Below, in pieces: positions 1 through 64,000 of a stretch of 64,000 bases of DNA. Within the stretch, counting starts at the first letter, position 1. Each line of letters opens with the position of its first letter. Below the pieces are notes generated by a model. It was not told the DNA's origin and searched no databases. It was given only the letters and a program-made list of their open reading frames with translations. The stretch is from Stutzerimonas stutzeri TS44 (GTDB taxonomy: Bacteria > Pseudomonadota > Gammaproteobacteria > Pseudomonadales > Pseudomonadaceae): contig AJXE01000012.1 in assembly GCA_000263395.1 (NCBI GenBank), positions 1-64,000 of the forward strand. Reading direction: 5' to 3'. Made by a program: the position numbers and the translations under genes.

Positions 1-30
1 GATTGCTGCCTTCCACAGCACGATCACCGG

Positions 31-369
31 TCAGCAATCAACAAACCAGTTGTAAAAATGGTATCCCGCGGTAACCGACACAGCACATGTGCCAAGCGTC
101 AATAGAGACCACTGTCCTTCGACACCAAGCCACCACTGCACCTTGAACAGAAGAGCCCCCACCAATACGCAGGCCAGAACACCAAGAGCTAGGCCTACCA
201 ACGCGAACAGCCGAGCCCCTAACGCTGGATTTCCGCCGTGCCAGTTCTCACTCAGGCAAAAGGGGCAATGATTGGACGAAGGCGAATACCCCCAGAAACC
301 ACGGCTATATGACGCTCTCGGAACCATCGCTTTGCCACAGTTGTGGCAGGTAACCATCGAGTGTCTCAT
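31..369 (-). CDS. Zinc-ribbon, two-TM membrane protein of unknown function
   Basis: Predicted 112 residues. Two CxxC pairs (about C8/C11 and C35/C38) look like a split zinc ribbon. They are followed by two hydrophobic segments (about residues 44-66 and 75-95) with a short C-terminus. I chose the ATG at 369 because GAGGT lies just upstream. The open frame continues to 516, but that extension has no family-like features. The gene is less GC-rich than the rest of the window and lies beside IS and att-like remnants, so it is probably part of a horizontally acquired segment. I do not recognise the family and assign no function. Confidence 0.5.
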   Translation of the reverse strand: MRHSMVTCHNCGKAMVPRASYSRGFWGYSPSSNHCPFCLSENWHGGNPALGARLFALVGLALGVLACVLVGALLFKVQWWLGVEGQWSLLTLGTCAVSVTAGYHFYNWFVDC

Positions 370-578
370 ACCGCACCTCAGCTCAAATCGTCTTAGATGA
401 GCCCATGGTGCGCTGCCGCTGAAAAAACCCAACTGCGTGACCTGACATCTACCCAGCAACCGGTCTGAGCTGGGCATCAAACCCTCTGGCCAGCTAACCG
501 AGGTTGTGCTGTACACGACCGACTCTATTAAATGCTACCGGTGGTTGACTGGCCTCGCCCGGTCGCTAACGAGATTCA

Positions 579-596
579 GGACGCCAGTTCAACTCC
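579..596 (+). other. tmRNA (ssrA) 3'-end-like fragment, possible island att remnant
   Basis: The 18 bases at 579-596 match, from memory, the T-arm end of Pseudomonas tmRNA at all but two positions (GGACGC, two changed bases, GTTCAACTCC). The 3' T-stem strand and CCA end are missing, so this is not a functional RNA. Integrases of many islands target this part of ssrA and leave such copies. It is short and could be chance. Confidence 0.3.
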
Positions 597-627
597 TTAA
601 ATAGCCGCTCATCGGAAATACGTGCAC

Positions 628-650
628 GGGGGCACTTATGGGGGCACTTA
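628..650. repeat. Two tandem 11-bp direct repeats (GGGGGCACTTA)
   Basis: The 11-mer occurs at 628-638 and again at 640-650, separated by one base, and is followed by a very AT-rich stretch (651-710). The 517-774 interval holds no convincing gene. Its low GC, the repeats and the tmRNA-like fragment fit the edge of a decayed integrated element. Function is unknown. Confidence 0.5.
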
Positions 651-774
651 ATAATGAACTTTTAAATAAATCCATTTAAAACAATATCTTATGTATAAAT
701 CTTTAATTCCCCCGGCCCTACCCCGGTAGCACGGACACGTTCGAGTAAGTTCACACCGAGCTGAGGGAGTGTTC

Positions 775-852
775 ATGCCCAAGTACAAGAAATACAGCCC
801 CGAGTTCAAGCGGGTGGCTACATCCGGGCAGGAGCGGCAGATGTCCGGATGA
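775..852 (+). pseudogene. Truncated IS3-family orfA (first codons only)
   Basis: An ATG at 775 preceded by GAGGGAG opens a 25-residue frame starting MPKYKKYSPEFKR. This is typical of the N-terminal helix of IS3-family OrfA transposase subunits. After about 13 codons the similarity stops and a TGA follows at 850. The remainder of orfA, orfB and the inverted repeats are absent. The rest of 853-936 shows no gene. Confidence 0.6.
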
Positions 853-936
853 CGCGCCCCCTCACCCATCCCGCCATGCATCTGGGCCCGCGGATGCAGC
901 CCCGGTCGCAGACGCAACCTGGCGGTGCAACGCTGG

Positions 937-1374
937 TCATTCGCCGCGGATGTACTGTTCCAGCTGCTGGATCAGGCTGTCCTGTTCGGCCATTGTTTCC
1001 TTGACCACGTCGCCGATGGACAGCAGGCCGATGGTGCGCCCCTCATCCAGCACCGGCAGGTGGCGCAGGTGCTTCTCGGTCATGATCTCCATGCACTCGC
1101 GGATGCTCTGGCGTGGCTCCACGGTGACCACCGAGCGGGTCATGATGGCGCTGACCTGGGTGACGAACGAGGAGCGGCCCAGCAGGACCATCTTGCGGGC
1201 ATAGTCGCGCTCGCTGACGATGCCGACCAGGCGGCCCGAGGCATCGGCGACCGGCAGCGCGCCGACGTTCTTCTGCTCCATCACTTTCAGCGCCTCGAAC
1301 ACCGAATCCTCGGGTGCGATGGTCACGATGCCTTGTGTCTGCTTGGCGCCAATCACCTGCGCAACGGTTTTCAT
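937..1374 (-). CDS. Tandem CBS-domain protein
   Basis: 145 residues consisting of two CBS motifs (about residues 8-60 and 72-128) with little else. The first contains the typical GALPVAD-GRLVGIVSERD run and the second HLPVLDEGRTIGLLSIGDVV. Stand-alone CBS pairs in Pseudomonas are cytosolic and usually bind adenine nucleotides; partners are mostly unknown. The start at 1374 has AAGGAG ten bases upstream, which rules out the 14-codon upstream extension. It is transcribed alone; the next gene on the same strand begins 170 bp away behind its own riboswitch. Confidence 0.85.
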   Translation of the reverse strand: MKTVAQVIGAKQTQGIVTIAPEDSVFEALKVMEQKNVGALPVADASGRLVGIVSERDYARKMVLLGRSSFVTQVSAIMTRSVVTVEPRQSIRECMEIMTEKHLRHLPVLDEGRTIGLLSIGDVVKETMAEQDSLIQQLEQYIRGE

Positions 1375-1546
1375 GGGACTACTCCTTTGCTGGATGGGTA
1401 TGGCGAAGCCGCCCAATGGCGTCGCCGAACGACAAACCTGAGCAAGAACATATAGCGCGACCGCCAGCGCGGCAAAGCGTATTCAGCCGCAGCGGCGCAA
1501 ATCGAGGGAAATCGCTTCGCGCCGACCGGGGCCGCGGATGCGCGCG

Positions 1547-1867
1547 TCAAGACGCCAGCTTGAGCCCCACCAGCCCGGCCAGCAGCAGGGCCATGCTGAT
1601 CAGCCGCGCGGGCGATGCGCTTTCGCCGAAGATCAGGATGCCCAGCAGCACGGTGCCCAGCGCGCCGATGCCAACCCAGATCGCATAGGCCGTGCCGACC
1701 GGCAGCACCTGCATGGCCCGGGCGAGCAGCAGGAAACTCGCGGCCATCGCGATGAGGGTGAACACGCTGGGCAAGGGCCGGGTGAAGCCCTCGGAAGCCT
1801 TGAGGCCGATGGCCCAGCCCACTTCCAGCAACCCCGCGACGATCAACATGAGCCAGGCCGTATGCAT
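1547..1867 (-). CDS. gdx: SMR-family guanidinium exporter (Gdx/SugE type)
   Basis: 106 residues with four transmembrane helices, the usual SMR length. TM1 carries the conserved membrane glutamate within LLEVGWAIGLKASEGFTR. The GWA-GLK pattern is typical of the Gdx/SugE branch and not of the EmrE multidrug branch, so the expected activity is proton-coupled guanidinium export across the inner membrane. The guanidine-II riboswitch directly upstream strongly supports this substrate. Start at 1867 with GGAG eight bases upstream. Monocistronic as far as can be seen. Confidence 0.9.
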   Translation of the reverse strand: MHTAWLMLIVAGLLEVGWAIGLKASEGFTRPLPSVFTLIAMAASFLLLARAMQVLPVGTAYAIWVGIGALGTVLLGILIFGESASPARLISMALLLAGLVGLKLAS

Positions 1868-1886
1868 GACGACTACTCCATGACAG

Positions 1887-1932
1887 GCAGGGTCGTCCCC
1901 GCAATATTCGGACAGGCCGCCGGGTCGTCCCG
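1887..1932 (-). promoter_or_regulatory. Guanidine-II (mini-ykkC) riboswitch
   Basis: Read on the minus strand, two short hairpins each present the ACGA tetraloop that defines this class. The first is CGGG-ACGA-CCCG (1921-1932) and the second is a 6-bp stem around ACGA (1887-1902, one G-U pair). They are 18 nt apart, and the second ends 7 nt before the Shine-Dalgarno (1876-1879) of the guanidinium exporter. Two ACGR loops bind two guanidinium ions in the described class. The location suggests translational control. Confidence 0.85.
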
Positions 1933-1975
1933 TGGCGCTGCGACCTTAGCACAGCGGCCCGCTGCGGCCACGGCC

Positions 1976-2269
1976 CTAGCGGTTCAGCGGACCATAGGCA
2001 TCCCGCTGCGCCAGGCGCAGCAGCTCAAGCTGCCGGCGCAGTTGCGCGACATGCGCCTTTTCCGCGCGCAGGCCGGCGAAAAACTCGGCCTTTTCGCGCT
2101 CCAGGCGCCGGATGGTGGCGCCGATGTCGTGCAGCAGATCGCGCAGCACGTGCAGCTCCCGCCGCTGCCGGCGATACCCCAGCCACAGCACGCACAGCGC
2201 TCCCAGAGTCAGCAGCACCACGCACAGCGACAGCCCCATGACCAGCCAGGACAGGCTCAGCACTTGCAT
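1976..2269 (-). CDS. Small membrane-anchored coiled-coil protein
   Basis: About 97 residues: one N-terminal hydrophobic helix (residues 5-32) followed by a charged, Leu/Glu/Arg-rich segment with heptad-like spacing, consistent with a membrane-tethered coiled coil facing the cytoplasm. Start choice is between ATGs at 2275 and 2269; AAGGAG is 9 nt from 2269 and only 3 nt from 2275, so 2269 is preferred. A promoter with a perfect palindrome in its spacer lies about 80 bp upstream. No family recognised and no function assigned. Confidence 0.55.
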   Translation of the reverse strand: MQVLSLSWLVMGLSLCVVLLTLGALCVLWLGYRRQRRELHVLRDLLHDIGATIRRLEREKAEFFAGLRAEKAHVAQLRRQLELLRLAQRDAYGPLNR

Positions 2270-2345
2270 AATCATTCGCTCCTTGTGCATTGGCAGAACG
2301 CCATCAACTTGAAACGAACGATATGTCGCCCAACAAGACAGGTCG

Positions 2346-2373
2346 ATAATGTTTACCTGCACAGGTAAAGCAA
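2346..2373 (-). promoter_or_regulatory. Promoter with an 18-bp palindromic operator in the spacer
   Basis: On the minus strand TTGCTT (2368-2373) and CATTAT (2346-2351) are 16 bp apart. The interval is filled by a perfect inverted repeat (2352-2369, arms TTTACCTG/CAGGTAAA with 2 bp between). This layout is typical of a repressor operator. It points at the small coiled-coil gene. No regulator gene lies beside it. Confidence 0.55.
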
Positions 2374-2474
2374 TGCAGCAGGTTCGCCGCCAGCAACGAC
2401 GCCGCAATCGCGCGGGTGCGCCGGCATGGCGTGAAATGTGTCGGCAAAACGTACCGGTCACCGCTGCAGCGGCA

Positions 2475-3899
2475 TCAGTCAGGTGTCGTCAACGGACGCT
2501 GGCCCCTGCCCGGGCCACCGTGGTGGCGGTCCAGCTGCAGGAACAGGCTCGACGCCAGCAGGCTCATGCCGCCGATGCAGAGGAAGGTCAGCTCGAAGGC
2601 GTGCAGCACCTCGACGCCCTGCGCCCCCGGCACGCTGAAGCCGCCCAGCAGCGCGCCGGCGGCGGCGACGCCGAGGCCCATCGACAGCTGTACCACCACC
2701 GATAGCAGGCTGTTGCCGCTGCTGGCGTTGGCATTGCTGAGACCGATCAGGGTCACGGTGTTCATCGCGGTGAACTGCAGCGAATTGCCCACGCCGATCA
2801 GGCCCAGGTGCGCGAGCAGGAGCAGGTAGGGCGTGTCGGCATCCACCGTCGCCAAACCGGCGATCAGCATGCCGAGCAGCACGGTGTTGCCGATCAGCAG
2901 ATTGCGGTAGCCGAGGCGGTCGAGCAGCCCCTTGGCCAGCGGCTTGACCAGCATCGCGCCCAGCGCCAGCGGAATCATGCTCATCCCCGCCTGCGCCGGC
3001 GAGTAGCCCAGCGCCACCTGCAGCAGCAGTGGCAACAGGAACGGCAGCGCGCCGCTGCCCAGGCGGGCGAACAGATTGCCGCAGATACCCACCGCGAAGC
3101 TGCGCGTATGGAACAGCCGCGGACTGAACAGCGGTGCGGCGATGCGGGCGGCGCGCAGCCAGTACGCCGCCAGGCACGCAGCGCCGGCGAATAGCAGCAC
3201 CAGCACCCGTGCGTGGGGCATCTGCAGCTCGCCGAGCCCCTCCAGGGCGATGGTGATCAGCAGCATCGCCGCGCCGAACAGGATGAAACCGAGGGTATCG
3301 AAGCGCATCCGCTTCTCCGCACGGAAATCGGGCATGAAGCGGAACGCCGCGATGCAGCCGATCACCCCGACCGGCAGGTTGATCAGGAAGATCCAGTGCC
3401 AGGAGGCGTACTGCACCAGCCAGCCGCCGAGCGTCGGCCCGAGCAGCGGCCCGACCATGCCGGGCAGCGCGATGAAGGTCATCACCCGCACGAACTCGCT
3501 GCGCGGGAAGGCCCGCAGCACCACCAGCCGCCCCACCGGTAGCATCAGCGCACCGCCGATAGCCTGCACGACGCGGGCGCCGATCAGTTGATCGAGGCTG
3601 ACCGACAATGCGCAGAGCAACGAACCAAAAGTGAACAGCACCACCGCCGAGAAGAACGTCTTGCGCGTGCCGAAACGGTCGGCGATCCAGCCGGATGCCG
3701 GAATCAGCAGCGCCACGGTGAGCATGTAGGCGATCACCACGCCCTGCATGCGCAGCGGGTCCTCGGCCAGGTCACGCGCCATTGCCGGCAGCGCCGTGTT
3801 GAGAATGGTGCCATCCAGCGTCTGCATGAAGAAGGCGATGGCGACCAGCCAGGGCAGGACACGGGCGGTGCGGGCATCCAGAACGGAGGTCGGCGGCAT
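2475..3899 (-). CDS. MFS drug exporter, DHA2 (14-TM) family, MdtD-like
   Basis: 474 residues, close to the usual DHA2 length, with the early signature TLDGTILNTALPAMA (about residues 28-42), the loop motif DRFGTRKTF and the motif-C-like PGMVGPLLGPTLGGWL of proton-driven exporters. Expected role is efflux of hydrophobic or cationic compounds across the inner membrane. Substrate cannot be read from sequence. No adjacent membrane-fusion protein or TetR regulator is present, so it probably acts alone. Start at 3899 has only a weak Shine-Dalgarno. Confidence 0.85.
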   Translation of the reverse strand: MPPTSVLDARTARVLPWLVAIAFFMQTLDGTILNTALPAMARDLAEDPLRMQGVVIAYMLTVALLIPASGWIADRFGTRKTFFSAVVLFTFGSLLCALSVSLDQLIGARVVQAIGGALMLPVGRLVVLRAFPRSEFVRVMTFIALPGMVGPLLGPTLGGWLVQYASWHWIFLINLPVGVIGCIAAFRFMPDFRAEKRMRFDTLGFILFGAAMLLITIALEGLGELQMPHARVLVLLFAGAACLAAYWLRAARIAAPLFSPRLFHTRSFAVGICGNLFARLGSGALPFLLPLLLQVALGYSPAQAGMSMIPLALGAMLVKPLAKGLLDRLGYRNLLIGNTVLLGMLIAGLATVDADTPYLLLLAHLGLIGVGNSLQFTAMNTVTLIGLSNANASSGNSLLSVVVQLSMGLGVAAAGALLGGFSVPGAQGVEVLHAFELTFLCIGGMSLLASSLFLQLDRHHGGPGRGQRPLTTPD

Positions 3900-4105
3900 G
3901 GCGGACTCTACGGCGAAGGGTTCGTCATCTTAGAGGATTCGTCCGGGCAAGGTGCGCCGCGACCAGCGCCGGACGACTGCAACGCGGTCACCACGCCGCG
4001 CTGCGACAACCGGACGCGGCCCGGCGCGAGCTCCCGTCGCTACTGCGATCACCGCTCGACGGCAGCTCGCCGGACGCATCCGTAACAAAATATTTCTTTG
4101 GAAAT

Positions 4106-4125
4106 TGACACGAATCATTATCATT
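4106..4125 (+). promoter_or_regulatory. Fur box upstream of the ftr iron operon
   Basis: The segment contains AATCATTATCATT, a good partial match to the Fur consensus, and lies about 55 bp before the first gene of the ferrous-iron uptake operon. TTGACA (4105-4110) or an upstream hexamer with CATTAT (4116-4121) could be the promoter, so Fur-Fe(II) would occlude polymerase. The rest of 3900-4177 shows no gene. Confidence 0.7.
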
Positions 4126-4177
4126 AGGAGCTGCAAGTGCGAGTCTGTTTCCGTACTTATCCCTACCGGAGGCTTCC

Positions 4178-4711
4178 ATGCGTATCCCCGCCACCCTCGC
4201 GATTACCACCCTGCTGCTCACCCCCCTCGCCCAGGCCAAGGAATATCCCATCGGCGAGCCGCAGCAATGCGGTGGCATGGAAGTCGGCGCGGTCTATCTG
4301 CAGCCGGTGGAAATGGACCCGGCCGGCATGATGCTCGCGGCGGCCAAATCCGACGTGCACCTGGAAGCGGACATCTCCGCCACCGAAAACAACCGCAACG
4401 GCTGGCAGGAAGGCAGTTTCGTGCCCTACCTGAGCATCCACTACACGCTGCGCAAGAAGGGTTCGAGCGAAGTCATCGAAGGTGACTTCCATCCGATGGT
4501 CGCCAACGACGGTCCGCACTACGGCGACAACGTCAAGCTGCTCGGCCCGGGCAAGTACCAGCTGACCTACAAGATCCTGCCGCCGGGCTCGGGCCACGCC
4601 ATGTTCGGCCGCCACGTCGACAAGGAAACCGGCGTCGCCCCGTGGTTCGAAGGCTGCGAGCTGAACTACGAGTTCACCTACGCCGGCATCGGCAAGAAAG
4701 GCGGTTACTGA
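4178..4711 (+). CDS. ftrA: Periplasmic iron-binding protein, P19/Tp34 family (FtrA-type)
   Basis: 177 residues with a cleavable signal peptide ending AQA-KE (about residue 20). The mature part has the P19 family features: the GGMEVGAVYLQP start, the conserved Met and His residues (HLEADISATENN, HPMVANDGPHYGDNV), and a GSGHAMFGRHVDKETG run. P19 proteins bind Cu/Fe and work with the Ftr1 permease in uptake of ferrous iron. It is the first gene of a four-gene operon (ftrABCD order) downstream of a Fur box, with 14 bp to the next gene. Confidence 0.9.
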   Translation: MRIPATLAITTLLLTPLAQAKEYPIGEPQQCGGMEVGAVYLQPVEMDPAGMMLAAAKSDVHLEADISATENNRNGWQEGSFVPYLSIHYTLRKKGSSEVIEGDFHPMVANDGPHYGDNVKLLGPGKYQLTYKILPPGSGHAMFGRHVDKETGVAPWFEGCELNYEFTYAGIGKKGGY

Positions 4712-4725
4712 GGCGGAGAAGGCCC

Positions 4726-5052
4726 ATGCGTACATTCCTGCTCGGCGCCCTGCTGCTGACCGGCGCTGCCGGCAGCGCCCAGGCGGCACTGCCGACTTAC
4801 GAGCTGACCATCCGCGACGGCCACTTCGAACCGGCCTCGATCGAAGTGCCGGCACGCCAGCGCTTCAAGATCGTCGTGCACAACGCCGGCAGCGGCCCGA
4901 CCGAGTTCGAGAGCACGCCGCTGCGGGTGGAGAAGGTGCTGTCGCCGGGGGTGACCTCGTTCGTCGTGATCCATCCGTTGAAGCCGGGACGCTACCCGTT
5001 CTTCGACGAATTCCATCTGGACCTTCCCGAAGGCGAGATCGTCGCCAAGTAG
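4726..5052 (+). CDS. ftrB: Periplasmic cupredoxin-domain protein (FtrB-type)
   Basis: 108 residues: signal peptide ending AQA-AL (about residue 20), then a single cupredoxin-like beta-sandwich with the common IRDGHFEPASIEVPARQRFK start. In FtrABCD systems this protein is proposed to oxidise Fe(II) or handle copper for the permease. The canonical C-terminal Cys-His-Met copper loop is not obvious here (FFDEFHLDLPEGEIVAK), as is usual for this subgroup. Start at 4726 follows GGAGAAGG; upstream frame is not used because it overlaps ftrA. Confidence 0.8.
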   Translation: MRTFLLGALLLTGAAGSAQAALPTYELTIRDGHFEPASIEVPARQRFKIVVHNAGSGPTEFESTPLRVEKVLSPGVTSFVVIHPLKPGRYPFFDEFHLDLPEGEIVAK

Positions 5053-5068
5053 TTCGCAGGAGCTAGTC

Positions 5069-5926
5069 ATGGGCCAATCCATGTTCATCGTCTGGCGCGA
5101 GAGCGTCGAGGCACTGCTGGTGATCGGCATCCTGCATGCCTGGCTGCGCCAGCAGCCGGGCGCGGGCCACGCGCTGCGCATGCTCTGGGGCGGCGTCGCG
5201 GCCGGTCTGGGGCTGGCGGTCGCGCTGGGCTGGGGCGTGCTGCGCGCCGGCGACTGGCTGGCCGGCAGCGGCGGCGAGTGGTTCCAGTGCGGCATGCTGC
5301 TGGTGGCGAGCATGCTAATCCTGCACATGGTCGGCTGGATGCATCACCACGGCCGCACCCTCAAGAGCAGCCTGCAGAACAGCGCGGCGCAGAAGCTCAG
5401 CCAGGGCAGCGGCTTCGGCCTGCTGCTGCTCGCCATGCTCGCGGTCGGGCGTGAGGGCAGCGAAACGGTGGTGTTCCTCTACGGCATCGGCAACCAGCAG
5501 CAGGGCCACGACCTCACCGGCTTCATCATCGGCGGCGCGCTGGGCTTCGTGCTTGCACTGCTCAGCTACGTGGCGCTGCAGGCCGGTAGCCGCTTCTTCA
5601 GCTGGCGGCGCTTCTTCCAGGTCAGCGAAGTGCTCCTGCTGCTGCTCGGCAGCGCGCTGCTGATGGCCGGGCTGGATCGTTTCAGCGGCCAGCTGATGGG
5701 CATGGATGTGCCGGAGCAGTTCTACAGCTTCTTCGGCGATCCGCTGTGGGACACCTCGGCCTGGCTGGACGACGGCAGCGCGCTGGGCAGCACCATCGCC
5801 GGCCTCACCGGCTACCGCGCGATGCCGTCGCTGGCCGCGGCGCTGACCCTGTTGCTGTACTGGCTGGCGGTGTGGGCCTGGCTGCGCCCCGCGCGGCCGG
5901 TGGCGCTGGCGACGAGGCCGGCATGA
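5069..5926 (+). CDS. ftrC: FTR1-family iron permease (FtrC-type)
   Basis: 285 residues, seven predicted transmembrane helices. Two RExxE iron-path motifs of the FTR1 family are visible: RESVE at residues 10-14 and REGSE at 128-132. It should carry iron through the inner membrane after the periplasmic partners load it. It follows the cupredoxin gene by 16 bp with AGGAG before the ATG. Its stop overlaps the start of the next gene (ATGA), indicating translational coupling. Confidence 0.9.
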   Translation: MGQSMFIVWRESVEALLVIGILHAWLRQQPGAGHALRMLWGGVAAGLGLAVALGWGVLRAGDWLAGSGGEWFQCGMLLVASMLILHMVGWMHHHGRTLKSSLQNSAAQKLSQGSGFGLLLLAMLAVGREGSETVVFLYGIGNQQQGHDLTGFIIGGALGFVLALLSYVALQAGSRFFSWRRFFQVSEVLLLLLGSALLMAGLDRFSGQLMGMDVPEQFYSFFGDPLWDTSAWLDDGSALGSTIAGLTGYRAMPSLAAALTLLLYWLAVWAWLRPARPVALATRPA

Positions 5927-7299
5927 TCGCCCAGGCGCCCTGGCTGGCGCGCGTCGGTGACTGGCTGCGCGAACACGCCAAAATCATCCGCGCGGTGCAG
6001 TGGCTGGTGGTGGGGTTCTACCTGGTGCTGCTGGTGATCCCCGCCGTGCTGCCACTGCCGCCCGCCCAGGCGGGTATGCTCGATAACCTCACGCTGCTGG
6101 CGCAGTTCGTCTTCTGGGGCCTGTGGTGGCCCTTCGTGCTGCTGTCGATGGTGCTGTTCGGCCGCATGTGGTGCGGCGTGCTCTGCCCGGAAGGCTCGCT
6201 GAGCGAATGGATCAGCTGGCGCGGGCTGGGCCGTGGCACGCCACGCTGGATTCGCTGGGGCGGCTGGCCGACCGTGGCGTTCATCCTCACCACCGTCTAT
6301 GGCCAGCTGATCAGCGTCTACGACTACGCCCAGGCCGCGCTGCTGATCCTCGGCGGCTCCACCGTTGCGGCGATGCTGGTGGGCTACCTCTACGGCCGCG
6401 GCAAACGCGTCTGGTGCCGTTACCTGTGTCCGGTCAGCGGCGTGTTCTCCCTGCTCGCGCGCCTCGCGCCACTGCATTACAAGGTCGATGAACAGCGCTG
6501 GCTGGAGAACAGCGGGCCGCACCTGGCCACGCCCAACTGCGCGCCGCTGCTGGACATCCGCCGCATGCAGGGCGCCAGCGACTGCCATGCCTGCGGCCGT
6601 TGCAGCGGCCAGCGCGGCGCGGTGCAGCTCAGCGCCCGCTCGCCGAACCAGGAAATCCTTATCGTCGGCAACCAGCCGCAGCACAGCCACTGGGACAGCA
6701 CCCTGCTGCTGTTCGGCGTGCTCGGTCTGGCGATGGGCGCCTTCCAGTGGACGGTCAGCCCGTGGTTCATCGCCCTCAAGCAGGCCGCCGCCGAATGGCT
6801 GGTCGATCACGAACTGTTCTGGCCGCTGGAAGCCGATGCGCCCTGGTGGCTGCTGACGCACTATCCGCAGGTCAACGATGCATTCAGCTGGCTCGACGGC
6901 GCGGCGATCCTGGCCTACATCGGCGGCAGCGCCGTGCTGGTCGGCGGCGCCCTGTGGCTGCTGGTGCAAGCCGCCGTGCGACTGATGGGCCGCAGCGGCA
7001 ACGTGTTCCACCATCTGGCGCTGAGCCTGACGCCGCTGGGCGGCGCCGGGCTGTTCCTCGGTCTTTCCGCCACCACGGTCAAGCTGCTGCGCTACGAAGG
7101 CCTGCTGCTGAGCTGGGTACCGCTGGCACGCGCGGCACTGCTGGTCGGCGCGATCATCTGGAGCCTGTATCTGGCCTGGAAGGTCATCGGCCGCCACGGC
7201 ACCAACGGTCTGCGCCGGCTGCTGGCATTCAGCTGCATGAGCGGCGCGGCCGCGCTGATCGGCTACGGCTGGTGGCTGCAGTTCTGGGGCTGGAACTGA
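5923..7299 (+). CDS. ftrD: Membrane polyferredoxin (FtrD-type, NapH/CcoG-like 4Fe-4S)
   Basis: 458 residues, multi-spanning, with the CGVLCPEGSLSEW and CRYLCPVSGVFSLL signatures found in NapH-like proteins and a further Cys cluster CHACGRCSGQRG. FtrD is thought to pass electrons to or from the periplasmic iron oxidation step. The start is the ATG at 5923 overlapping the ftrC stop; an in-frame opening further upstream lies inside ftrC. Last gene of the operon; the next gene is convergent. Confidence 0.85.
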   Translation: MIAQAPWLARVGDWLREHAKIIRAVQWLVVGFYLVLLVIPAVLPLPPAQAGMLDNLTLLAQFVFWGLWWPFVLLSMVLFGRMWCGVLCPEGSLSEWISWRGLGRGTPRWIRWGGWPTVAFILTTVYGQLISVYDYAQAALLILGGSTVAAMLVGYLYGRGKRVWCRYLCPVSGVFSLLARLAPLHYKVDEQRWLENSGPHLATPNCAPLLDIRRMQGASDCHACGRCSGQRGAVQLSARSPNQEILIVGNQPQHSHWDSTLLLFGVLGLAMGAFQWTVSPWFIALKQAAAEWLVDHELFWPLEADAPWWLLTHYPQVNDAFSWLDGAAILAYIGGSAVLVGGALWLLVQAAVRLMGRSGNVFHHLALSLTPLGGAGLFLGLSATTVKLLRYEGLLLSWVPLARAALLVGAIIWSLYLAWKVIGRHGTNGLRRLLAFSCMSGAAALIGYGWWLQFWGWN

Positions 7300-7329
7300 G
7301 GCGCGCGCCCCGCACCCGCGCCGGCCACC

Positions 7330-7758
7330 TCAGCGCGCCGACAGCGGCGCGTCGACGGGGATGCCCTGCACCGGCGTGCCGAGGCCCAGCGCCCGCTCGG
7401 TGAACCAGCCGCGGTTGGTTTCCAGCGCGTAGCGCGCCGGTGCCTGGGCGCAACGCATCTCCCGGCTGAGCGGCTCGAGGTCGATCAGGTCGACGATCAC
7501 TCCTCGCTCATCGAGAAACGCCGCCGACAGCGGCAGCGGCGTGTTCTTCATCCACAGGCAGTTGTGCCGCACCTCGTCGAAGCGAAACAGCATGCCGCTG
7601 TCGGCGGCCAGCTCGTGGCGCCCCATCAGGCCGACCTGGCGCTGCTCGGCGGTCACCGCGTACTCCGCAGACAACTCATGTTCCCCCAGGCGCAGTGCCA
7701 GCGGTTCGGCCGCCTGTACCAGCGGCGCCAGCAGCGACAACACAAGCGCAACACGCAT
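7330..7758 (-). CDS. DUF192 family secreted protein
   Basis: 142 residues with a signal peptide (cleavage after LVQA) and a single DUF192 domain, recognisable from the ARTxxERxxGLMxR-like start (AVTAEQRQVGLMGRHELAADSGMLF), the WMKNTPLPLSAAFLDERGVI block and the conserved LETNRGWFTERALGLG end. The biochemical role of the family is not settled. Start at 7758 preceded by GGAGG seven bases away. Convergent with ftrD, 30 bp apart. Confidence 0.8.
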   Translation of the reverse strand: MRVALVLSLLAPLVQAAEPLALRLGEHELSAEYAVTAEQRQVGLMGRHELAADSGMLFRFDEVRHNCLWMKNTPLPLSAAFLDERGVIVDLIDLEPLSREMRCAQAPARYALETNRGWFTERALGLGTPVQGIPVDAPLSAR

Positions 7759-7914
7759 CGAACATCCTCCCAAACCCGTAACGAATCGGCCGTGCCTGCC
7801 GACGCCGACGTCCATGGCAACGCGGCCGATATTGGCCAGCATAGCCAGTGCGCAGACAGCCTGCGCTGCCCGCAGCGGCCGGCGCATGTCCATCCTGGCG
7901 GACATATGGGTCCA

Positions 7915-7925
7915 GTCCGGCGGAC
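7915..7925 (+). promoter_or_regulatory. Palindromic upstream activator site (GTCCG-G-CGGAC)
   Basis: A perfect 11-bp inverted repeat centred at 7920, with related GGCGGACAT (about 7897-7905) and CTGTCCGGATA (7934-7944) copies nearby, 70-90 bp upstream of a sigma-54 promoter. This is the usual place for enhancer-binding-protein sites. The binding protein is not encoded next door. Confidence 0.45.
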
Positions 7926-7991
7926 ATCAAGGCCTGTCCGGATAACTGAACACCTGACCGAAAAGCCAGTCGGATCAATCAGTTACCGATC

Positions 7992-8007
7992 TGGCACGGA
8001 ACTCGCT
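7992..8007 (+). promoter_or_regulatory. Sigma-54 (RpoN) promoter for the hydroxybutyrate genes
   Basis: TGGCACG-N4-TCGCT matches the -24/-12 consensus at all but one position, with GG and GC exactly 10 bp apart. It lies 125 bp before the preferred start of the permease. Pseudomonas hydroxybutyrate genes are known to depend on RpoN. No gene was seen in 7759-8131. Confidence 0.75.
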
Positions 8008-8131
8008 AAATCGTTCGGGCGGCATCGTCCGCACGCCGAACAATAAAAACAACATGCCTGTCACCGCCGCGAAACTCCCGAATGCCCCGGCAGCATCCGG
8101 TCGCACGGCAACAGGCCAGGAGATCGTCCCG

Positions 8132-9523
8132 ATGAGCGTCGCCATCGCCCTCGCCGCACTGGCCCTGCTGATGCTGGCGGCCTACCGCGGCTACAGCGTC
8201 ATCCTTTTCGCCCCCGTCGCCGCCCTCGGTGCGGTGCTGCTCACCGATCCATCCGCCGTGGCCCCGGCCTTCACCGGCGTGTTCATGGAGAAGATGGTCG
8301 GCTTCATCAAGCTGTACTTCCCGGTATTCCTGCTCGGTGCCGTGTTCGGCAAGCTGATCGAGCTGTCCGGCTTCTCGCGCTCGATCGTCGCCGCGGCGAT
8401 CCGCCTGCTCGGCACGCGCCAGGCCATGCTGGTGATCGTGCTGGTCTGCGCGCTGCTGACCTACGGCGGGGTTTCGCTTTTCGTCGTGGTGTTCGCCGTG
8501 TATCCGTTCGCCGCCGAGATGTTCCGCCAGAGCGACATGCCCAAGCGGCTGATTCCGGCGACCATCGCGCTCGGTGCGTTCAGCTTCACGATGGATGCCC
8601 TGCCCGGCACCCCGCAGATCCAGAACATCATCCCCACCACCTTCTTCGGCACCACCTCCTGGGCGGCGCCCTGGCTGGGCGTGATCGGCACGCTGTTCGT
8701 GTTCAGCGTCGGCATGTTCTATCTGCATCGCCAGCTGCGCAAAGCCAAGGCGCGCGGCGAAGGCTACGGGACCGAGCTGCGAAATGAGCCGGAGACCGCC
8801 GAGGACATCGCCCTGCCCAATCCCTGGCTGGCGCTGTCACCGCTGATTCTGGTGGGCGTGGCCAACCTGCTGTTCACCCGCTGGATTCCCGAGGTCTACG
8901 GCAAGACCCACAGCCTGCAACTGGCCGGCATGGCGCAGCCGGTGACCAGCGAAGTGGCCAAGCTGACCGGCATCTGGGCGGTGCAGGCGGCGCTGCTGCT
9001 GGGCATCCTGCTGGTGCTGATCTGCGGCTTTCGCGCGATCAAGGCCAAGCTCGCCGAAGGCACCAAGACCGCGGTCGGCGGCGCCCTGCTGGCGTCGATG
9101 AACACCGCGTCGGAATACGGCTTCGGCGCGGTGATCGCCTCGCTGCCGGGCTTCCTGGTACTGGCCGACGCGCTGAAGAACATCCCCAACCCGCTGATCA
9201 ACGAAGCGGTCACCGTCACCCTGCTGGCCGGCATCACCGGCTCGGCCTCCGGCGGCATGAGCATTGCGCTGGCGGCCATGTCCGACACCTTCATCGCCGC
9301 CGCCAATGCCGCCAACATCCCGCTGGAAGTGCTACACCGAATAGCGTCGATGGCATCCGGCGGCATGGACACCCTGCCGCACAACGGCGCGGTGATCACC
9401 CTGCTGGCGGTGACCGGCCTGACCCACCGCGAGGCCTACAAGGACATCTTCGGCATCACCCTGATCAAGACCCTGGCGGTGTTCGTAGTGATCGGCGTGT
9501 TCTACGCCACCGGAATCGTTTGA
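8132..9523 (+). CDS. GntP-family permease, probably for D-3-hydroxybutyrate
   Basis: 463 residues from the ATG at 8132, preceded by AGGAG at 9-nt spacing; an in-frame ATG at 8054 has no ribosome site and would add a non-conserved leader. About 12 transmembrane segments with GntP features (ALPGTPQIQNIIPTTFFGT, GSASGGMSIALAAMSDTF, SGGMDTLPHNGAVITLLAVTG). The pairing with 3-hydroxybutyrate dehydrogenase 25 bp downstream and the RpoN promoter match the short-chain hydroxyacid permease locus of pseudomonads, hence the substrate call. Confidence 0.8.
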   Translation: MSVAIALAALALLMLAAYRGYSVILFAPVAALGAVLLTDPSAVAPAFTGVFMEKMVGFIKLYFPVFLLGAVFGKLIELSGFSRSIVAAAIRLLGTRQAMLVIVLVCALLTYGGVSLFVVVFAVYPFAAEMFRQSDMPKRLIPATIALGAFSFTMDALPGTPQIQNIIPTTFFGTTSWAAPWLGVIGTLFVFSVGMFYLHRQLRKAKARGEGYGTELRNEPETAEDIALPNPWLALSPLILVGVANLLFTRWIPEVYGKTHSLQLAGMAQPVTSEVAKLTGIWAVQAALLLGILLVLICGFRAIKAKLAEGTKTAVGGALLASMNTASEYGFGAVIASLPGFLVLADALKNIPNPLINEAVTVTLLAGITGSASGGMSIALAAMSDTFIAAANAANIPLEVLHRIASMASGGMDTLPHNGAVITLLAVTGLTHREAYKDIFGITLIKTLAVFVVIGVFYATGIV

Positions 9524-9548
9524 GCCCGCGCGGCGAGGAGAGCAACAC

Positions 9549-10319
9549 ATGAATCTGCAAGGCAAGACCGCCCTGGTCACCGGTTCCACCAGCGGGATCG
9601 GCCTGGGCATCGCCCTCAAGCTGGCCGAGGCCGGCGCCAACCTGGTCCTCAACGGCTTCGGCGACGTCGACGCGGCGCTGGCGGCAATCCGCGCATGTGG
9701 CGGGCAGGCCATCCACCATCCGGCCGACGTAAGCGATCCCGAGCAGATCGCAGCGATGGTCGCCGCGGCCGAGCAGCAGTTCGGCGGCGTCGACATTCTC
9801 GTCAACAACGCCGGCATCCAACACGTCGCGCCGGTGGAGCAATTCCCGGTCGAGCGCTGGGACGCGATCATCGCCATCAACCTGTCGTCGGCCTTCCACA
9901 CCACGCGGCTGGCGCTGCCGGGCATGCGTCAGCGCGGCTGGGGGCGGATCATCAACCTCGCCTCGGTGCACGGCCTGGTGGGTTCGGCGCAGAAGGCCGC
10001 CTACGTGGCGGCCAAGCACGGGCTGGTCGGCCTGACCAAGGTGGTGGCGCTGGAAACCGCCACCACGGCGATTACCTGCAACGCCATCTGCCCCGGCTGG
10101 GTGCTCACGCCGCTGGTGCAGCAGCAGATCGACGAACGCGCCCGCGTCGATGGCGACACCCAGCGCGCGCGCCACGACCTGCTGGCCGAGAAGCAGCCGT
10201 CGCTGGACTTCGTCACCCCCGCACAGCTCGGCGCACTGGTGCTGTTCCTCTGCAGCGAAGCCGGCGAGCAGGTGCGCGGCGCGGCGTGGAACATGGACGG
10301 CGGCTGGGCCGCGCAATAG
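9549..10319 (+). CDS. bdhA: D-3-hydroxybutyrate dehydrogenase (SDR family)
   Basis: 256 residues. NAD-binding TGSTSGIG at residues 11-18, NNAG at 86-89, catalytic S139, Y152 and K156. Substrate-pocket residues known for this enzyme (Q91, H141, K149) are all present. The enzyme oxidises D-3-hydroxybutyrate to acetoacetate with NAD+. Starts 25 bp after the permease gene with a GAGGAG ribosome site, so both are co-transcribed from the RpoN promoter. 112 bp separate it from the following phosphorylase gene. Confidence 0.92.
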   Translation: MNLQGKTALVTGSTSGIGLGIALKLAEAGANLVLNGFGDVDAALAAIRACGGQAIHHPADVSDPEQIAAMVAAAEQQFGGVDILVNNAGIQHVAPVEQFPVERWDAIIAINLSSAFHTTRLALPGMRQRGWGRIINLASVHGLVGSAQKAAYVAAKHGLVGLTKVVALETATTAITCNAICPGWVLTPLVQQQIDERARVDGDTQRARHDLLAEKQPSLDFVTPAQLGALVLFLCSEAGEQVRGAAWNMDGGWAAQ

Positions 10320-10431
10320 CCGCTTTTCGCTGACCTGCGACAACGTCGCGGCGGGCCCGGCCCCGCTGCGGCTTGGCAAGCGCCCGGCGGCTGAGGCTAG
10401 ATAGCCAGCATCTCCCAGCGAAAGTCCGCGC

Positions 10432-12012
10432 ATGACCACCATTACCAGCGAAACGCCGAACAGCGGCAAAGCCCCGGTGCACCTGGCCCTGCGCCGGGTC
10501 GCCATCGACACCTACCGCGAGAACGTCGCCTACCTGCACCGCGATTGCGCGGCCTGCCGCGCCGAAGGTTTCCAGGCGCTGGCCAAGGTCGAGATCCGCG
10601 TCAACGGCAAGCGCATCCTCGCCAGCCTCAACGTGGTGGACGACTCCGCCATCGTCGGCTGCAACGAACTCGGGCTGTCGGAGGACGCCTTCGCCCAGCT
10701 CGGCGCGGAGCCCGGCGTGCCCGCGTCGATCTCCCAGGCCGAGCCGGCACCCTCGATCCCCGCGCTGCACCGCAAGATCGCCGGCGAGCGCCTGCGCCGC
10801 GAAGACTTCCACGCGATCATCCGCGACATCGCCGAGCACCGTTACTCGAAGATCGAGCTGACCGCCTTCGTCGTCGCCTGCAACCAGGGCGAGCTGGACC
10901 GTGAGGAGGTGTACTTTCTCACCGACGCGATGATCCAGGTCGGCCGCCGCCTCGACTGGCGCGAGCATCCGGTGGTCGACAAGCACTGCATCGGCGGCAT
11001 TCCCGGCAACCGCACCTCGATGCTGGTGGTGCCCATCGTCGCCGCGCACGGCATGCTCTGCCCGAAGACCAGCTCGCGGGCGATCACCTCGCCGGCCGGC
11101 ACCGCCGACACCATGGAGGTGCTGGCCAACGTCGAGCTGCCCTTCGAGCGCCTCTGCGAGATGGTTCGCGAGGAACGCGGCTGCCTGGCCTGGGGCGGCA
11201 GCAGCGAACTGTCGCCGGCCGACGACGTGCTGATCGCCGTCGAGCGGCCGCTGTCGATCGACTCGCCGGGGCAGATGGTCGCCTCGATCCTGTCGAAGAA
11301 GATCGCCGCCGGCTCCACCCACCTGCTGCTCGACATTCCCATCGGCCCCACCGCCAAGGTGCGCTCGATGACCGAGGCGCAGCGCCTGCGCAAGCTGTTC
11401 GAGTTCGTCGCCTCGCGCCTGGGACTGACGCTCGACGTGGTGATCACCGATGGCCGCCAGCCGATCGGCAACGGCATCGGCCCGGTGCTGGAGGCGCGCG
11501 ACGTGATGCAGGTGCTGCAGAACGATCCGGCCGCGCCGATCGACCTGCGGCAGAAGGCGCTGCGCCTGGCCGGCCGCATGCTGGAATTCGACCCCGACGT
11601 GCGCGGCGGCGACGGCTATGCCATCGCCCGCGACATCCTCGACTCGGGGCGGGCGCTGAAGAAGATGCACTCGATCATCGCCGCGCAGGGTGCCAAACCC
11701 TTCGACCACAACCAGCCGCCGCTGGCCAGGCTCAGCTTCGACGTGCTGGCCGAGCGCGACGCCGTGGTCACCGGCATCGACAACCTGCAGCTGGCGCGCA
11801 TCGCGCGGTTGGCCGGCGCGCCGAAGGTACAGGGCGCGGGCGTCGACATCCTGCGCAAACTCGGCGAACCGGTGCAGGCCGGCACCTGTCTGTATCGCGT
11901 CTACGCGGACTTTCCCGCCGACCTCGCCTTCGCCCGTCAGGCCACCGAGCGCGCCAGCGGCTTCAACCTCGGCGGTGCCGACGAGGTTCCCAGTGTATTC
12001 GTGGAGTTCTGA
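10432..12012 (+). CDS. AMP phosphorylase / thymidine phosphorylase family, long form
   Basis: 526 residues, with an N-terminal extension of about 95 residues before the phosphorylase core. That domain arrangement is typical of the archaeal-type AMP phosphorylase (DeoA) branch and not of E. coli DeoA (about 440 residues). The core shows the phosphate-binding [15 protein letters not shown] run, [19 protein letters not shown] and [12 protein letters not shown]. Expected reaction is AMP or another nucleoside monophosphate plus phosphate giving base plus ribose 1,5-bisphosphate, but a nucleoside substrate cannot be excluded. Its TGA overlaps the ATG of a PRPP-synthetase homologue by one base, so the two are coupled. 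Confidence 0.8.
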
Positions 12013-12908
12013 TGCAAAGCCAGCTGCTGTATTTCGATGACGAACACGCCGCCGCCCTGCGCCTGGCCGAAGCCTGTGGCCTGCCCGCCGCCGCGGTCGA
12101 ACGCCACCGTTTTCCCGATGACGAGCTGCGCCTGCGCCTGCCGCTGACCGAAGGCGACACCATCGCCGAACAGCTGGTGCTCTACCGCGGCCTCGATCAT
12201 CCCAACGAGAAGCTCGTCGAGCTGCTGCTGGTCGCCGGCGAGGCACGCCGCCTCGGCGCGAAGCGGCTGATCCTGGTCACGCCTTACCTCGCCTACATGC
12301 GCCAGGACATCGCCTTCAATCCGGGCGAGGTGGTCAGCCAGCGGGTGATCGGCCAGCTGCTGGCCAGCCAGTTCGACGGGCTGATCACCGTCGACCCGCA
12401 CCTGCACCGCGTCGCCACACTACAGGAAGCGGTGCCGCTGGCTGATGCCGTCACCCTCTGCGCGGCGCCGGCACTGGCACGACTGATCGCCGAGCGACAC
12501 CCCGACGCGCTGCTGATCGGCCCGGATGCCGAGGCGCAGCAGTGGATCGAAGCGGCGGCCGCCGAGCACGGCTTCGACTACGGCGTGTGCAACAAGGTGC
12601 GCCACGGCGACCATCAGGTGGAAATCGCCCTGCCCGATCTGGCGTTTGCCGGACGCCGCGTGGTGCTGCTCGATGACGTCGCCAGCTCCGGGCGCACCCT
12701 CGCCGAGGCCGCGCAGAAGCTGCTCGCCGCCGGCGCCGCCTCGGTGGACGTGGCGGTGACGCACGCGCTGTTCGCCGGCGATGCGCTGGCGGTGATCCGT
12801 GCCGCGGGCGTCGAGCACATCTGGAGCACCGACTGCATCGCCCACGACAGCAACGCCGTGGCCATGGCCCCGCTGCTGGCCGCCGCGCTCCGGCCGCTGC
12901 TGCGCTAG
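12012..12908 (+). CDS. Ribose-phosphate pyrophosphokinase-like protein
   Basis: 298 residues. Recognisable PRPP-synthetase landmarks are VTPYLAYMRQDIAFNPGE (ATP-binding loop), VDPHLHR (ribose-phosphate region) and the PRPP-site VVLLDDVASSGRTL. It is divergent from housekeeping PrsA and shorter, like archaeal-type enzymes. Classical activity would be ribose 5-phosphate plus ATP to PRPP plus AMP. It is translationally coupled to the AMP phosphorylase upstream, so its substrate may instead relate to ribose 1,5-bisphosphate (inference). Last gene before a repeat array. Confidence 0.8.
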   Translation: MQSQLLYFDDEHAAALRLAEACGLPAAAVERHRFPDDELRLRLPLTEGDTIAEQLVLYRGLDHPNEKLVELLLVAGEARRLGAKRLILVTPYLAYMRQDIAFNPGEVVSQRVIGQLLASQFDGLITVDPHLHRVATLQEAVPLADAVTLCAAPALARLIAERHPDALLIGPDAEAQQWIEAAAAEHGFDYGVCNKVRHGDHQVEIALPDLAFAGRRVVLLDDVASSGRTLAEAAQKLLAAGAASVDVAVTHALFAGDALAVIRAAGVEHIWSTDCIAHDSNAVAMAPLLAAALRPLLR

Positions 12909-12918
12909 CACACGTCCC

Positions 12919-13350
12919 GGAGGGTGGGCTTCAGCCCACCACCCAGTGCACCATCCGCTCACGGTGGGCTGAAGCCCACTCTACTCAAACCGAAAACCTC
13001 GCACAGCACGTAGGGTGGGCTTCAGCCCACCAACCAGTGCACCATCCGCTCACGGTGGGCTAAAGCCCACCCTACCCGAACCGGAAACCTCGCACAGCAC
13101 GTAGGGTGGGCTTCAGCCCACCAGCCAGCGCGCCACCCGTTCACGGTGGGCTAAAGCCCACCCTACCCGAACCGGAAACCTCGCATAGCACGTAGGGTGG
13201 GCTTCAGCCCACCAACCAGTGCACCATCCGCTCACGGTGGGCTAAAGCCCACCCTACTCAAGCCGGAAACCTCGCATAGCACGTAGGGTGGGCTTCAGCC
13301 CACCAGCCAGCGCGCCGCCCGTTCACGGTGGGCTGAAGCCCACCCTGCCC
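12919..13350. repeat. Tandem array of five 91-bp palindromic REP-like units
   Basis: Five copies begin at 12919, 13010, 13101, 13192 and 13283, exactly 91 bp apart. Each has two inward-facing arms, GGTGGGCTTCAGCCCACC and its near-copy with GGGCTGAAGCCC or GGGCTAAAGCCC, about 25 bp apart, then a 25-bp linker. Each arm is itself a palindrome, so transcripts would form strings of hairpins. The array fills most of 12909-13521. No cas gene is present, and the units are too long and palindromic for CRISPR. Confidence 0.9.
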
Positions 13351-13521
13351 GAACAGTGCATGCGCCAATCGCCTGCCGCGCCATCGGGCTGGCCATGAGC
13401 GGAACCCGTTCACACTCCCTCCGTTGTGCCGGTGCGGCATGAACCATACAGTGTTCGCCGCCCGTGGCGCGGGCGCTGCGGTGCCGCGCCCGCGTCCAAC
13501 ACACTCGCCGGGATAAAGTCG

Positions 13522-14688
13522 ATGGATATCAAACCCTTGCTGAAAATACTGGCCGCCAAGGATGGTTCCGACCTGTTCCTGTCCACCGGCGCGCCGCCCT
13601 GTGCCAAGTTCAACGGCGTGCTCCGCGCGCTGTCGGCCGAGGCACTGCAGCCCGGCGAGGTCGCCCAGGTCGCCGAGGACCTGATGGATGCCGAGCAGCG
13701 CGCCGAGTTCGAGCGCGAACTGGAGATGAACCTGGCCATCTCGCTGCCCAGCGTCGGGCGTTTTCGCATCAACATCTTCAAGCAGCGCAACGAGGTGTCC
13801 ATCGTCGCGCGCAACATCAAGCTGGAGATTCCCAACTTCGATGACCTCAAGCTGCCGCCGGTGCTGCTCGACGTCATCATGGAGAAACGCGGCCTGGTGC
13901 TGTTCGTCGGCGGCACCGGCTCGGGCAAGTCCACCTCGCTGGCGGCGCTGATCGATCACCGCAACCGCAGCAGCGGCGGGCACATCATCACCATCGAGGA
14001 CCCGGTCGAATACGTGCACCGACACAAGAAGTCGATCATCAACCAGCGTGAGGTCGGCGTGGACACCCGCAGCTTCCACGCTGCGCTGAAGAACACCCTG
14101 CGCCAGGCGCCAGACGTGATCCTGATCGGCGAGATCCGCGACCGCGAGACCATGGAGCACGCCCTCGCCTTCGCCGATACCGGCCACCTGGCGATCTCCA
14201 CCCTGCACGCCAACAACGCCAACCAGGCGCTGGACCGCATCATCAACTTCTTCCCCGAGGAGCGCCGCCCGCAGTTGCTCAACGACCTGGGCAACAACCT
14301 CAAGGCGTTCATCTCCCAGCGCCTGGTCAAGACCCTCGACGGCAAGCGCCGCGCCGCGGTGGAGGTGATGCTCGGCACGCCGACGGTGCGCGATCTGATC
14401 AAGCGCAACGAATTCAGCGAGCTGAAGGAGATCATGGAGAAGTCCAAGAACCTCGGCATGCAGACCTTCGACCAGGCGCTGATCACGCTGGTCAACGAAG
14501 GCGTGCTGGACGAGGAGGAAGCGATCAAGAACGCCGACTCGGCGAACAACGTGCGCCTCAAACTCAAGCTGCACCGCGATGGCGGCGAGACCGGCAAACC
14601 GGGCGGCACGGCACCGGCTGGCGAGGGCTGGGGCGGGCTCAAGCTGGAAATGCTCGAGGAGCCGGACGAGGACGCCCCCCAGCCCTGA
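13522..14688 (+). CDS. PilT/PilU-family type IV pilus retraction ATPase paralogue
   Basis: 388 residues. Motifs in order: KDGSDLFLSTGAPP (about 13-26, family N-terminus), Walker A GGTGSGKST (about 132-140), the Asp-box IEDPVEYVHRHK, Walker B VILIGEIRDRETME, and the His-box HLAISTLHANNANQALDRI. Overall layout and the C-terminal AIKNADSANNVRLKLKL resemble PilU more than PilT. The canonical pilT-pilU pair is not here; this copy stands alone between two repeat arrays, so it is a likely accessory retraction motor. Start at 13522 (MDIKPLLKILAAKDG). Confidence 0.85.
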   Translation: MDIKPLLKILAAKDGSDLFLSTGAPPCAKFNGVLRALSAEALQPGEVAQVAEDLMDAEQRAEFERELEMNLAISLPSVGRFRINIFKQRNEVSIVARNIKLEIPNFDDLKLPPVLLDVIMEKRGLVLFVGGTGSGKSTSLAALIDHRNRSSGGHIITIEDPVEYVHRHKKSIINQREVGVDTRSFHAALKNTLRQAPDVILIGEIRDRETMEHALAFADTGHLAISTLHANNANQALDRIINFFPEERRPQLLNDLGNNLKAFISQRLVKTLDGKRRAAVEVMLGTPTVRDLIKRNEFSELKEIMEKSKNLGMQTFDQALITLVNEGVLDEEEAIKNADSANNVRLKLKLHRDGGETGKPGGTAPAGEGWGGLKLEMLEEPDEDAPQP

Positions 14689-14703
14689 CGGCACGCGGAG
14701 CAT

Positions 14704-15153
14704 GTAGGGTGGGCTTCAGCCCACCAGCCAGTACGCCACCTGCTCACGGTGGGCTGAAGCCCACCCTACAACCGGAAAACCCGCAGCGCGATGTTCGTGA
14801 GCCGCCGCTACCACGCCAACCGTAGGCTGGGCTTCAGCCCACCAGCCAGTGCGCCAGCCGCTCACGGTGGGCTGAAGTCCACCCTACAACGGAACACCCG
14901 CAGCGTGATTTTCGAGCCGCCGCTACCACGCCAACCGTAGGCTGGGCTTCAGCCCACCAGCCAGTACGCCAGCCGCTCGCGGTGGGCTGAAGCCCACCCT
15001 ACAACGGAAAACCCGCAGCGTGATTTTCGAGCCGCCGCGACCACGCCAACCGTAGGCTGGGCTTCAGCCCACCAGCCAGTGCGTCACCTGCTCACGGTGG
15101 GCTGAAGCCCACCCTACAACCGGAAAACCCGCAGCGTGATTTTCGAGCCGCCA
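14704..15153. repeat. Four-unit tandem REP array (about 115-bp period) carrying a gene-end copy
   Basis: Units begin at 14704, 14822, 14937 and 15052 (118, 115 and 115 bp apart). Each has the same palindromic pair as the 91-bp array upstream of the ATPase gene, but a longer linker of 45-49 bp. The linkers end in CTACCACGCCAAC, which is the stop and last codons of the adjacent pseudouridine synthase gene (15154-15166). The array abuts that gene with no spacer. It fills 14689-15153. Confidence 0.9.
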
Positions 15154-16038
15154 CTACCACGCCAACTGCAGGGTGCTCTCGAATTCGCGCAGTGCGCCGC
15201 TCAGCGGGTCGCGAAAACGCAGCCCGCGCGCCAGCAGCTTGAGCGGCCGGGTGTAGTCGTCGGCCTCGCGCGCGCTGCGTTCGAGTAGCGCGGGATAGAA
15301 CGGATCGTTGCAGATGCCAGCGCCGAGGGTCGCCATGTGCAGGCGCAGCTGGTGCTTGCGCCCGCTGATCGGCGTCAGCCCGTAGCGCCAGAAATCGCCG
15401 CGCCGCTCCAGCACCTCGATCAGCGTCTCGCTGTTGGGCTCGCCCGCGCCTTCGCGCATCAGGAAGAACGGCTCGCCGGGCACCATGCACAGGCGCCGGC
15501 GCAGCGGGAACTCCAGATGCGGCAGCGCCGGGCAGATCGCCTCGTAGCGCTTGGCGATCTGCCGTTCGCGAAACAGCGCCTGATAGGCGCCGCGGCTGTC
15601 GCGATTGGCGGAGAACAGCACCAGCCCGGCGGTGAGCCGGTCGATGCGGTGGATCGGCACCAGATCGGCATTGCCCAGGCGCTGGCACAGGCGCGCCAGC
15701 AGGGTTTCGTTGACGTACTCGCCGGCCGGCATCACCGCGAGAAAATGCGGCTTGTCGGCCACCACCAGATGCTCGTCGACGTGCAGGATGCGCTCCTCGA
15801 ACGGCACCGGCGTCTCGTGTGGCACCTCGCGAAAGTAATGGATGCGCAGGCCGACCCGGTAAGGCTGGTCGAGCGCAATCGGCTGCATGTCGGCGTCGAG
15901 CACCCGGCCGCGGTGTATGCGCTCGATCCAGGTGGCGCGCTCGATGGCCGGGAAGTGCGCGCACAGGCAATCGAGCACGCTTGGCCAGTCGCCCTGGGGC
16001 AGGTGCAGCGTGCTGGGGCGGGAATGGGAGGCAGGCAT
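15154..16038 (-). CDS. RluA-family pseudouridine synthase
   Basis: 294 residues. The catalytic HRIDRLTAGLVLFS motif (Asp in HRID) is clear, as are the family's ISGRKHQLRLHMATLGAGICND block and the downstream NDPFYP. An S4-like N-terminal region is suggested by ERIHRGRVLDADMQPI. It should isomerise uridine in rRNA or tRNA; the exact site cannot be read. The start at 16038 (MPASHSRPST) is preferred, as the longer open frame upstream lies in non-conserved sequence. Its last codons border and are copied into the downstream repeat array. Confidence 0.85.
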   Translation of the reverse strand: MPASHSRPSTLHLPQGDWPSVLDCLCAHFPAIERATWIERIHRGRVLDADMQPIALDQPYRVGLRIHYFREVPHETPVPFEERILHVDEHLVVADKPHFLAVMPAGEYVNETLLARLCQRLGNADLVPIHRIDRLTAGLVLFSANRDSRGAYQALFRERQIAKRYEAICPALPHLEFPLRRRLCMVPGEPFFLMREGAGEPNSETLIEVLERRGDFWRYGLTPISGRKHQLRLHMATLGAGICNDPFYPALLERSAREADDYTRPLKLLARGLRFRDPLSGALREFESTLQLAW

Positions 16039-16155
16039 GGGGCATGGGCGCAACGGATGGGGACTGAATGATACCCGCTGCACGGCCGCTGTTTGCACGT
16101 CATGACGATGCGCGGCCCCTCGCCTGCACGGCGCAAAAACACCGACTTGATGACA

Positions 16156-16187
16156 TTCAGTTTCATTTAAGCCAGGGCGCATAACCT
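16156..16187 (+). promoter_or_regulatory. BqsR/PmrA-like box and promoter of the bqs operon
   Basis: TTCAG (16156-16160), six bases, TTAAG (16167-16171), then a possible -10 (TAACCT, 16182-16187) ten bases on. The published BqsR target is TTAAG-N6-TTAAG, so there is one mismatch. It lies 50 bp before bqsP and suggests autoregulation. Two similar sites occur elsewhere in the window. Confidence 0.6.
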
Positions 16188-16221
16188 GTGAACCGTCGAA
16201 ACCAACCACAGGAATCCAGAC

Positions 16222-16530
16222 ATGAAAACCCTGACTACGCTGTTCACCGCTGCCACCCTCGTCTTCGGCGCCAACCTGGCCATGGCCAAGGACCTGGGCC
16301 CGGACGAAGCTCTGAAACTGCGCGACGCCGGCACCATTCAGTCGTTCGAGAAGCTCAACGAGGCGGCGCTGGCCAAGCACCCGGGCGCCACCATCGAGGA
16401 CACCGAGCTGGAAGAAGCCTACGGCCGCTACGTCTATCAGCTTGAACTGGTCGACGACAAAGGTGTGCAATGGGACGTAGAACTCGACGCCAAGACCGGC
16501 GAAGTGCTGCAGGACCAACAGGACGACTGA
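16222..16530 (+). CDS. bqsP: Periplasmic PepSY-domain protein (BqsP-like)
   Basis: 102 residues: signal peptide ending AMA-KD (about residue 22), then one PepSY-type alpha-beta domain (EALKLRDAGTIQSFEKL, YGRYVYQLELVDDKG, WDVELDAKTGEVL). Such small periplasmic proteins accompany Fe(II)-sensing BqsRS in Pseudomonas and could modulate the sensor. It precedes a paralogue by 8 bp and a response regulator/sensor pair, and lies behind a BqsR-like box. The assignment rests on gene order plus domain type. Confidence 0.75.
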   Translation: MKTLTTLFTAATLVFGANLAMAKDLGPDEALKLRDAGTIQSFEKLNEAALAKHPGATIEDTELEEAYGRYVYQLELVDDKGVQWDVELDAKTGEVLQDQQDD

Positions 16531-16538
16531 AGCCAGCC

Positions 16539-16844
16539 ATGCGTGCCCCTCTCCTCATGACGCTCCCCTTGGCACTGCTGCTCGCCGCCAACCCGGCGGC
16601 GAGCCGCGACCTGGATCAGGACGAAGCCCTGCGCTTGCGCCGGGAGGGCCTGATCCAGCCGCTGGAAAACCTGCTGCAGCAGGCGCTGCAGCGGCATCCC
16701 GGCGCCAGCCTGCTGGAAGCCGAGCTGGAGGAAGAGGAAGGCCGCTACGTCTACGAAATCGAACTGCTGACCCGCGACGGCGTGGCCCGCGAACTGGAAC
16801 TCGATGCGCGCGACGGCACGCTGCTCAAGGATGAGGTGGACTGA
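16539..16844 (+). CDS. bqsQ: Periplasmic PepSY-domain protein (BqsQ-like)
   Basis: 101 residues, clearly paralogous to the preceding gene (both have DLxxDEALxLRxxGxIQ near the mature N-terminus and GRYVYxxEL in the middle), so the pair arose by tandem duplication. Signal peptide about 20 residues. The start at 16539 is preferred over the in-frame opening at 16470, which lies inside the upstream gene. Its TGA overlaps the ATG of the response regulator gene (TGATG). Confidence 0.75.
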
Positions 16845-17509
16845 TGCGCCTGCTACTGGTCGAAGACAGCGTAGCGCTGGCCGACGAACTGACCGCCAGC
16901 CTCACCCGCCAGGGCTACGCCATCGACTGGCTGGCCGACGGTCGCGACGCCGACTATCAGGGCAGCAGCGAACCCTATGACCTGATCATTCTCGACCTCG
17001 GCTTGCCCGGCAAGCCGGGGCTGGAGGTGCTGCGCGACTGGCGCGCACGCGGCCTCGCCACCCCGGTGCTGATCCTCACCGCACGCGGCTCCTGGGCCGA
17101 GCGCATCGAAGGGCTGAAAGCCGGCGCCGACGACTACCTGACCAAACCCTTTCATCCTGAAGAACTGCTGCTGCGCATCCAGGCGCTGCTGCGCCGCGCG
17201 CATGGCGTGGCCAATCAGCCGCTGCTGCAGGCCGGTGGCCTGGCGCTGGACGAAGCGCGCCAGAGCTGCCGCAAGGATGGCCAGGAGATCGAGCTGACCG
17301 CCGGCGAATTCCGTCTGCTGCGCTATTTCATGCTGCATCCCGGCCAGCTGCTGTCCAAGACACAGCTGACCGAGCACCTGTACGACGGTGAAACCGAGCG
17401 CGACTCGAACGTCATCGAGGTGCATATCAACCGGCTGCGCGGCAAACTCGGCCGCGAGCTGATCGAAACCCGCCGCGGCCAGGGCTACCGCTTCGGCAGT
17501 GCGCCTTGA
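16844..17509 (+). CDS. bqsR: OmpR-family response regulator (BqsR/CarR-like)
   Basis: 221 residues. Receiver domain with acidic pair E7/D8, phosphorylation site D51 ([10 protein letters not shown]) and K in TKPF; C-terminal winged helix (about 125-220) with the [13 protein letters not shown] and RGQGYRF signatures. Belongs to the PmrA/QseB/BqsR group, whose members bind direct repeats like TTAAG-N6-TTAAG. Start overlaps the upstream PepSY gene and the stop overlaps the sensor start, so the operon is tightly coupled. Confidence 0.85.
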
Positions 17510-18840
17510 AATCGATCCAGCGCAGTCTCAGTTTCGGCCTGGTGGCGATCCTGGTGATCGTCGGTCTGCTGCTGTTGCAGACCAGCCTGTGGCTGTTCGA
17601 AGCCGGCCTCAGGCGCAGCCTGGAAACCGACCTGCGCGAGGAGGCCGAAGGGCTGCTGGTGGCCGTGGTGCGTGGCCCCGATGGCATCCAGCTCGACACC
17701 AAGCGGCTCAACCCGCGCTACCACCGGGCCTTCTCCGGGCACTACTTCCAGATCGAACTGCCGGATCGCCGCTGGCGCTCGCGCTCGCTGTGGGACGCCG
17801 CGCCGGCGTGGCCAACCGAGCCCGGCATGGCCGCCGAACTGCTCGACGGCCCGCAGGAGCAACGCCTGCTCGCCTACCGTGCCGAGTATCAGCGCGACGG
17901 CCAGCCGATCGTCATTGCCGTGGCGCAGGACTACACACCGATCCTCGACAGCTTCGCCCGCGTACGCCTGAGCGGCCTGGGTCTGGTCGGCGTGGCGCTG
18001 CTGGTGTTCCTGCTACTGCAACGCTACGCGGTGAGCCTGGCGCTGCGGCCGCTGGAGCGCGCCCGCCAGCAGATTGCCCAGCTGCAGCAAGGCCAGCGCC
18101 AGCAGCTGGAAGGCAACGTGCCACTGGAGCTGCAACCGCTGGTCGAGCAGATCAACCATCTGCTGCAGCACACCGACGACACCCTCAAACGCTCGCGTAA
18201 CGCCCTGGGCAACCTCGGCCACGCCCTGAAGACTCCGCTGGCGGTGCTCGGCAGCCTGACCCAGCGCGAAGAACTCGCCGCCCATCCCGAACTGCAGGCC
18301 GCGCTGCAGGAACAGCTCGCGCAGATCCAGCAGCGCGTCAGCCGCGAACTGGGCCGCGCGCGCCTGGCCGGCGACGTACTGCCCGGTGCGCATTTCGATT
18401 GCGACGCCGAGTTGCCGGCGCTGTTCGACACGCTGGCGACCATCCACCGCAGCGACCTCGACCTGCGCTGGCAGGCACCGCCGGGCTGTCGCCTGCCGTG
18501 GGACCGCGAGGACATGCTGGAACTGCTGGGCAACCTGCTGGACAACGCCTGCAAATGGGCCGGCCACACCGTCACGCTGAACATCGCGCGCGCCGGCAGC
18601 GACTGGCAGATCGAGGTGAACGACGACGGCCCCGGCATCCCCGCGCCGCTGCGCGCCAAGGCACTCGGCCGCGGTATGCGGCTGGACGAGGCGGCGCAGG
18701 GGCATGGTCTGGGGCTGGATATCGTCGGCGACATCATCGCTGCCTGGCGCGGCAGCTGGGAGCTGGGCGAAAGCCCGCTGGGTGGCCTGCGGGTGACGAT
18801 TCGTCTGCCAGCCGCGCAGCCAGCGGGCCGCAGCGACTGA
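17506..18840 (+). CDS. bqsS: Sensor histidine kinase (BqsS/CarS-like) with RExxE iron motif
   Basis: 444 residues from a TTG start that overlaps the regulator's TGA. TM1 about 10-31, periplasmic region about 32-155, TM2 about 156-176, HAMP, then H239 in [14 protein letters not shown] and an HATPase domain ([30 protein letters not shown]). The periplasmic part begins with R44-E45-E46-A47-E48, the RExxE motif reported as essential for Fe(II) sensing by BqsS and at the same place. Together with the two PepSY genes this supports a ferrous-iron sensor. Confidence 0.85.
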
Positions 18841-18850
18841 CGGTGTGTGC

Positions 18851-19066
18851 TCAGCCCGAGCGGGCCAGCTCGTTGCGCATGTCTTCGAGCAGCGTCTCGA
18901 CCAGCAGGGTGTTCTGCACCTGCCGCCCGGCAATCACCCGGATCGCCTCGACACCATTGCCGGAATAGGACACCCGCACCAGCAACTGCCCATCGGATTG
19001 CGGCTCGACGCGCGTGCGGTATTGCGCGGAAAAATTCTCTGCCAGGTGGCGTGACATCGTCTTCAT
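18851..19066 (-). CDS. DUF1652-type small protein
   Basis: About 71 residues (MKTMSRHLAENFSAQYR... ending EDMRNELARSG). The pattern of a short basic N-terminus, a central VRVSYSGNGVEAIRVIAG beta region and a C-terminal acidic helix resembles the DUF1652 proteins common in Pseudomonas, whose function is unknown. Starts at 19066 or 19057 are both possible; the ribosome site is weak. Convergent with bqsS, 10 bp apart. Confidence 0.6.
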   Translation of the reverse strand: MKTMSRHLAENFSAQYRTRVEPQSDGQLLVRVSYSGNGVEAIRVIAGRQVQNTLLVETLLEDMRNELARSG

Positions 19067-19186
19067 GCAGCATCTCGCACGGGTAGCCTGCAGACAAAGA
19101 CCATGCGTTCCACTCGGAAACTCCCGCCACTCATCGGGAAGCCCCGGCGACTCACCCAACTGTCACCTAACGGTTCTAGACGAACG

Positions 19187-19285
19187 CTATCCCTCCTCGC
19201 GCTCGGCATATGCCAGCCAGGCCAGAAACCCCATCGCGACCAGGGCGACGGATGACATTCCCACGGCTTGCCACAACAGACCCAT
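19187..19285 (-). CDS. 32-residue single-TM microprotein
   Basis: A short frame beginning MGLLWQAVGMSS with a strong AAGGAGGT site before its ATG at 19285. One hydrophobic helix spans about residues 5-26, followed by a charged tail (AEREEG). The strong ribosome site and membrane helix suggest a genuine small membrane protein. It is transcribed away from a WYL regulator whose start lies 115 bp off, so that regulator may control it (inference). No family recognised. Confidence 0.5.
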   Translation of the reverse strand: MGLLWQAVGMSSVALVAMGFLAWLAYAEREEG

Positions 19286-19399
19286 CGCGACCTCCTTCGG
19301 CCGAATCGGCTTGAAACACACCCCGAATATATGTAGCGTCCGACGACACGTCGAGCATGCAGACATAGGCATGTAAAGTTTTCGAACGGAACCGCCGCC

Positions 19400-20272
19400 A
19401 TGAAAAGGGAACAATCGCTCAGCCACATCCGCTGGGACCTCGCCCTGCGCTACCGCCTGATCGAAACGGTCGCCTGGTGGGAAGGCCGCCTGACCACGGG
19501 CCATCTGATGCAGAGCTTCGGCATCAGCCGCCAGCAGGCGTCGAAGGACATCAACACCTACCTCAACGAACATGCGCCGAAAAACCTGACATATGACCGT
19601 CACCTGAAGGGCTACAAGCCGGCGAAGAACTTCCGCCCACGCTTCATCGACGCCAGCGCCAGCGCCTACCTGCATCTGCTCGACCAGAACCGCATGCGCG
19701 CGCCGCACATCGAAGGCCTGGCGCTGGCCTACGCGCACACCGAGGTGTTGCAGGTGCCCGACCGCAGCATCCGCCCGGAAGTGCTGCGGCCGATCCTGCT
19801 GGCCTGCCGCGAGGGCCTGCGGCTGGAGACTGAATACGTGTCGCTGGCCAACCCGGCGGTGGAAATCCGCGTGATGGCACCGCACACGCTGGTCTACACC
19901 GGCATGCGCTGGCACGTGCGCGCCTACTGCGAGAAGAACCGCGCCTACCGCGACTTCGTCCTCAGCCGCTTTCGCGGTGAGCCGGAGCTGATGGACGCCA
20001 GCGAACATGACCGCGAGCAGGACGCGGCGTGGAATACCCCGGTGACGGTACTGATCGAACCCGACGCGCGGCTGAGCCCGGCGCAGAAGGCGATCATCGA
20101 GGTGGACTTCGGCATGGTCGACGGCCAGTTGCCGGTGGAGACGCGCGGGGCGCTGGTGCAGTACGTGCTGCAGCGCTTCGGGATTGATCCGAATACGGTG
20201 CAGGCGAATGCGGCGGCGCAGCAGCTGCAGGTGGGGAATCTGCAGGCGCTGAAGGGGTGGTTGTACTCGTGA
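19400..20272 (+). CDS. WYL-domain transcriptional regulator (BrxR/CapW-like layout)
   Basis: 290 residues. N-terminal winged helix (about 1-70, with FGISRQQASKDINTYL as recognition region), a WYL domain (about 120-195, containing HTLVYTGMRWHVRAYCEKNRAYRDFVLSRF split over the core) and a C-terminal WCX-like part. This architecture matches BrxR/CapW repressors, but no defence genes adjoin it, so it is likely a stand-alone chromosomal regulator. The upstream divergent region has an inverted repeat CATGC-N8-GCATG (19356-19373) that may be an operator. Confidence 0.75.
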   Translation: MKREQSLSHIRWDLALRYRLIETVAWWEGRLTTGHLMQSFGISRQQASKDINTYLNEHAPKNLTYDRHLKGYKPAKNFRPRFIDASASAYLHLLDQNRMRAPHIEGLALAYAHTEVLQVPDRSIRPEVLRPILLACREGLRLETEYVSLANPAVEIRVMAPHTLVYTGMRWHVRAYCEKNRAYRDFVLSRFRGEPELMDASEHDREQDAAWNTPVTVLIEPDARLSPAQKAIIEVDFGMVDGQLPVETRGALVQYVLQRFGIDPNTVQANAAAQQLQVGNLQALKGWLYS

Positions 20273-20353
20273 GGGGTTGGCTTAGCTCGGCAGCAGCCAC
20301 CGGGTGCGCCTTGCACGACGCGTCACTGTTCCCCGCCACCGGAGAGGTCGTAG

Positions 20354-20381
20354 GGTGGAAAACCGTGCAGCGTTTTCCACC
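20354..20381. repeat. REP-like hairpin (GGTGGAAAAC / GTTTTCCACC)
   Basis: A 10-bp perfect inverted repeat with an 8-base loop just after the WYL gene. Sequences of this kind are scattered repeats in pseudomonads. It lacks a T-run directly after the stem, so it is not a clear terminator. Confidence 0.6.
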
Positions 20382-20420
20382 ATTGGTGGCGTGTAGGTTT
20401 GAGTCTGATGCCGCGCTCCT

Positions 20421-21006
20421 TTCGGCCCGAGCTACAGGTTGCGCCTTGCACGGCGCCTCACTTTTCTTTGCACGCGCAAAGAAAAGTAAGCAAAAGAAAG
20501 CGCGCCCCTTCATCCGGGTCCGGGAGCTTCGCCCCCGGACTTCCCTCCTTCCGCCAGCACTCCGGGGACCGGCGTACAAGGGCCATCCCTGGCCCTTTAC
20601 GCCTCTCGCGGCATCCATGCCGCTCGCTCCCCTGCGTGCTGGCTTCACTCGGCCTGCTGCAAGGGGAAGAGTGGTATCGCCTGTTGAGCCGTGCATGGAA
20701 AAGCAAAAGGCGAAGCAAAGCGAAGCCGGCTTTCGATCCTTCAGGCAACTCGGACTCCCTACCCCTTCAGGAGGCCGAACGCAGGCGTTACGTAGGGGGA
20801 CGCGAGGCATGGACGCCGAGCGAGTCACGAAGGGACAGGGATGTCCCTTCGTGACGTGCCCCCGGAGCGACGCCGGAGTGAGGGAAGTCTGGTCGCGTAG
20901 CGGCCAGCCCCGGATGCAGGGGGCGCCTTCTCTTTGGTTACTTTCTCTTGGCGAGACAAGAGAAAGTGACGCGCCGTGCAAGGCGCAACCTGTAGCCCGG
21001 GCCGAG
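20421..21006. repeat. MITE-like element: about 586 bp with about 100-bp terminal inverted repeats
   Basis: The left end (20421-20517) and the reverse complement of the right end (20909-21006) align over about 97 bases with mostly single changes. Both begin TCGGCCCG-GCTACAGGTTG, run through CGCCTTGCACGGCGC, and contain a nested hairpin (CTTTTCTTTG...CAAAGAAAAG). Similarity weakens but continues inward (clamped GC-rich blocks such as CCGGACTTCCCTC and its mirror). No protein-coding frame in it looks real. A diverged end copy occurs at about 20295-20325. It fills 20273-21119 together with the hairpin. Confidence 0.75.
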
Positions 21007-21119
21007 GAAAACGCAACGGCCCATCCCAAACCGCCGCGCCACCCAGCATCAAAAGACCATCAGCGCCCCGTCCCAACGCCACGGCGCGCGCTCCTTAGCC
21101 CAGCGAGAGCCCAACGCGC

Positions 21120-22355
21120 ATGCGCCTGATCCACACCTCCGACTGGCACCTCGGCCAGACCCTCCACGGCCAAGACCGCGACCACGAACACGCGCAGTTC
21201 CTCGCCTGGCTCCTCGACCAGCTGGTAGCCCAGCGCGCCGACGCCCTGCTGATCGCCGGCGACGTGTTCGACACGGTCAACCCGCCACTCAAGGCCCAGG
21301 AACGCCTGTACGACTTCATCGTCCGCGCCCACGAGAAACTCCCGCAGCTGGACATCGTGATGATCGCCGGCAACCACGACTCGGGCGGCCGCATCGAACT
21401 GCCGGCGCCGCTGATGAAGCGCCTCAATGCCCACGCCGTGGGTCGCATCAGCTGGGTCGCCGAGGGCCAGCTCGACCATCAGCGCCTGCTGGTGCCGCTG
21501 CATGACGCCAATGGCAACACCGCCGCCTGGTGCCTGACCCTGCCCTTCCTGCGCCCGGCCGAGGTCACCGGCATGGAACTGGGCGACGACTATATGGCCG
21601 GCATTCGCCAGGTGCATGAACGGCTGATCGCCGCCGCCGAAACCACACGCCAGCTCGGCCAGGCGCTGGTCGCCATGAGCCATGCGCACATGGCCGGCGG
21701 CGCGGTGTCGGAGGAGTCCGAGCGCAATATCGTCATCGGCAATGCCGAGGCGCTGCCGGCCAGCCTGTTTCCCGAGTCCGTCGCTTACGTCGCCCTTGGC
21801 CACCTGCACAAGCCGCAGCAGGTCGCCGGGCAGTCGCGCATCCGCTATAGCGGCTCGCCGCTGCCGCTGTCCTTCGCCGAGGTCAACTACGCGCATCAGG
21901 TGCTGCTGGTCGAGCTCGAGGGCGAGACGCTGAAACAGGTCGACAGCCTGCCGGTGCCGCGCGCGGTCCAGATGATCCGCATCGGCCGCGCCCCGCTGGC
22001 CGAGGTGATCGCCGCGCTGGAGGCGCTGCCGCCCACCGGGCTGTTCGACGAAAACCTGCCCTGGCTGGAAGTGCGCGTGCTGCTCGACGAACCGCTGCCG
22101 GATCTGCGCCAGCGCATCGAAGCTGCGATCGCCGGCAAGGCCTGCCGGCTGGTGCGCATCGCCAGCGAATACGCCGGCAAGCGCGGCGAAACGGAATCGG
22201 AAGTGCTGCTCGGCCTCGACCAGATCAGCCCGCAGGAGCTGTTCGCCCGCGCCTGGGAGGAACAGTACGGCAACCCGGCGGACGAACAGGCGCTGGACGA
22301 TTTCGCCACGTTGCTGCAACGGGTCGAGTTCGCCCATGAGGAGATTGAGCGATGA
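21120..22355 (+). CDS. sbcD: Exonuclease SbcCD, subunit D
   Basis: 411 residues. Phosphoesterase motifs in order: HTSDWHLGQTLHG (5-17), AGDVFDTVNPP, AGNHDSGGR, and GHLHKPQ, giving the two-metal site of Mre11-type nucleases. A C-terminal capping region follows. With SbcC it cleaves hairpins and protein-blocked ends. The palindromic MITE-like element and REP arrays nearby are the kind of DNA this complex acts on, although the proximity may be coincidence. Stop overlaps the sbcC start (ATGA). Confidence 0.95.
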   Translation: MRLIHTSDWHLGQTLHGQDRDHEHAQFLAWLLDQLVAQRADALLIAGDVFDTVNPPLKAQERLYDFIVRAHEKLPQLDIVMIAGNHDSGGRIELPAPLMKRLNAHAVGRISWVAEGQLDHQRLLVPLHDANGNTAAWCLTLPFLRPAEVTGMELGDDYMAGIRQVHERLIAAAETTRQLGQALVAMSHAHMAGGAVSEESERNIVIGNAEALPASLFPESVAYVALGHLHKPQQVAGQSRIRYSGSPLPLSFAEVNYAHQVLLVELEGETLKQVDSLPVPRAVQMIRIGRAPLAEVIAALEALPPTGLFDENLPWLEVRVLLDEPLPDLRQRIEAAIAGKACRLVRIASEYAGKRGETESEVLLGLDQISPQELFARAWEEQYGNPADEQALDDFATLLQRVEFAHEEIER

Positions 22356-25300
22356 AAATCCTCGCCATTCGCCTGAAGAACCTGGCCTCACTGGCCGGCG
22401 AACAGGTCATCGATTTCACCGCCGAACCGCTGGCCAGCGCCGGCCTGTTCGCCATCACCGGGCCGACCGGCGCCGGCAAGAGCACCATTCTCGACGCTCT
22501 GTGCCTGGCGCTGTTCGGCAGCACGCCGCGGCTGGACAGCGTCTCGCCGCTGAACAAGGTGCCCGAGGTGGACGCCGAGATCGGCGGTGGCGACGAGCGC
22601 AACCTGCTGCGCCGCGGCTGCGGCAGTGGCTACGCCGAGGTGGATTTCGTCGGTGTCGACGGCCACCGCTACCGCGCCCGCTGGGAGGTCAAGCGCGCCC
22701 GCGAAAAGGTCGACGGCCGCCTGCAGGCCAGCAGCCAGAGCCTCACCGATCTCGACAGCGGCACGCTGCTGGCCAGCGGCAAGAAGCGCGAATTCAAGGA
22801 ACTGCTCGAAGCCCGCCTGGGTCTGACCCTGGCGCAGTTCACCCGCGCCGTACTGCTGGCCCAGAGCGAGTTTTCCGCCTTCCTCAAGGCCGACGACAAC
22901 GAGCGTGGCACCCTGCTGGAAAAGCTCACCGACACCGGCCTCTACAGCCGACTCGGCCAGGCCGCCTTCGAGGCCGCCAAACAGGCGAAGGAAAACCTCA
23001 CCCGCCTGGAACAGCAGGCCGGCGGCCTGCAGCCGCTGGAGCCGGAGCAGCGTGAAGCACTGCAGCACGAACATCAGGCCCAGCTCGACGAACTGAAGCA
23101 GCTGCAACAGCAGCTCAAGATGCTGGAAGCCCTGCGGCAATGGCTCAGCGAGCTGCAGCGCCTGGAAGGCGAGCGCGAAGCAGCGCGCCAGCAGTTGCAG
23201 GACGCCGAAGACGAACGCGAGAGCCTGGCCGAGGCCCGCCGTATTCTCGAGCTGTTCGAATTGCTCGCGCCGCAGCGCCATCGTTTTCTACGGCAGCAGG
23301 AACTCGATCCACTGCTGGGCAAGGCCGCCGACAGCCTGACGCGCCTGCAGCACGAGGAACAAAGCCTGCAACAACGTCTCGACAGTTTGCAGAGCCAATG
23401 CGCAGCAGCCGGCAACGACCTACGCGAGGCCGAACAGGCGCGTCAGACCGCGGAGCCCAGGCTGGCGCAGGCACGCCGTGAAGAGGAGCGCCTCAGCCAC
23501 CTGAACACCGACCTCGTCTCGATCCGCGAAGAAAGCGTCCAGGCCGATGCCGCGGCGAGCGCCGGCGAGGCAACGCTCAAGCAGCTCGGTGAACAGCAAC
23601 AGCGCGCCGCCGAACAGCTCGCGACGCTGATCCAGCAACTCGAAACGAGCGCAGCGCTGCAACCGCTCTGTGCCGCCTGGGGCGGCTACCGGCCGCGTCT
23701 GCAACAGGCCGTGCAGCTGGCGGCGCGGCTGCAGCAAGGGCAGAGCGAGCTCCCCGCGCTGCAAGCGCAGGCTGAGGTCGCGGAGTCGCAGCAAAGCCAG
23801 GCGCGGGCGGCGCTGGATAGCCTGCAAGGCGAGCGCGACAGCGAGGTCGGCCTGGCCGAACAGCTGGCCCAGCTGCATAGACAGCTCGATGAATGGCGCC
23901 AGGCCGAGCGCGAAACCGAGGCGCTGCACCAGCTCTGGTCGCAGCAACTCAGCCTCGTCGCCAGCCAGCACGAACTGAGCGACGCCCACCGTCGCCAGCA
24001 GGCCGAACTGGACAGCCTGGTGCCGCTGGGCAAACAGGCCCGTAGCGAACGCGATGCCGCCGAGCAGGCGCTCAAGGTCACCCTCGCCCTGCTCGAACGC
24101 CAGCGCCTGGCGCGCAGCGAGAATGTCGAGGCGCTGCGTGCGGCGCTGGTCCCGGGCGAACCCTGCCCGGTCTGCGGCAGCGGCGAGCATCCCTGGCACC
24201 AGACCGATGCGCTGGTCGCCAGCCTCGACCGCCACGATGACCACGAGGCCGAGCGCGCGCAGCAGGCGCTACAGGAACAGGATCAGCGTCTGCAGGAGCT
24301 GCGTGACCGCCACGTTGCCCTCAGCACGCAGTTGCGCCAGACGCAGCAGCGCCAGGGCGAAGTCGACGCGCAGCTGCAGGCTCTGGCGCCGCGCCTGCTC
24401 GCCCTGCCCGCCCACGCCCAGCTACTTGAACAGCCGGAAGCCGAGCGTTCGCAATGGCTGGAAGCGCAGCTCTCGACACTCAAGGAACAGATCGCCAGTG
24501 CCAGCCAGCGTCAGCAGCAACTGCTCGCCCTGCAACAGCGCAGCGAAACCCTGCAGCAGGCCTGGCAGGCCGCGCGCGAAGCCTGTGTCGAAGCAACTCA
24601 ACAACTCACCCGCCAACGCGATGCGCTCGCCCGCGACACTCAACAGCTCGACGAGGAACTGCAGGCGTTTGCCGAGCTGCTGCCCGCCGAGCACCTGCAG
24701 CGCTGGCGCGAAAACCCGGCGCAGACCTTCATGCAGCTGGACGCCAGCATTGCCACGCGGCTGGAGCAACTGCAGGCGCAGACCGAACTGGCCGAGGAAC
24801 TGCGCCAGTGCGAGCAGCGCCGCAACGACGAGCAGCTGCAGCAACGCCATCGCCAGGAGAAACAGACGAGCTGCAACGCGCGGCTGAGCGAGCGCGAGAA
24901 ACTGCTGCTGGCCAGCCAGCAGGCGCTGCGCACCAGTCTTGGCGAACAGAGCAGCGCCAACGCCTGGCAACAGCAGCTGGAGACGGCCATCCAGACCGTA
25001 CGTCAGGCGCAGGCCGCGATTGATCAGCAGCTCAACGAGAGCAAGCTCGGCCTGACGCGCCTGCACAGCGAGCAGCAGAACTGTCGCGAGCGCCACGCCG
25101 AACTGGCGCAGGAACGCGACGCGCTGAACGCGGAACTGGCAGCCTGGCGCGCCAGCCATGCGCAGCTGGATGACGCTACCCTCGCCCAGCTGCTGCACAT
25201 GGACGACCAGCCGATCGCCGAGACGCGCCAGCGCCTGCGCGACAACAGCGAAACCCTGACCCGCTGTCGCGAACGTCTGGATGGCTGCCTCAATCGCCTG

Positions 25301-25996
25301 AACCTGCACAACCAGCAGCAGAGCGAAACACCGGATGCCGAGCAGTTGCAGCAGCGCCACGCCGAGCAACTGCAGCAGTGCGAGCTGGCCGACCAGCGCT
25401 GCGCGGAAACCCGCGCCAGGCTGATCGACGACGACAAACGCCGCAGCCAGAGCCAGGCGCTGCTCGCCGAGATCGACGTTGCGCGCGCCGAGCATCAGCG
25501 CTGGGGGCGTATCGCTGCGCTGATCGGCTCCAGCGACGGCGGTGCCTTCCGCAAGATCGCCCAGGCCTACAACCTCGACCTACTGGTACAGCACGCCAAC
25601 GTGCAGCTGCGCCAACTGGCGCGGCGCTACCGGCTCAAGCGCGGCGGCAGTCCGCTGGGCCTCTTGGTGATGGATACCGAGATGGGCGACGAGCTGCGCT
25701 CGGTGCATTCACTGTCCGGCGGCGAGACCTTCCTCGTCTCGCTGGCGCTGGCGCTGGGCCTGGCCTCGATGGCTTCGAGCAAGCTCAGGATCGAATCGCT
25801 GTTCATCGACGAAGGCTTCGGCAGCCTCGATCCCGAGTCGCTGCAGATCGCCATGGACGCGCTGGATTCGCTGCAGGCGCAGGGTCGCAAGGTGGCGGTG
25901 ATCAGCCATGTCGCGGAGATGCACGAACGCATTCCGGTGCAGATCCAGGTGCAGCGCCAGGGCAACGGCCAGAGCGCGCTGAGGATTGTCGGCTGA
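22352..25996 (+). CDS. sbcC: Exonuclease SbcCD, ATPase subunit C
   Basis: 1214 residues, the Rad50-like architecture: N-terminal Walker A GPTGAGKST (37-45), two long Gln/Leu/Glu-rich coiled coils, a central zinc hook CPVCG (about residue 605), and C-terminal signature HSLSGGETFLVSLALAL with Walker B SLFIDEGFGSLDPESL. The coiled coils are unusually rich in glutamine, common in pseudomonads. It dimerises through the hook and drives SbcD nuclease by ATP hydrolysis. Confidence 0.95.
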   Translation: MKILAIRLKNLASLAGEQVIDFTAEPLASAGLFAITGPTGAGKSTILDALCLALFGSTPRLDSVSPLNKVPEVDAEIGGGDERNLLRRGCGSGYAEVDFVGVDGHRYRARWEVKRAREKVDGRLQASSQSLTDLDSGTLLASGKKREFKELLEARLGLTLAQFTRAVLLAQSEFSAFLKADDNERGTLLEKLTDTGLYSRLGQAAFEAAKQAKENLTRLEQQAGGLQPLEPEQREALQHEHQAQLDELKQLQQQLKMLEALRQWLSELQRLEGEREAARQQLQDAEDERESLAEARRILELFELLAPQRHRFLRQQELDPLLGKAADSLTRLQHEEQSLQQRLDSLQSQCAAAGNDLREAEQARQTAEPRLAQARREEERLSHLNTDLVSIREESVQADAAASAGEATLKQLGEQQQRAAEQLATLIQQLETSAALQPLCAAWGGYRPRLQQAVQLAARLQQGQSELPALQAQAEVAESQQSQARAALDSLQGERDSEVGLAEQLAQLHRQLDEWRQAERETEALHQLWSQQLSLVASQHELSDAHRRQQAELDSLVPLGKQARSERDAAEQALKVTLALLERQRLARSENVEALRAALVPGEPCPVCGSGEHPWHQTDALVASLDRHDDHEAERAQQALQEQDQRLQELRDRHVALSTQLRQTQQRQGEVDAQLQALAPRLLALPAHAQLLEQPEAERSQWLEAQLSTLKEQIASASQRQQQLLALQQRSETLQQAWQAAREACVEATQQLTRQRDALARDTQQLDEELQAFAELLPAEHLQRWRENPAQTFMQLDASIATRLEQLQAQTELAEELRQCEQRRNDEQLQQRHRQEKQTSCNARLSEREKLLLASQQALRTSLGEQSSANAWQQQLETAIQTVRQAQAAIDQQLNESKLGLTRLHSEQQNCRERHAELAQERDALNAELAAWRASHAQLDDATLAQLLHMDDQPIAETRQRLRDNSETLTRCRERLDGCLNRLNLHNQQQSETPDAEQLQQRHAEQLQQCELADQRCAETRARLIDDDKRRSQSQALLAEIDVARAEHQRWGRIAALIGSSDGGAFRKIAQAYNLDLLVQHANVQLRQLARRYRLKRGGSPLGLLVMDTEMGDELRSVHSLSGGETFLVSLALALGLASMASSKLRIESLFIDEGFGSLDPESLQIAMDALDSLQAQGRKVAVISHVAEMHERIPVQIQVQRQGNGQSALRIVG

Positions 25997-26019
25997 GGTG
26001 CGCCGGCGCGGCAGGCCGG

Positions 26020-26051
26020 CTAAGTTTCACTTAAGTTTCGCCGCCTAGAAT
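26020..26051 (+). promoter_or_regulatory. BqsR/PmrA-like box and promoter of the cytochrome b561 gene
   Basis: CTAAG (26020-26024), TTTCAC, TTAAG (26031-26035), then TAGAAT (26046-26051) ten bases later as -10. One mismatch to TTAAG-N6-TTAAG. The spacing to the -10 is the same as in the site at 47541. It lies 34 bp before the ATG of the cytochrome gene. Confidence 0.65.
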
Positions 26052-26084
26052 CACCCTCCGTTACCCCTACGTGGAGCAGGTGAA

Positions 26085-26636
26085 ATGAACGGTAAAACGG
26101 GTGTGGCGAGCTACGGACGGCTGTCCATCGGCTTGCACTGGTTGATGCTGCTGTTGATTGCGGCGGTCTACGCGACCATCGAGCTACGGGTCAACTTCGC
26201 CAAGGGCAGCGAGCCGCGCGAGCTGCTCAAACACTGGCACTTCATGCTCGGCATGGCGGTGTTTGCGCTGGTCTGGCTGCGACTGCTGGCGCGCTGGCTG
26301 CACCCGGCGCCGCAGGCAGTGGCGGGCGCCGGCTGGGAACAGGGGCTGGCGAAGCTGATGCACCTGGCGCTGTACGCACTGATGATCGGCCTGCCGCTGC
26401 TGGGTTGGCTGACGCTGAGCGCGGCGGGCAAGCCGATTCCGTTCTTCGGCCTCGAGCTGCCGGCGCTGATCGACGCCAACAAGGACCTCGCCGGTCAGTT
26501 CAAGGAGCTGCACGAGACGCTGGCGGTCGCCGGCTACTGGCTGATCGGCCTGCACGCCGCCACCGCGCTGTTCCACCAGTACGTGCGCCGCGACGGCACC
26601 CTGCAGCGGATGCTGCCGCAGCGCCACCGGGCCTGA
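26085..26636 (+). CDS. Cytochrome b561 family membrane protein
   Basis: 183 residues, four predicted transmembrane helices with the family's GLHWLMLLLI start, HWHFMLGMAVFALVWLRLLARW, and the haem-ligand histidines in H (helices 1, 2 and 4, e.g. ELHETLAVAGYWLIGLHAATALFHQYVRRD split across two helices). Expected role is b-type electron transfer between the quinol pool and a periplasmic acceptor such as superoxide. The upstream BqsR-like box suggests induction by the metal or cation signal sensed by the local two-component systems (inference). Confidence 0.9.
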   Translation: MNGKTGVASYGRLSIGLHWLMLLLIAAVYATIELRVNFAKGSEPRELLKHWHFMLGMAVFALVWLRLLARWLHPAPQAVAGAGWEQGLAKLMHLALYALMIGLPLLGWLTLSAAGKPIPFFGLELPALIDANKDLAGQFKELHETLAVAGYWLIGLHAATALFHQYVRRDGTLQRMLPQRHRA

Positions 26637-26648
26637 CCCGCAGACGCA

Positions 26649-26685
26649 AAAACGCCCGGTCGACTCGTCATCGACCGGGCGTTTT
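26649..26685. terminator. Bidirectional rho-independent terminator
   Basis: Perfect 15-bp inverted repeat (AAAACGCCCGGTCGA at 26649-26663, mirrored at 26671-26685) with a 7-base loop, giving a T-run in both directions. It lies between the convergent cytochrome b561 and moeA genes. Confidence 0.9.
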
Positions 26686-26691
26686 CGTGTC

Positions 26692-27924
26692 TCAGCCGAG
26701 CAATGCGCTGAACGGCAGATACTCGACGGTTTCGCCCTCTTCCAGCGTGCGCTCGCGCTCGACGATGGCCAGGCCATCCGCCCAGCTGGCGGAGGTCAGC
26801 ATCGCCGAACCCTGACGCGGATGCAGGCAGACGCGCAGCTCGCCATCGACCTGCTCCAGCCGCGCGCGCAGATACTGACGACGGTTGTTGCGTTTGCGCC
26901 AGGCGAAGCCGGCGGTCAGGCGCAGCGGGGTCGGCAGCACATCGCGGCAGCCCTGCGCACGCAGCAGGAACGGCCGCGCCACCACCAGCGAGGTGATCAG
27001 CGCCGCCGCCGGATTGCCCGGCAGGCCGATCCACGGTTTGCCGTTGACCTCACCGAAGGCCAGCGGCTTACCCGGCTGGATCGCCAGGCGCCACAGGTGC
27101 AGCTCGCCGAGTTCGCGAATCGCCTGCTTGAGGTGATCCTCCTCGCCCACCGAGACGCCGCCGGAGGTGATCAGGATGTCCCATTCGGCTGCCGCCTGCG
27201 CCAGGGCCTTGCGACTGGCATCGAGGTCGTCGACCAGCACTTCGTAGTCGTGCACGTCCAGCCCGAGGCTGCGCAGCACGCCGAGCAGGCAGTAGCGGTT
27301 GGAGTTGTAGATCTGCCCCGGCGCCAGCGGCTGGCCGGGTTCGCGCAGCTCGTTGCCGCTGGACAGCAGGCCGACGCGCAGGCGCCGGTAGACCGCCACG
27401 CGGGCGACGCCGAAGCTCGCCAGCAGCCCCAGCTCCTGCGGACGCAGGCGTTTGCCGGCCTCCAGCACCGGCGCACCGGCTTGCAGTTCCTCGCCCTGGC
27501 GCCGTACATGGGCGCCGAGGCTGACGCCGGGGAAATGCACGCGCTCGGCCTCGATCTGGCAGTCCTCCTGCGCCACCACGGTGTCGGCACCCGGCGGCAG
27601 CGGCGCGCCGGTGAAGATACGCACCGCGTGGCCGGCCGGCAGTTGCTGATCGGCGGCATCACCCGCGGCGATGCGTCCGGCGAGCGGCAGCCAGCCACCT
27701 TCGGCCGGCAGATCGGCGGCGCGCAGGGCGTAGCCGTCCATCGCGCTGTTGTCCCACGCCGGCACCGGGAACGGCGCGGCGAGCGGCTCGGCCAGCACCC
27801 GACCGAGCGCATCGGAGAGCGCCACGTGCTCCACCGCCGGCAGCGCCGGCACCCGTGCCAGCAGCGCCTCGATGGCCTCGTCGACCGGTTTCAGCCCGCT
27901 GGTGTCGCAGCCACAGGCGCTCAT
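26692..27924 (-). CDS. moeA: Molybdopterin molybdenumtransferase MoeA
   Basis: 410 residues. MoeA features: PAWDNSAMDGYALRA, the GDAADQQL-AGHAVRIFTGAPLPPGADTVV block, ITSGGVSVGEEDHLKQAI and GLPGNPAAA. It inserts molybdate into adenylated molybdopterin to give the cofactor that NarG needs. I start at ATG 27924, which overlaps the moaB stop (ATGA). The open frame upstream runs into moaB. Last gene of the narK1-moeA gene string, ended by the strong terminator. Confidence 0.93.
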   Translation of the reverse strand: MSACGCDTSGLKPVDEAIEALLARVPALPAVEHVALSDALGRVLAEPLAAPFPVPAWDNSAMDGYALRAADLPAEGGWLPLAGRIAAGDAADQQLPAGHAVRIFTGAPLPPGADTVVAQEDCQIEAERVHFPGVSLGAHVRRQGEELQAGAPVLEAGKRLRPQELGLLASFGVARVAVYRRLRVGLLSSGNELREPGQPLAPGQIYNSNRYCLLGVLRSLGLDVHDYEVLVDDLDASRKALAQAAAEWDILITSGGVSVGEEDHLKQAIRELGELHLWRLAIQPGKPLAFGEVNGKPWIGLPGNPAAALITSLVVARPFLLRAQGCRDVLPTPLRLTAGFAWRKRNNRRQYLRARLEQVDGELRVCLHPRQGSAMLTSASWADGLAIVERERTLEEGETVEYLPFSALLG

Positions 27925-28466
27925 GAGCGTGGCCCGCAGTAGGCGACCGCCGAGGCCTTGAGGTGCGGTACGAAGTTGCACGGCTTGGTGCGGCTGTCCA
28001 GCTGCTCGACGAGGATCTTGTTCCAGGCGGTGCGACAGGCGTTGGTCGAGCCGGGCAGGCAGCAGACCAGGGTGCCGTTGCTCATGCCGGCCAGGGCGCG
28101 CGACTGCACGGTGGAGGTGCCGATCTCGCCCAGCGAGAAGTGGCGGAACAGTTCGCCGAAACCGTCGACGGACTTGTCCAGCAGCGGCTGTACCGCCTGC
28201 GGGGTGTTGTCGCGCGCGGTGAAGCCGGTGCCGCCGGTGATCAGCACGACCTGCACGTCGTCGCTGGCGATCCAGTTGCAGACGCGCGCACGAATCTGCC
28301 AGATGTCGTCCTTGACGATGGCGCGCTCGGCCAGGCTGTGGCCGGCACTCTGCAGGCCGTCGATCAGCGCCTGGCCGGAGGTGTCGGAATCGATGTCGCG
28401 GGTATCGCTCACCGTGAGCACGGCGATGTTCAGCGACTGAAACTCGGTGTTGGACAGGTGAGCCAT
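27921..28466 (-). CDS. moaB: Molybdopterin adenylyltransferase MoaB
   Basis: 181 residues, usual length. MogA/MoaB fold motifs: TVSDTRDIDSDTSGQ, ITGGTGFTARDNTPQAV, and the FCLPGSTNACRTAW-like end (VCCLPGSTNACRTAWN). It adenylates molybdopterin before MoeA acts. Start chosen at 28466 (MAHLSNTEFQ) with GGAG nine bases upstream; an ATG five codons earlier lacks a site. Overlaps moeA, and follows moaD by 120 bp. Confidence 0.92.
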   Translation of the reverse strand: MAHLSNTEFQSLNIAVLTVSDTRDIDSDTSGQALIDGLQSAGHSLAERAIVKDDIWQIRARVCNWIASDDVQVVLITGGTGFTARDNTPQAVQPLLDKSVDGFGELFRHFSLGEIGTSTVQSRALAGMSNGTLVCCLPGSTNACRTAWNKILVEQLDSRTKPCNFVPHLKASAVAYCGPRS

Positions 28467-28586
28467 TGCTCGAAACTCCATAGAAGAAGAGGTGACGCAG
28501 GCCGAGCCTGCGGCTGCCCGGGGCCCATTCCCCGTGGCGGGTGGTTCGTGTCGCCGGCCGCGTTCGCGGGCCGCGCGATGCGTTGC

Positions 28587-28835
28587 TCAATCGCCAGTGA
28601 CCGGCGGGAAGAAGGCGATCTCGTCGCCATCGTGCAACGTCTCGGCGCTGCTGCACAGCTCCTGATTGCGCGCGCACAGCAGATTACGCTCGGCGAGCAG
28701 CGCCCAGGCGTGCCCGCGACGCTGCAGGTAGCGGCGCAGGTCGTCGATGGTGGCGAACTCCGGCCGCCAGGGCAAACGTTCGAACTCGCAGCCGAGCAGT
28801 TCACGGTAACGGGCGAAGTAGCTGATGCGCAGCAT
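28587..28835 (-). CDS. moaD: MoaD-like sulfur carrier with non-canonical Gly-Asp C-terminus
   Basis: 82 residues, ubiquitin-like fold (LRISYFARYRELLG start, DGDEIAFFPPVTG end). Authentic MoaD proteins end in Gly-Gly, the thiocarboxylation site. Here the last codons read GGC GAT TGA, giving Gly-Asp. The remainder of the protein is well conserved and the ribosome site (GGAGGG) is good. Either the base call is wrong, or this copy cannot be activated and another MoaD serves the cell. No moaE is adjacent. Confidence 0.85.
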   Translation of the reverse strand: MLRISYFARYRELLGCEFERLPWRPEFATIDDLRRYLQRRGHAWALLAERNLLCARNQELCSSAETLHDGDEIAFFPPVTGD

Positions 28836-28857
28836 GGCACCCTCCGGCCGCGACGGC

Positions 28858-29847
28858 TCAGCCGCCGCTGGCGTTCATGAAGCGCAGCACCTGCACCTCG
28901 CCGCTGCTGGCGAACTCGTGGCGCAGCGGTTTGCGCTGCAGCGCGGCGTGGATGGCGTCGATGATCGGCTGGTCGCTGGTCGGGTGGCGCCGTAGCAGAC
29001 CGCGCAGGTCGATGGAGTTCTCGTGGCCGAGGCACAGCAGCAGGCGGCCTTCGACGGTCAGCCGCACGCGATTGCAGGTGGCGCAGAAATTGTGCGAATG
29101 CGGCGAAATGAAGCCGATGCGCGTCTGCGGATGCGCCGGCAGACGTACGTAGCGCGCCGGCCCGCCGCTCTGCTCGGCCGAGTCGATCAGCGCGTGGCGT
29201 TCGGCGATCAGCGCACGCACCTCGTCGCTGGAGCAGAAACTCTCGCCGCGCGAGCGACCGACGTCGCCCAGCGGCATTTCCTCGATGAAACTCAGGTCCA
29301 GCCCGCTGGCGATGGCGAAATCCACCAGATCGGCGACTTCCTCGGCGTTGCGGCCCTTCATCACCACGGCGTTGAGCTTGATCCGCTCGAAGCCGGCGGC
29401 ACGCGCCGCGGCGATACCGTCGAGCACCTGCTGCAGTTCGCCGGTGCGGGTGATGGCGTGGAATTTCTCCGCGTCCAGGCTATCCAGGCTGATGTTCAGC
29501 CGCTTGACCCCGGCGCGGGCCAGCGGCTCGGCGAGCTTGACCAGCTGCGAGCCGTTGGTGGTCATCACCAGTTCGCGCAGCCCCGGCAGCGCGGCGATGC
29601 GCTCGCATAGACCGACGATGCCCTGGCGCACCAGCGGCTCGCCGCCGGTGAGGCGAATCTTCTTCACCCCCAGGCCGACGAAGATGCGCGCGATGCGCTC
29701 CAGCTCTTCCAGGCCGAGCACCTGCTGGCGCGGCAGGAAGGTCATGTCCTCGGCCATGCAGTAGACGCAGCGGAAGTCGCAACGATCGGTCACCGACATG
29801 CGCAGGTAGTCGATCTGGCGGTTGTGGGAGTCGATCAGTTGGGACAT
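28858..29847 (-). CDS. moaA: GTP 3',8-cyclase MoaA
   Basis: 329 residues. Radical-SAM cluster C23-x3-C27-x2-C30 (CDFRCVYC), the LTGGEPLVR motif, and the second cluster near the C-terminus ([20 protein letters not shown]). It ends in the conserved Gly-Gly needed for activity. Catalyses the first step of molybdopterin synthesis from GTP. The gene follows a short palindrome-rich gap after the PpiC gene in the narGHJI operon, typical for pseudomonad moaA1. Confidence 0.95.
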
Positions 29848-29870
29848 CGTGGGCTCTCGATGGAAGGTGC

Positions 29871-29936
29871 TTGAGCGGGAAGCCGGGAGCAGTGAGCTTT
29901 TTACGTCAAGCTTCCCGCTTCAAGCTTCCCGCTGCT
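29871..29936. repeat. Inverted/direct repeat AGCGGGAAG / CAAGCTTCCCGCTT
   Basis: CAAGCTTCCCGCTT occurs at 29907-29920 and again, minus one base, at 29921-29933. A complementary TTGAGCGGGAAG lies at 29871-29882. Together they form a hairpin in the 90-bp gap between the PpiC and moaA genes. It may be a scattered palindromic repeat or an mRNA processing hairpin. Confidence 0.6.
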
Positions 29937-29937
29937 C

Positions 29938-30897
29938 TTACTGCATCAACGGCGTTTCCGCACCCTGGATGCGAATGCCTTCGATGTTCGCCGCGGCCAC
30001 CAGGCTCTGCAGGTACTGGTTGACGCCGATCTGCCAGACGCGCTGGTTGAGCTCCGCGCGGATGGTGCCGGCCACCGCCTCGTAGGGCAGTTGCTGGCCC
30101 TCGATGCGCTGGTCGACGAACACCAGATGGAAGCCGTAGCGGCTCTCCAGCGGCTGACCGCACAGCCCCTGCGGCAGACGGAACAGCTGGCGCTCGAACT
30201 CGGGCACGGTCTGGCCCTTGCTGATCTGGCCGAGCGCGCCGCCCTGGGCCTTGGATGGGCAGGCCGAGTGCGCCTCGGCCAGTTCGGCGAAGCGCTGTGG
30301 CGCCTGCGCCAGTTGTTCGAGCAATGCCTGCGCCTGTTCGCGCGCCAGGCTGCGGGCTTCGTCGTCATCCGCAGGACAGGCCAGCAGGATGTGCCGCACG
30401 GCCAGCAGCGGGGCGCTGAAGAAGCGCGCCTGGTTGCCTTGGTAGTACTGCCGGCAGGTCGCATCATCGGCCAGCGGCAGTGGAATCTCTTTTTCGATCA
30501 GCGCGCGGGTGGCGGCTTCTTCTTCGCTCTCGCCGTTTTCTGCAGTCACCTGCAGGCCCAGCTCGGCGATGCGTTGCTGCAGCAGCTCGCGCAGCACCAG
30601 CGCCTGGGTGGCGAGGAACACCGCCTCGTTGCGCGTATCGGCCGGGTGGTACTGCAGTTCGCGGGCGATCGCCTCGGGGCTGATCGCCACGCCGTTGACC
30701 TTGGCCCGCGGCCATTCCTGCTCGCTGGTGGCGATCAGCTGGACCGGCGCCGAGGCCTCTTGCGCCTCGTCATCGATCTCATCGTTCTCGTTGGGCAGCT
30801 CCTCGAACAGGGGCGCCTCCACCGGCAGCTCCACCGCCGGCCGCGTTTCACCGCCGCAGCCACCGCCGCCGCCCGTACCGCCGCATCCACAACCCAT
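29938..30897 (-). CDS. PpiC/NifM-type peptidyl-prolyl isomerase with Gly/Cys N-terminus
   Basis: 319 residues. Parvulin domain about residues 185-290 (LLAVRHILLACPADDDEARS, AHSACPSKAQGGALGQISKG, ESRYGFHLVFVDQRIEG). It has no signal peptide, so it is cytosolic like NifM and probably helps mature the nitrate reductase. The N-terminus is a Gly/Cys cluster (MGCGCGGTGGGGGCGGET), possibly a metal site. Start at 30897 with GAGGT seven bases upstream; an ATG six codons earlier has no site. Same position as in P. aeruginosa, directly after narI. Confidence 0.85.
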   Translation of the reverse strand: MGCGCGGTGGGGGCGGETRPAVELPVEAPLFEELPNENDEIDDEAQEASAPVQLIATSEQEWPRAKVNGVAISPEAIARELQYHPADTRNEAVFLATQALVLRELLQQRIAELGLQVTAENGESEEEAATRALIEKEIPLPLADDATCRQYYQGNQARFFSAPLLAVRHILLACPADDDEARSLAREQAQALLEQLAQAPQRFAELAEAHSACPSKAQGGALGQISKGQTVPEFERQLFRLPQGLCGQPLESRYGFHLVFVDQRIEGQQLPYEAVAGTIRAELNQRVWQIGVNQYLQSLVAAANIEGIRIQGAETPLMQ

Positions 30898-30938
30898 GAT
30901 GGTTACCTCACTCAAGCTTGAAATTCGGTTCAGCCGTG

Positions 30939-30963
30939 GCGGCCGGTGTCAGGCACCGGCCGC
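30939..30963. other. Perfect 10-bp hairpin between narI and the PpiC gene
   Basis: GCGGCCGGTG (30939-30948) and its exact complement (30954-30963) flank a five-base loop. No T-run follows on the minus strand, so it probably stabilises or processes the mRNA within the operon and does not end it. Confidence 0.6.
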
Positions 30964-30971
30964 CCTGCGGC

Positions 30972-31772
30972 TCAGTTCACGCCATCCTTGAGCTTGCTCG
31001 CAGCGAAGCCTGGCTGCGGCATGGCCACGCCACCGGTCGCGGCCGGTGCCTCGTAGCCACGCGGACGCTGCGGACGCGGCATGGCCGGCTTGACGCCCTT
31101 CTGCCGGACGATCTGGTAGCGCCGGCCCAGGTACCACACCGGCGCACTGACGATGTGCACCAGACGGGTGAAGGGGAACAGCACGAACAGCGTCAGGCCG
31201 AGGAACACGTGCAGCTTGTACACCACGTTGACCGTCTCGATGGCACCCGCGGCCTTGATCGGCTGCAGGGTGACGATGCTCTGCGCCCAGGTGCCCAGCA
31301 GCACCATCACCGAGCCGTCGAGGTGGCCGAGCGAGGCGATGATGGTCAGCAGGCCGAGGACCAGCTGGGCCAGCAGCACGAAGAGGATCGCGATGTCGGA
31401 ACGGCTGGACGAGGCGCGCACGCGCGGATCGCCGAGGCGGCGCTGGATCAGCATGACCAGGCCGATCAGGCAGAGGATGCCGAAGAAGCCACCGGAAACC
31501 ATCGCCACCACCTGCTTCTGACCGCTGGTGATGAAGGAGTGGTACAGCGCCTCAGGCATCAGCAGACCGACGAAGTGGCCGCAGAGGATGAAGATCACCC
31601 CGACGTGGAACAGGTTGCTCGCCAGACGCATGCCCTTGGGCTGGAGCATCTGGCTGGAGCCGGCCTTCCAGCTGTACTGCGACAGATCGAAACGCGCCCA
31701 GCTGCCGATCAGGCAGATCGCCAGGGCGATGTAGGGGTAGACCCCGAACAGCAGGAAATTGAAGTTAGACAT
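30972..31772 (-). CDS. narI: Respiratory nitrate reductase gamma subunit (cytochrome b)
   Basis: 266 residues, about 40 longer than typical NarI owing to a Pro-rich cytosolic tail (RPQRPRGYEAPAATGG onward). Five transmembrane helices; haem-ligand histidines are in LFHVGVIFILCGHFVG and VYKLHVFLG / TRLVHIVS. It passes electrons from quinol to NarH and anchors NarGH to the inner membrane. Start ATG overlaps the narJ stop. Confidence 0.95.
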   Translation of the reverse strand: MSNFNFLLFGVYPYIALAICLIGSWARFDLSQYSWKAGSSQMLQPKGMRLASNLFHVGVIFILCGHFVGLLMPEALYHSFITSGQKQVVAMVSGGFFGILCLIGLVMLIQRRLGDPRVRASSSRSDIAILFVLLAQLVLGLLTIIASLGHLDGSVMVLLGTWAQSIVTLQPIKAAGAIETVNVVYKLHVFLGLTLFVLFPFTRLVHIVSAPVWYLGRRYQIVRQKGVKPAMPRPQRPRGYEAPAATGGVAMPQPGFAASKLKDGVN

Positions 31773-32518
31773 TAACGCACCTCCTGGGCCAGCGCGGCTT
31801 GCCCGTCATGCTTGAAATCGGTCCAGTGCAGCGGCACCGGGCTTTCCTCGCGGACCTTGCCCGGCCCGCTCGGCATGGATGGACAACGGTCCTGCTGCTC
31901 GGCCTGGAGGAAGTTCACCTGCTCCTCCTCCCAGACCTTGTCCAGCGCTTCCAGCGAGTCGTCGCGCTCCTCCGCGGCGACCTGCTCGCGCAGTTCGCCG
32001 ACGGCCTGCTCGACGGTCTCGCCGGCGATCTGCAGCAGCGCGTGGAAGCACGCCGCATGCGGGCTGTTGCGCTCTTCCAGACGCGCGGCCAGCAATGCCA
32101 GCAGGTGTGCCACGTCGGCCAGCCCCTCGCGGGCCTCGAGGTCCTCGCAGGTGGCGAGGTACTCGAGGTACAGCGGGATGTAGTCGGGCAGTTCGCGCAC
32201 GCCGATGGCGAACCCGGCGGCCTCGTACTGGGCCATCAGGTCGACCATCGCCTGGCCGCGGTCGCGCGACTCGCCGTGGACGTGCTCGAACAGCAGCAGC
32301 GACAGCGTGCGACCGCGGTCGAACAGCTCGGTGTAGCGCTCCTGCACGTCCATCAGCTCGCCGGCGGCCAGCTCATCGAGCAGCGTACGCAGCGCGGTAC
32401 GCTGCGCAGGGCTGATCTCGCGGGCCGCGGCGATGGCCGCCGCCAGTTCGGCATGGCCATCGCGCAGCGCCTGCTCGGGGTAGTCGAGCAGCAGGGAAAT
32501 CACCTTGAGAATGCGCAT
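31772..32518 (-). CDS. narJ: Nitrate reductase assembly chaperone
   Basis: 248 residues, TorD/NarJ-like helical protein (LLDYPEQALRDG start, ELPDYIPLYLEYLA core). It binds the NarG N-terminus and is required for insertion of molybdenum cofactor and for cluster assembly. Start at 32518 (MRILKVISLL), with GGAGG seven bases upstream; the frame five codons longer overlaps narH and lacks a site. Lies in the usual narH-narJ-narI order. Confidence 0.93.
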   Translation of the reverse strand: MRILKVISLLLDYPEQALRDGHAELAAAIAAAREISPAQRTALRTLLDELAAGELMDVQERYTELFDRGRTLSLLLFEHVHGESRDRGQAMVDLMAQYEAAGFAIGVRELPDYIPLYLEYLATCEDLEAREGLADVAHLLALLAARLEERNSPHAACFHALLQIAGETVEQAVGELREQVAAEERDDSLEALDKVWEEEQVNFLQAEQQDRCPSMPSGPGKVREESPVPLHWTDFKHDGQAALAQEVR

Positions 32519-32520
32519 GT

Positions 32521-34059
32521 TCAGTCCTCCCACAACTGGACGGTCTTGATCACGTCGCGACGGTTGGCCTTCTTCGCACCGAACATGTTGGTGTCCGAAG
32601 CGCCGGAGCAGCCGCTGCCGAAGCTGAAGCCACAGCCGGAACGCTCGGCGAAGGCGTCGCTCATGGCTTCCTCGCGGTGTGCGGTCGGGATCACGAAGCG
32701 GTCTTCGTAGTTGGCGATGGCCAGGTAGCGGTACATGTCCTCGACCTGGGCGACCGACAGGCCGACGCTCTCCAGCACCTTGAGGTCCTGCACGCCGTCG
32801 ACCTGCTCGGCGCGCTTGTAGGCGCGCATGGCGAGCATGCGCTTGAGCGCCAGCTTGACCGGCTTCTCGTCACCGGCGGTGAGCAGGTTGGCCAGGTAGC
32901 GCAGCGGGATGCGCAGGCTGTCGACGTCCGGCAGTACGCCGTCCATGCTGACGTGGCCGGCGCTGGCGGCGTTCTGGATCGGCGACAGCGGCGGCACGTA
33001 CCAGACCATCGGCAGCGTGCGGTATTCCGGGTGCAGCGGCAGGGCCAGCTTCCAGTCCACCGCCATCTTGTACACCGGCGACTTCTGCGCGGCCTCGATC
33101 ACCGACATCGGTACGCCGTCAGCCTGGGCCTGGGCGATGACCTTCGGATCGAACGGGTCGAGGAAGATGTCCAGCTGCTTCTGATACAGGTCCTGCTCGT
33201 TGGGCGTGCTGGCCACTTCGAGGATGCGGTCGGCGTCATACAGCAGCACGCCGAGGTAGCGGATGCGGCCCACGCAGGTCTCGGCGCAGACGGTCGGCAT
33301 GCCGGCCTCGATGCGCGGGAAGCAGAAGATGCACTTCTCGGATTTGCCGCTCTTCCAGTTGAAGTAGATCTTCTTGTACGGGCAGCCGCTGATGCACATG
33401 CGCCAGCCGCGGCACTTCTCCTGGTCGATGAGGACGATGCCGTCCTCCTCGCGCTTGTAGATCGCACCGCTCGGGCAGGCCGCCGCGCACGCCGGGTTGA
33501 GGCAGTGCTCGCACAGGCGCGGCAGGTACATCATGAAGGTGTTTTCGTACTGGCCGTAGATGTCGGCCTGCACCTTGTCGAAGTTCTTGTCCTTGCGGCG
33601 CTTGGCGAACTCGGTGCCGAGAATCTCTTCCCAGTTCGGGCCCCACTCGATCTTCTCCATGCGCTGGCCGGAGATCAGCGAGCGCGGGCGCGCCACCGGC
33701 TGGTGATCGGAGATCGGCGCGGTGTGCAGGTTCTGGTAGTCGAAGTCGAACGGCTCGTAGTAGTCGTCGATCGAGGGCAGGTCCGGGTTGGCGAAGATGT
33801 TCGCCAGCACGCGGAACTTGCCACCGATGCGCGGGTTGATGCTGCCGTCGCTATTGCGTACCCAGCCGCCCTTCCACTTGTCCTGGTTTTCCCACTCTTT
33901 CGGGTAGCCGATGCCGGGCTTGGTCTCGACGTTGTTGAACCAGGCGTATTCCATGCCTTCGCGGCTGGTCCAGACGTTCTTGCAGGTGATCGAGCAGGTG
34001 TGGCAGCCGATGCACTTGTCCAGGTTCAGGACCATGCCTACTTGTGAACGAATCTTCAT
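32521..34059 (-). CDS. narH: Nitrate reductase beta subunit (iron-sulfur)
   Basis: 512 residues. First cluster at C16-x2-C19-x2-C22-x3-C26 (CIGCHTCSITC). The next group is CEHCLNPACAAACPSG, then CRGWRMCISGCP, whose Trp in place of a Cys marks the 3Fe-4S cluster, and CIFCFPRIE/CAETCVGRIRYLG. It relays electrons from NarI to NarG on the cytosolic face. Twelve bases separate it from narG. Confidence 0.97.
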   Translation of the reverse strand: MKIRSQVGMVLNLDKCIGCHTCSITCKNVWTSREGMEYAWFNNVETKPGIGYPKEWENQDKWKGGWVRNSDGSINPRIGGKFRVLANIFANPDLPSIDDYYEPFDFDYQNLHTAPISDHQPVARPRSLISGQRMEKIEWGPNWEEILGTEFAKRRKDKNFDKVQADIYGQYENTFMMYLPRLCEHCLNPACAAACPSGAIYKREEDGIVLIDQEKCRGWRMCISGCPYKKIYFNWKSGKSEKCIFCFPRIEAGMPTVCAETCVGRIRYLGVLLYDADRILEVASTPNEQDLYQKQLDIFLDPFDPKVIAQAQADGVPMSVIEAAQKSPVYKMAVDWKLALPLHPEYRTLPMVWYVPPLSPIQNAASAGHVSMDGVLPDVDSLRIPLRYLANLLTAGDEKPVKLALKRMLAMRAYKRAEQVDGVQDLKVLESVGLSVAQVEDMYRYLAIANYEDRFVIPTAHREEAMSDAFAERSGCGFSFGSGCSGASDTNMFGAKKANRRDVIKTVQLWED

Positions 34060-34070
34060 GGCCTTTTTCC

Positions 34071-37000
34071 TCAGATATCTTGCGGCAGGGGTTGCGGCAG
34101 TGCATCGCCGTTCGGGCCGTCGAGCCAGTCGACGTTCTTCATCTTGCGTACCACGACGAATTCATCGCGGTTGCAACCGACCGTGCCGTAGTAGTTGAAG
34201 CCGTACGCCAGTTGCGCGTAGCCGCCGATCATGTGGGTGGGCTTGAGCACCACGCGGGTCACCGAGTTGTGGTGGCCGCCGCGGGTCTTGGTGGTCTCGC
34301 TGCCGGGCACGTTCACGATGCGTTCCTGGGCGTGGTACATCATCACCATGCCTTCCATCACGCGCTGGCTGACCACCGCACGGGCGGTCAGGGCGCCGTT
34401 GGCGTTGAAGCACTCGATCCAGTCGTTGTCCTCGATGCCGACCTTCTTCGCGTCGATCTCGCTCATCCACACGATCGGGCCGCCACGGCTGAGCGTCAGC
34501 ATGATCAGGTTGTCGGTGTAGGTGGAGTGGATGCCCCACTTCTGGTGCGGGGTGATCCAGTTCAGCGCGATCTCCGGGTTGCCGTTGGGCTTCTTGCCCT
34601 GCACGTAGCCGGTGGAACGAGTGTTGATCGGCGGCCGGTAGCTCATCAGCCCCTCGCCGAATGCCAGCATCCATGGGTGATCCTGATAGAACTGCTGGCG
34701 GCCGGTGATGGTGCGCCATGGGATCAACTCGTGAACGTTGGTGTAGCCGGCGTTGTACGACACGTGCTCGTCTTCCAGGCCGGACCAGGTCGGGCTGGAG
34801 ATGATCTTGCGCGGCTGCGCCTGGATGTCACGGAAGCGGATCGCCTCATGCTCCTTGGGCAGCGCCAGGTGGCTGTGGTCGCGGCCGGTGAATTCCGACA
34901 GCGCGGCCCAGGCCTTCACGGCGACGTGGCCGTTGGTTTCCGGCGCCAGCGAGAGGATCACTTCCGCCGCGTCGATGGCCGTTTCGATCTTCGGCCGGCC
35001 CTGGCTGACGCCCTCTTCGCGCACCTTGTAGTTCAGCTCGCCGAGGAACTCGACCTCGTGCTCGGTGTTCCAGTTGATGCCCTTGCCGCCGTTGCCCAGC
35101 GTGTCGAGCAGCGGGCCGAGGGAGGTGAACTTCTTGTAGGTGTTCGGGTAGTCGCGCTCGACGACGCGCATGTTCGGGCAGTTCTTGCCCGGAATCGGCG
35201 CTTCGCCTGCGGTTTTCCAATCGATGCCACCAAACGGCTGGGCCAGCTCGCCCGGGCTGTCGTGCAGCAACGGGGTGGTGACCAAATCCTGCTCGACGCC
35301 GAGGTGACCGACCGACATTTCCGAGAAGCGCTTGGCGATGCCCTTGTAGATTTCCCAGTCGGAACGCGATTCCCACGCCGGATCAATCGCCGCCGACAGC
35401 GGGTGAATGAACGGGTGCATGTCCGAGGTGTTCATGTCGTCCTTCTCGTACCAGGTCGCGGTCGGCAGGACGATGTCGGAGTACACGCACGTGGAGGACA
35501 TGCGGAAGTCCAGGGTGGTGACCAGATCGAGCTTGCCGATCGCACCTTCGTCCACCCACTCGACATCGTTAGGCTTGAAGCCGCCACGCTTGCCGAGGTC
35601 TTCGTTCATCACGCCGTTCTTGGTGCCCAACAGGTACTTGAGCATGTACTCGTTGCCTTTGCCCGAGCTGCCCAGCAGGTTGGAACGCCAGATAAACATG
35701 TTGCGCGGGAAGTTGTTCGGGTGATCCGGCTGCTCACAGGAGAAGCGCAGCGAACCGTCCTGCAACGACTTGGTCACGTAATCGACCGGCGACATGCCGG
35801 CTGCGGCCGCGTCACGGGTGATCTGCAACGGGTTGCGATTGAGCTGTGGCGCACTTGGCAACCAGCCGCCACGTTCGGCGCGGATGTTGTAGTCCAGGGC
35901 GTGCTCGGGGAACTGCGTCTTGTCGGCCAGCGGCGAGAGCACTTCGTGCATGCTCATCTTCTCGTGACGCCACTGCGAACTGTGGTTGTAGAAGAAGCTG
36001 GTACCGTTCATCTGGCGTGGCGCCGGGCTCCAGTCCAGGCCGAAGGCCAATGGCAACCAGCCGCACTGCGGACGCAGTTTTTCCTGCCCTACATAGTGCG
36101 CCCAGCCACCGCCGGTCTGGCCTACGCAACCACACAACATCAGCATGTTGATCAGGCCGCGGTAGTTCATGTCCATGTGGTACCAGTGGTTCATCGCCGA
36201 ACCGACGATGATCATGGAACGACCCTTGGTCTTGTCGGCGTTGTCAGCGAACTCACGGGCGATCTGGATCGCCTTCTCACGGCTGACGCCGGTGATCAGT
36301 TCCTGCCAGGCTGGGGTGCCCGGTACGCTGGCATCGTTGTAATCCTTGGCGACGTTAGCGCCACCCAGGCCACGGTCGATGGCCAGGTTGGCGGCCGAGA
36401 GGTCGAACACGGTGGCGACTTTCGCCTGGCTACCGTCGGCCAGGGTGATGGTGCGCACCGGTACGCGACGCAGTTGCACGGCTTCGCCGGCCACGTGCTG
36501 GAAGTGCTCGTGGGTCTGGCCGCCGAAATACGGGAACGCCACTTCGGCCACGCCTTCGCCGATCAGGCTCAGTTGCAGGTCGATCTCGCGGCCTTCGCCG
36601 CCTTCCAGGGCCTGGATGTTCCACTTGCCCTTCTGGCCCCAGCGGTAGCCGATCGAACCCAGCGGCGACACCAGCTCATTGCTGTTGGCGTCCAGGGCGA
36701 TGGTTTTCCACTCGGGGTTGTTCTCTTGACCGAGGTTGTCGGCGAGGTCGGAGGCACGCAGGAAGCGGTCCGGCTGGTAGCTACCCTCAGCGTGATCTTT
36801 GAGCAGCACCAGCACCGGCAAGTCGGTGTAGCGCTTGGCGTAATCCTTGAAGTAGGCGCTCGGCTTGTCGAGGTGGAACTCTTTGAAAATAACGTGGTTG
36901 AACGCCTGCGCCAGCGCCGCATCGGTGCCCTGCTTGGGGTTCAGCCACAGGTCGGTAAGCTTGGCCACCTCGGAGTAGTCCGGGGTGATGGAGACGGTCT

Positions 37001-37826
37001 TGGTGCCCTTGTAACGCACTTCGGTGAAGAAGTGCGCGTCTGGCGTGCGCGTCTGCGGCACGTTGGAGCCCCAGGCGATGATGTAGTTGGAGTTGTACCA
37101 GTCGGCCGATTCCGGCACGTCGGTCTGCTCGCCCCATACCTGTGGCGAGGCTGGCGGCAAGTCGGCGTACCAGTCGTAGAAGCTCAGGCAGACGCCACCG
37201 ATCAAGGACAGGTAGCGAGAGCCGGCGGCATAGCTGACCATCGACATCGCCGGGATCGGCGAGAAGCCGACCACGCGGTCCGGGCCGTGCTGCTTGACGG
37301 TGTAAACGTTGGCCGCGGCGATGATTTCATTGGCTTCGTCCCAGCTGGAGCGGATGAAGCCGCCCATGCCGCGCTTGCTCTTGTACGATTCAGCCTTGGC
37401 CTTGTCCTCGACGATGCTGGCCCAGGCATCCACCGGCGCCATGTTGCGGCGTGCCTCGCGCCAGAGTTTCAGCAGCGGCTTGCGCACCTTGGGGTACTTC
37501 AGGCGGTTGGCGCTGTAGATGTACCAGCTGTAGCTCGCGCCACGCGGGCAGCCACGCGGCTCGTGGTTGGGCAGGTCGTTGCGGGTGCGCGGGTAGTCGG
37601 TCTGCTGGGTTTCCCAGGTGATCAGGCCGTTCTTCACGTAGATTTTCCAGGAGCACGAACCGGTGCAGTTCACCCCGTGGGTGGAACGCACGATCTTGTC
37701 GTACTGCCAGCGCGAGCGGTAGACGTTTTCCCAATCACGCGATTCGATGCGGGTTTCGCCGTGTCCGTCAGCGAACTCTCCTTGCTTGCGATTGAAAAAG
37801 CGCAGCTGGTCGAGTAGGTAACTCAT
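34071..37826 (-). CDS. narG: Nitrate reductase alpha subunit (molybdenum, catalytic)
   Basis: 1251 residues, the standard NarG length. FS0 cluster ligands H50, C54, C58 and C93 (HGVNCTGSC ... RGCPRG) are the NarG pattern, and the Mo-ligand Asp is in LSFYDWYADLPP. No Tat signal, so it is the cytosolic, membrane-associated enzyme reducing nitrate to nitrite. AGAGGAAAG precedes the ATG. A 9-bp hairpin lies in the 65-bp gap upstream, after narK2. Confidence 0.98.
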   Translation of the reverse strand: MSYLLDQLRFFNRKQGEFADGHGETRIESRDWENVYRSRWQYDKIVRSTHGVNCTGSCSWKIYVKNGLITWETQQTDYPRTRNDLPNHEPRGCPRGASYSWYIYSANRLKYPKVRKPLLKLWREARRNMAPVDAWASIVEDKAKAESYKSKRGMGGFIRSSWDEANEIIAAANVYTVKQHGPDRVVGFSPIPAMSMVSYAAGSRYLSLIGGVCLSFYDWYADLPPASPQVWGEQTDVPESADWYNSNYIIAWGSNVPQTRTPDAHFFTEVRYKGTKTVSITPDYSEVAKLTDLWLNPKQGTDAALAQAFNHVIFKEFHLDKPSAYFKDYAKRYTDLPVLVLLKDHAEGSYQPDRFLRASDLADNLGQENNPEWKTIALDANSNELVSPLGSIGYRWGQKGKWNIQALEGGEGREIDLQLSLIGEGVAEVAFPYFGGQTHEHFQHVAGEAVQLRRVPVRTITLADGSQAKVATVFDLSAANLAIDRGLGGANVAKDYNDASVPGTPAWQELITGVSREKAIQIAREFADNADKTKGRSMIIVGSAMNHWYHMDMNYRGLINMLMLCGCVGQTGGGWAHYVGQEKLRPQCGWLPLAFGLDWSPAPRQMNGTSFFYNHSSQWRHEKMSMHEVLSPLADKTQFPEHALDYNIRAERGGWLPSAPQLNRNPLQITRDAAAAGMSPVDYVTKSLQDGSLRFSCEQPDHPNNFPRNMFIWRSNLLGSSGKGNEYMLKYLLGTKNGVMNEDLGKRGGFKPNDVEWVDEGAIGKLDLVTTLDFRMSSTCVYSDIVLPTATWYEKDDMNTSDMHPFIHPLSAAIDPAWESRSDWEIYKGIAKRFSEMSVGHLGVEQDLVTTPLLHDSPGELAQPFGGIDWKTAGEAPIPGKNCPNMRVVERDYPNTYKKFTSLGPLLDTLGNGGKGINWNTEHEVEFLGELNYKVREEGVSQGRPKIETAIDAAEVILSLAPETNGHVAVKAWAALSEFTGRDHSHLALPKEHEAIRFRDIQAQPRKIISSPTWSGLEDEHVSYNAGYTNVHELIPWRTITGRQQFYQDHPWMLAFGEGLMSYRPPINTRSTGYVQGKKPNGNPEIALNWITPHQKWGIHSTYTDNLIMLTLSRGGPIVWMSEIDAKKVGIEDNDWIECFNANGALTARAVVSQRVMEGMVMMYHAQERIVNVPGSETTKTRGGHHNSVTRVVLKPTHMIGGYAQLAYGFNYYGTVGCNRDEFVVVRKMKNVDWLDGPNGDALPQPLPQDI

Positions 37827-37846
37827 CGTTTCTTTCCTCTCAGACT

Positions 37847-37869
37847 GAGCGCAGGTCGTGCCTGCGCTC
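37847..37869. other. 9-bp hairpin between narK2 and narG
   Basis: GAGCGCAGG (37847-37855), five-base loop, CCTGCGCTC (37861-37869). No T-run follows on the minus strand, so it is a candidate mRNA processing or stabilising element setting NarG levels apart from the transporters. Function is inferred from position. Confidence 0.5.
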
Positions 37870-37891
37870 TACTTTTAATCTCGAAGTCGAC

Positions 37892-39303
37892 TCAGCAGGG
37901 GGTCTCGGCGCCTTTGCGCGAGTACCACCACCAGGTCACCAGAATGCAGGTCACGTAGTAGGCAACGAAGCCGTACATGGCCATCTCCGGGCCGCCGGTG
38001 AGGGCGATGGAGGAGCCGAACGACTTGGGAATGAAGAACGCACCGAAGGCGCCGATCGCCGAGCTGAAGCCCAGCACCGCGGCCGATTCCTTGCCGGCGG
38101 CCCGCAGCGCTTCCTCACGGGCGGCGGCGTTCTTGCCGGCACGGCGCTCGTGCAGCGTGCGGAAGATCACCGGGATCATGCGGAAGGTGGAGCCGTTGCC
38201 GATGCCGGTGGTGACGAACAGCAGCATGAACATGGCGAGGAAGCCGTAGAAGTTGCCGCTCTGTCCGGCCTCGGGCAGGAACTGCAGCACGCCGAACACC
38301 GCAGCGATCATCACCACGAAGTTCCACAGGGTGACGCGCGCGCCGCCCAGCTTGTCCGCCACGAAGCCGCCCAGCGGACGCACCAGGGCGCCGACCAGCG
38401 GGCCGAGAAAGGCGAAGCTCAGTGCGTTGACTTCCGGGAAGGAGGTCTTGATTAGCATCGGGAACGCGGCGGCGAAGCCGATGAACGAACCGAAGGTCGC
38501 CAGGTAGAGCCAGCACATCAGCCAGTTGTGCTTGCGCTTGAAGATCACCGCCTGCTCGCTGAACGAGGCGCGTGCCGACGACAGATCGTTCATGCCGAAC
38601 CAGGCCGCGACGGTCACCGCGAGGATGAACGGCACCCAGATGAAACCGGCATTCTGCAGCCACAGCTGGCCGCCATCGGCCAGTTCCTGCGGCTGGCCAC
38701 CGGCGGCGCCGAACAGGCCCATGCCGATCAGCAGCGGCACGCTGAACTGCATCACCGACACGCCAAGGTTGCCCAGGCCGGCGTTCAGGCCGAGCGCAGT
38801 GCCCTGTGTGCCTTGGGGTAGAAGAAGCTGATGTTGGACATCGACGAGGCGAAGTTGCCGCCACCGAAGCCGCACAGCAGCGCGATGATCACGAACACGC
38901 TGTAGGGCGTCTCCGGGTTCTGCACGGCGAAGCCCATCCACAGTGCGGGGATCGCCAGCGAGGCGGTGCTGATCGCAGTCCAGCGGCGGCCGCCGAACAC
39001 CGGCACCATGAACGAGTAGAAGATGCGCAGCGTCGCGCCGGACAGCCCCGGCAGTGCCGCCAGCCAGAACAGCTGGTCGGTGCTGAAGCCGAAACCGATG
39101 GCATTCAACCGCACGATCACCGTGCTCCACACCATCCACACGGCAAACGCCAGCAGCAGCGCGGGAATCGAGATCCACAGGTTGCGCGTGGCGATCGCCT
39201 TGCCGGTGGTGGCCCAGAACTGAGCGTCTTCCGGGCGCCAGTCATGGATGACCGGTCCTTGCTTGGGCGGCCGTTTGGCCGCGGATGAATCGATGGCTGT
39301 CAT
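37892..39303 (-). pseudogene. narK2: narK2 nitrate/nitrite transporter with single-base frameshift
   Basis: Two frames together encode a complete 470-residue NarK2. The N-terminal part starts at 39303 (MTAIDSSAAK, GGAG seven bases upstream) and runs through SNISFFYPKA. The rest, from QGTALGLNAGLGNLGVSV to the stop at 37892, is in another frame. Near 38805-38812 one base appears to be missing (the DNA reads GCACACAGG where an extra A would restore KAQQGTALG). All 12 helices and both nitrate signatures (GLGNLG, GNGSTFRMIP) are otherwise intact. As it stands the gene would be truncated after about 172 residues. It may be a sequencing error. Confidence 0.85.
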
Positions 39304-39322
39304 GGACATGCTCCAGGTGGAA

Positions 39323-40582
39323 TCAGGCGGAGGGCTGCTGGCCTTGGCCGGCCTTGCCCATCAGAGGGGTTTTGCGCACTTCGCTGAAGTACATCCAGAT
39401 CAGGGAGACCCAGACGACGCCGTACAGCAGCATGAAGGCGGAGGAACGCACGCCGGTGAGGTCCACCAGAGCGCCGAACATGATCGGCAGCACGAAGCCG
39501 CCCAGGCCGCCGGCCAGACCGACGATGCCGGAGATGACGCCCATGTTCTCGGGGTAGTCATCGGAGATGTACTTGAACACCGAGGCCTTGCCGAAGGCGA
39601 AGGCGATGCCGACGATGAACATCAGGGCGGTGAACACCCAGGCGTTGAGGCCGATGTGGAAGGTGCGCGAGCCCTCGACGGTCTGGATGGTGAAATCGGT
39701 CTGCGGGTAGGACAGCAGGAACAGGCACACCCAGCTCACCCACATCACCCACCAGGTCACGCTCTGCGCGCCCCACTTGTCCGACATCCAGCCGCCCACG
39801 GCGCGCAGCACACCGCCGGGCAACGAGAAGCAGGCGGCCAGCAGCGCCGCGGCCTGCAGGCTGAAGCCGTACTCCTGCACGTAGTACTTGGTCATCCACA
39901 GCGCCAGCGCGACGTAGCCGCCGAAGACGATCGAGTAGTACTGGCAGTAGCGCCACACGGCCGGATCCTTCAGCGCCTGCAACTGGCTCTTGAGGGTGAC
40001 GGTGCTGGCTACGCGGTGCGCCTTGTTCTCGCTGGTGAGGAACCAGAACAGCAGCGCGGTGATGAACATGATCGCCGAGTAGACCTTGGGCACCATCTGC
40101 CAGCTGCCGGCGGCGATGATCGCCGGGGCGATGAACTTGGTCAGAGCGGAACCGGCGTTGCCAGCGCCGAAGATGCCCATCGCGAAACCCTGGTTGCTCT
40201 TGTCGAACCACTTGGCGACGTAGGCGATACCGACCGAGAAGGAGCCGCCGGCCAGGCCGACGAACAGGCCGAGGACGAGGAAGTGCCAGTAGGCCGTCGC
40301 CTCGCTGATCAGGTAGATCGGCAATACGCAGACCATCATCAGCGTGAAGAAGACGATGCGCCCGCCAAACTTGTCGGTCAGCATTCCCAGCGGCAGACGC
40401 ACCAGTGAGCCGGTAAGCACCGGCGTCGCGGCGAGCAGGCCGAATTGTGTTTCGTTGAGCTGGAAGATCTCCTTGATCGGCACCCCGAGCACGGCAAACA
40501 TCATCCAGATCATGAAACAGATCGTGAAGGCGGTGGTGCTCATCCCCAGCACCAGCCCCTGCTGCATGTTCAACTTAGCCAT
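39323..40582 (-). CDS. narK1: Nitrate transporter NarK1
   Basis: 419 residues, major facilitator with 12 helices and the NarK nitrate signatures (GLAGGSFSVGIAYV and GLAGGLGGFVLPIMFGALVD). Shorter than NarK2 and placed first, as in P. aeruginosa narK1-narK2-narGHJI; NarK1 is regarded as the nitrate/proton symporter type. It is the first gene after the Anr box and remains intact while narK2 is frameshifted, so nitrate entry may not be lost. Confidence 0.92.
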   Translation of the reverse strand: MAKLNMQQGLVLGMSTTAFTICFMIWMMFAVLGVPIKEIFQLNETQFGLLAATPVLTGSLVRLPLGMLTDKFGGRIVFFTLMMVCVLPIYLISEATAYWHFLVLGLFVGLAGGSFSVGIAYVAKWFDKSNQGFAMGIFGAGNAGSALTKFIAPAIIAAGSWQMVPKVYSAIMFITALLFWFLTSENKAHRVASTVTLKSQLQALKDPAVWRYCQYYSIVFGGYVALALWMTKYYVQEYGFSLQAAALLAACFSLPGGVLRAVGGWMSDKWGAQSVTWWVMWVSWVCLFLLSYPQTDFTIQTVEGSRTFHIGLNAWVFTALMFIVGIAFAFGKASVFKYISDDYPENMGVISGIVGLAGGLGGFVLPIMFGALVDLTGVRSSAFMLLYGVVWVSLIWMYFSEVRKTPLMGKAGQGQQPSA

Positions 40583-40643
40583 GTCGGACTCCCCCGAACG
40601 CTCGACTTGGCTTGCAAGCTAGTTACGCGCGGGCCGGATTCCG

Positions 40644-40657
40644 TTGACTTGGATCAA
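40644..40657. promoter_or_regulatory. Anr/FNR box (TTGAC-N4-ATCAA)
   Basis: One mismatch to TTGAT-N4-ATCAA, in the 230-bp gap between divergent narK1 and narX. For narX a TATGAT -10 (40681-40686) sits at the spacing of a class II FNR promoter (site at about -41.5). For narK1 a start near 40609 would fit the other direction. Low oxygen would therefore raise both units. Confidence 0.8.
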
Positions 40658-40680
40658 GACAGAATTTCCGACTAAAAGAG

Positions 40681-40686
40681 TATGAT
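40681..40686 (+). promoter_or_regulatory. -10 element of the Anr-dependent narX promoter
   Basis: TATGAT, five of six bases matching TATAAT, spaced from the Anr box as in class II FNR promoters, predicting transcription start at about 40692-40693. That start falls inside a terminator-like hairpin. Confidence 0.6.
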
Positions 40687-40688
40687 TT

Positions 40689-40730
40689 GCCCACTACCAC
40701 CTTGGAGGTAGTGGGCTTTTTTGATTTTTT
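40689..40730 (+). terminator. Terminator-like hairpin in the narX leader
   Basis: GCCCACTACC (40689-40698) pairs perfectly with GGTAGTGGGC (40707-40716) around an 8-base loop, followed by TTTTTTGATTTTTTT. It has all features of an intrinsic terminator on the plus strand, yet it lies between the Anr promoter and the narX start at 40812. It could attenuate narX, end a tiny RNA, or protect the mRNA 5' end. Confidence 0.75.
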
Positions 40731-40811
40731 TCCCTTTTAATTCAGATAGTTACTTAGTCAGAGCCCGAGCCGACAGGCGAAGCGGCGGCGCTGGAACTCT
40801 TTGGAGGTAGC

Positions 40812-42620
40812 GTGCGGATATTCCACTGGTTCCGTGGGTCGCTGCCGGCAAGGGCCGGGGTCGCGGTCCTGCTGATCGGCACCCTCGCGCTGGGCAGCGC
40901 GGTCAGCGCGGGGCTGATCGCCTGGCTGAGCGAGGACGATGCGGCGGCGATCAATACCGCCGGTTCGCTGCGCATGTCGGTATACAAGCTGAGCTGGCGG
41001 CTGCAGGCCGGCACCGACAATGCGGAAATCCAGCGCCAGGGCGACAACTTCCGCCACCGCCTGGAGAGCATCAACCTCACCCGCATCCTGCGCAGCGATC
41101 CACAGTCGCCGCTCAATCAGGCCTATGCCGGCATGCGCGAGCGCTGGCACAACCAGCTCGCGCCTGCGCTCGAGCGTGGCGATGTCGCGGTTTTCCATGC
41201 CAATGCCGACAATTTCGTCGAGCAACTCAACCAGTTCGTCCTGCAACTGCAGCGCCAGAGCGAGCGCAAGCAGAGCTGGCAGATGGCGATCCAGGGCAGC
41301 GCCCTGTTCGTCACCGTGATGGTGCTGATGGTCGGCATGTACAGCCTGCAGAGCAGCGTGCTCAGCCCGCTGCAGGAACTGGTGCGGGCCACCGAGCGCT
41401 TCCGCGCCGGCGACCTCAGCGCGCGCGTGCAGTACTACTCGGAGGACGAACTGGGACACATGGCCAACAGCTTCAATGCGATGGCCAACGCGCTGGAGCA
41501 ATCGCACCACACCCTGGAGAGCCGCGTCGCGCAGAAGACCGCCCACCTCGCCCAGGCCAATGCCGCGCTGCAACTGCTCTACCAGGGCAGCCGCAGCCTG
41601 GCCAGCGGGTCGGCCAGCGCCGATTCGCTGGACAAGCTGATCGACAGCTTCCAGAACCGCCTGCCGGGCTTGCGCCTGACCCTGTGCCTGCACGGCGATC
41701 CGCGCGAGCCGGCCGAACAACTGATCGCCCTGCACGGCAGCGAGCTGCGCGAAATCTGCTCGCCGGGCGACTGCGCCACCTGCACGCTGCACCAGCGCCG
41801 CAACGTCCTGGCCAGCCCGGTGATCAATCAGGGCAGCGAGCTGGGCGAGCTGCGCGCCGCCTTCGCCGACGGCCGGGCGCCGCAGCAATGGGAGCAGGAA
41901 CTGATCGAGGCGCTGGCCAACCTGATCGGCACCGCGCTGTCGCTGGAGCGCCGCCGCGAGCAGGATCACCGCCTGCTGCTGTTCGAGGAGCGCGCCATCA
42001 TCGCCCGCGAACTGCACGACTCGCTGGCCCAGGCGCTGTCGTACATGAAGCTGCAGGTCAGCCGCCTGCAGACGCTGATGCATCGCGGCGAGTCGCCGGA
42101 GAAGCTGGAAAAGGTCACCGAGGAAATCCGCGACGGGCTGAACAACGCCTACCGCCAGCTGCGCGAACTGCTCACCACCTTCCGCCTGAAGATCCAGGAA
42201 GGCGGGCTGCGCAAGGCCCTGGAAGACACCGCGCGCGAATTCTCCGAGCGCGGCCAGTTCCCGGTGCAGCTGAACGTCAAGACGCTGCCCTTCGGCCTGT
42301 CGGCGAGCGAGCAGATCCACCTGCTGCAGATCGCCCGCGAGGCGCTGTCCAACTGCGCCCGCCACTCCGGCGCCAGCCATGTCTGGCTCACCGTGCAGCA
42401 GGTCGGAGCGGAGGTGGAGATGTTCATCGAAGACGACGGCTGCGGCGTCAGCGGCGACTTCGATCCGCGCCAGCACCACGGCCTGACCATCATGCTCGAG
42501 CGCGCCCGCAACCTGCACGGGCGCCTGAGCATCGAACCGCGCGAGCCCAACGGCACACGCGTGCAACTGAACTTCGCGCCGCAGTTCCTCGGCCGCGAAC
42601 CCGAGAGAGACACCGCATGA
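40812..42620 (+). CDS. narX: Nitrate/nitrite sensor histidine kinase
   Basis: 602 residues from a GTG start with GGAGGT upstream. N-terminal TM helix, periplasmic P-box INTAGSLRMSVYKLSWRL (about 47-64) that binds nitrate, second TM, HAMP, a Cys-containing linker (ICSPGDCATC), then HisKA_3 with H402 in ARELHDSLAQALSYMKL and a C-terminal ATPase. Senses periplasmic nitrate and nitrite and phosphorylates NarL. Its stop overlaps the narL start. Confidence 0.95.
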   Translation: MRIFHWFRGSLPARAGVAVLLIGTLALGSAVSAGLIAWLSEDDAAAINTAGSLRMSVYKLSWRLQAGTDNAEIQRQGDNFRHRLESINLTRILRSDPQSPLNQAYAGMRERWHNQLAPALERGDVAVFHANADNFVEQLNQFVLQLQRQSERKQSWQMAIQGSALFVTVMVLMVGMYSLQSSVLSPLQELVRATERFRAGDLSARVQYYSEDELGHMANSFNAMANALEQSHHTLESRVAQKTAHLAQANAALQLLYQGSRSLASGSASADSLDKLIDSFQNRLPGLRLTLCLHGDPREPAEQLIALHGSELREICSPGDCATCTLHQRRNVLASPVINQGSELGELRAAFADGRAPQQWEQELIEALANLIGTALSLERRREQDHRLLLFEERAIIARELHDSLAQALSYMKLQVSRLQTLMHRGESPEKLEKVTEEIRDGLNNAYRQLRELLTTFRLKIQEGGLRKALEDTAREFSERGQFPVQLNVKTLPFGLSASEQIHLLQIAREALSNCARHSGASHVWLTVQQVGAEVEMFIEDDGCGVSGDFDPRQHHGLTIMLERARNLHGRLSIEPREPNGTRVQLNFAPQFLGREPERDTA

Positions 42621-43264
42621 ACGACCCCCGCCACAGCATCCTGCTCGTCGACGACCACCCCATGATGCGTCGCGGCATGCGCCAGTTGCTCGAACTGGAG
42701 GATGACTTCGTCATCGTCGGCGAGGCCAGCGACGGTGAGGAGGCCCTGCGCCGAGTGCCGGAACTGCAACCGGCGCTGATCCTGCTGGACAACAACATGC
42801 CCACGCTCAATGGCATCGAGACGCTCAAGCGTCTGCGCCAGGACGGCTACGAGGGCAAGGTGCTGCTGTTCACCGTGTCCGACGCCGAGGAAGACGTGCG
42901 CGATGCGCTGCGCTTCGGCGCCGACGGCTACCTGCTCAAGGACATGGAGCCGGAGAAGCTGATCCAGCAGATCCGCGAGGTGCTGCACGGCGACCTGGTG
43001 GTCAGCCCGGCGCTGGCGCGGGTCATGGCGCAGGCGCTACGCGTCGGCCAGCCGGTCACCCCGGAGGTGGAGCTGACCGAGCGCGAGCGCCAGGTGCTGA
43101 AGATGATCGCCGGCGGCAACAGCAACAAGATGATCGGCCGCAAACTGGGCATCACCGAAGGCACGGTGAAGGTCCATGTGAAGAACCTGCTGCACAAGCT
43201 CGGCCTGCGCTCGCGGGTCGAGGCTGCCGTGTGGGCGCTGGAAAACGAGCGCCAGCGCGGCTGA
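42617..43264 (+). CDS. narL: Nitrate/nitrite response regulator
   Basis: 215 residues. Receiver with D12/D13 and phosphorylation site D58 (LILLDNNMP); C-terminal LuxR-type helix-turn-helix (LTERERQVLKMIAGGNSNKMI...TVKVHVKNLLHKL). Controls narK1K2GHJI with Anr. ATG at 42617 overlaps the narX stop; the longer frame to the left is inside narX. Confidence 0.95.
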   Translation: MNDPRHSILLVDDHPMMRRGMRQLLELEDDFVIVGEASDGEEALRRVPELQPALILLDNNMPTLNGIETLKRLRQDGYEGKVLLFTVSDAEEDVRDALRFGADGYLLKDMEPEKLIQQIREVLHGDLVVSPALARVMAQALRVGQPVTPEVELTERERQVLKMIAGGNSNKMIGRKLGITEGTVKVHVKNLLHKLGLRSRVEAAVWALENERQRG

Positions 43265-43533
43265 CACGACGCCGCGACATATGCCCAAAGACATAGCCGA
43301 CCGGCAGCCGCGCAAGGCCCGCCGGCGCTGCCCGCCAGCGTCGCGGGTAGCGCGCGCAAGTGTCCGGCGCGGGCTTGGCCGCTGCCGCGCGGCGTACCTC
43401 CTTCGGCCCGCTGGCGCTTGATCCGCATCATTGGTCAACGGCCAAAGGCCCCTATCGTTCGCGCCGTCTCGCCCGCCGGCCCGCACGTCGCGGCTACGCC
43501 GGCGCTAGCCGAATCCACACGGAAGGAATCCAC

Positions 43534-44319
43534 ATGTTCCAGCACCTGCTTCGCGGCACGCTGCTGCTCGGCCTGCTGCTCGGCGCCCAGCCCGGCCAGG
43601 CCGCCATCAGCGATGCCGAAGCCATCAACCGTGCCGGCCAGCAACGCATGCTCAGCCAGCGCATCGCCAGGAGCTACCTGATGATCGGCACCCGGACGCG
43701 TGCCGAACTGGCCCTGGCGCAGCTCGATACCAGCGTCGCCAGTGTCGAGGAAAACAGCCAGCTGCTCGGTGACTACGCGCCCAGCGCCGCGATCCGCGCA
43801 GCCGCCGCCGAGGCCGGGCTGACCTGGCGGCAGCTGCGCGAGCAGGCGCTCGCCACGCCGGACAAGGCGCGCTCGCTGGAGATGCTCAAGCTGGCCGAGC
43901 GCTTCCTCACCCAGAGCGAGACGCTGGCGCTGCGAATCGAACAGCACAACGGCGGCCAGACCGCGCATCTGGTCAACCGCAGCGGCCGGCTGCGCATGCT
44001 CAGCCAGCACATCGCCCTGCTCTACCTGGCGCTGAGCTGGAACCTGCCGGATGCCGAACTGCAGAACAAATTCGATACCGCGGTGGCGGAGTTCGACCAG
44101 GGCCTGGACGAGCTGCACGCGGCCAGGCAGAACACCGAGCAGATCAACGACCTCCTCGAACACATCAGCAACCAGTGGCGCTTCACCCGCGTCGGTTTCC
44201 AGCTGACCCGGAACGGGCGCTACATGCCGACGGTGATCGTCACCAGCGCCGAATCGCTGCTGCAGAAGCTGGAGGCGCTGACCGCCGACTATGCGCAGCT
44301 GGCCCAGGCGGCGCCCTGA
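43534..44319 (+). CDS. Periplasmic PilJ/NarX-type sensor-domain protein
   Basis: 261 residues: signal peptide (about 23 residues, ending GQA-AI), no transmembrane or output domain. It has two copies of the NarX/PilJ P-box motif, INRAGQQRMLSQRIA (about residues 30-44) and VNRSGRLRMLSQHIA (about 149-163). NarX upstream carries the equivalent INTAGSLRM. The position 270 bp after narL and the motif suggest a soluble periplasmic nitrate or nitrite binding protein, but that is inference. AAGGA precedes the ATG by seven bases. The 268-bp gap before it shows no gene. Confidence 0.75.
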   Translation: MFQHLLRGTLLLGLLLGAQPGQAAISDAEAINRAGQQRMLSQRIARSYLMIGTRTRAELALAQLDTSVASVEENSQLLGDYAPSAAIRAAAAEAGLTWRQLREQALATPDKARSLEMLKLAERFLTQSETLALRIEQHNGGQTAHLVNRSGRLRMLSQHIALLYLALSWNLPDAELQNKFDTAVAEFDQGLDELHAARQNTEQINDLLEHISNQWRFTRVGFQLTRNGRYMPTVIVTSAESLLQKLEALTADYAQLAQAAP

Positions 44320-44320
44320 C

Positions 44321-44812
44321 TCAGGGCTCGGGGTCGCCGCGACGGAACGGCTGCGGCGGCTCGTCGACCAGCCGCCGCGTCGGCGGTTCCACCCGCTGCG
44401 CCGGCGCCTCCTCGACGGCCTGCGCCGCCGGCTCGCGCAGCCACCACAGCGCCAGCGCGGCGAGGGCTGCGGCCAGCAGGCGGTAGAGCAACGAGGCCAG
44501 GTCGAAGCCGATCAGCTCGCCGCCATCCAGCGCCTGCGCGCCGAGACGCCCGCCGACCAGCGCTAGCATGGTGATCACCAGCATCGCCAGCGCCGCCCGC
44601 GCACGCTCGGGGCCGCGCATGGCCCAGAACAGGAACAGCGCCAGCCCCAGTTGCAAGCCGCCGTAGTACACCCGCATATGGCTGATCGACGCCGATTCCA
44701 TCAGCAGCATGCCGTTGAGATTGGCCATTTCGTAGGGGCGCAGCCAGTACGCCAGGCTGAGCGCGAGCATGACCAGCGCCTGGATCGCCAGTACCAAACG
44801 GGCAAAACGCAT
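44321..44812 (-). CDS. DUF4345-like integral membrane protein
   Basis: 163 residues with four hydrophobic helices (about 5-25, 45-65, 70-90, 100-125) followed by a Pro/Glu/Arg-rich cytosolic tail (VEEAPAQRVEPPTRRL). HMRVYYGGLQLGLALFLFWA resembles the DUF4345 core. Function unknown. Start at 44812, with AGGAG six bases upstream; the longer frame has no ribosome site. Confidence 0.65.
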   Translation of the reverse strand: MRFARLVLAIQALVMLALSLAYWLRPYEMANLNGMLLMESASISHMRVYYGGLQLGLALFLFWAMRGPERARAALAMLVITMLALVGGRLGAQALDGGELIGFDLASLLYRLLAAALAALALWWLREPAAQAVEEAPAQRVEPPTRRLVDEPPQPFRRGDPEP

Positions 44813-44994
44813 CGAATACTCCTGCTGTGCGACTGGACTCCCGGTCGCCATCGGACCGTTCATCGGACCTTTCGTTCGCCGTGCGGAGCCAGTTGGCGCA
44901 TGCGCGAAGCGCGTCAGCGCCTGGCGTCCGCGTGCAGCTATTCTCTAGGCCAGCCGGTCTGATCTCGATAATCGTCCAACGGAGGAAACACCCC

Positions 44995-45852
44995 ATGCGC
45001 TGGAACCGGGCTCGTCGCAGCGACAACGTAGTGGATGCCAGGGGCCGCCGCGGCATGCGTCTCGGCGGTGGGCTGGGGCTCGGCGGCATCGCCATCGTGG
45101 TGGTGCTCGGCCTGCTTTCCGGCCAGGACCCGTTGCAGATTCTCGGCCAGCTGGCCAGCCAGGGCGGCCCGGCGGTGTCGCAGCAGGGCGAGCGACCCGC
45201 CGGCGACGATCCGCAGGTGGAGTTCGTCCGCGCCGTGCTCGGCGACACCGAGGACACCTGGCGCGCGCTGTTCCAGCAGAGCGGCGCGCAGTACCGCGAC
45301 CCGACCCTGGTGCTGTTTCGCGGCGGAGTGAACTCGGCCTGCGGTTTCGCCAGCTCGGCGGTCGGCCCGTTCTACTGCCCCGGCGACCAGCAGGTCTATC
45401 TCGACCTGCAGTTCTTCGACGACATGGCGCGCCGCTTCGCCGCAGCCGGCGATTTCGCCCAGGCCTACGTGATCGCCCACGAGGTCGGCCATCACGTGCA
45501 GACCCTGCTCGGCGTCTCGCAGCAGATGCAGAACGCCCGCCAGCGCGGTGCAAGGATGGAAGGCGACAACGGCCTGCTGGTGCGCCAGGAGCTGCAGGCC
45601 GACTGCTTCGCCGGCGTCTGGGCCTACCACGCGCAGCAACGCCTGGACTGGCTGGAGCAAGGCGATCTGGAGGAGGCGCTGAACGCCGCCAATGCCATCG
45701 GCGACGACCGCCTGCAGCAGCAGAGTCAGGGCCGCGTGGTGCCCGACGCCTTCACCCACGGCACCTCGGCGCAGCGCGTGCGCTGGTTCCGCGCCGGCTT
45801 CGAGCACGGCGAGCCGGGCCGCTGCGATACGTTCAAGGCGACGCGCCTGTAG
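44995..45852 (+). CDS. YpfJ-family zinc metallopeptidase, membrane-anchored
   Basis: 285 residues: N-terminal cytosolic arginine-rich stretch, one TM helix (about 30-48), then a periplasmic domain with HEVGHH (about 162-167, HExxH with E163) and the downstream QELQADCFAGVWA run giving the third zinc ligand. Family members (neutral zinc metallopeptidase, YpfJ) have no settled substrate. GGAGG precedes the ATG. Confidence 0.88.
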   Translation: MRWNRARRSDNVVDARGRRGMRLGGGLGLGGIAIVVVLGLLSGQDPLQILGQLASQGGPAVSQQGERPAGDDPQVEFVRAVLGDTEDTWRALFQQSGAQYRDPTLVLFRGGVNSACGFASSAVGPFYCPGDQQVYLDLQFFDDMARRFAAAGDFAQAYVIAHEVGHHVQTLLGVSQQMQNARQRGARMEGDNGLLVRQELQADCFAGVWAYHAQQRLDWLEQGDLEEALNAANAIGDDRLQQQSQGRVVPDAFTHGTSAQRVRWFRAGFEHGEPGRCDTFKATRL

Positions 45853-45870
45853 CGCGAACGGCCGGCAGAA

Positions 45871-46473
45871 CTAGCGGCTGGCGCTTTCCAGCAGCGCCTG
45901 CAGCGCGCCGCAGTCGCGTGCGTACAGGTCGGCCAGCTCCGGCCAGGGATTCTCCGGCAGGTTGACCAGCACACCCCGCGCCCCGGCGGCGCGGGCGCAT
46001 TCCAGATCGAAGCGATAGTCGCCGACCATCACCAGCGCGTGCGGCTCGACGCCCCAGCGCGCGGCCAGTTGCAGCAGGCCGCCGGGGTGCGGCTTGGGCG
46101 GCGCCTCGTCGCGGCCGAGGATGTCCTCGACGCGGAAGAAATCGCCCAGGCCGACCGCCTGCAGCGTCACCAGCGCCAGCTCGTGGGCATTGCGGGTGAG
46201 CACGCCGAGGCGGCAGTCGCGCGCGCGCAGCGCCTGCAGCAGCTCGTATGCGCCTGCGGCCGGACGCGCCGCGCAGGCCAGCTCGCGCTCGTGTTCGAGC
46301 AGCCAGGCGCGCTTGGGCGCGGCCTGCTCGGGCGGCAGCGCGGCAAGGTGGTGAAGGATGTCGTCGCTCTCGGGAATCTGCAGCGCGCGGCGAATCGCGA
46401 GGAAGTCATGCACGGCAATGGTCAGGGTGCCGTCCATGTCGAACACCCAGTGGCGCGCGCCGGCGAGGTTCAC
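45871..46473 (-). CDS. HAD-superfamily phosphatase (subfamily IA)
   Basis: 200 residues. Motif I FDMDGTLT (nucleophile D12, D14), motif II VLTRNAHE, motif III around KPHPGGLL, motif IV MVGDYRFDLECARAAG. Cap insertion between motifs I and II is helical. Similar to phosphoglycolate phosphatase-like enzymes but substrate is not readable. The ATG at 46473 overlaps the end of the tesB gene, so the two are co-transcribed. Confidence 0.88.
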   Translation of the reverse strand: MNLAGARHWVFDMDGTLTIAVHDFLAIRRALQIPESDDILHHLAALPPEQAAPKRAWLLEHERELACAARPAAGAYELLQALRARDCRLGVLTRNAHELALVTLQAVGLGDFFRVEDILGRDEAPPKPHPGGLLQLAARWGVEPHALVMVGDYRFDLECARAAGARGVLVNLPENPWPELADLYARDCGALQALLESASR

Positions 46474-47339
46474 ATCCAGTCCTCACGCACGCGGATCAAG
46501 CCTTCCTGCGCCACCGAGGCGACCAGCTGGCCCTGGCGGTTGAAGATGCTGCCACGGGCGAAGCCACGGGCATTGCCGGCCCAGGGGCTGTCGATGGAAT
46601 ACAGCAGCCAGTCGTCGATCTTCACCTCGCGATGGAACCAGATCGCGTGATCGAGGCTGGCCAGCTGGATGAACTTGCTCCACGAGCTGACCCCGTGCGG
46701 CTGCAGCGCGGTGCCGATGAAGCTGAAGTCCGAGGCATAGGCCAGCAGGTACTTGTGCAGCGCCGGGTTGGCCGGCAGCGTGCCGTCGGCGCGGAACCAC
46801 AGGTGGCGCACCGGCTCGAGCGGCTGCGGGTTGGCCGGGTCCTGCACGGTCACCGGGCGGATCTCGATCGGCTTGGGCCGGCGCAGCTTCTCCATCACCC
46901 GCTCGGGCACCAGCGGCGAGAGCCTGTGCAGCAGGTCCCACTCGCTGGACAGCTCGTCCGGGCCGACCACCTCGGGCATCGTCAACTGGTGCTCGTAGCC
47001 GCTCTCGGCGGCCTGGAACGAGGCGATGCCGGTGAAGATGGTCTGGCCCTTCTGGATCGCGCTGATGCGGCGGGTGGAGAAGCTGCCGCCATCACGCACG
47101 CGATCGACGTCGTAGACCACCGGCTGGTGCGAATCACCCGGGCGCAGGAAGTAGCCGTGCAGCGAATGCACCTGACGCTCGGCATCGACCGTCTGGCTGG
47201 TGGCGGAAATCGCCTGGCCCAGTACCTGGCCGCCGAACAGCTGGGGGAATCCGAGGTCCTGGCTGGCGCCACGGAACAGATTCTCCTCGATGCGTTCCAG
47301 CGTCAGCAGGTTGACCAGGGTATCGAGTGTCTGGGTCAT
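46470..47339 (-). CDS. tesB: Acyl-CoA thioesterase II (TesB)
   Basis: 289 residues, double-hotdog enzyme of standard length. Conserved runs: LFRGASQDLGFPQLFGGQVLGQAI, VHSLHGYFLRPGD, and ASLDHAIWFHRE followed by WLLYSIDSPWAGNARGFARG. It hydrolyses medium to long chain acyl-CoA in the cytosol. Divergent from the acyl-ligase cluster on the right, with the BqsR-like box in the gap. Confidence 0.95.
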   Translation of the reverse strand: MTQTLDTLVNLLTLERIEENLFRGASQDLGFPQLFGGQVLGQAISATSQTVDAERQVHSLHGYFLRPGDSHQPVVYDVDRVRDGGSFSTRRISAIQKGQTIFTGIASFQAAESGYEHQLTMPEVVGPDELSSEWDLLHRLSPLVPERVMEKLRRPKPIEIRPVTVQDPANPQPLEPVRHLWFRADGTLPANPALHKYLLAYASDFSFIGTALQPHGVSSWSKFIQLASLDHAIWFHREVKIDDWLLYSIDSPWAGNARGFARGSIFNRQGQLVASVAQEGLIRVREDWM

Positions 47340-47540
47340 GGCGGCATCCTTGGGCAGGGGCGGTGCGGGCGAGCGATATTACGGAATCCGCCCTCATCGC
47401 TCCAGTAATAGTCGAGAACTGCGCCAATCGCGGCCCGCCGACGCGACGCGCCCGGACCTGCCAGTCGTCCTGGCGGCAGAAGCCGTGGAACAGGCTGGGG
47501 CGCCGGCATAAGACCCCGCGCGCCGCCCGGATGACGGGGC

Positions 47541-47572
47541 TTAAGACAGCCTTAAGTTTGCCGCCGAAGAAT
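47541..47572 (+). promoter_or_regulatory. Perfect TTAAG-N6-TTAAG box and promoter of the diiron-oxidase operon
   Basis: TTAAG at 47541-47545 and 47552-47556, then AAGAAT (47567-47572) ten bases on as -10. This equals the published BqsR box and also reads as CTTAAG-N5-CTTAAG, the PmrA-type form. It sits 46 bp before the first gene of a cluster whose last two genes encode a PmrAB/QseBC-type system. No gene was seen in the rest of 47340-47602. Confidence 0.75.
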
Positions 47573-47602
47573 CAGCCCCAGATTCCTAACCGAGGTTCCC
47601 CG

Positions 47603-48292
47603 ATGGAACTGCCCTGGGTTGATCACACCGAGGTACTGGCGCGCATCGGCCGCGAGCCGGCGCTGAGCCTGCAACTGGCGCAAGCCGATGCCGGCGAGCG
47701 GCGCGCCGCGCTGGAAAGTTTCATTCGTCAGCGTTTCGCCGAGCACTACGGCGCACGCGTGCAGCACTTCATGCCCTGCCTGCTCGGCCTGCATGGCGAA
47801 CACGGCGAGGTGCAGGGCGCGGTCGGCCTGCGCAGCGCGCGACGCCGGCCGCTGTTTCTCGAACGCTATCTGGACGAGCCCATCGAGCAGGCGGTGAGCC
47901 AGCGCTGCGGGCGTGCGGTGCCGCGTGAGGAGATCGTCGAGGTCGGCAATCTGGCCGCCTTCGGCAATGCCTCGGCGCGCCTGCTGATCGTCGCGCTGAC
48001 CGACCTCTTGGTCGCCCAGGGTTTTCGCTGGGTGGTGTTCACCGGCACGCCGGCGCTGCTCAACAGCTTCCAGCGCCTGGCGCTCGATCCGCTGGCGCTC
48101 GGCCTGGCCGATCCGGCGCGCATGGGCGAAGAGCTGGCCGACTGGGGCAGCTACTACGCCTGCCGGCCGCAGCTGATGGCCGGCGAGATTCTGCCCGGCC
48201 ACCAGCGCCTGACGCAGCTGGGCGTGTACGCACGGCTCGGCTACCAGCCGCTGTTCGATGCCAGCGAGGTGCCGCATGCAGCCTGCAGCTGA
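47603..48292 (+). CDS. Thermostable hemolysin-family protein (acyltransferase-like fold)
   Basis: 229 residues, no signal peptide. Resembles the thermostable hemolysin family (LESFIRQRFAEHYGARVQHFMPCLLGL, EVGNLAAFGNASARLLIVAL, WVVFTGTPALLNSFQRL). Despite the name these proteins are GNAT-related and are often beside acyl-CoA ligases, so an acyl-transfer role is more likely than lysis (inference). Start at 47603 (MELPWVDH); the longer upstream frame would cross the promoter. Overlaps the next gene by 17 bases. Confidence 0.7.
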   Translation: MELPWVDHTEVLARIGREPALSLQLAQADAGERRAALESFIRQRFAEHYGARVQHFMPCLLGLHGEHGEVQGAVGLRSARRRPLFLERYLDEPIEQAVSQRCGRAVPREEIVEVGNLAAFGNASARLLIVALTDLLVAQGFRWVVFTGTPALLNSFQRLALDPLALGLADPARMGEELADWGSYYACRPQLMAGEILPGHQRLTQLGVYARLGYQPLFDASEVPHAACS

Positions 48293-49721
48293 ACGCTTCT
48301 TCCGGGCGCTCGACCAGCACAGCGGCATCGCCCTCAGCGAGGGCCCGCGCCAGCTGAGCTATGCCGAACTACGCCACGAGGTCGGCGCGCGCGCCGGCCA
48401 GCTGGAACAGCTCGGCGTGCAGCGCGTCGCCCTGGCGCTGGACAACGGTCTGGAGTGGGCGCTGTGGGACCTGGCGCTGCTGCATGCCGGTCTGGTCTGC
48501 GTGCCGCTGCCGGGGTTCTTTTCCCCGGCGCAGCAGGAGCATGTGCTGAACCATGCCGGCATCGACTGCCTGATCGGCGCCGCCAGCCCGCTCAGCGAGC
48601 GCTGCGGCTTCCGCCCGACCGCCGCCGGCCTGCTGCAGCGCGAGCCGCAGACGGTCACGCCGGTGCCGGCCGGCACGCTGAAGCTCACCTACACCTCCGG
48701 CACCACCGGCCAGCCCAAGGGCGTGTGCCTGGATGCCCACGCGCAGCTGGCAGTGGCCGAGAGCCTGTGGCAGGCCAGCCTGCCCTGTGAGGTGCGCCAG
48801 CATCTGTGCGTACTGCCGCTGGCGACCCTGCTGGAAAACATCGCCGGACTGTATGCGCCGCTGCTGGCCGGTGCGCGGGTCGAGCTGCGACCGCTGGCGG
48901 AGATAGGCTTCAGCGGCGCGGCGGGCTTCGAGCTGCCGCGCCTGCTCGCCACGCTGCAGGCCAGCCAGCCGCACAGCCTGATCCTGCTGCCGCAACTGCT
49001 GCTGGCGCTGGTCAGCGCCGCCGAGCAAGGCGTGCCGCTGCCCGCATCGCTGCGCTTCATCGCGGTCGGTGGCGGCCGCGTGGCGCCGCAGCTGCTGGAA
49101 CGCGCCGAGCGACTCGGCCTGCCGGTATTCGAGGGCTATGGCCTGTCCGAATGCGCCTCGGTGGTCTGTCTGAACACGCCCGAGGCGCGGCGCATCGGCA
49201 CCGTCGGCCGGCCGTTGCCGCACGTCGAGCTGCGCCTGGCCGACGACGGCGAGGTGCTGGTGCGCGGCCCGCACATGCTCGGTTACCTCGGCGAGCCGCC
49301 GCTCACGGGCGACTGGCTGGCGACCGGCGACCTCGGCCACTTCGAGGACGGCTTCCTGGTCCTGCACGGGCGCAAGAAGCATCAGTTCGTCACCGCCTAC
49401 GGGCGCAACGTCAACCCGGAGTGGGTCGAGGCCGAGCTGGTGCAGCAGGCGCCCATCGCCCAGGCCTGGCTGCATGGCGAGGCACTGGCGCAGAACGTCG
49501 CCGTGCTGGTGCCACGACGCGCCGAGCTGAGCGACGCCGAGCTGCAGGCGGCGGTCGAGCGGGTCAACGCCGGCCTGCCGGACTACGCCCGCGTGCACCA
49601 CTGGCTGCGCGCCGCCGAACCCTTCAGCGCCGGCAACGGCCTGGCCACCGCCAACGGCCGGCTGCGCCGCGATGCCCTGCTCAGTCATTACCAGGCGGCC
49701 GTTGCCGCCGTTCTTTCCTGA
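48276..49721 (+). CDS. AMP-dependent acyl synthetase/ligase
   Basis: 481 residues. P-loop LTYTSGTTGQPKGVCLD (about 136-152), EGYGLSECASVVCLN, TGDLGHFEDGFLVLHGRKKHQFVTAYGRNVNPEWVE, all standard for the ANL superfamily; the C-terminal Lys domain is short. Activates a carboxylic acid, probably fatty, as adenylate then CoA ester. Start at 48276 with GAGGT; shorter than housekeeping FadD (about 560), so likely specialised. Located between the hemolysin-like and diiron oxidase genes. Confidence 0.88.
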   Translation: MQPAAERFFRALDQHSGIALSEGPRQLSYAELRHEVGARAGQLEQLGVQRVALALDNGLEWALWDLALLHAGLVCVPLPGFFSPAQQEHVLNHAGIDCLIGAASPLSERCGFRPTAAGLLQREPQTVTPVPAGTLKLTYTSGTTGQPKGVCLDAHAQLAVAESLWQASLPCEVRQHLCVLPLATLLENIAGLYAPLLAGARVELRPLAEIGFSGAAGFELPRLLATLQASQPHSLILLPQLLLALVSAAEQGVPLPASLRFIAVGGGRVAPQLLERAERLGLPVFEGYGLSECASVVCLNTPEARRIGTVGRPLPHVELRLADDGEVLVRGPHMLGYLGEPPLTGDWLATGDLGHFEDGFLVLHGRKKHQFVTAYGRNVNPEWVEAELVQQAPIAQAWLHGEALAQNVAVLVPRRAELSDAELQAAVERVNAGLPDYARVHHWLRAAEPFSAGNGLATANGRLRRDALLSHYQAAVAAVLS

Positions 49722-49749
49722 CTTCCTCTTCCGATCGCGAGGTACGCCC

Positions 49750-50421
49750 ATGGACTTCTTCGACCACCTGCAACACCAGACCAGTGCCGAACGCGAATAC
49801 CTGCTCGGCGCGCCGATCATCCATGCCGCGCTCGCTGGCACGGCGACCCGCGAGCAGTACATCGCCTTCCTCACCCAGGCCTACCACCACGTCAAGCACA
49901 CCGTGCCGCTGTTGATGGCCTGCGGCGCGCGCCTGCCGGAACGGCTGGAGTGGCTGCGCGAGGCGATCGCCGAGTACATCGAGGAAGAGATCGGCCACCA
50001 GGAATGGATCCTCAACGACATCCGCGCCTGCGGCGGCGATGCCGAGGCGGTGCGCCACGGCCAGCCAGCGCTGCCCACCGAGCTGATGGTCGCCTACGTC
50101 TATGACCGCATCGCCCGGCACAACCCGGCGAGCTTCTTCGGCATGGTCAACGTGCTCGAAGGCACCAGCATCGCCCTCGCCACCCAGGCCGCTGGCGTGC
50201 TGCAGGCCAAGCTCGGGCTGCCGGCCAAGGCCTTCAGCTACCTGACCTCGCACGGCAGCCTGGACCTGGAGCACATCGAGTTCTTCAAGCGGCTGATGAA
50301 CCGTCTCGACGACGAGGATGACAAGGCCGCGGTGGTGCACACCGCGCGCGTGGTCTATCGCCTCTACGGCGACATCTTCCGCAGCCTGACCACCACGGAG
50401 CCCGGCCATGCAACTGCGTGA
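49750..50421 (+). CDS. Heme-oxygenase-like diiron oxidase (HDO) family protein
   Basis: 223 residues, all-helical. It has the HDO core H168-x3-D172-x2-H175 and upstream ligands E79/H83 (EEEIGH) and E137 (NVLEG), matching the six-ligand pattern of CADD and SznF in order and approximate spacing. Known HDOs oxidise fatty acids (UndA), amino acids or their own residues. Its neighbour, an acyl ligase, favours an acyl substrate. The stop overlaps the next gene by 14 bases. Also annotated as 'iron-containing redox enzyme' or TenA-like. Confidence 0.8.
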   Translation: MDFFDHLQHQTSAEREYLLGAPIIHAALAGTATREQYIAFLTQAYHHVKHTVPLLMACGARLPERLEWLREAIAEYIEEEIGHQEWILNDIRACGGDAEAVRHGQPALPTELMVAYVYDRIARHNPASFFGMVNVLEGTSIALATQAAGVLQAKLGLPAKAFSYLTSHGSLDLEHIEFFKRLMNRLDDEDDKAAVVHTARVVYRLYGDIFRSLTTTEPGHATA

Positions 50422-51241
50422 CGCGCGCATCCTGCTCACCGGCGCCAGTGGCGGCATCGGCCAGGTGCTGGTCGAGCGGCTCTGCGCCGGCGGCGCGCAG
50501 GTGCTGCTGGTCGGTCGCGACAGCCTGGCGCTGGAGACGCTGGCCCAGCGCTACCCGGGGCAGGTCAGCCTGGTCTGTGCGGACCTCGCTCAGCGCAGCG
50601 GCCGGCATCTGGTGCTGGATGCGGCGCGGCGTTTCGGCGGCCTCAACTGCGTGATCAACGCCGCCGGGATCAACCAGTTCAGCCTGCTCGAACAGCAGGA
50701 TGAGGACGCCATCGCCCGGCTGATCGGCGTCAACGTCACCGCCACGCTGCAGCTGACCCACCTGCTGCTGCCGCTGCTGCGCCAGCAATCGCAGGCGCTA
50801 CTGGTCAATCTCGGCTCGACCTTCGGCTCCATCGGCTACCCGGGCTTCGCCGCCTACTGCGCCAGCAAGTTCGCCCTGCGCGGTTTCTCCGAGGCGCTGC
50901 GCCGCGAGCTGGCCGACAGTCACGTCAAGGTGCTCTACATCGCCCCGCGCGCCACCCGCACGGCAATGAACAGCGCCGACGTGGTGGCGATGAACGATGC
51001 GCTGAAGGTCGGCATGGACGACCCGCAGGCCGTGGCGCGGCAGATCGTCCGCGCCATCGTCGCCGAACGCGAGGAGCTGTACCTCGGCTGGCCGGAAAAG
51101 CTCTTCGTGCGCCTCAACAGCCTGCTGCCGCGCATGGTCGACCAGGCGCTGCGCAAGCAGTTGCCGGTGATCAAGCGCTTCGCCCACGGCGCGCCCGCGA
51201 CCGCCCCCAATCCCCCCACCTCAAGCGGAGAAAAGCCATGA
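50408..51241 (+). CDS. Short-chain dehydrogenase/reductase
   Basis: 277 residues. TGASGGIG (11-18) nucleotide-binding motif, NAAG at about 86-89, catalytic Ser in GSTFGSIGYPGF and YCASK (YxxxK). The extended C-terminal helix region (GWPEKLFVRLNSLLPRMVDQAL) is like membrane-associated fatty-metabolite SDRs. Substrate unknown; probably acts with the diiron oxidase and ligase of the same operon. Confidence 0.88.
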   Translation: MQLRDARILLTGASGGIGQVLVERLCAGGAQVLLVGRDSLALETLAQRYPGQVSLVCADLAQRSGRHLVLDAARRFGGLNCVINAAGINQFSLLEQQDEDAIARLIGVNVTATLQLTHLLLPLLRQQSQALLVNLGSTFGSIGYPGFAAYCASKFALRGFSEALRRELADSHVKVLYIAPRATRTAMNSADVVAMNDALKVGMDDPQAVARQIVRAIVAEREELYLGWPEKLFVRLNSLLPRMVDQALRKQLPVIKRFAHGAPATAPNPPTSSGEKP

Positions 51242-51888
51242 AACGTCTGCTCGGTCTTTGCAGCGTCCTGCTGGCGCTGGCCAGCCAACCCTCCTTCGCC
51301 CTCAGCGCGGCCGGCGAATCGTCGCTGCAGCAGGTCCAGACGCGCTGGGCGGAGATCAACTACCAGCTGCCCGCGGCGCAGCGCGAAGCAGCCTTCGCCA
51401 AGCTCGCCGCGGAAGCCGAACGTGCGGTAGCCGGCGAACCGCAGGCCGCCGAACTGCATATCTGGCACGGCATCGTGCTCAGCACCTGGGCCGGCGCCAA
51501 GGGCGGGCTTGGCGCGCTGGGCCTGGTCAAGCAGGCCAAGGCGGAACTGGAAAAAGCCATCGAGCTCGACGCACAGGCGCTCGACGGTTCGGCCTATACC
51601 AGCCTGGCCAGCCTCTACTACCAGGTGCCCGGCTGGCCGATCGGCTTCGGTGACGAGGACAAGGCCGAGGCGCTGTTCCGGCAGGCGCTGGCGCTGAACC
51701 CGAACGGTATCGACCCGAACTACTTCCACGGCGATTTCCTGCTGCGCCAAAAGCGCTATGGCGAAGCGCGTGCCGCACTGGAGAAGGCACTCGCCGCGCC
51801 GGCCCGCCCTGGTCGTGAGGTTGCCGATGCCGGCCGCCGCGACGAAGCCCGCGCGCTGCTTGCGCAGGTCAAGGAAAAGCTGGAATAA
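51238..51888 (+). CDS. Periplasmic TPR-like protein
   Basis: 216 residues: signal peptide ending SFA-LS (about residue 21), then TPR-type helices (LELEKAIELDAQALDGSAYTSLASLYY and EALFRQALALNPNGIDPNYFHGDFLLR split over two). Likely a protein-binding or scaffold partner in the periplasm, with no enzymatic motif. The start overlaps the SDR stop (ATGA), so it belongs to the same unit. Confidence 0.75.
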   Translation: MKRLLGLCSVLLALASQPSFALSAAGESSLQQVQTRWAEINYQLPAAQREAAFAKLAAEAERAVAGEPQAAELHIWHGIVLSTWAGAKGGLGALGLVKQAKAELEKAIELDAQALDGSAYTSLASLYYQVPGWPIGFGDEDKAEALFRQALALNPNGIDPNYFHGDFLLRQKRYGEARAALEKALAAPARPGREVADAGRRDEARALLAQVKEKLE

Positions 51889-51949
51889 CCGGGTGCGGCG
51901 GCGTTGAATGCACTGCAACGCCGCGCCCCTTCAAGACGACAGGAACGAC

Positions 51950-52609
51950 ATGCGCATTCTGCTGGTGGAAGACGATCGCGCCCTCGGCGAGGGCATCCGC
52001 ACCGCGCTCAAGCCCGAGGGCTACACCGTCGACTGGCTGCAGGACGGCGCCAGCGCGCTGCATGCGCTGAGCTTTGAGAGCTTCGAGCTGGCCATCCTCG
52101 ACCTCGGTCTGCCGCGGCTCGACGGCCTGGAAGTGCTCAAACGCCTGCGCGCCGCGGGCAACCCGGTGCCGGTGCTGGTGCTCACCGCGCGCGACGCCAC
52201 CGGCGACCGCATCGCCGGGCTGGACGCCGGCGCCGACGACTACCTGGTCAAACCATTCGACGTCGCCGAACTCAAGGCGCGCCTGCGCGCCCTGCTCCGG
52301 CGCAGCTTCAACCGCCCGGAACCGACCCTGGAATACCGCGGCATCCAGCTCGATCCGGTCAACCAGCAGGTCAGCTACCAGGGCGCGCCGGTCAGCCTGC
52401 CGCGCAAGGAATTCGTCCTGCTGCACGAACTGCTCGCCCAGCCCGGCCGCGTGCTGACCCGTGATCGCCTGCAACAGGCGCTCTACGGCTGGGACGAGGA
52501 CATCGAAAGCAATGCGCTGGAGGTGCATATCCACCACCTGCGCAAGAAGTTCTTCCCCGAGCTGATCCGCACCGTGCGCGGCGTCGGCTATCTGGTGGAC
52601 AAATGCTGA
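51950..52609 (+). CDS. OmpR-family response regulator (PmrA/QseB-like)
   Basis: 219 residues; phosphorylation site D51 (LAILDLGLPR), acidic E7/D8, K in VKPFD; winged-helix DNA-binding half with ESNALEVHIHHLRKKF and RGVGYLV. About as similar in layout to the bqsR product upstream as expected for two members of the PmrA/QseB group, which bind TTAAG-type direct repeats. Probably controls this operon through the box at 47541. Start at 51950; overlaps the kinase gene. Confidence 0.88.
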   Translation: MRILLVEDDRALGEGIRTALKPEGYTVDWLQDGASALHALSFESFELAILDLGLPRLDGLEVLKRLRAAGNPVPVLVLTARDATGDRIAGLDAGADDYLVKPFDVAELKARLRALLRRSFNRPEPTLEYRGIQLDPVNQQVSYQGAPVSLPRKEFVLLHELLAQPGRVLTRDRLQQALYGWDEDIESNALEVHIHHLRKKFFPELIRTVRGVGYLVDKC

Positions 52610-54024
52610 AGCGCTCGATCCGCCAGCGCACCCTCGCGCTGCTGCTCGGCACCCTGCTGGTTTCGCTGAGCCTGATTTCCTGGCAGAGCTACCGCGACGC
52701 CCGCCACGAGACCGAGGAGCTGTTCGATGCGCAGCTGGCGCAGAGCGCGCGGCTGGTGCAGGGACTGATGGCGCGCGACATGGACCAGCAGACCCGCCGC
52801 GCGCTGCAGCAGGCGCTGGACGCTGCGGTGAACGCCCGGCGCGACCAGGGCGTGCCGGGGCACGACTACGAGACCAAACTGGGCTTGCAGGTGTACGCCG
52901 CCGACGGCAGTACCGTGCTGCAGTCGGCCGGCGCACCGGAAGGTGCCCTGCAGCAGCTGCTCGGCGCGACAGGCAGCTCGCCGACACCGTTCGCCGGCCT
53001 GCCCGGCGGCTATCACGATGTGCTGCTCGATGGCCGCGACTGGCGGCTGTTCCTGCTGGAAGACCAGCAGGACGCGCTATGGATTCTGGTCAGCGAACGC
53101 GAGGACGTGCGCGGCGAACTGGTCGAGAAGATCGCCCGGCGCAGCCTGCTGCCCGATCTGGTCGGCCTGCCGTTGCTGGCGCTGCTGATCTGGCTGGCGG
53201 TGGGCTGGGGCCTGCGGCCGCTGGCGCACATGGCGCGGCTGCTGAAGGATCGCGCGCCGGACAACCTCGCCCCGCTGCTGCTGGCGCCGCTGCCGCAGGA
53301 GCTGGAGCCGGTGGCTGCCTCGCTCAACCGCCTGCTGCAACAGGTCAACCAGCTGCTGGAGCGGGAAAAGCGCTTCATCGCCGACGCCGCCCACGAGCTG
53401 CGCACGCCGCTGGCGATGCTGCGCATTCACGCGCAGAACGCCCAGCAGGCCAGCAGCCCGCGCGACCGCGAGGAAGCGCTGGAACAGCTGCTCGCCGGCG
53501 TCGACCGTACCACCCGCGTGGTCACCCAGCTGCTGACTCTCGCCCGTCTGGAACCCAGCGCCCAACAACTGCGGCGGGTACCACTCGACCTCGGCGTGCT
53601 GGCGCGCGAAACCCTTGCCGAGCTGACACCGCTGGCCCTGGCGCGCGAGCAGGAACTGGCGCTGGAGGTCGACGAACACGCCGATCTGCAGCTGCACGGC
53701 GATGCCGCGAGCCTGGTCACGCTGCTGCAGAACCTGCTGGGCAACGCGCTGCAGTACACCCCGCGCCAGGGACGCATCGAAGTGCGCCTGCACGCCAGCG
53801 CCGATGCGCTGAATCTGGATGTCGCCGACAGCGGCCCGGGAGTCGCCGCCGAACTGCGCGAGCAGCTGTTCGAGCGCTTCGTGCGCCTCGGCGACGGCGA
53901 AGGCGCCGGGCTGGGCCTGTCGATCGTCGCGCGCATCGCCGAGCTGCATGGCGCGACGGTGGAACTGCTGGATTCGTCGCTGGGCGGCCTGTGCGTGCGG
54001 GTACGTTTTCCGCGCGACCGCTAG
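52603..54024 (+). CDS. Sensor histidine kinase (PmrB/QseC-like)
   Basis: 473 residues. TM1 about 8-26, periplasmic domain about 27-178 with two Glu/Asp-rich stretches, TM2 about 179-199, HAMP, H264 in ADAAHELRTPLAML, then ATPase domain (NLLGNALQYTP, DSGPGVAAE, GEGAGLGLSIV). No RExxE motif is visible in its periplasmic part, unlike bqsS, so the signal differs. Last gene of the seven-gene unit starting at 47603. Confidence 0.88.
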   Translation: MLKRSIRQRTLALLLGTLLVSLSLISWQSYRDARHETEELFDAQLAQSARLVQGLMARDMDQQTRRALQQALDAAVNARRDQGVPGHDYETKLGLQVYAADGSTVLQSAGAPEGALQQLLGATGSSPTPFAGLPGGYHDVLLDGRDWRLFLLEDQQDALWILVSEREDVRGELVEKIARRSLLPDLVGLPLLALLIWLAVGWGLRPLAHMARLLKDRAPDNLAPLLLAPLPQELEPVAASLNRLLQQVNQLLEREKRFIADAAHELRTPLAMLRIHAQNAQQASSPRDREEALEQLLAGVDRTTRVVTQLLTLARLEPSAQQLRRVPLDLGVLARETLAELTPLALAREQELALEVDEHADLQLHGDAASLVTLLQNLLGNALQYTPRQGRIEVRLHASADALNLDVADSGPGVAAELREQLFERFVRLGDGEGAGLGLSIVARIAELHGATVELLDSSLGGLCVRVRFPRDR

Positions 54025-54070
54025 CAGCATTCTTGATGCCGGTAGTTTTTCAACAGCGAGGCGCACGCGC

Positions 54071-54832
54071 ATGACCGCGACCACCCTCACCGCCGAACGA
54101 CTCGCGGCCCTGCACCGCGAGGGCTTCGTGCTGCTGCCGGGCGTGCTCGAAGCGGCCGGCATCGCCGCCCTGCGCGAGGCCATCGACCGGCTGACGCCCA
54201 TCGGCCTGGATTATCAGGGGCTGGTGGACGACCACTACACCTGTGTGTTCAACCGCGCGCCGTTCTGGCTGCGATTTCTCGACCTGCCGGGTGTCATCGA
54301 GCTGGCCGAAGCGGCACTCGGCGCGGACTGCCACATCATCGGCCAGACCGCCTGGCGCAGCCGTCCGGGCTTCATCGGCGGCGAGCTGCACGTCGACCAT
54401 CTGCCGATGGAGCTGCCACAGCAGCTGCTGGCCGATCCGGCGTTCGAGCTGCCGATGCAGATCTGTACCGCGCATCTATATCTGGACGACATCGACGCCG
54501 ACCTCTGCCCGACGCAGGTGATCGCCGGCAGTCACCGCGCCGGCCGCAAGCCGCGCCCCGGCGAAACCGCCTGGCAGGGGCGCGGGGCCGAGCCGGTGCT
54601 GTGCCGGGCCGGCGACGTGCTGTTGTTTCGCAGCGACCTCTGGCATGCCGGCAGCCGCAACCGCACGGCGGAGCGCAGCCGCTACCTGCTGCAGATCCAC
54701 TATGGCCGGCGGATGGTCGCGCAGAAGTTCTCGCCGTATCTGCAGTTCGCCTTCGACCCCGCGGTACTGGCCGCCGCCACGCCACGTCAGCGGCGCCTGC
54801 TGGGCGAGCACGAGCCTGCCGAATACGATTGA
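54071..54832 (+). CDS. PhyH-family Fe(II)/2-oxoglutarate dioxygenase
   Basis: 253 residues. The 2-His-1-carboxylate facial triad is visible: H-x-D in ELHVDHLPME and the distal His in LWHAGSRNRT, with Arg of RSRYLLQIHYGRR for 2-oxoglutarate. Family members hydroxylate small metabolites. The gene lies 46 bp after the sensor kinase, and is on the same strand, so co-transcription with the diiron oxidase unit is possible. Substrate unknown. Confidence 0.82.
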   Translation: MTATTLTAERLAALHREGFVLLPGVLEAAGIAALREAIDRLTPIGLDYQGLVDDHYTCVFNRAPFWLRFLDLPGVIELAEAALGADCHIIGQTAWRSRPGFIGGELHVDHLPMELPQQLLADPAFELPMQICTAHLYLDDIDADLCPTQVIAGSHRAGRKPRPGETAWQGRGAEPVLCRAGDVLLFRSDLWHAGSRNRTAERSRYLLQIHYGRRMVAQKFSPYLQFAFDPAVLAAATPRQRRLLGEHEPAEYD

Positions 54833-54977
54833 GCGCGCGGCGCGGCGAGCCTGCAGCAGGTCACGCGCCGGGCGCTCCCTGACGTTCGGCCCCGACGCCA
54901 CGCGAATACCGCACAGGCGATATAGTCCCGGCCGAGCGGCGCACCGCGCCCGAAACCACCGCAACGAAGGAGTCGCG

Positions 54978-56213
54978 ATGAACATCGTCAATGCCCGCCT
55001 GCGTGGCCGCGAAGGCCTGCAGCGCATCGAACTGGACGGCTCGCGCATCGCCGCCATCAGCGCGCAGCCGACGCCCGCGCAGCCCGCCGCGGACGATCTG
55101 GATGCCGCCGGCAACCTGGTGGTGCCGCCGTTCGTCGAGCCGCATATTCATCTGGACGCCACGCTCACCGCCGGCCAGCCGGCCTGGAACATGAGCGGCA
55201 CGCTGTTCGAGGGCATCGAGCGCTGGGGCGAGCGCAAGGCGCAGGTGACCCCCGAAGACACCCGGACGCGCGCGAAGAAGGCCATCGACATGCTGGTCGA
55301 GCACGGCATCCAGCATGTGCGCAGCCACGTCGACGTCACCGACCCGACGCTGTCGGCGCTCAAGTCGATGCTCGAGGTACGCGAGCAAACCCGCCACCTG
55401 ATCGACCTGCAGATCGTCGCCTTTCCGCAGGAGGGCATCGAGTCGTTCAACGGCGGCCGCGAGCTGATGGCCGAGGCGGTGGCGCTGGGCGCCGATGTGG
55501 TCGGCGGCGCTCCGCACCTCGAGCACACCCGCGAGCAGGGCGTCAGCTCGATCCAGTTCCTCATGGACCTGGCCGAGCGCAACGGCTGCCTGGTGGACGT
55601 GCACTGCGACGAGACCGACGACCCGCACTCGCGCTTTCTCGAAGTGCTCGCCGAGCAGGCGCGGGTGCGCGGCATGGGCGCGCGCGTCACCGCCAGCCAC
55701 ACCACGGCGATGGGCTCCTACGACAACGCCTACTGCGCCAGGCTGTTCGGCCTGCTGCAGCTGAGCGGGATCAACTTCGTCTCCTGCCCGACCGAGAGCA
55801 TCCACCTGCAGGGCCGCTTCGATACGTTCCCCAAGCGCCGCGGCCTGACCCGCGTCGCCGAGCTGGACCGCGCCGGGCTGAACGTCTGCTTCGGCCAGGA
55901 TTCGATCGTCGATCCGTGGTATCCGCTGGGCAACGGCAACATCCTGCGCATCCTCGACGCCGGGCTGCACATCGGCCACATGCTCGGCTACGCGGACCTG
56001 CAGCGCTGCCTGGATCTGGTCTCGGACAACAGCGCGCGCACGCTGAACCTTGGCGAGCGCTACGGGCTGGAGGTGGGGCGGCCGGCGAACCTGCTGATTC
56101 TCTCGGCGCCGGACGACTACGAGCTGCTGCGCAGCCAGGGCCAGGCGCTGGTTTCGGTGCGCCACGGCAAGGTGCTGATGCGCCGCCATCCGGCGCGCAT
56201 CGAGCGTTACTGA
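54978..56213 (+). CDS. codA: Cytosine deaminase (amidohydrolase)
   Basis: 411 residues. Metal-site and catalytic motifs of CodA: EPHIHLDATLTAG, VDVHCDETDDPHSRF, ASHTTAMGSYDNAYC, CFGQDSIVDPWYPLGNGN. Deaminates cytosine to uracil, with related activity on isoguanine possible. Start at 54978 preceded by AAGGAG. No codB transporter is adjacent. Convergent with a cytochrome gene, overlapping its end by 7 bases. Confidence 0.93.
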   Translation: MNIVNARLRGREGLQRIELDGSRIAAISAQPTPAQPAADDLDAAGNLVVPPFVEPHIHLDATLTAGQPAWNMSGTLFEGIERWGERKAQVTPEDTRTRAKKAIDMLVEHGIQHVRSHVDVTDPTLSALKSMLEVREQTRHLIDLQIVAFPQEGIESFNGGRELMAEAVALGADVVGGAPHLEHTREQGVSSIQFLMDLAERNGCLVDVHCDETDDPHSRFLEVLAEQARVRGMGARVTASHTTAMGSYDNAYCARLFGLLQLSGINFVSCPTESIHLQGRFDTFPKRRGLTRVAELDRAGLNVCFGQDSIVDPWYPLGNGNILRILDAGLHIGHMLGYADLQRCLDLVSDNSARTLNLGERYGLEVGRPANLLILSAPDDYELLRSQGQALVSVRHGKVLMRRHPARIERY

Positions 56214-56887
56214 GCGGCGATCTCGCGCAACCGCGCGGCGGCAGCCATCTCCTCGGCCGGCTTGAGCTGCAACTGCGACAGGTAGGCGGCCAGCGCGCCG
56301 ATATCGGCCGGTGACAGCTTGCCGGCGATCGGCATCATCACCGAGCCGGCGCGGCTGGGATCGTTGTCGCGAAAGCGCGTCAGCGCCTTGCGCAGGTACT
56401 CGTCAGGCTGGCCGGCCAGCCGCGGCATGGTCTCCATGCCCTCGGCATGCACACCGTGGCAGCCGGTGCAGGTGGTCTTGAACAGCACCTCACCGCGCAC
56501 GCGCAGCGGCTCGTTGGCCGCGGCGGTCGGCGGGTTGACCTTCTGCTGGCTGAAATACACCGCGACGTTGACGCGATCCTCCAGCGTCAGGTTTTCCGCC
56601 AGCTTGGACATGACGAAGTCGATGCGCTGGCCGCTGGCGAACTTCTCGAAGGCCTGGAACAGGTACAGCGGATTCTGCGCCGCCAGGTTGGGAATATGCG
56701 CGCGCTTGCTGTTGCCCGTCTCGCCGTGGCAGTAGCTGCAGAACAGCGCCCGCTCCTGCCCAGCGGCGTAGGCCTGCTCACGGCGCGCATCATCGGCCAT
56801 CAGGTAGCTGAAGCGTTTCATCGCCTCGTCGCTGGCGTGGACGGACGTGGCAAAGCAGCTGAGCAGGACGAGTGCAAGAAGGCGCAT
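56207..56887 (-). CDS. Dihaem cytochrome c (c4-like)
   Basis: 226 residues: signal peptide (about 19 residues, ending VHA-SD), then two CxxCH haem sites, CSYCH and CTGCH, each in a small class I fold with a downstream Met ligand (MSKLAENL and MMPIAGKL). Periplasmic electron carrier. Start at 56887 (MRLLALVLL). The longer frame upstream is not conserved. The 3' ends of this gene and codA overlap. Confidence 0.9.
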   Translation of the reverse strand: MRLLALVLLSCFATSVHASDEAMKRFSYLMADDARREQAYAAGQERALFCSYCHGETGNSKRAHIPNLAAQNPLYLFQAFEKFASGQRIDFVMSKLAENLTLEDRVNVAVYFSQQKVNPPTAAANEPLRVRGEVLFKTTCTGCHGVHAEGMETMPRLAGQPDEYLRKALTRFRDNDPSRAGSVMMPIAGKLSPADIGALAAYLSQLQLKPAEEMAAAARLREIAAQ

Positions 56888-57214
56888 GGGGCATCCGTTA
56901 CCGAGAGGGCCGAAGGGCGTTGCGGGGTGGCCGACTATAGAAGCGCGCCAAACGCGCAACCCCGGCACAAATCAACAAAAGCGCTTCGCCGGCAGCGCGG
57001 TCGCCGGACTTTTGCGACGGCGCTCACAGTTCATTGACCCGCGCCAGGGCGAAGCCGCCGTTGCCCCCGGCATATTCGCCAGATTCCGGCGCTGCGCGCC
57101 TGCGCCGCATTGACGATCGAAAAAAAAGATGAAACCGATACAAAAATGCCACACACAGGACGATGGTGTTCGACTAAAGTAGCAACCCCCTAGAACACCA
57201 GGAGCCGCAAGCCA

Positions 57215-57718
57215 ATGCCAGATGCACATGCAGAACTGACCATGACCGTTCTGATGACACCGGACAAGGCCAACTTCTCTGGCAACGTCCACGGCGGCAC
57301 GCTGCTCAAGTATCTCGACGAAGTGGCCTACGCCTGCGCCAGCCGCTACGCCGGGCAGTATGTGGTGACCCTCTCGGTGGACCAGGTGGTGTTCCGCCAG
57401 CCGGTGCATGTCGGCGAACTGGTGACCTTCCTCGCCTCGGTCAACTACACCGGCACCACGTCGATGGAAATCGGCATCAAGGTCATCACCGAAGACATTC
57501 GCGGCAAGACCGTACGCCACACCAATAGCTGCTTCTTCACCATGGTCGCCCTCGGCGAGGACGGCAAACCGGTACCGGTGCCGCCGCTGAACCCGAAGAC
57601 GCCCGAGCAGCGCCGCCGCTTCGCCCAGGCCTACCAGCGTCGCGAGATTCGCCGCGAACTGGAGCAGCGCTATCAGGACCTGCGCACCGGCAACGAGCGC
57701 CTCGCCGCGGTGCAGTAA
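57215..57718 (+). CDS. Acyl-CoA thioesterase, single hotdog (YciA-like)
   Basis: 167 residues. Hotdog signature NVHGGTLLKYLDEVAYACASRYAG and TLSVDQVVFRQPVHVGELV, then TTSMEIGIKVITED. It hydrolyses acyl-CoA, probably short to medium chains. A C-terminal Arg/Glu helix extends past the fold. The 327-bp gap before it (56888-57214) shows no gene; AT-rich around 57118-57180 with a likely promoter. Confidence 0.9.
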   Translation: MPDAHAELTMTVLMTPDKANFSGNVHGGTLLKYLDEVAYACASRYAGQYVVTLSVDQVVFRQPVHVGELVTFLASVNYTGTTSMEIGIKVITEDIRGKTVRHTNSCFFTMVALGEDGKPVPVPPLNPKTPEQRRRFAQAYQRREIRRELEQRYQDLRTGNERLAAVQ

Positions 57719-57816
57719 ACCGTCCTCCCGCAGCGGGCCGCCGGCCGCTCGCCGCACGATCCGGCAAAACCTTATACAATGCGCGGCTTTCTGCCATCAG
57801 CCCGTGAGGATCTGCC

Positions 57817-58161
57817 GTGAGCACTCTGCCGCCCTGCCCCCAATGCAACTCCGAATACACCTACGAGGACGGCCAGATGCTGGTCTGCCCCGAGTGCGCC
57901 CACGAGTGGAGCGCCACCGAAAGCTCGGCCGATAGCGGCGACGGCGACAAGGTGATCAAGGATTCGGTCGGCAACACCCTGCAGGACGGCGACACCGTCA
58001 CCGTGATCAAGGACCTCAAGGTCAAGGGCTCGTCGCTGGTGGTCAAGGTCGGCACCAAGGTGAAGAACATCCGCCTGTGCGACGGCGACCACGACATCGA
58101 CTGCAAGATCGACGGCATCGGCGCGATGAAGCTCAAGTCCGAGTTCGTCCGCAAGGTCTGA
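57817..58161 (+). CDS. phnA: PhnA/YjdM-type zinc-ribbon protein
   Basis: 114 residues from a GTG start with GAGG upstream. N-terminal zinc ribbon C7-x2-C10 and C26-x2-C29 (CPQC, CPEC), then the PhnA domain with [22 protein letters not shown]. Once linked to phosphonates, but the role of the family is not settled. Ends at a strong terminator. Confidence 0.9.
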
Positions 58162-58180
58162 TCCCTCGCGCAGCTCGACG

Positions 58181-58202
58181 AAGCCCGGCACTCGCCGGGC
58201 TT
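58181..58202. terminator. Rho-independent terminator after phnA
   Basis: AAGCCCGGC (58181-58189), loop ACTC, GCCGGGCTT (58194-58202) followed by TT, between convergent genes, so it can serve phnA and, in the opposite sense with AA-to-TT flanks, the CSD-DUF1294 gene. Confidence 0.85.
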
Positions 58203-58209
58203 TTGCGTT

Positions 58210-58911
58210 TCACAGCAGGCGCAGCAGCCAGTCCAGGCGCTCGCGGGTGAAGCCGCTGCCGACGAACAGCAGGTCGATCCACAGCGCCTGGTGCAGCGCC
58301 ACGATCAGCCAGAACGCCGCCTGATAGCTCGGTTTGCGCGTCTTGTGGCGAAACGCCTGCTGCGCCAGCAGCGCCCCCGGCCAGCCGCCGGCCAGCTCGA
58401 ACAGGTGCAGGGTGGTTTCCGGCGTGCGCCAGCGCTGCTTCAGCGCACTGTGCTTGTCGCGCCAGTAGAGCAGGAAGGTCAGCAGACTGGCACACAGGTA
58501 GATCAGCACGGGCAGTGGCGAACCGAGCCGGTACAGGCTGCCAACCAGCGGCAGCAGGCACAGCAGCGCGAACAGCAGCAGCTTGGCCGGCAGATGCCGG
58601 ATGGCGCCGGAACCGGCCTGGCGCGGCACGCGTGCCGGCGCGCGCGGCCTGGCCGGACGCGGATTATCTGGGCGCTGACGGATCTGCGGCTGGTCCAGCG
58701 CCAGCGGCGCATCCAGTCGCAGATGCTCGGCACGCAGCCGCCCCTGCGCGTCACGTCCCGGCACGTAGAGCACCCGGTCGCCCACCTGCGGGCGGCGCTC
58801 GCCATGCACCGCGCTGATGTGCGCGAACACATCATCACCGCCCTGCTCCGGACGGATGAAGCCGAAGCCCTTGAGATCGTTCCAGCCTTTCAGCGTACCG
58901 CGGCGTTCCAT
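58210..58911 (-). CDS. Cold-shock-domain / DUF1294 membrane protein
   Basis: 233 residues. Cold-shock-like domain (about 1-70, GTLKGWNDLKGFGFIRPEQGGDDVFAHI with RNP motifs), an Arg/Pro-rich linker, then DUF1294 with about four TM helices (ending FRHKTRKPSYQAAFWLIVALHQ split). Such fusion proteins bind nucleic acid at the membrane, with unknown role. Start at 58911 (MERRGTLKG); divergent from the NYN-OST-HTH gene, 119 bp apart. Confidence 0.88.
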   Translation of the reverse strand: MERRGTLKGWNDLKGFGFIRPEQGGDDVFAHISAVHGERRPQVGDRVLYVPGRDAQGRLRAEHLRLDAPLALDQPQIRQRPDNPRPARPRAPARVPRQAGSGAIRHLPAKLLLFALLCLLPLVGSLYRLGSPLPVLIYLCASLLTFLLYWRDKHSALKQRWRTPETTLHLFELAGGWPGALLAQQAFRHKTRKPSYQAAFWLIVALHQALWIDLLFVGSGFTRERLDWLLRLL

Positions 58912-59030
58912 GCGAGCTACCCGTGCAGACGAAAGCGCGCATGCTAACCGAGCCGGCGCGGCAATGGCGCTATGGCCAGCGGCCACGCGCCGGCGTTATG
59001 GTCGGTGCATTCTCCGTACAGAGACGCATC

Positions 59031-59870
59031 ATGGCCGCCAAGCCCAGCAATCCGAACAAACAGAAACACCTGGCCGTTCTGATCGACGCCGACAACGCGC
59101 CCGCCTCCATCGTCGAGGCGCTGTTCGAGGAGATCGCCAAGTACGGCCTCGCCAGCGTCCGGCGCATCTATGGCGACTGGACCAAGCCCAACCTGGGCAG
59201 CTGGAAGAAGGTACTGCTCGACCACTCCATCCAGCCGATCCAGCAGTTCGCCTACACCTCGGGCAAGAACTCCACCGACAGCGCGCTGATCATCGACGCG
59301 ATGGACCTGCTCTACACCCGGCGCTTCGACGGTTTCTGCCTGGTTTCCAGCGACAGCGACTTCACCCGCCTGGCCGCGCGCATCCGCGAGGAAGGCCTGA
59401 CCGTCTACGGCTTCGGCGAGCAGAAGACGCCCTCGCCGTTCGTCTCCGCCTGCGACAAGTTCATCTATATCGAGCTGTTGCGCGACGACGCGCCGAAGGC
59501 CGCGGCCGAGGTCGCTGCGCCGGAACGCCTGGCCGCCGCCGCGGCGCAGGTCGAGCAGGCGCACAGCCGCACGCCGCGCACCGGCAACAAGGCCGAGACA
59601 GAGGCGATCAACTGCCAGGAGGTGCCGGTGGATTTCATCGCCAAGGTGCTCGACGACCTGTCCGAGGAAGACGACTGGATCCAGCTCGGCACCCTCGGGC
59701 AGAACATCAGCAAGCTGCGCCCGGCGTTCGACCCGCGCCTGTACGGCTGCCGCAAGCTCAGCGAGCTGGTCGCCGGCCAGCCATCGCGCTTCGAGCTGGA
59801 GTCGCGCGGCAGCAGCGCCACCGGCGGCAAGGACCTCTACGTGCGCCTGCGCAAGCACCGCAAGCACTGA
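59031..59870 (+). CDS. NYN-domain ribonuclease with OST-HTH/LOTUS domain
   Basis: 279 residues. NYN/PIN-like nuclease (about 10-160) with acidic residues in LIDADNAPA, DWTKPN, IIDAMDLLY and VSSDSDFTRLA; then a linker and a C-terminal OST-HTH domain (about 205-275, VDFIAKVLDDL to LYVRLRKHRKH). Predicted RNA-cleaving enzyme; bacterial substrates unknown. The ATG at 59031 is preferred to one 36 codons earlier, which lies in the divergent promoter region. Confidence 0.85.
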   Translation: MAAKPSNPNKQKHLAVLIDADNAPASIVEALFEEIAKYGLASVRRIYGDWTKPNLGSWKKVLLDHSIQPIQQFAYTSGKNSTDSALIIDAMDLLYTRRFDGFCLVSSDSDFTRLAARIREEGLTVYGFGEQKTPSPFVSACDKFIYIELLRDDAPKAAAEVAAPERLAAAAAQVEQAHSRTPRTGNKAETEAINCQEVPVDFIAKVLDDLSEEDDWIQLGTLGQNISKLRPAFDPRLYGCRKLSELVAGQPSRFELESRGSSATGGKDLYVRLRKHRKH

Positions 59871-59965
59871 CGCCCGGCGCGCCCTGTCACGATGGGCATC
59901 GCCACCGACATCGAACCGACGGCGCTCGCCTCCTTCTAAAGGGGACCCGAACGTAGGAGGTTTCC

Positions 59966-60352
59966 ATGAGTAAGCAGCTTCTCGCCGCCCTGGCCTGCGC
60001 CTCGCTGGCCGTCGCGCCCTGGGCCGGCGCGCAGACGCCCCAGCCCGAGATCGTCACCCACCTCGACGGCCTGGATGTCGAGATCAGCCCCATGGGCGTG
60101 CCGGCCCGCTCCGAGGGCATCGAGGGCGAACTGCTCGGCGTGCGCGCGGTGAAGGTGATGAACCGCACCGACGGGCAGATCACCTGCGAATTCCACGTTC
60201 CGGCCGAAGCGCGCCCGAGCACCTCGGCTTCGCCGGTGTTCAACGTCGCCCCCAACACCCAGCGCACCGAGCGTGTGCCGGGCGAGTATTCGCCGGACCA
60301 GCCCTACGCCGAACTCACCTGCCGACGCAGCGATACGCCGGCGCCGCAATAG
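59966..60352 (+). CDS. Conserved secreted protein, unknown function
   Basis: 128 residues with a signal peptide ending AGA-QT. The mature part has two Cys (ITCEFHV and LTCRRSD) that could form one disulphide. Pseudomonas homologues are often mislabelled '3-phosphoglycerate kinase', but no kinase motif is present. AGGAGG precedes the ATG. No operon partner. Confidence 0.65.
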   Translation: MSKQLLAALACASLAVAPWAGAQTPQPEIVTHLDGLDVEISPMGVPARSEGIEGELLGVRAVKVMNRTDGQITCEFHVPAEARPSTSASPVFNVAPNTQRTERVPGEYSPDQPYAELTCRRSDTPAPQ

Positions 60353-60557
60353 GCGCGCGGCGCGCTGCCTGCAGCCGTTCCAGCCCGCTGTCGACGCACG
60401 CGAGGCGCGAGTGGACGGCCATCTGGCGTTTTGCTAGCTTTTTGACATCCAAGGAGTACGAATACCCCGGCGACGCCACCGGCACGCTGGGCATTTCGAG
60501 TCAGGACGCCGTGCATGTCTGCAGCTGAAATCGGGACGCCGGCAGGAAGGAGAGTCA

Positions 60558-62105
60558 ATGCTGTCCAAACGCCGGCGGTCCTTTACCGGGTTCATCCTGC
60601 TGTCGCTCATGCTGATCGGCTTCTCGGTCCATCTGCTGCTCAAGAGCGAGATCCAGCGCTGGGAAACCCGCTTCGCGCAGCAGGTGAACAACGTTGCCAG
60701 CCGCGTGCACAACCACCTGGAGACCAACGAGGCGGTGCTCGCCGGCTTCTCCGCCTTCCTCCAGGCGGTCGAGCAGAACGACGGCGAGGCGGCCGCCCGC
60801 TATGCCTCGGCCGTGGTCGCCGCCTATCCGCAGATCTACATGCTGGAAGTGGCGAGCCGGGTCGCGCAGGACGAGCAGGACGCGGTCGTCGAGCTGCTGC
60901 GCCATACCTGGCGCAAGGACTTCCAGCTGCGGGACTTTCCCTTGCAGCCCGGACAGACGGAACCCGTCCGCCTGCCATCGGGCGAGACCTGGCCGGTGCT
61001 CTTCATGTACCCCTCGCAGCCGCAGTCCGGCGCCATCTACGGGATCCGCCTGGAAACCGTGGGCTACCTGGCATCTGCGCTGCAGATCGCGCGCGAACAG
61101 GACCGCTCCATCGCCTCCCCGGTGTTTTCGATGCTCGAGGGCGGTGACGCCTATCTCCTGCTGCGCCCGGTCGAACGACCGGTACGTACCCCGAGCGCCC
61201 AGCCCAACCTGTTCGGCAACAGCATGGTCGCCCTGCTGCTGATCCGGACCCAGTCGCTGCGCGACATCGCACACAACGCCAGCACCGACCCGCACCTGCG
61301 CATCGAGGCCTCGCTGCACGCCCCCGGCGGTACCAGCCAGCTGTTCGCCAGCGGTCCGGTGCGCACCGGCACGCTGGACGCACTGCTGCCGCGGCTGCAC
61401 GAGCGGATCGCGCTCGCCAGCCAGTCGCAGCCCACCACGCTGCAGTTCGAGCGCCAGCTGCATCTGGACGATGTGCTGACCCGCGAAACCCTGACGCTAT
61501 TGGCCATTCTCGCCGCCACCCTGGTGCTGACGCCGACGGTGCTGGTGCGCCATTTCCGGCGCATCGAGCGTAGCGCGCGCGAGCACGAGCGCTCCGCCTA
61601 CCTCGCCACCCACGACGCGCTGACCGCCCTGCCCAACCGCCACCTGCTGACCGCCCGCTTCGGCGAAGCCTGCGCCTATCACCAGCGGCACGGCACGCCG
61701 TTTGCGCTGATGATCATCGACCTGGACCACTTCAAGGAGATCAACGACCAGCTCGGGCACGAGATCGGCGATCAGGTGCTGCAGGCGGTCGCCCAGCGCA
61801 TGCTGCACGCAAGCCGTCCCTACGACACGGTGGCGCGCTACGGCGGCGACGAGTTCGTCGTTCTGCTGCGCGACATGACGCGGCCGGAGCACGCACTGAG
61901 CGCCGGACAGTCGCTTCTGCGCGCCATCAGCGCGCCCATCGTCACCGATGCGGGCGAGCAGACGATCGCCTGCAGCATCGGCATCGCCCTGTATCCCGCC
62001 CACGGCGCGACGTTCGAGACTCTGCTGAACGCGGCGGATCATGCGATGTACCGCGTCAAGCAGAGCGGTCGCAACGGCGTCGCCCTCAGCGGCGCCGGGG
62101 ACTGA
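60558..62105 (+). CDS. CHASE-type sensor diguanylate cyclase
   Basis: 515 residues. TM1 about 10-30, periplasmic CHASE-like region about 31-315 (VASRVHNHLETNEAVLAGFSAFLQ), TM2 about 318-338, GGDEF domain about 348-510 with intact YGGDEF and the DALTALPNRH start. Predicted active cyclic-di-GMP synthase responding to an extracellular ligand. Upstream AGGAG. No EAL domain. Confidence 0.9.
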   Translation: MLSKRRRSFTGFILLSLMLIGFSVHLLLKSEIQRWETRFAQQVNNVASRVHNHLETNEAVLAGFSAFLQAVEQNDGEAAARYASAVVAAYPQIYMLEVASRVAQDEQDAVVELLRHTWRKDFQLRDFPLQPGQTEPVRLPSGETWPVLFMYPSQPQSGAIYGIRLETVGYLASALQIAREQDRSIASPVFSMLEGGDAYLLLRPVERPVRTPSAQPNLFGNSMVALLLIRTQSLRDIAHNASTDPHLRIEASLHAPGGTSQLFASGPVRTGTLDALLPRLHERIALASQSQPTTLQFERQLHLDDVLTRETLTLLAILAATLVLTPTVLVRHFRRIERSAREHERSAYLATHDALTALPNRHLLTARFGEACAYHQRHGTPFALMIIDLDHFKEINDQLGHEIGDQVLQAVAQRMLHASRPYDTVARYGGDEFVVLLRDMTRPEHALSAGQSLLRAISAPIVTDAGEQTIACSIGIALYPAHGATFETLLNAADHAMYRVKQSGRNGVALSGAGD

Positions 62106-62115
62106 CGATCGACCG

Positions 62116-62445
62116 TCAGGCGGCCATGCGCTCGCACTCTTCAGCGCAGCGCAGGCACGCCTGCGCACAGGCCTGGCAATGCGCGTGGGCGTGCCTGGCG
62201 CATTCCTCTGCGCAGTCACGACACGCCTGCGCGCACAGCCGGCAGGCGAGCTGCGCATAGGGACTGTCGCGGGTCATCAGCAGCGCGGCGACGGCGCAGA
62301 GCTCGGCGCAGTCGCGATCGAGCTGGATGCAGCGCGCCATCATCTTCACGTCCTCTTCGCGCAGGCAGGACGCCGCGCAGGTTTCGCACGCCAGGGCGCA
62401 GTTGGAACAGGCCTGGATGCATGACTGGTACTGGGGATTGAGCAC
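62116..62445 (-). CDS. Cysteine-rich four-helix copper-binding protein (Csp-like)
   Basis: 109 residues with 19 cysteines spaced CxxC or CxxxC along four helices, with no signal peptide, matching cytosolic Csp3-type copper storage proteins that bind many Cu(I) inside the bundle. Start at 62445 (MLNPQYQSCI). It is convergent with the GGDEF gene, 10 bp apart. Copper-responsive control is not visible. Confidence 0.85.
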   Translation of the reverse strand: MLNPQYQSCIQACSNCALACETCAASCLREEDVKMMARCIQLDRDCAELCAVAALLMTRDSPYAQLACRLCAQACRDCAEECARHAHAHCQACAQACLRCAEECERMAA

Positions 62446-62641
62446 GGCAATGTCCTCCGTTCGGTCGCTGAAAAAAGGCGCAACGTGCGGGCTCGCCGCG
62501 CTGGCGCCTATCTGCTAGGGCGCCCGCAGGCCGCTCGAAGTTCAGCCCGCGCGCCCGGCGGTCCCCTGCCGTTCGCAGCACAGCCGTGGCGCTGTCGTTA
62601 CAATGGCCGCCCGTCATCCGCCGCCCAGCGCCGTATCCGCC

Positions 62642-63232
62642 ATGCCCTTCACCCTCAGCGCGCCCTGTGAACTGCTGGAAGTCATCAGCAAGAGCCGCTT
62701 CCTTGCCAAGGCCGCACCGGTCTCGAGCGCCGATGAGGCGCAGGCTTTCATCCAGGCCGTCAGCGATCCGACCGCGACGCACAACTGCTGGGCCTGGAAG
62801 ATCGGCAACCAGTACCGCTTCAGCGACGATGGCGAGCCCGGCGGCACCGCCGGACGACCGATGCTGACGGCCATCGAGGGGCAGGATTTCGACCGCGTGG
62901 CCGTGGTGGTGATCCGCTGGTTCGGCGGCATCAAGCTCGGCACCGGCGGCCTGGCCCGCGCCTACGGCGGCACCACGGCCAAGTGCCTGCAGGCCGGCGA
63001 GCGCAGCGAACTGGTGGCGCGCTCGCGCTGCCGCTGCCATTGCCGCTTCGCCGAGCTGGCGCTGGTGAAATCCCGCCTGGCGGATTTCGAAGCGCTGCTG
63101 GAGGACGAACGCTTCGACGCCGAAGGCGCCACCCTCGATATCGCCCTGCCGGCAGCCAGCCTGCAGCCACTGGCACGCCTGCTCGCCGACATCAGCCGCG
63201 GCCGCAGCCAGCTGCAAACGCTCGACGACTGA
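62642..63232 (+). CDS. YigZ/IMPACT family protein
   Basis: 196 residues. N-terminal UPF0029 domain (SRFLAKAAPV, DDGEPGGTAGRPML, VVVIRWFGGIKLGTGGLARAYGG) and C-terminal alpha-beta domain. Conserved but of uncertain biochemical role, possibly linked to translation. Start at 62642. The 195-bp gap to the left shows no gene. Confidence 0.9.
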   Translation: MPFTLSAPCELLEVISKSRFLAKAAPVSSADEAQAFIQAVSDPTATHNCWAWKIGNQYRFSDDGEPGGTAGRPMLTAIEGQDFDRVAVVVIRWFGGIKLGTGGLARAYGGTTAKCLQAGERSELVARSRCRCHCRFAELALVKSRLADFEALLEDERFDAEGATLDIALPAASLQPLARLLADISRGRSQLQTLDD

Positions 63233-63269
63233 ACATTGCGCGTTTGCCCACAATTACTGTGGACGCCGC

Positions 63270-63492
63270 TGTGGATAACCTTTGCATGATGGTCCGCGAG
63301 GCCGCTGCCACGCGGGCTGGAAGCAACTGTTCAAATTTTGCACAAATCCCTGCGACATTCCCGCCACAACCCGCTAAGCACTTGAACAGCCGCATTTTTT
63401 TGACTGGCCGGTCGAGAGATGACGTTTTGCCATCTCATGGCATTACGGCCCCGCGAGTTATACCCGGATCAGGTGGAGAACTCTGTGGATAA
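63270..63492. promoter_or_regulatory. Two perfect DnaA boxes in a 430-bp gap
   Basis: TGTGGATAA (the complement of TTATCCACA) at 63270-63278 and 63484-63492, in the same orientation, plus an inverted repeat CCACA-N5-TGTGG at 63248-63262. There is no other gene in 63233-63665. dnaA and rpmH are absent from the window, so this is not the normal origin. It could be a DnaA titration or regulatory site. Confidence 0.5.
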
Positions 63493-63641
63493 CACTGGGA
63501 ACAACCGCGCCGGTGCCCGCCAGCGCTGGGCTGCAGACCGTTGGTCAAATAATCGCCAGCCCGGACAGGTCGGTCACACGGCGGTCATACAGCCCTGTTA
63601 GGGCATATCGGTTGCGCCAGGCCACCGATAGAATGCCCTGA

Positions 63642-64000
<359 letters not shown>

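What the first reader, a model, noticed from the sequence alone, without database searches (positions are those of the whole stretch)
47541..54024. Seven-gene acyl-ligase/diiron-oxidase unit with its own two-component system
The genes for a thermostable-hemolysin-like protein, an ANL acyl ligase, an HDO protein with H168-x3-D172-x2-H175 plus E79/H83/E137, an SDR and a periplasmic TPR protein lie on one strand with overlaps. They are followed by an OmpR-type regulator and kinase, and a perfect TTAAG repeat precedes the first gene. I know no described pathway with this set. Inference: a regulated route that activates a fatty acid, oxidises it with the HDO, reduces the product with the SDR, and moves or senses something in the periplasm in response to a metal or cation signal.
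Basis: partly seen in the sequence, partly recalled or inferred. Interest (0 to 1): 0.75.

Follow-up and report, generated by a model that had tools for sequence, protein, structure and literature searches.

The report
Regulated acyltransferase–ligase–diiron oxidase operon
A seven-gene bacterial operon, found with the same gene order in Pseudomonas, Vibrio and their relatives, looks like a self-regulated pathway that builds and oxidises a small fatty compound, and its so-called thermostable hemolysin gene probably encodes one of the enzymes rather than a toxin.

Summary
The unit is real: TH, ANL, HDO, SDR, TPR, response regulator and kinase on one strand (47603-54024), mostly overlapping. In the 80 closest relatives fetched, TH-ANL-HDO keep their order in 80, SDR-TPR follow in 78, a regulator in 71. 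In 398 Pseudomonadota genomes TH and this HDO each occur in 77, together in 75. The TTAAG repeat is probably the regulator's operator: TTAA-N7-TTAA lies upstream of TH in 65 of 71 regulator-bearing loci (0.1 expected), and the strict repeat is unique in the window's genome. Two corrections. "Thermostable hemolysin" models as a LuxI/FeeM-like acyltransferase, and TH-ANL also sits in Streptomyces clusters with a TauD dioxygenase instead of the HDO. The cluster is already in print, without a tested function: as a Pseudoalteromonas virulence cluster, as a fungal-exudate-induced 'beta-oxidation' cluster in P. alcaligenes (up to 389-fold), and in part as the Vibrio dth region. Product unknown. Best reading: a self-regulated pathway making an O2-tailored acyl, probably N-acyl, metabolite.

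The parts
47541..47556 (+). Operator-like direct repeat TTAAG-N6-TTAAG (looser form TTAA-N7-TTAA), 62 nt upstream of TH
   Evidence: only strict site in the assembly; the looser form lies upstream of TH in 65 of 71 regulator-bearing loci, 62 of them at -55 to -70
47603..48292 (+). TH: 'thermostable hemolysin' family (PF12261); predicted LuxI/FeeM-fold acyltransferase
   Evidence: Pfam 217.6 bits; AlphaFold pLDDT 91.4; Foldseek and VIA-align top rows are AHL synthases and FeeM
48276..49721 (+). ANL: adenylate-forming acyl ligase; arginine (R462) where the A10 lysine is usual (motif name and rule recalled)
   Evidence: PF00501 172 bits; R462 in at least 97% of 80 aligned sequences
49750..50421 (+). 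HDO: haem-oxygenase-like diiron oxidase, 3H/3C ligand set E79 or E80/H83/E137/H168/D172/H175
   Evidence: PF14518 113 bits; ligands invariant in 37 of 37; fold
50408..51241 (+). SDR reductase of NCBIfam NF006565 (PRK09072)
   Evidence: 396 bits against cut-off 238
51238..51888 (+). TPR protein, exported by eye (signal peptide not predicted by a tool); resembles BstC/TatT-type ligand-binding TPR proteins
   Evidence: best PDB match BstC 7t1s, E 1e-7 over residues 51-187; counterpart in Novosphingobium annotated and scored as TatT
51950..52609 (+). RR: OmpR/PhoB-type response regulator, nearest PmrA and QseB models
   Evidence: PF00072 and PF00486; PmrA 238 and QseB 225 bits, below their equivalog cut-offs
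52603..54024 (+). HK: sensor histidine kinase, nearest QseC model; 2CSK_N region just below its Pfam cut-off (21.6 against 23.2)

Best explanation
The seven genes form a biosynthetic operon that switches itself on through its own two-component system. Shown by computation: the genes are inherited together, and a TTAA-N7-TTAA box about 60 nt before the first gene accompanies the system. Inferred with good support: the response regulator binds this box, and because its own gene lies downstream of the box the circuit is positively autoregulated. Inferred from structure prediction: the ligase (ANL) activates a carboxylic, probably fatty, acid, and TH, a LuxI/FeeM-like acyltransferase rather than a toxin, transfers the acyl group to an amine or similar acceptor. 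Inferred from family: the diiron HDO oxidises this product with O2 (relatives use a TauD-type iron dioxygenase instead), the SDR reduces it, and the exported TatT/BstC-like TPR protein binds or carries the lipid-like product in the periplasm. The heat-stable haemolysis that named the family could then come from a surfactant-like product. Substrate, acceptor, product and kinase signal are unknown; iron or another metal is a plausible signal.
Against: No activity, metal content, transcript or product is shown for any of these proteins. A fold does not give a function: TH matches neither PF00765 nor FeeM PF21926 at E up to 1, and profile-profile comparison with small LuxI-like and FeeM-like sets was weak (probability 0.7% and 11%). 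Earlier work treats TH-family proteins as toxins: haemolytic activity of the 22.8 kD V. cholerae protein (PMC4046660 passage) and toxicity of the V. alginolyticus one to zebrafish (cited in PMC6262041). The ligase has arginine where most ANL enzymes have the catalytic lysine, so even adenylation is not certain. No regulator follows on the same strand in 6 of 77 loci long enough to tell, and 6 of 71 regulator-bearing loci lack the box. The looser box form occurs at 5 other places in the window's genome, below its control of 10; they were not examined, so a few further targets are possible. Three TH contexts had no ligase beside them and the Novosphingobium one shows no iron oxygenase.
Confidence: 0.5

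Rival explanations
1. The operon degrades or scavenges fatty acids (beta-oxidation-like), as the P. alcaligenes authors propose.
For: Ligase and SDR are common in catabolism; fadD of this cluster is reported as needed in fungal exudate (PMC8304167 and PMC6344628 passages).
Against: No acyl-CoA dehydrogenase, hydratase or thiolase among the conserved genes; a LuxI/FeeM-fold acyltransferase and a diiron oxidase have no role in beta-oxidation as known; the TH-ANL pair sits in Streptomyces biosynthetic clusters.
Confidence: 0.12
2. The HDO acts directly on an activated or free fatty acid (UndA-like), giving an alkene, aldehyde or shortened chain; TH plays a side role. This is.
Confidence: 0.18
3. 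A quorum-type signalling loop: TH, ANL, HDO and SDR make a diffusible signal that the kinase, helped by the periplasmic TPR protein, senses.
For: TH has the AHL-synthase fold; the regulator sits in its own operon under its own box.
Against: The strict box occurs at one place in the genome, so the only evident target is the operon itself (five looser sites unexamined); the core exists without a local two-component system; the HK resembles PmrB/QseC sensors only distantly.
Confidence: 0.2
4. A virulence cluster whose first gene encodes a secreted protein hemolysin.
For: Family name; the V. cholerae protein is reported haemolytic in lysates and supernatant (PMC4046660 passage), the V. alginolyticus one toxic to zebrafish (cited in PMC6262041); authors of PMC6262041 and PMC6474259 treat it so.
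Against: TH is predicted as a GNAT-fold enzyme; PMC4046660 notes no signal peptide in the V. cholerae or Serratia proteins; the set occurs in many environmental Pseudomonas, Hydrogenophaga, Sideroxydans and a Mariprofundaceae record.
Confidence: 0.06

Closest known systems
dth region of Vibrio cholerae (delta-thermostable hemolysin VCA1111, ligase DthC VCA1110)
   Same: TH gene beside an acyl ligase (PMC12208996 and PMC6474259 passages). In Vibrio sp. HDW18 all seven genes are in our order with the box at -64.
   Different: In the passages seen it is described only as a hemolysin region; the 2002 paper is not held and V. cholerae sequence was not compared here.
'Potential virulence cluster' of Pseudoalteromonas carrageenovora (PMC6262041)
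   Same: Thermostable hemolysin, two ligase-annotated genes, QseB/QseC; one search shows TH-ANL-HDO-SDR-TPR-RR-HK in that species (TPR annotated hypothetical).
   Different: Followed on the same strand by a cupredoxin gene and an iron transporter; authors proposed hemolysin control, not a pathway.
P. alcaligenes AVO110 A9179_RS08440-RS08460 (PMC8304167)
   Same: ANL-HDO-SDR-TPR-RR annotated in order and co-induced by fungal exudate.
   Different: Matched by annotation and consecutive locus tags only; called beta-oxidation; TH and HK not in their table.
TH-ANL-TauD clusters (Streptomyces, Pantoea Lij88, Serratia 39006)
   Same: Same TH and ANL subfamilies: WGxYYxxxP in 22 of 22 TH, GRN in 20 of 20 and PEW in 18 of 20 ANLs compared (Serratia not compared).
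   Different: 2-oxoglutarate dioxygenase instead of HDO; no two-component system next to them in the stretches seen, except Paracoccus; methyltransferase, ketosynthase, aminotransferase or efflux genes added.
LuxI/BjaI AHL synthases and FeeM N-acyl amino acid synthase
   Same: Fold and, by inference, acyl-transfer logic.
   Different: No match to PF00765 or PF21926; low identity (8-17%).
HDO family members CADD, UndA, SznF, MboA
   Same: Fold (CADD, UndA) and 3H/3C ligand pattern.
   Different: Separate subfamily; CADD model far below its cut-off (26.6 against 200); SznF was only read about, MboA met as a weak sequence match (E 0.017).

Membership tests
HDO (haem-oxygenase-like dimetal oxidase) | Pfam Haem_oxygenas_2 (PF14518) | tested here: met
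   113.2 bits against cut-off 28.9
HDO (haem-oxygenase-like dimetal oxidase) | 3 His / 3 carboxylate ligand set on core helices | tested here: met
   E79 (or E80), H83, E137, H168, D172, H175 invariant in 37 of 37; pattern as described in PMC13108848. Sequence level only, geometry not measured
HDO (haem-oxygenase-like dimetal oxidase) | Haem-oxygenase-like helical fold | tested here: met
HDO (haem-oxygenase-like dimetal oxidase) | Bound metals and O2 activation | not testable with these tools
   Needs purified protein
CADD family (TIGR04305) | Curated model cut-off | tested here: not met
   26.6 bits, cut-off 200
T_hemolysin (PF12261) | Pfam cut-off | tested here: met
   217.6 bits, cut-off 27
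GNAT acyltransferase superfamily (LuxI/FeeM branch) | Fold | tested here: met
AHL synthase (PF00765) | Pfam match | tested here: not met
   No match at E up to 1 for 37 TH proteins
AHL synthase (PF00765) | Conserved acidic pair and E..SR motif (invariant D48, D51, E103, S105, R106 of alignment A3) | tested here: inconclusive
   In the weak alignment E113 meets the motif Glu while S105 and R106 are not kept; that alignment begins after the acidic pair
FeeM (PF21926) | Pfam match | tested here: not met
   No match at E up to 1
ANL adenylating enzymes | AMP-binding domain and A3 motif TSG(T/S)TG.PKG | tested here: met
   PF00501 172 bits; A3 motif
ANL adenylating enzymes | A10 catalytic lysine (recalled) | tested here: not met
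   Arg462 in at least 97% of 80 sequences; in the 20, 17 Arg, 2 Lys (L179, L184), 1 Thr (L187)
SDR NF006565 | Curated cut-off | tested here: met
   396 bits, cut-off 238
PmrA or QseB regulator | NCBIfam equivalog cut-off | tested here: not met
   238 against 330 and 225 against 345
QseC or PmrB kinase | NCBIfam equivalog cut-off | tested here: not met
   251 against 475 and 191 against 314
BstC / TatT ligand-binding TPR proteins | NF045602 cut-off; PF16811 | tested here: not met
   BstC model 35 against 350; PF16811 did not match the window protein at E up to 1, and was reached only by the Novosphingobium counterpart, 26.8 against 26.5, of 4 proteins scanned

The most novel reading that the evidence does not exclude
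The 'thermostable hemolysin' family is an unrecognised branch of LuxI/FeeM-type acyl synthases. With its partner ligase it forms a portable module that feeds an interchangeable iron oxygenase (HDO in most Proteobacteria seen, TauD in actinomycetes and some Proteobacteria) to make a new class of O2-tailored acyl metabolites. The version here is wired to a dedicated sensor, possibly of iron, and the old haemolytic activity is that of the metabolite.
Probability: 0.38. Interest if true: 0.85.

Novelty: new variant of a known kind. Interest (0 to 1): 0.66.

Why it matters
About a fifth of the sampled Pseudomonadota genomes (75 of 398, many from one probable Mariprofundaceae family) carry TH together with this HDO, and I found no product in print. 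If TH is an acyl synthase, a gene family listed as a hemolysin since at least 2002 and screened for as a virulence gene would be re-read as metabolism. The HDO/TauD swap around a constant TH-ANL pair gives a direct way to work out the chemistry, and the box before the first gene gives a handle for finding the inducing signal.

Tried and rejected
PhyH gene at 54071-54832 as an eighth member: found in only 1 of 80 loci (L001), so left out. Further conserved neighbours in 39 loci, up to 10 kb either side: beyond the seven, the ORF families in 5 or more loci are ones whose printed example lies antisense within the operon, and the next is in 4 loci (ORFs were picked by length, so some true genes were displaced by antisense ORFs and counts there are lower bounds). 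Sequence proof that TH is LuxI- or FeeM-like: failed; only structure prediction supports it. A wider regulon of the RR: strict sites with one mismatch are fewer than in the reversed-pattern control (9 and 8 against 23 and 27, exact site included), and the looser TTAA-N7-TTAA occurs at 6 places against 10 in the control (the 5 others not examined), so no further target is claimed. Sigma-70-type promoter scan: none found, 0.2 expected. Intrinsic terminators: 5 found, 2.9 expected, none between TPR and RR. Stem-loop between TPR and RR: not more stable than shuffles (z -0.55). Literature on a pathway for the set: ten searches found mentions but no tested function in what I read; the library lacks most subscription journals.

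Rows dropped before counts: the weak genome G308 (below cut-off); the 16 genomes with only weak HDO matches (E 1e-24 or worse; the weakest counted one is 4e-53; I set this line after seeing the gap); the 3 contigs too short to judge the regulator. A regulator on the other strand is not counted, although Variovorax has one so. Annotated regions: 22 calls, chosen by me for spread from the hits, not all hits; one had no annotation.
Full report
The observation. Seven genes lie on the + strand between 47603 and 54024. Pfam names them T_hemolysin (TH), AMP-binding (ANL), iron-containing redox enzyme (HDO), adh_short (SDR), TPR, response regulator (RR) and histidine kinase (HK). Four junctions overlap by 4-17 nt; ANL-HDO and TPR-RR are gaps of 28 and 61 nt. 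The TTAAG-N6-TTAAG repeat is at 47541-47556.

The unit is inherited together. The best 80 of 558 genome loci found with the HDO all have TH-ANL-HDO in this order. SDR and TPR follow in 78; L003 ends at its contig edge and L069 lacks them in the stretch held. An RR follows on the same strand in 71 and an HK in 70 of these (L059's contig ends first); 6 lack an RR there (L069 among them, the other five with the full core) and 3 contigs are too short. Gaps within the five-gene core are at most 35 nt. Among 39 spread loci no further real neighbour was found in more than 4. Distances between the seven proteins rise together (Spearman 0.79-0.92 over 20-32 loci). In 398 Pseudomonadota genomes, HDO orthologues (E 4e-53 or better; the next are 1e-24 or worse) occur in 77 and PF12261 over its cut-off in 77, together in 75 (Fisher p 4e-76, genomes not independent). 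The exceptions are G184, G242 and G254, which are incomplete assemblies (67-84%), and G130, which has another kind of cluster. None of 14 well-known control genomes has PF12261. The two other same-genus genomes in the sample lack the unit, though many Stutzerimonas records have it, so it is accessory there. HDO relatives also lie on 24 plasmid records, two of them typed conjugative; one of these carries the five-gene core.

The operator. TTAA-N7-TTAA lies within 250 nt upstream of TH in 65 of 71 loci with a regulator, 62 of them at -55 to -70, where mononucleotide shuffling expects 0.1 loci; of 6 loci without a regulator one has it, at -202. Of 69 occurrences on the + strand in 1.56 Mb of loci, 67 lie upstream of TH. 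The box is also at -64 in Vibrio sp. HDW18, -71 in Pseudoalteromonas, -66 (and -162) in Salinivibrio, -81 and -83 in two Variovorax with a convergent regulator, and 48 nt before the first matched TH codon in Aeromonas, so in 6 of 6 further regulator-bearing HDO loci. It is present also in three loci without a local regulator (V. parahaemolyticus plasmid, Alteromonas, Citrobacter) and absent in Pantoea deleyi and in four clusters without HDO, one of which (Paracoccus) has a divergent two-component system (no chance control for these). In the window's assembly the strict form is at one place with no control hits, one-mismatch sites are below the control, and the looser form is at six places against ten in the control. 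The simplest reading is a regulator whose main target is its own operon. RR and HK fall below the PmrA, QseB, QseC and PmrB equivalog cut-offs.

The HDO. Fold and ligand pattern fit a 3H/3C HDO (pattern from PMC13108848 passages). Its nearest solved relative is 3dde of Shewanella, of unknown function. Three histidines of one helix (H46, H47, H50) are also invariant; their role is open.

The ligase carries A3 and A8 motifs but arginine in place of the A10 lysine in at least 97% of 80 aligned sequences, and in 7 of 9 TauD-type relatives. Motif names are recalled. The TPR protein's best solved match is BstC, and the counterpart in a Novosphingobium TH-ANL-SDR cluster is TatT. Together they suggest a lipid-like ligand; this is inference.

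The swap. Outside the HDO operon, TH-ANL recurs with a TauD dioxygenase: five of five Streptomyces plasmids examined (in one, TH is split), Pantoea Lij88 (115), Acinetobacter haemolyticus with an intervening transposase (109), Paracoccus with SDR and a divergent two-component system (112), and G130 with aminotransferases and an amidase (40, named by eye). The Novosphingobium TH-ANL-SDR-TatT cluster shows neither oxygenase in the stretch (114). Three further TH contexts examined had neither ligase nor oxygenase beside TH: Photobacterium damselae (110), Rhizobium (111) and Methylosinus (113); the plasmid gene table is incomplete. Serratia 39006 has TauD-ANL-TH-transporter, with TH raised 184-fold in an rsmA mutant (PMC4046660 passages). 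The constant pair and the changing iron oxygenase are the strongest argument that TH is a biosynthetic partner of the ligase.

Against it. The V. cholerae protein is reported haemolytic in lysates and supernatant (PMC4046660 passage) and the V. alginolyticus one toxic to zebrafish (cited in PMC6262041). I read these as compatible with a haemolytic product, but the primary papers were not seen and a direct protein effect is not excluded.

What is in print. PMC6262041 (passage) names the cluster in Pseudoalteromonas as a potential virulence cluster kept in 24 genomes; one search shows our seven genes there, followed by a cupredoxin and an iron transporter. PMC8304167 (passages) reports 389-, 373-, 318-, 107- and 38-fold induction of ANL, HDO, SDR, TPR and RR in fungal-exudate medium and calls the cluster beta-oxidation; the match to our operon is by annotation and order. 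PMC12208996 and PMC6474259 (passages) place V. cholerae dth beside the ligase DthC; an RR is at VCA1105 (PMC4441509 passage), which would fit the same order, but no V. cholerae sequence was compared. No tested function was found for the set in ten searches (listed under Tried and rejected).

Verdict. A real, widespread, self-regulated operon of unknown product, best read as biosynthetic: acyl activation, acyl transfer, O2-dependent oxidation and reduction. The parts are known families, the combination is a new variant, and the re-reading of the hemolysin family is the most interesting claim.

Noticed in passing
window 54071-54832: PhyH-type dioxygenase gene 46 nt after HK on the same strand, kept in only 1 of the 80 loci (L001), followed by a cytosine-deaminase-like gene (named by eye).
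   Followed up: partly
window 51889-51949: GC-rich stem-loop between TPR and RR; could damp RR/HK expression (in P. alcaligenes RR rises less than ANL), but it is no more stable than shuffles.
   Followed up: partly
L174 8462-10255; L176 9218-9901; L179 1-632; L192 13404-14108: Iron-related genes (cupredoxin plus iron transporter, VIT, FTR1) close to the operon in Pseudoalteromonas, Pantoea, Alteromonas and Variovorax, 4 of 9 annotated HDO-type plasmid regions; no control count made.
   Followed up: no
L172 3214-3762; L176 1-511 and 4329-4913; L178 4152-4661; L187 2341-2880: Cytochrome b561-type or b/b6-type genes beside several TH clusters, a possible redox partner.
   Followed up: no
L113 4836-11747 (G130): TH-ANL-TauD-two aminotransferases-amidase cluster (all but TH and ANL named by eye) in a genome of the window's family.
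   Followed up: partly
L114 4795-5433; L115: Second, lone TH copies in two genomes of family f39; in L114 it lies near radical-SAM and methyltransferase genes that resemble arsenic-lipid genes (by eye).
   Followed up: no
L185 5920-7230: Lone TH in a Photobacterium damselae plasmid beside the gamma-mobile-trio gene gmtX.
   Followed up: no
G family f39: Many genomes of one family of small genomes carry the HDO and TH; the HDO of one member is 78% identical to that of a Mariprofundaceae record, so probably iron-oxidising Zetaproteobacteria.
   Followed up: partly
G000:C13:112998, C33:6209, C37:6699, C11:820, C22:15503: Five further TTAA-N7-TTAA sites in the window's genome (fewer than the control), not examined for neighbouring genes.
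   Followed up: no
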